A stretch of DNA of 35,568 bases from an uncultured marine group I thaumarchaeote (GTDB lineage Archaea; Thermoproteota; Nitrososphaeria; Nitrososphaerales; Nitrosopumilaceae): the NCBI GenBank assembly GCA_902511735.1, contig CABXGK010000006.1, positions 1 to 35,568 of the forward strand, given 5' to 3'. A program made the position numbers and the translations under genes. Below, one piece after another: positions 1 through 35,568 of this stretch. The first letter of the stretch is position 1, and each line of letters opens with the position of its first letter. The notes under the pieces were generated by a model that was given only the letters and a program-made list of their open reading frames with translations, did not search any database and was not told the DNA's origin.

Positions 1-46
1 AGGACTTGTTCCTGATTTTGAGTTGAAGATTTCAAAACCATTATGA

Positions 47-361
47 TTAATTTTTAGAAAACCGAATATTTGAAATTGCAAATATACAAAATGTAATTCC
101 TCCTAAAATTATAGCACCACCAATTGCAAATTCAATTTTTAATCTATTGTGAATTTCTTTTTGTTCAGATTCTAAGGTGGCATAAAGTTCGGTGCCCATA
201 TTATCAAAATATTGTATTTGAGGATAATCGAAAACAACTATGAATGAGCCTAAAATTAACAGAATAACTCCAATGAAAAACCATGTAGGGTTTTGTATTT
301 TTAACAAGTATTTTTTGAAAAAAAGAATCAAAGATAAATTGTTCATACTGCTTATATTCAA
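47..361 (-). CDS. small two-TM membrane protein, hypothetical
   Basis: Provided ORF with two hydrophobic segments (WFFIGVILLILGSFIVVF, IGGAIILGGITFCIFAI). Confidence 0.6.
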   Translation of the reverse strand: MNISSMNNLSLILFFKKYLLKIQNPTWFFIGVILLILGSFIVVFDYPQIQYFDNMGTELYATLESEQKEIHNRLKIEFAIGGAIILGGITFCIFAISNIRFSKN

Positions 362-492
362 AATTCACTTAGTCTATACATGAAAACAAACCAAAATAAT
401 GATTCAGTATATGATTACTCTGGACTTTTCATTGATGACGAAGAATTCTAATTCTAGCCTATCAAGTCAGGATCTAGTCTTATATTATCCAG

Positions 493-726
493 ATGAGAAA
501 ACTACCCATGAAGCTTTTCTTGGACTTTGATCCTTGTGTGGAATGTAAAGAGATGATGACTGAATTGTCATCTGAAGAGATGCTTTTTGCAGATGATGAA
601 ACTAGAGCAGATGTTTCAGCAAAGTTCCTTAGACACTTAACATACAACCACAATGAGGTTGTAAAAGCTGTAATGTCAGAAGTAAAAAGTCAACAAAGAA
701 GTCCTGAATTTGACTTGTACAAGTAG
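493..726 (+). CDS. conserved small hypothetical protein with one CxxC (start 493 or 508)
   Basis: ORF with CVEC motif; its stop directly abuts the convergent dus stop. Confidence 0.65.
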   Translation: MRKLPMKLFLDFDPCVECKEMMTELSSEEMLFADDETRADVSAKFLRHLTYNHNEVVKAVMSEVKSQQRSPEFDLYK

Positions 727-1692
727 TTAGGCAGTCACTTTTTGTAAAAGTAGTTCTTTTAGATTATCAGTATTTGTTGCAGCGCTGAGTCTATTTCGAA
801 GTTGTGCACCGCCTACAGTACCTTTTGTGAATCTAATGGCTTGTTGTTTGATATTTGCAAATCTAATATTGTATTTTTCTGTCAATTCAAGATATGTAAC
901 GAAGGCTTCTAGTCTGTCTGTAAGCGTATATTCTTTGTATTTTCCAAATTCAAGATAATCATTAATTTGTTCAAAAATGAATGGATTTCCCATTGCACCT
1001 CTACCAATCATCAGATAGTCACATCCAGTGTAATCAAGAACCTTTTTTGCAATTTCAGGAGATGTAATATCACCATTTCCAACTACAGGAACTGAAACAT
1101 TTTGTTTTAATTTTTTAATCATATCCCAATCAGAATGACCAGAATATCCTTGAGAAACAGTTCGTGGATGCAAAGTCATCATTTGAATTCCTTCTTGTTC
1201 TGCAATTTTTGAAATTTCTAAAAAGAGATATTTGTTTTCCTCAGTTACTCCCATTCTCATTTTTAGAGATACAGGTTTTTTGACAGTATTAACTAAAGTG
1301 CGAAATATTTCTCTTGTAAGATCAGCATTTTGTAATAATGCCCCACCGGCCATTTGTTTTGTAATGTGTGGTGCAGGGCACCCCATGTTGTAATCAATCA
1401 TATCAAAATGTGGTTCTACAATTTTTGCAGCTTTTTCTAATGCGACAATGTCAGAACCAAACAATTGAACAGATAATGGGCGTTCTTTTTCAGAAAATTC
1501 AATAAATTCAGTAATATTTTTTGATTGAGATTCTAATTGATCATGTTTTGCAACTATTGCATTAACACTAGTTAATTCAGTTACAACAAGACCTGCACCC
1601 ATTTTTTTACACATTATTCGTAATGCAGGATCACTGACTCCAGCCATAGGAGCCAAAAATGCCTTACTTGTGAAGTTTGGAAGTTGGGCCAT
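727..1692 (-). CDS. dus: tRNA-dihydrouridine synthase
   Basis: FMN-barrel Dus motifs: LAPMAGVSDPALR, DYNMGCPAPHITKQMAGGALL, VGNGDI, CDYLMIGRGAMGNPFIF. Confidence 0.93.
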   Translation of the reverse strand: MAQLPNFTSKAFLAPMAGVSDPALRIMCKKMGAGLVVTELTSVNAIVAKHDQLESQSKNITEFIEFSEKERPLSVQLFGSDIVALEKAAKIVEPHFDMIDYNMGCPAPHITKQMAGGALLQNADLTREIFRTLVNTVKKPVSLKMRMGVTEENKYLFLEISKIAEQEGIQMMTLHPRTVSQGYSGHSDWDMIKKLKQNVSVPVVGNGDITSPEIAKKVLDYTGCDYLMIGRGAMGNPFIFEQINDYLEFGKYKEYTLTDRLEAFVTYLELTEKYNIRFANIKQQAIRFTKGTVGGAQLRNRLSAATNTDNLKELLLQKVTA

Positions 1693-1743
1693 ATGATAGA
1701 TCTGTCGAATTGTTAATTAAATCTAGATTTCATAAATTATGTA

Positions 1744-2025
1744 ATGTTAGTGGATAAGAAAATTTTAGCAGGGGGAATTTTGATGATTGTAGTTGGAATG
1801 ATACTTTCAGGAGTATTAACAGACATGACGCCAATCGGTAGAGAAGGAATGACAGAAGAAGAAAAATACGAATTTCTGATTAATGAAAGAGAAAATGAGG
1901 ATTTTAAAACACTTGCAGGAATTTTAGTCGGAGTTGGATTTTTACTAATCTTGATTAGTTTTGGAGCACGCAGAAAAAGAAAAGGCGGTGCAAAGAAAAC
2001 TGAGAAGAAACCTGCAACTAAGTAA
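1744..2025 (+). CDS. small two-TM membrane protein, basic C-terminus
   Basis: ORF with two hydrophobic segments and a Lys/Arg-rich tail. Confidence 0.6.
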   Translation: MLVDKKILAGGILMIVVGMILSGVLTDMTPIGREGMTEEEKYEFLINERENEDFKTLAGILVGVGFLLILISFGARRKRKGGAKKTEKKPATK

Positions 2026-3118
2026 ATGTCTGAAGAGTTTCAAAGTAAGTATTTCGCTGAATAGGTTTTCTGCCAATCTCTTTTGCCAGATTTGCCAGTT
2101 CTAATACTGAGGAATTAGTAGGCTTGCCTGCTGCGCGATAAATTTCTTCAGAAAATGCAGTTCCTACCAAGTCATTTCCTCCGTGAGATAATGCAACTTG
2201 AGCAAGTTTTGTTCCGTATGCAACCCAGTAAACAGAAATATTTTTGAGAGTTTGTGCAAGCATTAATCTCGATAATGCAATAATTTTCAAATCATAAATT
2301 GATGATGATTCATGTGTGACTTTGTGCTCTTTTTCAAGCTCAGTATTATCTAAACTAAATTTCAATGGAATTAAAGTAATGAATCCATTAGTCTTTTTTT
2401 GTAATTCTCTAATCTTAATGAGATGATCAACTATATGTTCTGGTTTTTCTATATGACCATAAAGCATAGTAACATTGCTTTTAATTCCAAGATTATGTGC
2501 TATCTCGATTGTATCAAGCCATTGTTGTCCAGAACATTTACCTCGAATGATTTTTGTTCTAATACCAGGATGAAATAATTCAGCCCCTCCTCCAGGCATT
2601 GTATCAAGACCCGCATCTTTTAATCGAGATAAAATTTCAGTAACAGAATTTTTTGTTAGTTTTGAGAGAAAGAAAATTTCTGCTGCAGTAAATGCCTTGA
2701 TAGTCATGTCAGGATGTTTTTGTTTTATTGTAGACATCATCTGCTCATAATAATCAAGTTGTAAATCAGGATGAAATCCTCCTACAATGTGTACTTCAGT
2801 TGCACCTAAATCTTTTGCAGCTGCAACTCGTTTTTCTATTTGATCAGGAGTAAGTGTATATGCATCATCTTCTCCTCCTTTACGATAAAATGCACACATT
2901 TGACAACTGGCAGCACAAAGATTAGTGTAATTCATGTAATAAGATGCTGCAAAGGATACAGTATCACCTACAAGTTTTTTCCTTACAATGTCAGCTGCTG
3001 CACCAATGACATGAAGGTTATCATCATTTAGTATCTCTATACCGTCATCAAAGGTTAATTCTTCACCATTTATGGCATGTTCAATTGCAGTTGAACTTCC
3101 AACTAGTTCTTCTAACAT
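2018..3118 (-). CDS. mqnE: radical SAM enzyme, aminofutalosine synthase (MqnE)-like, menaquinone futalosine pathway
   Basis: CAASCQMCAFYR cluster motif, TEVHIVGGFHPDL, IKAFTAAEI, LPGGGAELF, TMLYGHIE. The hydrophobic 17-aa N-terminal extension of the listed ORF is atypical, so the start is taken at the internal Met (MLEELVG, 3118). Confidence 0.8.
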   Translation of the reverse strand: MLEELVGSSTAIEHAINGEELTFDDGIEILNDDNLHVIGAAADIVRKKLVGDTVSFAASYYMNYTNLCAASCQMCAFYRKGGEDDAYTLTPDQIEKRVAAAKDLGATEVHIVGGFHPDLQLDYYEQMMSTIKQKHPDMTIKAFTAAEIFFLSKLTKNSVTEILSRLKDAGLDTMPGGGAELFHPGIRTKIIRGKCSGQQWLDTIEIAHNLGIKSNVTMLYGHIEKPEHIVDHLIKIRELQKKTNGFITLIPLKFSLDNTELEKEHKVTHESSSIYDLKIIALSRLMLAQTLKNISVYWVAYGTKLAQVALSHGGNDLVGTAFSEEIYRAAGKPTNSSVLELANLAKEIGRKPIQRNTYFETLQTFT

Positions 3119-3170
3119 AGATGAGTTACTAAAAGTGAAAATATAAAACAATGTAAATTTAATTTTCAAT

Positions 3171-3338
3171 ATGGTATTGCCTTTAGTCGACGAAGATAAG
3201 CCAAAATGCTTTTTGTGTCATGATACATTTGATGACTATGAAAATCTACGAAAACACCAAGATACAGCACATAAGGATTATTTTGAATACCATGAAAAGA
3301 AGAGAGGTCCAGCCCCAGGCGATGTTTCTATTTTTTAG
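3171..3338 (+). CDS. 55-aa single C2H2 zinc-finger protein (absent from supplied ORF track)
   Basis: Translated by hand: MVLPLVDEDKPKCFLCHDTFDDYENLRKHQDTAHKDYFEYHEKKRGPAPGDVSIF*. C-x2-C-x12-H-x4-H spacing. Confidence 0.75.
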   Translation: MVLPLVDEDKPKCFLCHDTFDDYENLRKHQDTAHKDYFEYHEKKRGPAPGDVSIF

Positions 3339-3813
3339 ATTTTTGTGATTTTAATAGTTCCAGAGCCTTTTGTTTGCCTAAATTTGCTAAATCATAGTCC
3401 TTGTCTATTGTAAGTGCCTTTTTGAAACAAGATAAAGCAGATGCGAGTTCGCCGATTTCACCAAGTGACATTCCCTTACATGCAAGTGCCATTGCAAAAC
3501 GAGGTTTTATTTTTAGAGCCAAATCATAGCACTCAACAGCATCAAGAAATTTTGATTTTGCATGTAACAAGGTGCCTTTTCCAATTAATGCATCTAGATT
3601 TTTTGAATCTTCATTTAAAACAACATTGTAAATTTGAAATGATTGCGAATTTTTTCCCATTCTTTGTAAGGTGGCAGCTTTGTCCAGTAATGCAGGTATG
3701 TTTTTTGGATCAGAATTTAAAATTTTATCATATAGAAGTAAAGCTTCTTCATATTCCTCATCTTCTGCAAGATCGGATGCTTGTTCCAACATTTTTTGGA
3801 ATTTGTTTTCCAC
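3328..3813 (-). CDS. TPR-repeat protein
   Basis: Several consecutive TPR-like units (YEEALLLYDKILNSDPKNIPALLDKA, FLDAVECYDLALKIKPRFAMALACKG). Confidence 0.85.
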   Translation of the reverse strand: MENKFQKMLEQASDLAEDEEYEEALLLYDKILNSDPKNIPALLDKAATLQRMGKNSQSFQIYNVVLNEDSKNLDALIGKGTLLHAKSKFLDAVECYDLALKIKPRFAMALACKGMSLGEIGELASALSCFKKALTIDKDYDLANLGKQKALELLKSQKSKK

Positions 3814-3842
3814 TAGTTTTATGAATAATTCCTAGATAATAT

Positions 3843-4556
3843 TTATTTTCGTTTAATTTTTCTGTATATTGAGAACCCTATTAGAAAGAAAATTCCAGAA
3901 ATAATTCCAACAAATATTACAAGTGGATTAAAATCTTCAGAAAAGTATCTTGATTCAAGCCATGCATTAGGCAATACAGTGACAAAATCATTTCCAGAAA
4001 AATCTTCTACATATCCAATAGCAAGCGCTAATTTCCCAGAGGACCCTTCCTTATCAAAAACTGCCATATAGTAAGTGCCAGGAGCTTCTAGTTGAAGATC
4101 AATTTCTTGACGTTCCCAATATGTGATTTGCCCAAATGGCTCATAGAACTCTTTTGAGGGGATTGAACCATTATAATCAAAAACATAAGCATCATATCCA
4201 TCAGGCGTAGAATAATCAAAATTTTTGTCAGTATCCATTACTTTAAGCTCATCCACCAAATCAAGGAATGTTGAAGGTCCTATCAGTACAAGTGAAGGTG
4301 TAAAATTTTCCAAATGTTCTAATTTCGGAATAACAATACTGCTGTAAAGTCTATCATCTTTTTTTGCATCAAATTTGTAAAACAATGCTTTATTTTCTAA
4401 CTCTTCATACATAGCCCAAGAAATTACAGGATCAGGTATTTCCAATGCAGATTCATAATCAATGTTAGTTCCATCTGTAGGAATCAGTTTATGTCCAAAC
4501 GCAGATGCAGGAATCATTAACAAATAAAATAGTCCTATAATGATAATTTTCTGCAT
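3843..4556 (-). CDS. secreted/membrane-anchored protein with signal peptide and C-terminal TM
   Basis: Signal-like start MQKIIIIGLFYLLMIPASAFGHK at the internal Met (4556) and a C-terminal TM followed by RKIKRK. Confidence 0.7.
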   Translation of the reverse strand: MQKIIIIGLFYLLMIPASAFGHKLIPTDGTNIDYESALEIPDPVISWAMYEELENKALFYKFDAKKDDRLYSSIVIPKLEHLENFTPSLVLIGPSTFLDLVDELKVMDTDKNFDYSTPDGYDAYVFDYNGSIPSKEFYEPFGQITYWERQEIDLQLEAPGTYYMAVFDKEGSSGKLALAIGYVEDFSGNDFVTVLPNAWLESRYFSEDFNPLVIFVGIISGIFFLIGFSIYRKIKRK

Positions 4557-4605
4557 ATACTCTATGATATTTTGAGAATTTAACAGATGGATTTCATTTA
4601 ATGTA

Positions 4606-4623
4606 GTGCCTAATTTTAGGCAC
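4606..4623. promoter_or_regulatory. perfect 8-bp inverted repeat GTGCCTAA-TT-TTAGGCAC in a divergent intergenic region
   Basis: Read directly; lies between the minus-strand start at 4556 and the plus-strand start near 4689. Confidence 0.55.
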
Positions 4624-4688
4624 AAATACTAGTGCTAACAAATAATTTTTCTATGTTTATTAAATATCCTATTTTTTATGTAATTTTC

Positions 4689-5024
4689 ATGCATTTAAAA
4701 TTACCATTCAAATTAAAAATATTGTATCTCACTCAAGATGAGAATACCTTTCAAGGAAAAGCAGTCTTTCATGAAAAAGATTACCCAATGAATGTAAATT
4801 CAAACAAAGAAGAAAAAACTATCAGAGTCCCATTTTCAGTAATGGGAGTAACTGAAAATAAAATACTAGTAAGATTTTCAGGACCGTCAGGAGTTTATGT
4901 TGAGGATTATCTAAAATTCAAAGGAAAATCAGAAGGAATAGAAATTGAATCTGACATCATATCGGATGAGATTTCAAATAATCAAGATAAATTACTGGAT
5001 ACTTTAGAAATATTTGTTAAATAA
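4689..5024 (+). CDS. hypothetical protein (likely start MHLKLPF at 4689)
   Basis: The listed 4632 ORF begins at GTG with an unlikely N-terminus; an internal ATG gives a soluble protein. Confidence 0.6.
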   Translation: MHLKLPFKLKILYLTQDENTFQGKAVFHEKDYPMNVNSNKEEKTIRVPFSVMGVTENKILVRFSGPSGVYVEDYLKFKGKSEGIEIESDIISDEISNNQDKLLDTLEIFVK

Positions 5025-5768
5025 TCAAGCCCAAGAATAAAGATAATTTTTTGATATTTCACCAAAGAAAAATCCAAGCGTTATGCGAGACTTTGTTCCA
5101 ACTACAGATTCTATCTGATGATAGAATTTTGGATTAAAAATAATCATATTTCCTTCAATAGGTAAAATTTTTGTTTTAAAAATATTTTTAACTAATTCAG
5201 AAGAATATCCAAATTCAGGTTCACGCATATATTCATCTTTTTTATTCCACATTTTTTGGAATATTGTTAATTCACCTCCATTTATGGGTGATTGAAGATA
5301 AAGGATTGCAGATAGTTGATTTTCAAGATGACTCACATTATATTCATTCATTTCAAAATTAGAATTGTCACGATGTAAATGCACAGAATCATTAGAACTA
5401 TGAATTCGTATTACAGCATCAGAATAACTCATGCCATTTTCAATTGCAGTAGATATTTGTTTTTTAAATAATTTTGAGATTTTTTGACGCATTATAACTA
5501 AAGGAGACATATAATCTAGAAATAATTTTTTAAAAAATTCATTTGACGTTTGTGCATTAAAAAAATATTTTGGCTTTTCATATATGTGGGAGCTTAAAGA
5601 AGTGCCAAATTTTGAAGTTCCATTATTCATAGAGGTGTTTAAAATTTTTTTAGAAATTACAGCACAGTTCTCTTTTGATATAATTTCAGGAATTATCAAA
5701 GCAGGTATTTTTCCAGTAGTCAGATCATCATATTGAATAGATTTGGAAATGAGTTGAGGACTCCACAT
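5025..5768 (-). CDS. 2-oxoglutarate/Fe(II)-dependent oxygenase (prolyl-4-hydroxylase-like fold)
   Basis: HxD (LHRDNS), GGELTIF, distal His in FNPKFYHQIESV, and Arg in SRITLGFFFGE. Start at ATG 5768 overlapping the upstream stop (TAATG), preceded by GGAGGA. Confidence 0.8.
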   Translation of the reverse strand: MWSPQLISKSIQYDDLTTGKIPALIIPEIISKENCAVISKKILNTSMNNGTSKFGTSLSSHIYEKPKYFFNAQTSNEFFKKLFLDYMSPLVIMRQKISKLFKKQISTAIENGMSYSDAVIRIHSSNDSVHLHRDNSNFEMNEYNVSHLENQLSAILYLQSPINGGELTIFQKMWNKKDEYMREPEFGYSSELVKNIFKTKILPIEGNMIIFNPKFYHQIESVVGTKSRITLGFFFGEISKNYLYSWA

Positions 5769-6055
5769 TAGTATCCTCCAGCACCAGAGTGAGATACCAC
5801 ACATACTAGCCTATTTTCAGAATTCCTGCCTGAAATTTCACATTTTACAAATTTATCCTTTAAATTTTCCTCAATTTGTGGAACGCTTCTAGATTTTTCA
5901 TCAATAGGAATACTTGGAATATCGATTTCAACGAAATTGATTTCTTCAACATCTTGATAGATATCTTTGTTTGTATCTTTTTGATGTGAAACATTCATCT
6001 CAAATGAATTATTTGATAAAATTTTTGTCACTGTGCCCCAAATTATATCTGACAT
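5768..6055 (-). CDS. 95-aa protein, possibly a degenerate SNase/OB-like fold
   Basis: Beta-rich pattern WGTVTKILSNNSFEMNV...INFVEIDIPSIP...KFVKCEISGRNSENRLVCVV; coupled to the downstream oxygenase. Confidence 0.5.
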   Translation of the reverse strand: MSDIIWGTVTKILSNNSFEMNVSHQKDTNKDIYQDVEEINFVEIDIPSIPIDEKSRSVPQIEENLKDKFVKCEISGRNSENRLVCVVSHSGAGGY

Positions 6056-6082
6056 TTTTCATTATAAGAAAAAGATGAGATG

Positions 6083-7051
6083 TTATGGAACAACTACTAG
6101 ATCCAAAGGAAGATCCATACTTCCAAATGGTTCAGATATTCTCAAGTAGTAATCTTTGTTAGAATCATACTCAAAGTTTTCATAACTTCCATAACCTATT
6201 GCAGGTCCCCATAAAATATTTGCAAATTTGGCTTGACCTGGTTTTAGTACAATGTTACCAGATGTGAAATCAGAGCCAGAGTTTACCCATTTGTGTCCAC
6301 CATCCCATACAGAATAATTACAAATTGAAGGACTTGTACACATCAATGTTTCATTTGATGTACCAGTGTTTTGAACCAACACTTGTAGGTTTAAGAGAGC
6401 TTGTCCAGTTGCAGTGTATGCAATGTTATTGTATTGTTTAACTCCCTTTCTAGTATCCTCTTGCCAGTTTGAAACATAATAATATGCTACGTTGCCAAGT
6501 TGGTATTTTTGACCTTCATTCATGTATGTTTTTAATTTGTATTCATCTTTGATTGTTTTTTCACATTCACGGATTTCTCTTTTATTTTCTCCACCTTGAC
6601 ATTGTACTAACATTTCATCAAGTTCGGCATTACCAGATGATTGTGATTTAGTAGTTTCTTTAGGAGTTTCTTGATATTGTGATTTTGAGGCACCATCATC
6701 ACTAACAGCGCCTGCACTAACTTTCATGATTCCCATTTTAATTAAATATTGTAAGGCGTTAACAAAGTCGTTTTCAGTTAGTGTGCCATCTGCCCACCAT
6801 CCTGCATTATTTTTTACCCAACTAGGAATAGTATCAGTATCTCCAGAACTTCTAGTAGTTGATGGAACACTGATTATGCCCTGTTCAATCATGTACTGGA
6901 CACCAGAAACAAATGCTGTATCATCAATTTGGCCTTCAGCCCACCATCCTGCGTTATTTTTTACCCAATCAGGAACATTGTTTGCATCTACACTGGCAAC
7001 CATTGAGGTCAATAGTAAAACACTTGCAATTCCTGCGAGTAGAACTTTCAT
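6083..7051 (-). CDS. secreted protein: signal peptide, two WVKNNAGWW repeats, C-terminal DUF4352-like beta domain
   Basis: VPDWVKNNAGWWAEGQIDDTAFVSGVQYMIEQGIISV and IPSWVKNNAGWWADGTLTENDFVNALQYLIKMGIMKV; signal peptide MKVLLAGIASVLLLTSMVASVDA. Confidence 0.8.
   Translation of the reverse strand: MKVLLAGIASVLLLTSMVASVDANNVPDWVKNNAGWWAEGQIDDTAFVSGVQYMIEQGIISVPSTTRSSGDTDTIPSWVKNNAGWWADGTLTENDFVNALQYLIKMGIMKVSAGAVSDDGASKSQYQETPKETTKSQSSGNAELDEMLVQCQGGENKREIRECEKTIKDEYKLKTYMNEGQKYQLGNVAYYYVSNWQEDTRKGVKQYNNIAYTATGQALLNLQVLVQNTGTSNETLMCTSPSICNYSVWDGGHKWVNSGSDFTSGNIVLKPGQAKFANILWGPAIGYGSYENFEYDSNKDYYLRISEPFGSMDLPLDLVVVP
6792..6967. repeat. 29-bp near-identical tandem coding repeat (copies 6792-6820 and 6939-6967, 147-bp period)
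   Basis: gcccaccatcctgc[a/g]ttattttttaccca in both copies with one mismatch; encodes the WVKNNAGWWA core. Confidence 0.85.
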
Positions 7052-7152
7052 TAAACAATTTTTTTCAATTACAATATATAAACAAGTGCTAATTGCCCAA
7101 CTAGTGCCAACATCATCCTTAGACTTTAATTCAATAAATTTTCAAAAAATGT

Positions 7153-7590
7153 ATGTCAAAGTTTTCCTTTACAAAAATAGTAGATATTGATCGAGACGAA
7201 TTTTTTGCAATCAGTACAAATTATGAAAAATTTACAGAAATACTTCCAGAATATTTTCTAGATTTAAAAATAATTGAAAGCGAAGGAAATGTAACTAAGG
7301 TTTTTGAAACTTTGAAATTTCTTGGAAAAACAGTTAATGTTACTACAGAACACATAGTAGAAAAACCAGACAGGCATATTGTTAAGATGCTAGATGGACA
7401 AGCAAAAGGTACAATTTTTGATGAGAGATATGAAAAAGTTGGAGATAAGACAAAAGTTACAATTGAAGTGGATTTTGTACTATCAGGAGGATTAAAGATT
7501 TTAGCAATGTTTGCTAAAAATAAAATCGAAAGTAGTATGAAAATTGTTTTAGATGAATTTGCAAATTATGCAAAAAAACACTCACAATGA
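7153..7590 (+). CDS. SRPBCC/START-like (polyketide cyclase/COQ10-type) protein
   Basis: Length and pattern: KIVDIDRDEFFAISTNYEKFTEILPEYF...FDERYEKVGDKTKVTIEVDFVLSGG. Confidence 0.75.
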   Translation: MSKFSFTKIVDIDRDEFFAISTNYEKFTEILPEYFLDLKIIESEGNVTKVFETLKFLGKTVNVTTEHIVEKPDRHIVKMLDGQAKGTIFDERYEKVGDKTKVTIEVDFVLSGGLKILAMFAKNKIESSMKIVLDEFANYAKKHSQ

Positions 7591-8934
7591 AGAAAGATAT
7601 TTTTGTATAAGAGGATGTGCCAGAACTGCACTATGAGCTGCAGAGTCAGTTCCAATACCATAACTAATAGTAGAATCACCTACAAAAAATAATCCATCTA
7701 CTTGTGATACTGAATGTGGCATTTTATTTTTCCATACCAGCCCAGGTTCTTTGACAACAGCCTCTACAAGTTTCCAAGCTGCAGGTCTATCCCATAGTAA
7801 TGAATTGTTAAAATCAGGATAAATTTCAGCTAACTCTTGTTTCATTTTTGACACGATTTCTTTGATTCTTGTAGGATTTTCAGTTTCTTCAGGTTTTACC
7901 GGAGTGCCAACAATTATGAGATGTTCTCCTTTTGGAGATACTGAAGGAGTAATATTTGAAATGAAGAATATTCCTTTTGAAACATAGTTTTCACCTACAG
8001 GGAAAACAACTTGACGATGATCTAACATTTTTGATAATGCAAAATGAACCTCTACTACAGAGGTGGTTTTATTGAGACGGTTTGTTTTTTTAATAAAATC
8101 ATCATCAAAAATTCCAGAATCAAATAACTGATTTATTGCATGATATGCAGGATAGGAGATTATCACACAGTCACTTTCAACAATTTCTCCATCAGATAAT
8201 TCAACACCAACTACTTTTCGGTTTTTGATAAGCACCTTTTTGATAGATTGCCCAAGTCTTACTTGTGAATCCTTTTCTTTAACATAATCTGCCATTACCT
8301 GACAAATTCTGTCATACCCGCCCATGTCAGGATATGCAAATTCACTTGTTCCTCCTTTGAAGGGATTTGCACGAATTATGGTTCTTGCGAATTCACCAAG
8401 AGATATGTGCTCAGGAGTATCTGCAAATGCAAGCATACAAACAGCATCAAAAAATTGTTTTGAATGAAAATCAAGTTTTGAAGTAACGTGGGTTAGAGGA
8501 ATAGAATCTAATTTTTCTGCTTTTTCCATACTAGTAAAAGCCATGGGAAGTAAGATTTTCAGTAATGAAATTCTACTCTTAAATGGAATCAAAGACATTT
8601 TGAGAATATCTGCAATACCTTTAGGATAAGTATGAAAACCATTATCATAAAATGCAATCTTATCTACAATTGCAAGTTTTAATCTGGATTCAATTTTAAC
8701 ATTTTTGAGAATTTCATAAATTGCTGATTTTTTATAAAATGGCATTATATGAAAACCATTATCTAAAATATGATTTTTAAATTCCATAGAAGTGGTTCTA
8801 CCTCCAACACGATTAGATTTTTCATAGACAGATACAGAATATCCATCATTTACGAGAAGTGTTGCAGTTGATAACCCACCAACTCCGGCACCGATTATTA
8901 TAACAGGTTTTGATGAAGAAGTATCAGAATTCAT
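7582..8934 (-). CDS. FAD-dependent NAD(P)-binding oxidoreductase (phytoene desaturase/amine oxidase-like)
   Basis: N-terminal dinucleotide motif VIIIGAGVGGLSTATLLVNDGYSVSVYEKSNRVGGRT; C-terminal VDGLFFVGDSTISYGIGTDSAAHSA. Confidence 0.88.
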   Translation of the reverse strand: MNSDTSSSKPVIIIGAGVGGLSTATLLVNDGYSVSVYEKSNRVGGRTTSMEFKNHILDNGFHIMPFYKKSAIYEILKNVKIESRLKLAIVDKIAFYDNGFHTYPKGIADILKMSLIPFKSRISLLKILLPMAFTSMEKAEKLDSIPLTHVTSKLDFHSKQFFDAVCMLAFADTPEHISLGEFARTIIRANPFKGGTSEFAYPDMGGYDRICQVMADYVKEKDSQVRLGQSIKKVLIKNRKVVGVELSDGEIVESDCVIISYPAYHAINQLFDSGIFDDDFIKKTNRLNKTTSVVEVHFALSKMLDHRQVVFPVGENYVSKGIFFISNITPSVSPKGEHLIIVGTPVKPEETENPTRIKEIVSKMKQELAEIYPDFNNSLLWDRPAAWKLVEAVVKEPGLVWKNKMPHSVSQVDGLFFVGDSTISYGIGTDSAAHSAVLAHPLIQKYLSSL

Positions 8935-8935
8935 T

Positions 8936-9154
8936 TTATGCAGCAACAGATGAACTTGATTTTTCGTCTATAACTTTTTTCTTATTTCTAGACTTTGTTC
9001 TTAGAATCATTTTACAGCAAGGACAACGAATTGATTCAGTATCAAGCCATACTTCACACCAGCTACAACGTTTTAGCCCAAATTGGTATTTTTGTGAATT
9101 TGGAACTTTTGCTACTTTGTGTTGTAAACATATTCCTTTACACGATGCACCCAT
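8936..9154 (-). CDS. small zinc-ribbon protein
   Basis: Paired Cys motifs CSWC...CPCC; adjacent to and upstream of the FAD oxidoreductase. Confidence 0.75.
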   Translation of the reverse strand: MGASCKGICLQHKVAKVPNSQKYQFGLKRCSWCEVWLDTESIRCPCCKMILRTKSRNKKKVIDEKSSSSVAA

Positions 9155-9196
9155 GAGTTATTTTTGCAATTATAATATTTAATGTTATGCACTATT

Positions 9197-10036
9197 CTAA
9201 TCTAGTGCTAATTTCTTACATTTTAGTAATGAATAATCAATGAGATTTTTTTCAGATGAAGATTTCATTTTTTTCATTGAACCAAATAGTATTTTTTCTA
9301 CATAACTAGAATAACGAGTGAGAATTTTCTGACGTAACTCATTTCGATTCTCAATATAATATTCTGCCAAAGGAACATACACATTTTTTCCAATGTTTCT
9401 TGATTCTATAATTTGAAATTTATTTTTAGAAATTTCATCTCTAATTTGGGTTTCAGAATAATGCTCAGAAGACCAAGTAAATTTTAAAACTCCAAGATTG
9501 GTAAGATTTGCATTATTAGTAGCTGTAGGAATTGCAAGTAACATAATGCCATCATCTTTTAGCACACGATGAGATTCTGAAATGAAATCTCCAATTGGCT
9601 TAAAGTGCTGTGCAGATTCTAAGGCGACCACACGATCTAATGAAGAATCAGCATATGGTAGCATTCGTGCAGTGGAATTTAGTTTGGATATATTTCCCGA
9701 ATCAACAGATGAAAGTTGTGAAAAATTAACATTCACTGAAGAAATCTGTAATGAAGAATATTGTGAATTCCAGATTTTTGCAGGCCCCAAAATACCGCTG
9801 CCAATATCGGCAATTATATGAGCAGATGAAAGTTCAGCCATATCTCCAACCAACATGCAGAGTTGTTTTTGTGCATCAATAAGATGGGAGGTAGAATCAT
9901 CCCAAAATCCAAAATTGAGCATATCTCCTCCTGTAGAAACTTCCATGATAGGAGATAAGGCATCATACAATTTTACAACGTCATTTTCATTTCGTCTAAA
10001 TGTCCAAAGTAAAAGATCTAGCGGATTAATGGACAT
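9197..10036 (-). CDS. class I SAM-dependent methyltransferase
   Basis: IADIGSGILGPAKIW motif I, DSSLDRVVALESAQHF, ESHRVLKDDGIMLLAIP. Confidence 0.85.
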   Translation of the reverse strand: MSINPLDLLLWTFRRNENDVVKLYDALSPIMEVSTGGDMLNFGFWDDSTSHLIDAQKQLCMLVGDMAELSSAHIIADIGSGILGPAKIWNSQYSSLQISSVNVNFSQLSSVDSGNISKLNSTARMLPYADSSLDRVVALESAQHFKPIGDFISESHRVLKDDGIMLLAIPTATNNANLTNLGVLKFTWSSEHYSETQIRDEISKNKFQIIESRNIGKNVYVPLAEYYIENRNELRQKILTRYSSYVEKILFGSMKKMKSSSEKNLIDYSLLKCKKLALD

Positions 10037-10067
10037 GATAAAAATAAAAAAACCGCGGATATATGAT

Positions 10068-10283
10068 TTAAGGTAAATCCACTAATTCTTCAACACAGTG
10101 TTTATGAACCCAAACGTCATTTGCATTTCTAGCGATTTCTTTACCCTTACGTATATCATCACCACATTCTTTGCATTTTCCGTCAAATCGTGCTTTCATA
10201 GTTTTACATACCATAGTAATGGTAAATGTGATTCTGTGTGAATTTAGCTGACCAAGACGTAGTGTAAATTCCATATTCCTCAT
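10068..10283 (-). CDS. small zinc-binding protein (PARP/treble-clef-like CxxC...HxxC); real start may be the internal Met at 10214
   Basis: MKARFDGKCKECGDDIRKGKEIARNANDVWVHKHC. Confidence 0.7.
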   Translation of the reverse strand: MRNMEFTLRLGQLNSHRITFTITMVCKTMKARFDGKCKECGDDIRKGKEIARNANDVWVHKHCVEELVDLP

Positions 10284-10363
10284 AAATGGATCAATTTTTT
10301 TGAGTGATTTTGTCTATCAAATGAGGCAATTTCCATATTATAGATCAAATTAGAATATTGAAT

Positions 10364-10513
10364 ATGCAAATGAATGAAGGCAAATCAGAGAGAAGTCAAG
10401 AGTTTTGGGACAATGCTAACAAGTATTCTTGGTCAAACGGAGAATATGAATTTCTAAGAGAAATGTCATTCATCATGGTAAACCTGCACCATCAAAATAA
10501 TTCTGAAGAATGA
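10364..10513 (+). CDS. 49-aa hypothetical small ORF (absent from supplied track)
   Basis: MQMNEGKSERSQEFWDNANKYSWSNGEYEFLREMSFIMVNLHHQNNSEE*, ATG start, in a TFB-upstream intergenic region. Confidence 0.4.
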   Translation: MQMNEGKSERSQEFWDNANKYSWSNGEYEFLREMSFIMVNLHHQNNSEE

Positions 10514-10581
10514 TAGTGCTAAATGTAAAAAATTAACACTAGAAGGCTTTCCTAATTAATTCAAAACTCCATACTAGAATT

Positions 10582-11514
10582 ATGAATGAAGGTTTCGATG
10601 GTAAAGAGCATAATTGTAAAAACAATATAGGAAAAGATGTTCTTTTAATTTCAGATAGTAATACAGGCGAGATAATGTGTTCATCATGTGGTCAGGTGAT
10701 TACAGAAAATATTGCAGAACTCGGACCAGAATATACAACACAATCAGGTGAAGATTACATGTCAAAATCAAGGACAGGTAGAAAATCAACACTAGCATTC
10801 AATGACATGGGATTATCTACAATCATTCAACAGACAGACAAGGATGCAACAGGAAGAAATCTAAGTGGAGAGATGAAAAGAACATTTTATCGCTTACGAA
10901 TGTGGGATAAAAACAGTAAAGCACTTCCAGGCCACAGAAATATGCAAAAGGCTTTCACGCTTTTAGAAGGTCTCAAATCAAAATTATCACTTACAGATGC
11001 TGCAGTTGAACAAGCAGCATATATTTACAGAAAAACTTTGGCAAAAAAAATTGGAAAAGGAAGAAGCATACCTGTAATTTTGAGTGCTTGTGTCTATGCA
11101 TCATGTAGATTAACAAATACACCACGAACCATACAGGATATTTCAGATGTGACAAATCTACGAAGAACCAGCATACATAGAATTTACAGACTTTTAGTTA
11201 GGGAATTGGATCTAACACTTGAAACTTATAATCCAGTAAGTTTCATCACAAGAATTACAACAGAAGTAGGAGGTTCAGAAAAAACAAAGCGAGATGCCGT
11301 TAAACTCTTGATAAAAGCTGAAGAATTGATGATTACTAGTGGAAAAAATCCAATAGCTATGGCTGCGACAGTAGTATATCTTGCCATATTAGAAAATGAA
11401 GAGAAAATTTCTCAAGCACATGTATCAAAAGTTGCAAACATTAGTAGTGTAACAATTCGAAATCTTTCTAAAAAAATAAAAGATGCAAAAATTAAACGAG
11501 TTCAGCCTTTGTAA
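10582..11514 (+). CDS. tfb: transcription initiation factor IIB (TFB), paralogue with atypical zinc ribbon
   Basis: Two cyclin-like repeats (SLTDAAVEQAAYIYRKTL..., INPIAMAATVVYLAI-type), SGEDYMSKSRTGRKST; N-terminal HNCKNN...CSSC. Confidence 0.92.
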   Translation: MNEGFDGKEHNCKNNIGKDVLLISDSNTGEIMCSSCGQVITENIAELGPEYTTQSGEDYMSKSRTGRKSTLAFNDMGLSTIIQQTDKDATGRNLSGEMKRTFYRLRMWDKNSKALPGHRNMQKAFTLLEGLKSKLSLTDAAVEQAAYIYRKTLAKKIGKGRSIPVILSACVYASCRLTNTPRTIQDISDVTNLRRTSIHRIYRLLVRELDLTLETYNPVSFITRITTEVGGSEKTKRDAVKLLIKAEELMITSGKNPIAMAATVVYLAILENEEKISQAHVSKVANISSVTIRNLSKKIKDAKIKRVQPL

Positions 11515-11689
11515 TTCCGCTTGTTTCTATTTCATAACGTAACGGTGCTGGAAGTTCCAAGTATGGTTTGTTTACCAGAATTTTGATTTGATCATCAGGG
11601 ACTTGAACGCGTTTTAGTAATTTCCCACGTTGGTGAGCATAAGATTTATTCCAAAAAGTATTTGCATCAAATGTCTCGATTTTAACCAT
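11492..11689 (-). CDS. 65-aa hypothetical protein upstream of and overlapping EF-2 by 1 nt
   Basis: ORF directly between EF-2 and the convergent TFB; overlaps the TFB 3' end by 23 bp. Confidence 0.5.
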   Translation of the reverse strand: MVKIETFDANTFWNKSYAHQRGKLLKRVQVPDDQIKILVNKPYLELPAPLRYEIETSGITKAELV

Positions 11690-13884
11690 TAGTCTCTATC
11701 GATAAATTCGGTTGGTTCTGGAGGATTTGGACTCAATCCCTTTCTCTTTCGTATGTCTTCAGTTAGAGTTGCAGCAATTGATTTTGGAACAGGAGTCCAT
11801 GCCTTGAAGTGTGTGTTCCACATTGCTTTACCAGCAGTCTGACCACGCATTTTTTCAGAAATATCAAATGTTTCAACTGCAGGGACTTCACCAATTACAA
11901 TACTTGTTGCACCCTTTTGCTGCATATCCAAAACTTTACCACGTTTTCCTTGCAATACAGATGAAACGTTTCCAATAAGATCAGTTGGAACACGAACCTC
12001 AATTGCAAGCATTGGTTCTAGTAATACAGGTTCTGCAGACAAAAATGCTGCAAGACATGCACGTCTTGATGCAGGTCCAATTTGAGACAATCCTCTATGA
12101 GCAGTGTCTTCATGAGGAACAAAATGTGTGAAGGTGAATTTACAGTTTCTAACTTGTTCTTTTGTTAGACCCCCTTCACTCATTACTTCATCAAATCCAG
12201 AAAGTAGAGAATCAGTGGATTCATCTACAAATTGAACACCTTTTGTTCCGTTAATCATAACATTTCCACGAGAATCAAATCTCATTACTTTTTTTGCAAC
12301 ATCAGGTGACCAACCTTTTTCACGTAATATTTGAGCTGTTTCTTTTTTATCTTTCATTTCACTTAGTGTACCGTTTCTACACATTTCAGCAATTTCAGGT
12401 TCAAGTGGTTCTACTTTCATGAAAATTTTATTATGACGATTTGGAGATTTTGCCATAACAGGTTCACATCCACCATTGATTGTTTCTCTGTAATTGATTA
12501 ATGGTTCAGAAGTTACAATCTCAACTTTTGCATCTTTGATTAAATTAACTGCTACATCAAGGTGTAATACACCCATTCCAGCCATAATTGTTTCACCACT
12601 TTCTTCATCGATTTTGATTACAAGATTTGGATCTTCAATTGTAAGTTTTCTTAAGACTTCAACAAGTTTTGGTAAATCTTTTGGATGTTTTGGTTCAATT
12701 GCCATTTGAACAACAGGTTCTGAAACATATTTTGATGCTTCAAATACAGGAATATCTTTTACAGTTGAAATAGTTTGTCCTGCACGAACATCAGTTAAAC
12801 CAAGTAATGCAGGGATATTTCCAGCTCCTAATTCACCTACTTGTTCTCTTACATTTGACATGAAGAAATTTACAGATTGTACACGACCTTCACGTTTTGT
12901 ATCAATAATGTTAATCGTTTGACCGTCTTTGATTTTACCAGAAAATAATCTTCCAATTGCTACAGGACCTGCGGCAGGATCAATTGTCATATTTACACAC
13001 ATCATAATTGTAGGACCGTCATCATCACAAGCAAGAAGTGCTTTACCTGTATCAGATTCCAAATCACCTTTCCAGATTTTTGGAATTCTATATTTTTGTG
13101 CAACATGTGGTGGCGGATGATGTTTTACTACCATTCCAAGTACACCCTCAGCTAATGGTGCTTTTTCTACTAAATCTTCAACTTTTCCAGAATCAGAATA
13201 TGCGTCAATTACGTCTTTGAATGTGACACCTTTTTTCTTCATGATGTCTACATTGATTGCCCATCTATCTTTAGCAGAACCAAAAGTTACACTACCATCC
13301 TGGATAGATACTTTCCATTTTTCCTTGTATTCATCTTCAGCATAAGTGTCAATTAATTCATTAAAGTTTGCAACAACGCCTGCAAGTGTTTCTTGCATTT
13401 TTTCAGGAGTTAATCTCAATTCTTTGATTAAACGATCGATTTTATTGATATACAAAACAGGTCTTACTCTTTCTTCAAGAGACATTCTAGTTACAGTCTC
13501 AGTTTGAGTCATGATACCTTCTACAGCATCACATACTACAACAGCACCATCAATTGCTCTAAGACTTCTAATCACACGACCAGAAAAGTCAACGTGACCA
13601 GGAGTATCAATCATGTTAATGACATAGTCGTCTTCATCTTGTTGATAATGTAATGTGACATTAGCCTGAACAATTGTAATTCCTCTTTCTTGTTCTGCTT
13701 TCATTGAATCCATTGCCAATGCATTACCTGCAGTTGATGGAGAGATGATTCCAGAATGAGCCAAAAGACTGTCACTCATAGTAGTTTTTCCATGATCTAC
13801 ATGTGCAATAACACCAAAGTTTCGGATCTTATCTTTATCACTGATAATTTTCATAACTTCAGCTGTGGACTTGTATTTAGTCAT
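11689..13884 (-). CDS. fusA: archaeal translation elongation factor EF-2
   Basis: GTPase motifs AHVDHGKTT, DTPGHVDF, NKIDR; C-terminal domains typical of aEF-2. Confidence 0.97.
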   Translation of the reverse strand: MTKYKSTAEVMKIISDKDKIRNFGVIAHVDHGKTTMSDSLLAHSGIISPSTAGNALAMDSMKAEQERGITIVQANVTLHYQQDEDDYVINMIDTPGHVDFSGRVIRSLRAIDGAVVVCDAVEGIMTQTETVTRMSLEERVRPVLYINKIDRLIKELRLTPEKMQETLAGVVANFNELIDTYAEDEYKEKWKVSIQDGSVTFGSAKDRWAINVDIMKKKGVTFKDVIDAYSDSGKVEDLVEKAPLAEGVLGMVVKHHPPPHVAQKYRIPKIWKGDLESDTGKALLACDDDGPTIMMCVNMTIDPAAGPVAIGRLFSGKIKDGQTINIIDTKREGRVQSVNFFMSNVREQVGELGAGNIPALLGLTDVRAGQTISTVKDIPVFEASKYVSEPVVQMAIEPKHPKDLPKLVEVLRKLTIEDPNLVIKIDEESGETIMAGMGVLHLDVAVNLIKDAKVEIVTSEPLINYRETINGGCEPVMAKSPNRHNKIFMKVEPLEPEIAEMCRNGTLSEMKDKKETAQILREKGWSPDVAKKVMRFDSRGNVMINGTKGVQFVDESTDSLLSGFDEVMSEGGLTKEQVRNCKFTFTHFVPHEDTAHRGLSQIGPASRRACLAAFLSAEPVLLEPMLAIEVRVPTDLIGNVSSVLQGKRGKVLDMQQKGATSIVIGEVPAVETFDISEKMRGQTAGKAMWNTHFKAWTPVPKSIAATLTEDIRKRKGLSPNPPEPTEFIDRD

Positions 13885-13958
13885 ATGGCAATCATCCTAG
13901 ATAATCGTGTATTAAACCTTATGAGAAATTATTGCTAACAAAGATCAAATTTCTAAAA

Positions 13959-14618
13959 TTAAAGATCAATTTCACTTTGTTTCATCAGTTGTTTTGTCAT
14001 TTGGAGATACAATTGAGGATCTAGTTCCTTGGCAAATCCTTTGTCAGTGTTTATGAGATATACTGAATGAATTTGAGCATTTTGAATATCTTCTAAATCT
14101 ATTTTAGGATTTTTATAAAAACGGTCACATAATTTTTTGAGTTTTTTCACATCATCAAGTTTTCTTGCATTTGGAGGAAGTAAAAATATTTCAGACATTG
14201 GTAACATATTCACTACAGGAGTAGCAAGCGAGAATTTTTCACAGTATTTACTATATCGAGCAATTTTACTAATTATTCTTGCAGTATAGTAATCAACAGT
14301 GTCTAATGCATGCTCAGGAGGCGTGAATCCAGTTTCAATTTCTATAATTGCAGTTGTATCATCTTTTTTTCCAAATAAATCACATACTAAAATGTCAGAT
14401 ATTGATTTTTCAACATCTACAGTAAATCCATAAGAGATTAATTCTGCCGCACAGATTAATTCAAGAACAGAATGGTTAATTTTTACAAGATTTTTTTTAT
14501 AATATTCAATTAAATTTTGCCTTACAGAATTCAATTTAGGCGTCAATTCAGGTGACAGATTCTTTGACAAAAGTTCTGTTATTGCATATACATCATCTTG
14601 AAATTTTTCAACATCCAA
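13959..14618 (-). CDS. hypothetical protein with a possible PD-(D/E)XK-type nuclease core
   Basis: Pattern SVLELICAAELISYGFTVDVEKSISDILVCDLFGKKDDTTAIIEIETG. Confidence 0.5.
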   Translation of the reverse strand: MDVEKFQDDVYAITELLSKNLSPELTPKLNSVRQNLIEYYKKNLVKINHSVLELICAAELISYGFTVDVEKSISDILVCDLFGKKDDTTAIIEIETGFTPPEHALDTVDYYTARIISKIARYSKYCEKFSLATPVVNMLPMSEIFLLPPNARKLDDVKKLKKLCDRFYKNPKIDLEDIQNAQIHSVYLINTDKGFAKELDPQLYLQMTKQLMKQSEIDL

Positions 14619-14699
14619 CTATATAATTACAACAAAAACGGAGCTTAAGAAGTTTATAGATTACCCGAATAAAAATAGAAAATAAGAAAAGTGGACAGT

Positions 14700-15179
14700 T
14701 TAGATTCTTGGTGTGAAACTAAGTCTGCCTTTTGCAGATAATACTACGATTGAAGAAATTGCAACAACAAGTACTAGGGATGCAATTGTACCAAATTCTG
14801 GAACGACTGCACCATCAGCAACCTCTACTTCAACAGTTGATTTGTTTATTGAGGCAGAACCCTGTTGTGCGGTAATTGAATACACGCCATCTTGTTTCCA
14901 CATTGGACCACCAACACCTATTGTTGAAGTGAATTCACCATCAGAATCAGGGTTAATTTGATCAATAGAAACAACGTTTCCGTTTGGTGCAAGTACCATG
15001 ATTGTTACAGGAGTGTTACTTGATGTAGCATGTCCTGTGATGGTGATTGTTGTTGAACCCTCAACTGCATCTGCTGCAATTGACAAGCCATCTCCGCCAT
15101 GCTCTGCAAATGCCATAGGCATTGCTGCAACTAGCATCAAGCTTGCCAAAATTGTCAGTGTGTGTTTAGAGTTAATCAC
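14700..15179 (-). CDS. PEFG-CTERM surface protein
   Basis: Signal peptide MINSKHTLTILASLMLVAAMPMAFA; C-terminal VVPEFGTIASLVLVVAISSIVVLSAKGRLSF. Confidence 0.88.
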   Translation of the reverse strand: MINSKHTLTILASLMLVAAMPMAFAEHGGDGLSIAADAVEGSTTITITGHATSSNTPVTIMVLAPNGNVVSIDQINPDSDGEFTSTIGVGGPMWKQDGVYSITAQQGSASINKSTVEVEVADGAVVPEFGTIASLVLVVAISSIVVLSAKGRLSFTPRI

Positions 15180-15237
15180 TGGTATAACAACAAAATTTGT
15201 TGCATATAAACAATCTGATTCATAGAAACAGCATTTT

Positions 15238-15513
15238 TTATTTATTTTCTTTTAAAAATATACGAATTGCCTCTAAATGAGAACAGTTGGCTTTCAATCC
15301 TTTTCCATGATGAAATTTATAGAAATTTTTGAATCCTGGACATTCGCAGGAATCAGATGTTACAAAATAAGACTTTGAAGGATCGCTTGAAGATTTTACT
15401 TGAAAAAGATCATCTTCAATTTTTACAACCCCACCATTTTCGACAAGTTTTTCTGCTTTTTTGATTGTGTTAGAACTCAAATTATTGGTTCCAAGCCATG
15501 TAGCCACCTTCAA
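15238..15513 (-). CDS. SWIM zinc-finger protein
   Basis: CECPGFKNFYKFHHGKGLKANCSH: CxC-xn-CxH SWIM motif. Start overlaps the rhodanese gene and may lie downstream. Confidence 0.75.
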   Translation of the reverse strand: MKVATWLGTNNLSSNTIKKAEKLVENGGVVKIEDDLFQVKSSSDPSKSYFVTSDSCECPGFKNFYKFHHGKGLKANCSHLEAIRIFLKENK

Positions 15514-15775
15514 GATTTATTGCAGAAAATCCAGCTTTTACTAGTTCGTCAGCTGCAATATTTCCACGATAACCAGATGCACAGTAAACACAAATTTTCT
15601 TATCCTTTAATTCATCAATTTGTCCTTTCTTTGCATTTCGTATAACCAATCCCAAAGGCATGTTTTGTGAGTTTTCTATAGCACCATTTACAAATTCATC
15701 TGATTCTCTAACATCAATAATAACAAATTTGTCTTGTTCTTGTTTTAATTGGTCTTTTGTAATAGATTCTGCCAT
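15482..15775 (-). CDS. rhodanese-like domain protein
   Basis: FVIIDVRESDEF, active-site loop VYCASGYRG, INLEGGYMAW. Confidence 0.9.
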   Translation of the reverse strand: MAESITKDQLKQEQDKFVIIDVRESDEFVNGAIENSQNMPLGLVIRNAKKGQIDELKDKKICVYCASGYRGNIAADELVKAGFSAINLEGGYMAWNQ

Positions 15776-15826
15776 ATTATACTACAATTGTATTGACATA
15801 TATTTTTTAATTTTATCATATATGAC

Positions 15827-16213
15827 ATGAATGAAAAAGAACTACAGAAAATTGTAGAAGAATATAATACAAATTTTAAGATTGTAATCGAAAATAATTC
15901 ATTTTCAATAGATGAAATAAAAATTTCTCAGACAGATAATCCAATAACAGAACCTACAACAAGAGGAGGAGTATATTTTGCAGAAATGAAAGAATGGAAA
16001 GCAGAAGTCACAATTTATGATACAACAATATCAAAATATCTTTCAAAAGCAATGCTTGGGCCTAACAAAGAATTTCTAGACATAATCTTGTATGCAACCA
16101 TCAAAGATGGACAAAAAATGTCACTTGTAACAAATCTCAAAAATAGTATGCAAAATGCATCAAAAATTATTCTTTATTTAACATTGAAAGATGCAATTTT
16201 AGAATCACAGTAA
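15827..16213 (+). CDS. hypothetical protein
   Basis: ORF with ATG, coding-like composition, convergent to the J-domain gene. Confidence 0.55.
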   Translation: MNEKELQKIVEEYNTNFKIVIENNSFSIDEIKISQTDNPITEPTTRGGVYFAEMKEWKAEVTIYDTTISKYLSKAMLGPNKEFLDIILYATIKDGQKMSLVTNLKNSMQNASKIILYLTLKDAILESQ

Positions 16214-17038
16214 TTTACAAAATTTATCATATTCTGCTTTTAATTTTTTATCTGATAAAACTTCGTATGCTTTATTGATTTGAGCCATTTTTTCTTCAGA
16301 AGAATCTTTGCTTCTATCAGGATGATATTGTTTTGCTAGTTTTCTATATTGGTTTTTAATTTCAGATTCTGAAGAATCGTTTGTCAATTCCAATATCAAA
16401 TAATAATTTGGTAATGAATTATCATTATACATTTCACGAAATTCTTTTGCTTCAGTACTTGGTTTACGAGAACCGAAGATTTCTTCTTCAGACCATTCAG
16501 AATGATATTTTTCATAATCACGGTCTTTTTTTGAATCTAATTTTGCAGTGTCATAACTGGTCTTTTTTCTCAATATGATATGTCTTGCAAGATAAATGAA
16601 AATTCCTGCGATGATTATTATTGCAATTGCAAATGTAAGATAAAGATCTTCAGGACTGACATAATAGTCAGATACAGCAGAGGGAGGATTTACCTGTGCG
16701 CCAGAATCATAGAAAAATTTTACAGACAATGAAGTGTCACCAGATTCGGCCATCACTAAATAATTACCACTTTTTTGCCATCCACCAATTCCTGCAATTA
16801 TCAAAGTAGAAAATTTATTTTGATCATCAGGGTTAAGGCTTTCATTCCAGACATTATTTCCATCTGGATCTTTTATAGAAATGAAAACAGAATCAAAAGC
16901 AGTAGACCCCCATACTGAAATAAAATCGGATTTTTCATATAATGCCTTATCAATATTCAAAGTTAATTCATCACCAAATGCAGTTGAAACAGGAATAATC
17001 AAAACAAGAAATAATATTCCAAAATAGATTTTTTTCAT
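16205..17038 (-). CDS. single-pass membrane J-domain protein (extracytoplasmic beta domain, TM, cytoplasmic C-terminal J domain)
   Basis: Signal MKKIYFGILFLVLIIPVSTAFG; TM YLTFAIAIIIIAGIFIYLA; NYYLILELTNDSSESEIKNQYRKLAKQYHPDRSK with HPD motif. Confidence 0.87.
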   Translation of the reverse strand: MKKIYFGILFLVLIIPVSTAFGDELTLNIDKALYEKSDFISVWGSTAFDSVFISIKDPDGNNVWNESLNPDDQNKFSTLIIAGIGGWQKSGNYLVMAESGDTSLSVKFFYDSGAQVNPPSAVSDYYVSPEDLYLTFAIAIIIIAGIFIYLARHIILRKKTSYDTAKLDSKKDRDYEKYHSEWSEEEIFGSRKPSTEAKEFREMYNDNSLPNYYLILELTNDSSESEIKNQYRKLAKQYHPDRSKDSSEEKMAQINKAYEVLSDKKLKAEYDKFCKLL

Positions 17039-17171
17039 AAAAAGGCTAATCAGAGAATTAGATATAATGTAAACTGTTGAATTTGTTCGTAAAATCTACT
17101 CCATAAAATAACTAAAAGTGTTGAAAAAAATTAACAGGTTTTTGCTAATAAGAGAGAACAGTCTAGTGAAC

Positions 17172-17315
17172 ATGGTAATAGGTTACTGCGTAAAATGCAG
17201 AGACAAAAGAGAAATGAATGGTACCCAAGCAGTTACTATGAAAAATGGTAAACCAGCAACAAAAGGTACATGCCCAACATGCGGCATATCGATGTTCAGA
17301 ATTGGAAAAGCATAA
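17172..17315 (+). CDS. DUF5679-like small zinc-ribbon protein
   Basis: MVIGYCVKCRDKREMNGTQAVTMKNGKPATKGTCPTCGISMFRIGKA. Confidence 0.8.
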   Translation: MVIGYCVKCRDKREMNGTQAVTMKNGKPATKGTCPTCGISMFRIGKA

Positions 17316-17349
17316 CTGAGCATCAAATGATCTTTTTTAGGAAATTTTC

Positions 17350-17604
17350 TTAATGATAATTCCATTCATCTGAAATTCCATTCCAAAGAGCACGGAAGGG
17401 TTTTGCAGAGATTTCTATTTCAGCTTCAACTCGATTTTCTACTGCAAAGCAGATGTTCTCCATTCCATTAAAACCACCATCATCAAAGATTTCTTTTCCT
17501 ATTTCTTTAATTCGGGATTTTTTTGATTCTGTTTCAGAGGATTCTGGATTTTGTAGACAAAATGTAACAAGATCAATCATTTCTTCTTCTAACATAAAAT
17601 CCAT
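17350..17604 (-). CDS. 84-aa hypothetical protein
   Basis: ORF with ATG upstream of nothing overlapping; acidic soluble composition. Confidence 0.5.
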   Translation of the reverse strand: MDFMLEEEMIDLVTFCLQNPESSETESKKSRIKEIGKEIFDDGGFNGMENICFAVENRVEAEIEISAKPFRALWNGISDEWNYH

Positions 17605-17641
17605 GTTTTAACAGAGAACCCTATACTAAAAAATATTAAGA

Positions 17642-19354
17642 TTATAGTTTTGTGCCAAGTTTATCATGAATTTGTGCAAGAATCATCTTTGCCTTTTCTT
17701 TGTTTTCAAATGATTCTCCTTGTTTATCCAATATTGAATCTATTTCAAATTCTTTATCGGTGAGAATTTCAGCGACATGTTCATCAAGTGTTCCTTTTCC
17801 CACCAAATAATATGCAAAGACTGTGTTTTTCTGACCAATTCTATGTAATCTATCTTCAGCCTGTCGATGAATTGCAGGACTCCAATCAAGTTCGGCAAAT
17901 ATAACATATTTTGCATTTGTGAGATTAATTCCAACATTTCCGGCTCTTAATCCTGCAATCATTAATTTTGTTTGACCTTTTTGGAATCTATCAATTTCAC
18001 GTTGTCTAACAACATCAGTTTGACCACCGATTATAGATGCAGGGTTAAATTCTGCAAGATGTTGATGAAGAAGACCATGAATAGCCTTATGATGACAGAA
18101 TACAACAACACTTTCTTCGATTTCCATAATGTCAGAAACAAAACCAGTTACATGTTTTAATTTAGCAAGACCTGCAGCCTGCCTTTCACTTTCTATTGCT
18201 CTATGGTATGATGCAGATTTATCAAATGCAGATTCAGCATATTTTTGTTCTTCCTCAAGTTTTTTCCAAATTTTACTCAATTCAGCCTTGTAGAATTTTT
18301 CATCTGCATGAATCATTTCGGGATAACGAACTTTATCTTTTAATTCTTTTAAAACATCAGATTTTTTTCTTCTTAGCATTACATGCTTTGTTAATTGATT
18401 ACGTAATGTGTCACGCTTATTTTCAAGTACAATTGCTTTTCCTTTTTCATTTACATAGCAAAAGTATTCACAGAATTCCTTAAAGCTTCCAAGTAATCCA
18501 GGTTTCAAAATATCAACAATCGGCCATATTTCAGAGCCTCTATTGTAAATTGGCGTTCCAGACAATCCAACTCTGTATTTTACACTTTCAAGTGCAGCCA
18601 ATTCTTTTACTGCAGCATATTTTTGAGTGGTTTTTGATCTTAGATGTTGTACCTCGTCACACACAACAGAACGTATACCTAGTTTCATTAGATCAGGAAT
18701 TCGTTTATACAATAATTCATAATTAATTATGTAAAAATCATATTCACCAATATCAGAAAGCTTTCCATTTCTAATCATAGTACTAGATGGAACTTCATTT
18801 TCAATGACTTTTCCATTTTTGCCTTTTTTCTTTAGGAATTTTTCAATTTCTCTTTGCCAATTAGTTAATGTGACAAGAGGTGCAACAATTAATGCAGGAA
18901 ATGCGTTTTTTTCTTTTGATAGATATGCTAATGTTTGAACTGTTTTTCCAAGACCCATTTCATCAGCAAGTAATGCATTTCCACTCGATTTAATTAAGAA
19001 ATCAAGACCTTCCCTTTGGAAATCTAGAAGATTTCCCTTGAATTGCTTGCTAGGAGATGCTTGTTGTAATTTTTCAATTTTTGGCACTCTAGTTTTTTTG
19101 ATAGTGAGAGGTTCAATTTTTCGTTTCCAGACAGATTTTGATAAAACTTCAAAAGTATAACGGTCATCAATCATTTTTAATTTCTTGATGTTTTCATCAT
19201 TGTCTGATACAATGACTTCATCAGGTTTGTCCCCATACCAACCTCGCGGTATTAATTTTGAGACCATGTTTACTGCACGATTTCCAGAGATCTTCCAACA
19301 CCAGGTTCCAGAATAACGATCCAATACAAATTCTAAAGTTCCAAATTTTTCCAT
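17642..19354 (-). CDS. SNF2-family DEAD/DEAH helicase
   Basis: LLADEMGLGKTVQTLAYLS, VCDEVQHLRS, LSGTPIYN, HRIGQKNTVFAYYLV. Confidence 0.93.
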   Translation of the reverse strand: MEKFGTLEFVLDRYSGTWCWKISGNRAVNMVSKLIPRGWYGDKPDEVIVSDNDENIKKLKMIDDRYTFEVLSKSVWKRKIEPLTIKKTRVPKIEKLQQASPSKQFKGNLLDFQREGLDFLIKSSGNALLADEMGLGKTVQTLAYLSKEKNAFPALIVAPLVTLTNWQREIEKFLKKKGKNGKVIENEVPSSTMIRNGKLSDIGEYDFYIINYELLYKRIPDLMKLGIRSVVCDEVQHLRSKTTQKYAAVKELAALESVKYRVGLSGTPIYNRGSEIWPIVDILKPGLLGSFKEFCEYFCYVNEKGKAIVLENKRDTLRNQLTKHVMLRRKKSDVLKELKDKVRYPEMIHADEKFYKAELSKIWKKLEEEQKYAESAFDKSASYHRAIESERQAAGLAKLKHVTGFVSDIMEIEESVVVFCHHKAIHGLLHQHLAEFNPASIIGGQTDVVRQREIDRFQKGQTKLMIAGLRAGNVGINLTNAKYVIFAELDWSPAIHRQAEDRLHRIGQKNTVFAYYLVGKGTLDEHVAEILTDKEFEIDSILDKQGESFENKEKAKMILAQIHDKLGTKL

Positions 19355-19413
19355 ATTATGTTCCCGAATTTTAGCTCATAGTTTTTCATCGTTTATGAAC
19401 TTTAGGTTTGAAA

Positions 19414-20142
19414 TTATTCGTGGTTTATATCAGATTCTAGTAGTTTTGTTGTTCGTTCCAATAACTGCTCCAAATTGATGCATTCTAAGATGGGTTGTAG
19501 ATCTAATGGGGTTTGAGATGCAAGAGCGCATAATGAATAAACATATTCCATTGTAGGAGTTTCAGTTTTCAAGTAGTATTCTTCTAAAACATGATCCAGT
19601 TGATGAGATGTTAATTCAGAATTTCCATTATTTTTTTTGATTTTATTTTTCCATAAATCTACCATATGCTCCCAATCACTGAGAGAAACTGAGTCGTCTA
19701 TTTCAGGAATCATTTCTACTTCTGCTTGGATATACATTTTCTTATCAATTCCATCATTTTGATGAAGTTTATCAATTATTTCTACTCCTTCCATGGTAAA
19801 AGGATCATAATCATCAATTTTTTTGAGAGATGGGGCAATTAGATTGATGATTCTAAATTTTCTACGACCTCTAATATTTACAAATAGATGACCACTAGTA
19901 GAATCCACATCTTTACAATCAACTATCTTTGCTAGAGTTCCAACATTGTATGGCGCCTGCCAATTAGATAATGTTGCACTATTATGCCCAAGACATATTC
20001 CAAATTCTTTGTCATCAAGCATACAATCATCAATCATCTGCTTGTATCGGGGTTCAAAGATTCTTAAAGGAAGATCTTGATTAGGAAATAATACTAAATC
20101 TAGTGGAAATATTGGAATTGTCCTTGTTTCACTCATAATCAC
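19414..20142 (-). CDS. standalone LON substrate-binding (Lon N-terminal) domain protein
   Basis: IPIFPLDLVLFPNQDLPLRIFEPRYKQMIDDCMLDDKEFGICL. Confidence 0.88.
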   Translation of the reverse strand: MIMSETRTIPIFPLDLVLFPNQDLPLRIFEPRYKQMIDDCMLDDKEFGICLGHNSATLSNWQAPYNVGTLAKIVDCKDVDSTSGHLFVNIRGRRKFRIINLIAPSLKKIDDYDPFTMEGVEIIDKLHQNDGIDKKMYIQAEVEMIPEIDDSVSLSDWEHMVDLWKNKIKKNNGNSELTSHQLDHVLEEYYLKTETPTMEYVYSLCALASQTPLDLQPILECINLEQLLERTTKLLESDINHE

Positions 20143-20217
20143 AGTAGAATCTTACAATATAAAATTCAATTACATTTTTAGGCAATATTTTAAAAAGAAA
20201 AGATAAGAAGATGTATC

Positions 20218-20733
20218 ATGGATGAGGAAAATAAAGAAACGGTTGTTTTAGGAATAATTAGTAGAGGCGTATCTAAATTTGGCAAAATTTCTCAAGAATC
20301 AAACGTAGAGCCAAAAGAATTAGAATTAATTTTACAAAAACTAGAAAATTCAGGATTAATCAAAGTGAATGAAAAAAAAGGATTGCTTGGCACAAAAATT
20401 GAGATTAATCCTACAGAAGAAGGCTATCGTGAGTTTGAACGTCAACTAAAAATTTTACAAGAAAAATGGAATCAATTAGAAAATACATACAAATCAGGTA
20501 ATAAACAAGAACTGGAACAAAAACTAAAAGAAGATAAATCATTTTTACCCTCAATGATGATGTTCGGGATTGTAGATATGATGATGTTTTCAATGATGTT
20601 TAGTATGATTGGCGCAAGTATGGGAAGTTTCATTCCAGCAGAAGACATGGGAGGAATGGATGGTGCCGCAGAAGACATGGGAGGATCCGATGCAGGAGAT
20701 GATGGCGGATTCGACATAGACATAGGTTTCTAA
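20218..20733 (+). CDS. winged-helix-like protein with Met-rich hydrophobic segment and Gly/Asp-rich tail
   Basis: N-terminal wHTH-like GVSKFGKISQESNVEPKELELILQKLENSGLIKVNEKKG; FLPSMMMFGIVDMMMFSMMFSMIGASMGSFIP; stop overlaps birA start (TAATG). Confidence 0.65.
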   Translation: MDEENKETVVLGIISRGVSKFGKISQESNVEPKELELILQKLENSGLIKVNEKKGLLGTKIEINPTEEGYREFERQLKILQEKWNQLENTYKSGNKQELEQKLKEDKSFLPSMMMFGIVDMMMFSMMFSMIGASMGSFIPAEDMGGMDGAAEDMGGSDAGDDGGFDIDIGF

Positions 20734-21737
20734 TGTCATACACATCATTTGATAATGTTGGATTAGTAAAGGTACTATCATTTTTCCAAACTCATGATTC
20801 AGAATATCTATCAGGTCAAGATCTTAGTGATGTTTTGAAAATTAGCAGAGTTGCAGTTTGGAAACATATTAAAAAAATTCAAACATTAGGCTACAAAATT
20901 GAATCAAAACAAAAGCTGGGATATAGATTAGTTGATGATACAGAAAAATTATTGCCATGGGAGATTACAAGAGATCTCAAAACTGAAAATATTGGAAAAA
21001 GAGTTTATTATTTTGAAGAACTTGACTCTACACAAAATTTTGCACAACAGATTGCAGCAGATAAAAAAGAAAACGGCACAATAGTTATTGCAGAAAAACA
21101 AACAGCTGGGAGAGGACGTTTAGATAGAAAATGGACCTCACCAAAAGGAGGAATTTGGTTTTCTTTGATAATTCATCCAAAATTTGACGTTTCAAGTTCA
21201 ACACTAATTCCAATTTTGAGTGCAGTTGCATTATCGAAATCCATTAAGAAAAGTTTAGGAGTAGAAACAGAAGTGAAATGGCCAAATGACATCATGCTAA
21301 ATGGTAAAAAAGTTGCAGGGATTTTGGTGGATGCATCAGTTCAAGCAAATAATATAGATTATCTAATTTTAGGAATTGGAATAAATTTTGATATAGATAC
21401 AAAGAGACTTGAAAAAAGATTGTCAAAAACTCCAAATTTTTATGGGGTAAATTCACTTCGAGAAAATAATAATAATAAAACACCACCAAAGATTTTGCTC
21501 AAAGAATTTTTGTTTCAATTTGAAAAAAATTTAGCAAGTTTGAATAAAGGAGAAAAAGCTAAAATTGTTAAAGAATGGACAAAAAACGCAGCAGGAATTG
21601 GTAGAAAAATCACAATAAATACGTCTAATGGGAAAATTTCAGGGGTATCTCAAGGAATAGATACAGACGGGGCATTAAAAATAAAAACTAAGAAAAAAAT
21701 AGAGAGAGTTTTGGTAGGCGACGTGGATTTATCGTAA
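20733..21737 (+). CDS. birA: biotin--[acetyl-CoA-carboxylase] ligase with N-terminal HTH (BirA)
   Basis: LDSTQNFAQQIAADKKENGTIVIAEKQTAGRGRLDRKWTSPKGGIWFSLI, VKWPNDIMLNGKKVAGILVD; N-terminal HTH LSGQDLSDVLKISRVAVWKHIKKI. Confidence 0.95.
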   Translation: MSYTSFDNVGLVKVLSFFQTHDSEYLSGQDLSDVLKISRVAVWKHIKKIQTLGYKIESKQKLGYRLVDDTEKLLPWEITRDLKTENIGKRVYYFEELDSTQNFAQQIAADKKENGTIVIAEKQTAGRGRLDRKWTSPKGGIWFSLIIHPKFDVSSSTLIPILSAVALSKSIKKSLGVETEVKWPNDIMLNGKKVAGILVDASVQANNIDYLILGIGINFDIDTKRLEKRLSKTPNFYGVNSLRENNNNKTPPKILLKEFLFQFEKNLASLNKGEKAKIVKEWTKNAAGIGRKITINTSNGKISGVSQGIDTDGALKIKTKKKIERVLVGDVDLS

Positions 21738-21793
21738 AAGTTTTAGGTTTATTTTGTAGAATCATTTAATTTTGAAAAATAAATCTAGCAGAT

Positions 21794-23152
21794 ATGAACA
21801 AAAGTAGATTTATGAATTATTCATTAATCATATCAGCAATTTTTGTACTATTTCTATTTCCAAGTATCAGTGACTCGTTTGCAGAGAGCATAAAAGATGT
21901 TCCAAATCTATACAAAAAAGCAAATGACCATTTTATGATTGGGGAGTATCACGAAGCAATAGATCTGTATGATAAAATTTTAGAAATTTCACCTACAAAT
22001 ACAGAAACAATATTGATGAAAGGAATTGCATTAGAGAATCTTGAAAGGCATAAAGCTTCAATTTTGGAATTCTATAAAGTAAATCAACAAGAACCAAACA
22101 ACATTACAGCACTAATTGGATTAGGAGTTGGATTTGGAAATTATGGAGAATACAATGAAGCATTGACATATTTTGAACAAGCATATGAATTATCACCAGA
22201 CAATCATGTTGTAAAAAATTATTATGAATATGCAACAAAAAATGCAAAAAAATATCTGTATAATGAAGCTGAAAAACCAGAAATATTTACATTGAATATT
22301 CCACAAACAGTTCCATCATGGATTAAAAATACTGCAGGATGGTGGGCTACAGATAAAATTCCTGATGAAGAATTTTTGAAAGGAATTAATTTTTTAATTG
22401 ATAATAATTTACTGGTAGTTGATTTATCAAATATTCAAAAATTTTCTGAAGAAGAAAAGAGAATTAGCGATAGAAACCAATGGGAATTTTCTAGATATTT
22501 AGATAGAATTGAAAATATTGTAAACAAGGATAAGAGATACATCGAATATCCAAATCCAAGCAATGATGTGATTAAAAAATTTCTAAGAGATTATGCAAAA
22601 TGGAATTATGATCAACAAATTGAGATTGGAAATCAAGGATTTCCAAATCCAGAATATGTACTAATAGACGATGTATACCACTTGGAATACAAAATTTATG
22701 TTAATGATCAGCCTGCAGCATTGCCGTTAGACCATGTGAGTACATTAGTGAATTCATTCAAAATGTGGGAAGATGTGGAATTTAATGCCAATGATGGAAA
22801 AGCAGTTAAGATACATTTTGTTACAACAAAAACAAAGGCCAATGCAAATCTTTGGGTAACATGGGTTGTTAGAGATTTAGGTGAAGGAGTATTAGGACAT
22901 GCAAATGTTGGAAAAGGAATTGTAGAGGTAGCATTAGGAGGTTACGGATGTGATGGAAATTTTCAATTATTTCATGTAGATACAGTTGAATATATCATGA
23001 CACATGAATTAGGTCACGGGATAGGACTAGGACACAGTAAGGATAAAAATAGCGTAATGTTTCCGTCAATGAAAAATACACAATATGCATACTGTATGCT
23101 AGATGTTGATAAAAAAATTAGTACAGATTCAATAGTTTTGAAAAAAGATTAA
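21794..23152 (+). CDS. secreted matrixin/metzincin-like metalloprotease with TPR and WVKNNAGWW-type domain
   Basis: Signal peptide, TPR units, VPSWIKNTAGWWATDKIPDEEFLKGINFLIDNNLLVVD, zinc motif THELGHGIGLGHSKDKNSVMFPS. Confidence 0.88.
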   Translation: MNKSRFMNYSLIISAIFVLFLFPSISDSFAESIKDVPNLYKKANDHFMIGEYHEAIDLYDKILEISPTNTETILMKGIALENLERHKASILEFYKVNQQEPNNITALIGLGVGFGNYGEYNEALTYFEQAYELSPDNHVVKNYYEYATKNAKKYLYNEAEKPEIFTLNIPQTVPSWIKNTAGWWATDKIPDEEFLKGINFLIDNNLLVVDLSNIQKFSEEEKRISDRNQWEFSRYLDRIENIVNKDKRYIEYPNPSNDVIKKFLRDYAKWNYDQQIEIGNQGFPNPEYVLIDDVYHLEYKIYVNDQPAALPLDHVSTLVNSFKMWEDVEFNANDGKAVKIHFVTTKTKANANLWVTWVVRDLGEGVLGHANVGKGIVEVALGGYGCDGNFQLFHVDTVEYIMTHELGHGIGLGHSKDKNSVMFPSMKNTQYAYCMLDVDKKISTDSIVLKKD

Positions 23153-23727
23153 CCTAACGCTCTAGAGTGTTTTTGTGTGTGAGGACGCTCTCCTGAGAAT
23201 TTACGTCGCATGTGTCCAGAAGGTCGACCATATAGTAATTCCAAGAACCAGCTTTCATGTTCAATTTCTTCATAAAGAATATCTTTTGCAATATCATATG
23301 TTGCAGGATCTTTTCCCAATGTCATTTTACAAACTATATCCCAATTTACTATGGCTCCTTGTTCGGCTTTGAGACATTTTTCTAAAATTGCTTTAATGTC
23401 AGTTGGGTTTTTTGGTAATTGTAAAAATTCACATCCAGACATTTTAGTAAATGCTTGTGCATCATTTGGCAAACTTCCTCCTAATTGAAAAATTCGTTCT
23501 ATACAAGATTCAAAATGACTAAGATCTTCAAGACGTGCATCTTCAATAATTCCTTTAATCCCTTCGCCTTCCATACCTGTTGCATGCATTCTCAAGTTTG
23601 TAAAATAATAGTATGCAGTGAATTCTACAGAGGCATTTTTGATTAATTGTTTAATTAATTTATCAACATCAAGACCGTTTTTTTTAAGAACCTCAACGCC
23701 AATTACTTTTGGTTTTTTTGCCACCAT
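23149..23727 (-). CDS. Dps-like ferritin-family protein (DPSL type)
   Basis: Ferritin-like helices VEFTAYYYFTNLRMHA, LEDLSHFESCIERI, EEIEHESWFLELL; Cys in SGCEF and KCLKAEQ. Confidence 0.82.
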   Translation of the reverse strand: MVAKKPKVIGVEVLKKNGLDVDKLIKQLIKNASVEFTAYYYFTNLRMHATGMEGEGIKGIIEDARLEDLSHFESCIERIFQLGGSLPNDAQAFTKMSGCEFLQLPKNPTDIKAILEKCLKAEQGAIVNWDIVCKMTLGKDPATYDIAKDILYEEIEHESWFLELLYGRPSGHMRRKFSGERPHTQKHSRALG

Positions 23728-23860
23728 GCCTGAGTTTTTACAATATGTAAGATAAAGAGTTTCTTCTCATGTTTTATAAAATTAGAATCATGAACATTCA
23801 TACGATTAACCAGAAGATTAGTTGTTAAGTGATATAAACTTCAAAGTGACATCATAGTAG

Positions 23861-24769
23861 TTGAAATCATCTAATGAACAAAGATGCCCTTCTTGTAACA
23901 AAGCTACATTGATCAATGATGACAATTCAGGAGAAATTGTTTGTAAAACATGCGGAATTGTATTGTCAGAAGGCAGTGAGGCAAGCGGACCAGAATGGAG
24001 ATCATTTGCAAATGACGGGGTTGATAAAAGCAGAACAGGTACTGGTACATCAATTACAATACACGATATGGGTCTATCCACAGTTATCGGTGCAGTAAAC
24101 AAAGATGCCACAGGTAAACCACTTTCATCAGCAATGAAACAATCATTTGATAGAATTAGAACATGGGACAGTAGATCACAGGCTCATACATCTGTGGATA
24201 AAAATCTAAGACAAGCACTAAGTGAAATGGACAAACTAAAAGACAAATTATCATTAACAGATGCAGTTATTGAAAAAGCAGCTTACATTTATCGAAAAGC
24301 AATTGAAAAAAAATTGGTCAAAGGACGTTCGATTCAAGGTTTAGTTGCAGCATGTGTTTATGCAGCATGTAGAGATACAGAAACACCTAGAACATTGGAC
24401 AATGTTGCCGATGGCATAAACATTAGACGAAAAGATGTAGCCCGATGTTATAGATTGGTATTTAGAGAATTAGATCTTAAAGTTCCAGTTGCAGACCCAA
24501 TAAATGGAATTCCAAGAATAGCAAGTATTGCAGGATTAGGTGAAAAAACAAAACGTAAGGCTGTTGAGATTTTAAGAAAAGCAAAGAAAATCGGAGTAGT
24601 TGCAGGAAAAGATCCTACAGGATTAGCAGCTGCTGCATTATACCTTGCATGTATTACAGAAGGTGGAAATAAAACGCAAAAAGAAATTTCAGAAGCATCA
24701 GGAGTTACAGAAGTGACAATCCGTAATAGATGTGCAGGTCTAAAGATGTTTTTAGAAAATAAAAGTTAA
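23861..24769 (+). CDS. tfb: transcription initiation factor IIB (TFB), canonical
   Basis: TTG start; zinc ribbon CPSCNKATLINDDNSGEIVCKTCG; two cyclin repeats; TATA-like gatataaact ~30 bp upstream. Confidence 0.95.
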   Translation: MKSSNEQRCPSCNKATLINDDNSGEIVCKTCGIVLSEGSEASGPEWRSFANDGVDKSRTGTGTSITIHDMGLSTVIGAVNKDATGKPLSSAMKQSFDRIRTWDSRSQAHTSVDKNLRQALSEMDKLKDKLSLTDAVIEKAAYIYRKAIEKKLVKGRSIQGLVAACVYAACRDTETPRTLDNVADGINIRRKDVARCYRLVFRELDLKVPVADPINGIPRIASIAGLGEKTKRKAVEILRKAKKIGVVAGKDPTGLAAAALYLACITEGGNKTQKEISEASGVTEVTIRNRCAGLKMFLENKS

Positions 24770-25323
24770 CTAAAATCTTCTAAAGGATCTTTTTCACGTC
24801 TACGCATTATTGCAAATATTCCTAAAGTCATACCAATCTGATACATCACATACAGAATTATTTGAAATGTACTTGGTACATAATCGGTAAATCTACCTAA
24901 CATTGCAATAATGAAAACAATAACACTCATTGTAAAAACAAAATAACGAGAAATACTATTCAGTTCTGCAAATCTAAACAAAAGTATCAATGTAATAGAG
25001 ATGAATATTCCAGTTACAGCAATAATTCCTGCATTCAAACCAAGAACATCAATGAGTACAAGAAATGCAGCTTCAGGAGTTTCAGGAATTACAAACTCAG
25101 TAAATTCAACTTTTGCAGGTTCTGCAAATTTTGAAATGTTTCCTGCCGCATTTATTGAAAACAATATTAGAATTATTATTGATACGCCTTTTGCATATTT
25201 TTTTAATTTAGGGAATTTTGTTCTTATTCCACGAGCAATGATCGCCCCTTGTAAAAGACCTATTCCAAAAACAATGGCAAATGTATAGTAGTAATACTCC
25301 TCAGCTAATTGCAGTATGTCCAA
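24766..25323 (-). CDS. multi-pass membrane protein, hypothetical
   Basis: Five or so hydrophobic segments. Confidence 0.65.
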   Translation of the reverse strand: MDILQLAEEYYYYTFAIVFGIGLLQGAIIARGIRTKFPKLKKYAKGVSIIILILFSINAAGNISKFAEPAKVEFTEFVIPETPEAAFLVLIDVLGLNAGIIAVTGIFISITLILLFRFAELNSISRYFVFTMSVIVFIIAMLGRFTDYVPSTFQIILYVMYQIGMTLGIFAIMRRREKDPLEDFS

Positions 25324-25429
25324 TTGATATTATATCATTCACGACTATTTTAAAGTCTGAAGATTAGATTAAACAGACTAGGAACAAAAAATAGAATAGA
25401 CTTTTCAACCCATAAAATAATCAATAATT

Positions 25430-25735
25430 ATGACTGATGAATTCAAAATAGAAACACCATATTTGCCAGGAGAAAAAGGATGCAGGATTACATGGTTATT
25501 TACAGATGATGAAGAAAAAACTCTCTATCTGAGACATGAAGATTTGATGGAGATTTTGGAGATTTTAGATCATGGCGTAACTGCAAAAATCGAGATGGAA
25601 GATGGGGCAAGTTCAATACTTGTAAATTCCGATTCAACTGATTTCTTTCTTGCAGGTCAAAAATCACAAAAGATTGAGACAGTTGCATTAAAGATTGCAC
25701 TCAAAGAGTTTATGAAAAATAATCCAGATGCATGA
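25430..25735 (+). CDS. hypothetical soluble protein
   Basis: ORF with ATG and coding-like acidic composition. Confidence 0.55.
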   Translation: MTDEFKIETPYLPGEKGCRITWLFTDDEEKTLYLRHEDLMEILEILDHGVTAKIEMEDGASSILVNSDSTDFFLAGQKSQKIETVALKIALKEFMKNNPDA

Positions 25736-25909
25736 TATCAAAAACCACGAGGAGTGGTTACTCGATTTAGGATTAACGCAGTAAGATAAAATAATATGGT
25801 GATGTGTTTTTCACAACTATTCAAGAATTGTCTTAACGTAGATTGTTTTTTTCTTTTTTCTATTTTCATATTCTATAATACAATCTTAGTTTATTAAATT
25901 GTATTTTTT

Positions 25910-26009
25910 TTAGGTTTTCCTAACTTTTTTTGTAATAATTAGTTAGTTATACCTAATTTATTGTAAATATTATTAGTCTAACCTAATGAAAAAAAATCAG
26001 ATATAAATA
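25910..26009 (+). promoter_or_regulatory. cspA upstream region: TTAGG-TTTT-CCTAA hairpin, three CCTAA boxes and TATA box atataaata
   Basis: CCTAA at 25919, 25952 and 25982; TATA at 26001-26009, about 25-30 bp before ATG 26034. Confidence 0.5.
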
Positions 26010-26033
26010 GACAGTATATTACAAAATGACAAG

Positions 26034-26228
26034 ATGGAAACAGGAACCGTAAAATGGTTTAACCAAACAAAAGGCTTCGGTTTTATCGAACGCGAAAATG
26101 AAGACAAAGACTTGTTTGTCCACAAGACAGAAGTTAACGGTCAGATTAGAGACGGCGATAAAGTTGAATTCGAAGTTGGTGAATCAGAAAAAGGCCCAGC
26201 CGCAAAAACAGTGAAAAAAGTAGACTAA
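26034..26228 (+). CDS. cspA: cold-shock domain protein (CspA family)
   Basis: METGTVKWFNQTKGFGFIERENEDKDLFVHKTEV with RNP1/RNP2-like motifs. Confidence 0.95.
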   Translation: METGTVKWFNQTKGFGFIERENEDKDLFVHKTEVNGQIRDGDKVEFEVGESEKGPAAKTVKKVD

Positions 26229-26281
26229 GACTAATAATTTTAAATTAATTTTCTTAACAATCTATTATCGAGTAACTACTA

Positions 26282-26299
26282 TTTTTTTTTTATTTTTTT
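26282..26299 (+). terminator. T-rich tract downstream of cspA
   Basis: ttttttttttatttttt about 50 bp after the stop; archaeal terminators are typically oligo-T. Confidence 0.45.
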
Positions 26300-26338
26300 A
26301 AAGTAAAATGTATCTTGTGTTTTTTTAAATTTGATATG

Positions 26339-26354
26339 CCTAGTTTACACTAGG
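26339..26354 (-). other. hairpin CCTAGT-GTAA-ACTAGG (GNRA-type loop on the minus strand) just downstream of the 23S processing stem
   Basis: Perfect 6-bp stem read from sequence. Confidence 0.5.
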
Positions 26355-26374
26355 GGAATCAAAAAATGAAACGC

Positions 26375-26405
26375 CATGCATGTGTCTTTCTATGTTTGTG
26401 GCCGT
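26375..26405 (-). other. 3' half of 23S rRNA processing stem (bulge-helix-bulge)
   Basis: Complementary to 29408-29438: 14-bp and 9-bp blocks flanking an 8-nt BHB core. Confidence 0.8.
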
Positions 26406-26407
26406 AC

Positions 26408-29404
<2,997 letters not shown>

Positions 29405-29407
29405 ATT

Positions 29408-29438
29408 ACGGCCACAATTTACACAAGACACATGCATG
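29408..29438 (-). other. 5' half of 23S rRNA processing stem (bulge-helix-bulge)
   Basis: Complementary to 26375-26405. Confidence 0.8.
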
Positions 29439-29520
29439 ACGATCATTGCCGAACTAGTGCGGTAGTCGGCTACATCCTTCTTACATCATTTTCATGATGT
29501 AATGCATCGATGGCGATGCA

Positions 29521-29544
29521 AAGATTATGTGCTTTCCGTAATTC
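29521..29544 (-). other. 3' half of 16S rRNA processing stem
   Basis: aagattatgtgctttccgtaattc is near-perfectly complementary to 31075-31100. Confidence 0.8.
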
Positions 29545-29549
29545 TTTCT

Positions 29550-31022
<1,473 letters not shown>

Positions 31023-31074
31023 TATATTATTTTATTTTCAAAGTACATTTTTTGCACAACTAATTTCTTTTATT

Positions 31075-31100
31075 GGAATTAACGGAATGCACATAATCTT
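31075..31100 (-). other. 5' half of 16S rRNA processing stem
   Basis: ggaattaacggaatgcacataatctt pairs with 29521-29544. Confidence 0.8.
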
Positions 31101-31242
31101 CACATCTCAGATTTGATCTTTTGATCAGATCCTCATTTTGTATGCGTAACTGGAGTCCTCAAAATCACAAAATGGCATTTTGCCATACTTCATCAAAGGA
31201 GCCGCCAAAGCGTTACGTATGCGAAATTTTGAGTTCCTGAAG

Positions 31243-31255
31243 GCATTATAAACCA
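31243..31255 (-). promoter_or_regulatory. probable rRNA operon TATA box (GGTTTATAATGCC)
   Basis: TATA-like element upstream of the structured rRNA leader on the minus strand. Confidence 0.5.
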
Positions 31256-31283
31256 TTCAAAAGGTAGGCATAAACAACCAATT

Positions 31284-32642
31284 TTGGCGATCAATAATAT
31301 ACCAAAGGATATGAAAATAGGCAAAGATATGACCAGCGTACAAGAAATTTACAAAACGAAAACTAAAAAATCAGCCAAACTATTTGCAAAAGCAAAAAAG
31401 GTTCACATCAACGGAGTCCATCATAATATTAGATTTTTTGAACCATACCCATTCATTACAAAATCAGCAGAAGGTAAATTTCTCAAAGATGTAGATTCCA
31501 ACAAATATGTAGATTATTGGATGGGTCACTGGAGTTTAATTTTAGGACATGCACAAAAGCAAGTTCAAAAAAAGGCAAAAGAGCAGCTAAAAAAAGGATG
31601 GATGCATGGAACATCAAATGAAAATGCAATATCACTTTCAGAGAAAATTTCTAAAGCAGTTCCGGTTGCAGAAAAGATTCGTTATGCATCAACAGGTACA
31701 GAGGCTACAATGTATTCAGTTAGATTGGCCCGTGCAGTGACGGGGAAAAAAATTATTGCAAAGATTGATGGAGGATGGCATGGTTATACTACAGACTTAC
31801 TCAAAACAGTGAATTGGCCATTTAATGTTTCTGAGAGTCAAGGATTAACAGATGAAGAACATATTGTGTCATTGCCACTAAATGATTTGAAAGAGTCATT
31901 GAGAATATTAAAATCGATTAGAAAAGATTTGGCAGGAGTTTTAATTGAACCAGTTTTAGGTGGAGGTGGAGCAATTCCTGCAACACAAGAATATTTGCAA
32001 GGCATACAAGAAATGGTGAAATCAAATAACTCATTATTCATGTTAGATGAAATTGTTACAGGATTTAGATTCAGATATGGATGCATATACCCACAAATGA
32101 AACTTGACCCGGATATTGTAACACTTGGAAAAATTGTTGGAGGAGGATTTCCAATCGGAGTGATTTGTGGAAAAGATGAGATTATGGAACATGCAAATAC
32201 ATCTGTAAATTCTAAGAAAAGCAGAACGTACATTGGTGGAGGGACATTTTCTGCAAACCCATTATCTATGATTGCAGGGGATACAACACTTGGAATTTTA
32301 AAAAGTAAGAAAAATACACTTTACAAAAAATTGAATGGTTTAGGAAATGAAACAACAAAGATGCTAAAAAAGATCTTTTCTGATGATGTAATAGTTACAG
32401 GTAAAGGCTCATTGTTTATGACACATTTTCCAAGAAAGGGAATGATTGAAATTAATAATGCAGCAGATGCAGCAAAATGTGATTCTTCAGCACTATTCAA
32501 TTATCATTTTGATATGATAGCAAAAAGTGGCATATTCTTTTTGCCAGGAAAATTAGGAGCATTTTCAAATGCCCATTCAACAGTAGATGTACAAGAAATG
32601 AGAAAAGCCACAGAAAGCTATGTGTCAAACCTCAAACGATAG
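31284..32642 (+). CDS. class III aminotransferase, glutamate-1-semialdehyde aminomutase-like (start TTG 31284 or ATG 31311)
   Basis: [63 protein letters not shown]-lysine motif. Confidence 0.88.
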
Positions 32643-32676
32643 GGAAATTATTTATCTTAATGATTAAAGAAGGATT

Positions 32677-33330
32677 ATGGATAAAAAAATAAACCCTAGT
32701 CGTACTTGGCCAAAAGGATATGAACCTAAAGAAGGAGAAGGTGAAGATTTGACTGTCAGGTTAGGATTGATGACAAATATCCTAAATGAAAAACCAGAGA
32801 AAAAAGTCAATACCGATATTTTCAAGGTCATGGCAACACGAAGATCAACTAGAAAATTTTCTAAAAATCCCGTAGAAAAATGGAAAATTGATAAGATTTT
32901 AGCTGCTGCAGATGCAGCACCAACTGCAGGAAATTTCCAAGGCTTTGAGATTTTTTACATAAACGATAATGAAACAAAAGAGGAACTTGTCAAAGCAGCA
33001 AACAAACAGCCCTATGTCAATACACCACTAGTGCTAGTATTTTGCATGAATCCAACTAGAGTAAAACTTGATTTTCCTGCAAAAGTAATAATGAAATTTT
33101 CAATTCAAGATGCTACACTTGCAGCCGCATATTCCCAATTAGCCGCATCTGCATTAGGATTGAGCAGTATATGGATAGGCATGTTTGATGAAGATAAGGT
33201 AAAAGAGATTATAGGAACAGATCTTAGACCTACATCAATTTTATGCGTTGGATATCCAATAAAGAAGAGACCAGCAAAACAAAGAAGACAGCTAAAAGAA
33301 CTAATTCATGTAGTGCAGAAAAAAGACTAG
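32677..33330 (+). CDS. nitroreductase family protein
   Basis: MATRRSTRKFSKNPVEKWKIDKILAAADAAPTAGNFQGFEIF...DATLAAAYSQLAASALGLSSIWIGMFDEDKV. Confidence 0.9.
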   Translation: MDKKINPSRTWPKGYEPKEGEGEDLTVRLGLMTNILNEKPEKKVNTDIFKVMATRRSTRKFSKNPVEKWKIDKILAAADAAPTAGNFQGFEIFYINDNETKEELVKAANKQPYVNTPLVLVFCMNPTRVKLDFPAKVIMKFSIQDATLAAAYSQLAASALGLSSIWIGMFDEDKVKEIIGTDLRPTSILCVGYPIKKRPAKQRRQLKELIHVVQKKD

Positions 33331-33728
33331 TCGTCTGCAAGTGATTTTGTAAATCCTGATGAATCATCAGAAAATATTTTGACTACGTTTTCTGCAAGTT
33401 TTTCAATATCTAAACCAGGTTCAGCAGATATCAAAAGTATGTTTGTTGTAACAGGAAATGGAAAACTAATCAAAATAACTTTGTCACGTCTTGATGCAAT
33501 GTAGTTTAAAGCTCCTAGAGAATTATCTAGTTCATCAGTTCTTAGTGATACATTTAATGCAAATTTGTAAAAGTCATGTAATTTTGCTTCATCACCTTCA
33601 TACGGATTTACACCTTCTGTAAAACCTCCAGCAATTTTTTTTCCATCATGGTTTATGATTGCTGCAAATCTGACACCCTCATGATGTTGAATTTCGGTAC
33701 AACGTGGATCATAAGATGAATCATTCAT
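33327..33728 (-). CDS. DUF6659-like / roadblock-like hypothetical protein
   Basis: EGVRFAAIINHDGKKIAGGFTEGVNPYEGDEAKLHDFYKFALNVSLRTDELDNSLG. Confidence 0.65.
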   Translation of the reverse strand: MNDSSYDPRCTEIQHHEGVRFAAIINHDGKKIAGGFTEGVNPYEGDEAKLHDFYKFALNVSLRTDELDNSLGALNYIASRRDKVILISFPFPVTTNILLISAEPGLDIEKLAENVVKIFSDDSSGFTKSLADD

Positions 33729-33874
33729 AATAAATCTAGAATCATTGAGTATTAATAATTAGTGAGGACAGAATGGCATCTGCCGTTTACGCAGGAGTTA
33801 ACGCGTATTGGATTTTAAGCAGAGTTGCCCCCCACTAAATTGAACAGATCTTTTCTCTAATAAAAAGCAAAGTA

Positions 33875-33991
33875 TTACTGAACAGCGACTAATTTTTCTT
33901 TCTTATCTTTTGCTTCTTTTCTCATTTTTGCAATAACATTGGCTAACATTTGTTGTTGAATTGCTTCTAAATCTTCACAAACACTACTCAT
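33875..33991 (-). CDS. 38-aa small ORF, translationally coupled to the upstream 123-aa gene (absent from supplied track)
   Basis: MSSVCEDLEAIQQQMLANVIAKMRKEAKDKKEKLVAVQ*; its ATG overlaps the upstream stop (ATGAGTAG). Confidence 0.55.
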   Translation of the reverse strand: MSSVCEDLEAIQQQMLANVIAKMRKEAKDKKEKLVAVQ

Positions 33992-34355
33992 CTTCATCCT
34001 CATCCTCAAATCTCCAGTTTTTGAGTAATTGCTTTCGTAATGTTTCTACCTGTTTTTCATCTAGAACTTTTCCTGTATTTTTGTCAACTGGAACGACGTT
34101 CATTCCAGAAAGTTTGTACTCTACATCATAAAGTGATAATTTTGATTTTTCTTGTATGACAGAAACTCCGTCATCGTCGGTTGCACGATCTGCATCCATT
34201 GGCTCTTCTTCATCCATATCTCGATGCATGTAACTAGATGTTACCTCACCTTTTTTTGGAACAAATTTCTTGGCAATTGCCTTTTCAATATCCAAAGTGG
34301 TCTCATTTTCATGATATAGTCGTCTACCGGTTTCTTCTTCAATAAATTCAGGCAT
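33984..34355 (-). CDS. hypothetical acidic protein
   Basis: ORF with ATG, ordered middle region and acidic EDEDEDE tail. Confidence 0.65.
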   Translation of the reverse strand: MPEFIEEETGRRLYHENETTLDIEKAIAKKFVPKKGEVTSSYMHRDMDEEEPMDADRATDDDGVSVIQEKSKLSLYDVEYKLSGMNVVPVDKNTGKVLDEKQVETLRKQLLKNWRFEDEDEDE

Positions 34356-34379
34356 GATTGACGTCTAACTCATATGTAT

Positions 34380-34604
34380 TTAATTTTTGGCGTTTCTGAA
34401 AAAGAACTTGAAAAGTGCCTCTCTACGTCCTTTTTTACTCATATTTCTTGTAAGTATACGATATACCGCATATGCCAATCCCAGGGATACTACTAGAGTA
34501 TATCCAATGCAGGACGGATCTTCATAACAAGGCGTCCCAACTAATTTGTTTTTTATTGCAAACATAGATGGAAGTAAAATAGCATCAATACCACAGGAAT
34601 CCAT
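34380..34604 (-). CDS. small single-TM protein, hypothetical
   Basis: GYTLVVSLGLAYAVYRILT followed by a basic tail. Confidence 0.55.
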   Translation of the reverse strand: MDSCGIDAILLPSMFAIKNKLVGTPCYEDPSCIGYTLVVSLGLAYAVYRILTRNMSKKGRREALFKFFFRNAKN

Positions 34605-34652
34605 GCTCTATATTGATTTTATAATTAAAAAATCTGGCGCTACTTTTTAAAA

Positions 34653-35568
34653 TTAAAAGAAGCGTTTTTTGATTGCAACGATTGCTGCTGCTGGTGCTAC
34701 AAAGTACATTCCAATGTTAAGTAGAATGATACTGATACCATATCCTAACATTTCTTCTTCAGTGTCAACGTTGACATGGTTGAGTAGTGTCAATGATGTT
34801 AGCATTGGAGTTAATGCAACTTTGACTGTCTCTTTGAAGACTGGGTTCTCTCTTTCCAAGTCAGCAACTGCTGGTGAGAATGAGTAGTAGAATTGGTTGA
34901 ATCCTGTCATGAATGCTGTACCGGATTGTGTTGTCATTACAGTGTTATCTCTAATTTCTCTCAAGAATTGTACTTGTGGTGCCATTTCAGAACCGAATGC
35001 TGCAGTTGCAATTAGACAACCGCCACCTTCTTCAAGTTTTACTTGTTGTGTTTCTTGTGCTGCTGGTGCTGGGGTTGGTGCTGGTGCTGGGGTTGGTGCA
35101 GGTGCTGCTGCGGCTGCCTTTGGAGCAGGGCCACTAGCAATTGCTGCTTGTGCTGTCTTTAAGTCGTTGTTAATCATTAGGATGTGAGATTCAATATCGT
35201 TGTAAGAAGAACCAGATGTAATCATGTTTCTCAAGTTCTCTCTCATATCATCTTCAATAGTTTTCATTAATTTATTGTCAACTTCACCGATTGGAGCCTC
35301 TAGGAATTCATAGTTGTCCAGGTATGCAGTACCGACTAGTTCGTGTGCCAAGTCAGCATCACCGTTAGCATATGCTGCTTGTGCGGTAATTAGTAATCTG
35401 TTGATAGTGTCAAAGTAACCATCGAGGTTTGCTCCACCTTCACCTGCGTTTGCTTGTAGGTTCTTTACAGTGGTAGTTGCTTCATCAGCCTGTTTTAGGA
35501 CTGTGGAGATTGCTTTTCTGTTGTCTACATCAGATGCTATTGATGATAATTGTGATTGTAATGTGCTA
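34653..35568 (-). CDS. partial (5' end beyond window): extracytoplasmic helical protein with CFI-box-CTERM-type C-terminus
   Basis: GGGCLIATAAFGSEMAPQVQFLREIRDNTVM motif, Ala/Pro linker, C-terminal TM. The frame stays open upstream of the listed start to the window edge (...STLQSQLSSIASDVDNRKAISTVLKQADEATTTVKNLQANAGEGGANLDGYFDTINRLLITAQAAYANGDADLAHELVG). Confidence 0.82.
   Translation of the reverse strand, partial: STLQSQLSSIASDVDNRKAISTVLKQADEATTTVKNLQANAGEGGANLDGYFDTINRLLITAQAAYANGDADLAHELVGTAYLDNYEFLEAPIGEVDNKLMKTIEDDMRENLRNMITSGSSYNDIESHILMINNDLKTAQAAIASGPAPKAAAAAPAPTPAPAPTPAPAAQETQQVKLEEGGGCLIATAAFGSEMAPQVQFLREIRDNTVMTTQSGTAFMTGFNQFYYSFSPAVADLERENPVFKETVKVALTPMLTSLTLLNHVNVDTEEEMLGYGISIILLNIGMYFVAPAAAIVAIKKRFF

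Follow-up and report, generated by a model that had tools for sequence, protein, structure and literature searches.

J-domain proteins with transmembrane (TM) segments are already known. In mitochondria, Pam18/Tim14 comprises a single TM segment followed by a J domain and recruits Hsp70 on the inner side of the membrane, where it acts at the TIM23 import motor; it carries no Ig-like domain. In Escherichia coli, DjlA consists of a short periplasmic part, one TM segment, and a cytoplasmic J domain, and acts on membrane signalling proteins in a DnaK-dependent manner, so a TM-J protein with little outside the membrane can work through DnaK at the membrane (PMC11709261). Proteins in which the J domain is combined with varied extra domains are defined as class C (PMC8215388). 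The thaumarchaeal DnaK system and the protein DnaJ-Fer of the same organisms have already been described (PMC3564930), and in their S-layers Ig-like domains form arrays above a pseudoperiplasm (PMC11153153). Little has been described of how DnaK is directed to the membrane in archaea that possess it.

The DNA analyzed here, referred to as the window, is a stretch of 35,568 nucleotides; it is contig C6 of a genome at 57% completeness (757,834 bases), whose nearest named relatives are Candidatus Nitrosopelagicus and marine group I thaumarchaeotes. Two minus-strand open reading frames, both verified at the coordinates in Table 1, lie approximately 1 kb apart in an order conserved in Nitrosopelagicus and encode a PEFG-CTERM surface protein and a J-domain protein. 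The J-domain protein matches PF00226 with 73.9 bits (curated cut-off 27.8; E 1e-20), with the HPD motif present; the J domain is located at the C-terminus (residues 211-271 of 277) and is the sole Pfam match, as in class C, whose members have neither the G/F region nor the C-terminal substrate domains seen in DnaJ/CbpA. The predicted signal peptide displays a hydropathy of 2.25 over residues 4-22, and in orthologs it ends in VFA/D or TFA/D (small-x-small). Literature searches on archaeal membrane J proteins and on Nitrosopelagicus DnaJ turned up DnaJ-Fer but no account of the present membrane family or of any J protein bearing an Ig/MG-like ectodomain, most subscription journals lying outside their coverage. 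A 2020 survey of prokaryotic J proteins by Barriot and colleagues, cited in PMC8215388, may list this architecture. Three genes separate the PEFG and J genes: a convergent 128-aa gene, a rhodanese gene, and a gene for a small CxC...CxH protein. The last two share 32 bases, and in Nitrosopelagicus they stay in place next to the PEFG gene. In one locus (L044), the match to the CxC...CxH protein is in two pieces, perhaps owing to a frameshift.

Table 1. Positions in the window of the two genes, their predicted parts, and the neighboring genes.
Feature	Position	Strand	Basis or remark
PEFG-CTERM surface protein, 159 aa	14700..15179	-	TIGR04296; syntenic orthologs in Nitrosopelagicus
Predicted Ig/MG2-like β domain of PEFG protein, residues 31-121	14817..15089	-	AlphaFold; weak MG2 match; A3 profile E 4e-26 (profile includes this protein's own sequence)
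PEFG-CTERM C-terminal signal, residues 125-153	14721..14807	-	TIGR04296
Rhodanese gene	15238-15513		between PEFG and J genes
Small protein, CxC...CxH motif (zinc-ligand-like/SWIM-like, by eye)	15482-15775		between PEFG and J genes
Convergent neighbor, 128 aa	15827..16213	+	shares 9 bases with the J gene at its 3' end
Single-pass membrane J-domain protein, 277 aa (signal peptide, MG2-like ectodomain, TM, juxtamembrane segment, J domain; layout predicted)	16205..17038	-	ORF; PF00226; orthologs; AlphaFold
Predicted signal peptide, residues 1-22 (KK n-region, hydrophobic core, AFG/D end)	16973..17038	-	sequence; hydropathy
Predicted extracellular Ig/MG2-like β domain, residues 23-113	16700..16972	-	AlphaFold; Foldseek; pN/pS
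Near-invariant extracellular linker AQVNPPSAVSDYYV, residues 114-127, right behind FFYDSG	16658..16699	-	conservation
Predicted TM helix, residues 129-151	16586..16654	-	hydropathy 2.6; AlphaFold helix 129-155
Predicted cytoplasmic juxtamembrane segment, residues 152-205 (RHIILRKK..YD....SKK.RDYEKYHSEW)	16424..16585	-	invariant columns in ortholog alignment A1
J domain, residues 211-271, HPD at 239-241	16226..16408	-	PF00226

According to the original prediction, the two proteins carry the same extracytoplasmic β domain, and this claim holds. BLASTP aligns them with 33/102 identities (E 5e-11, as a single comparison) over a shared extracellular domain of approximately 90 aa. With signal peptides removed, the local alignment score is 97, and none of 5000 shuffles reaches it (mean 27.1, sd 5.1, maximum 61), thereby ruling out chance similarity; hhalign of the two ortholog alignments yields a probability of 96.7% (E 4e-10). 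AlphaFold models built from separate alignments present corresponding strands in the same order, at residues 39-45, 51-56, 62-68, 75-81, 91-99, and 102-111 of the J protein and 44-51, 58-63, 69-75, 82-88, 98-106, and 113-121 of the PEFG protein. The J ectodomain is modeled with eight strands at a pLDDT of about 82-92 across residues 31-110, and the PEFG ectodomain at 68-85 by block; at a pTM of 0.36, the relative placement of domains in the J protein is not readable from the model. Foldseek searches of the PDB matched both models to complement C3, the MG domain of alpha-2-macroglobulin (2p9r), and DUF3244 (4g5a), with target TM-scores to 2p9r of 0.71-0.74 for the J protein and 0.62-0.63 for the PEFG protein, these being comparisons of predicted models. 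Sequence families hint only weakly at an Ig-like fold (MG2, DUF3244, FlgD_ig, I-set): the PEFG protein matches Pfam MG2 (PF01835) with 15.4 bits, below the gathering cut-off of 32.8, the J ectodomain does not match MG2, and a Pfam scan of 16 domain members left the first without a match and gave only weak Ig-like matches among the others. A PDB sequence search with the PEFG ectodomain yielded no significant match; hence, the fold assignment rests on structure prediction. As modeled, both ectodomains are Ig/MG2-like β sandwiches.

The β domain is a common surface module of Nitrosopumilaceae rather than a peculiarity of the two window genes. Its profile matches seven times in the window's own incomplete genome, nine times in a complete relative (G096), and 6-20 times in four other Nitrosopumilaceae, with zero matches in two genomes from other families. 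The domain occurs, as read from ORF sequences, in PEFG-CTERM proteins, in proteins with a C[LF]IATAA[FY]G motif before a C-terminal TM segment (CFI-type), in a TPR-like protein, in cupredoxin-like fusions, and at the C-terminus of type II proteins of approximately 230 aa. These type II membrane proteins (approximately 220-270 aa), in which a helical N terminus on the cytoplasmic side leads through one TM segment to a C-terminal MG2-like domain, were seen in many Nitrosopumilaceae genera (loci L083-L099, L105, L107, L109, and L110) and not in the complete Nitrosopelagicus G096; the one scanned against Pfam matched no family above cut-off. In a tree of 71 domains based on a short alignment of 93 columns, which leaves deeper forks unresolved, all 16 domains from J proteins cluster together (86/93) and attach to the type II domains (90/91) rather than to the PEFG group. 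The close spacing of the two window genes on the same strand and their conserved synteny would suit an origin of the J ectodomain as a recent copy of the neighboring PEFG domain through local duplication and fusion. This origin is nevertheless extremely improbable: forcing the J and window-type PEFG domains together in the 93-column alignment costs 50.7 log-likelihood units and is rejected (p-AU 0.0002), and the J ectodomain is 35-41% identical to type II domains against about 32% to PEFG domains. The similarity of the ectodomains is thus homology of a family-wide kind with no special tie between these two genes.

The PEFG protein matches TIGR04296 with 43.5 bits (cut-off 25). Its C-terminus was called sortable in the original prediction, and the protein may be processed by a cognate sortase. 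An Exosortase_EpsH match above cut-off (30.3 bits) is present in the complete relative G096, but no exosortase-family gene was found in the window's own genome, at 57% completeness, or in genomes of two other genera. In an ALOHA MAG (L052:7715-8611), the frame of the PEFG protein is 299 aa long and places two β domains ahead of the PEFG signal.

The J protein is predicted to hold its ectodomain outside the cell, to cross the membrane once, and to expose its J domain inside, because positive charges lie on the inner side of the TM segment and the signal peptide has a small-x-small end. Close orthologs have no K/R in the 15 residues ahead of the TM segment (net charge about -1) and 4-6 K/R in the 15 residues that follow it (net +2 to +5); the window protein has -1 outside and +4 inside. 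The contrast is weaker in a divergent long-form clade. The reverse arrangement, with an extracellular J domain that would never meet DnaK, is disfavored by this charge pattern and by the cleavable type of signal peptide, and the HPD motif is retained in 107/107 family sequences (redundancy included); nothing was found in favor of this arrangement, and we consider it very improbable. The layout of outside domain, TM segment, and internal J domain put forward in the original prediction agrees with these predicted features. For the window copy together with ten close relatives, pN/pS is 0.16 for the ectodomain, 0.08 for the J domain, and 0.03 for the linker; these values are rough, given the strong divergence at synonymous sites and the shortness of the linker. 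The ectodomain is under purifying selection. The linker AQVNPPSAVSDYYV averages 97% identity among 11 close relatives, and a FFYD[SA]...[VI]NP pattern is present in 61/62 long-form sequences (redundancy included). Such near-invariance suggests that the outside part does something specific beyond passive anchoring.

Conservation of the TM-J architecture was traced in related genomes. Searches with the whole protein returned full-length matches only within the genus Nitrosopelagicus, where long forms of 262-309 aa occur in 24/24 genomes with a match. In other Nitrosopumilaceae genera, open frames of 167-243 aa match from about residue 124 onward; in these short forms, a signal peptide and a brief extracellular stub precede the same TM and juxtamembrane segments and the J domain. 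The complete layout is conserved within Nitrosopelagicus, whereas in most of the family the TM-J core is the conserved unit and the β domain is absent. A profile of the TM and juxtamembrane segments (A4) matched 172/250 Nitrosopumilaceae genomes, including 103/131 good ones and 17/22 genera, nearly always in single copy, and found nothing convincing outside Nitrosopumilaceae (scan of 25 genomes from other families plus three g9 genomes and one g5 genome). The TM-J core is thus a single-copy family seen only in Nitrosopumilaceae within the genomes examined, and the β domain on it is confined to Nitrosopelagicus among everything examined. Long and short forms share about 45-59% identity over TM-J, and the convergent 128-aa neighbor, which matches no family in Pfam or NCBIfam scans, accompanies both and remains adjacent in most short-form loci compared (L057-L061 and L063); hence, they are the same gene. 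One long GC-rich open frame (G247, L137) is a short form by eye and was left out of the long forms. A degenerate second TM-J copy with internal stops lies near a contig end in one genome (L138, G220:C10:249073-249417), the intact copy being on another contig, and one assembly holds two copies (G324:C58 and G324:C50), perhaps through strain mixture.

A single gain of the domain within Nitrosopelagicus is the simplest explanation by distribution, and the domain tree agrees. In the TM-J tree, the two long-form clades fall apart, although a single origin is not rejected (p 0.15), and two gains from the same domain pool are possible. Alternatively, the domain could be ancestral in the TM-J family and have been lost outside Nitrosopelagicus. 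Both domain and family are widespread in Nitrosopumilaceae, and the separated clades would call for two changes; however, this history requires losses in many other genera as opposed to one or two gains, the short-form stubs bear no domain remnant by eye, and the J copies form one group close to type II domains. Ancestral presence followed by loss is consequently rather improbable.

The genome encodes DnaK on another contig (G000:C12), adjoining canonical DnaJ, as the original prediction had asked to be checked. We consider it reasonably probable that the 277-aa protein works as a class C co-chaperone anchored in the membrane, that it draws DnaK to the inner membrane face, and that the envelope-contact domain of Nitrosopelagicus is an add-on. 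The signal peptide would place the N-terminal part outside, and one TM helix would span the membrane. As HPD is intact and the genome encodes DnaK, the cytoplasmic J domain would stimulate DnaK, and tethering through the TM helix would bring it to the inner side of the cytoplasmic membrane, where membrane or exported proteins are the likely clients. The near-invariant juxtamembrane segment is probably a docking site for a fixed partner. Since most of the TM-J family lacks the ectodomain, DnaK recruitment cannot generally depend on it, and membrane recruitment of DnaK is the likely core function; the β domain between signal peptide and TM segment would be an addition to that core. The near-invariant linker weighs against this reading, as the strongest indication of a specific task on the outside. 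In Nitrosopelagicus, the Ig/MG2-like domain of approximately 90 aa probably contacts an envelope partner (S-layer or pseudoperiplasm) or self-associates, thereby positioning the co-chaperone, and contact with envelope proteins would be natural for such a domain because the S-layers are themselves Ig-like arrays over a pseudoperiplasm (PMC11153153). DnaK binding, localization, and clients of family members are inferred here from sequence.

The surface sensing suggested in the original prediction would instead make the protein a transmembrane sensor, in which the ectodomain reads a surface state or ligand and alters J activity, and DnaK is recruited on demand. The conservation of the ectodomain and its linker, together with retention of the layout across Nitrosopelagicus, would fit such a role. 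However, orthologs in other genera manage without the domain, the domain type is generic and probably a structural Ig/MG-like module of many surface proteins, and in the Pfam scan of the J protein neither a known ligand-binding or signalling domain nor a relay resembling HAMP or PAS came up. Sensing found no support, and a sensor is quite unlikely. A one-component chaperone switch, in which an Ig/MG2-like domain on the S-layer side would read the envelope state via the FFYDSG-QVNPPSAV linker and one TM helix would gate the DnaK-directing J domain, is distinctly unlikely. Membrane recruitment of DnaK could also take the specific form of an export co-chaperone, with the J domain bringing DnaK to the Sec translocon to serve surface-protein precursors and the outside domain holding or templating emerging β-sandwich proteins. 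The intact HPD on a membrane J domain and the many exported proteins bearing the same β domain are consistent with this role, and the near-invariant basic juxtamembrane segment would suit a fixed docking partner. Conversely, sec gene linkage was not noticed in a general comparison of the loci, and there is no sign that the domain binds its homologs; this more specific form is fairly unlikely.

For the study of envelope protein quality control in major ocean ammonia oxidizers, a TM-J protein that is single-copy and specific to their family is a concrete starting point. In the Nitrosopelagicus form, a surface module would be joined to a cytoplasmic chaperone recruiter within a small, streamlined genome, and the long and short forms constitute a natural experiment, with or without the ectodomain, on the role of the outside part.

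Among known systems, Pam18/Tim14 resembles the J protein in its TM-plus-J layout, a likeness drawn from description rather than alignment. The archaeal protein is predicted to share with DjlA a short extracytoplasmic N-terminal part (as in the archaeal short form), a single TM segment, a cytoplasmic C-terminal J domain, and DnaK as partner. By contrast, the archaeal protein lacks a TerB-like domain between TM segment and J domain (Pfam, E up to 1), and its best match to the DjlA NCBIfam model is 30.8 bits against a cut-off of 162. Furthermore, the archaeal family has a cleavable-type signal peptide and a juxtamembrane segment specific to Nitrosopumilaceae, and the Nitrosopelagicus form adds an outside β domain of approximately 90 aa; the sequence relation to DjlA evident here is confined to the J domain. 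DnaJ-Fer, a separate J-domain fusion of the same organisms, combines a J domain with a ferredoxin domain and has no TM segment (PMC3564930); a copy with J and 4Fe-4S ferredoxin domains is encoded in the window's own genome (G000:C4:31040-31210, L003). MG2/Ig-like domains (2p9r, complement C3, the S-layer protein 7ptp, and DUF3244 4g5a) display the same Foldseek fold as both ectodomains, although at 11-21% identity and below Pfam cut-offs, and each ectodomain is a single domain and no macroglobulin. Finally, within the PEFG-CTERM proteins of Nitrososphaerota (TIGR04296), the window member has its β domain in common with the J protein, whereas the J protein carries no PEFG signal and continues instead through a TM segment into a predicted cytoplasmic J domain.
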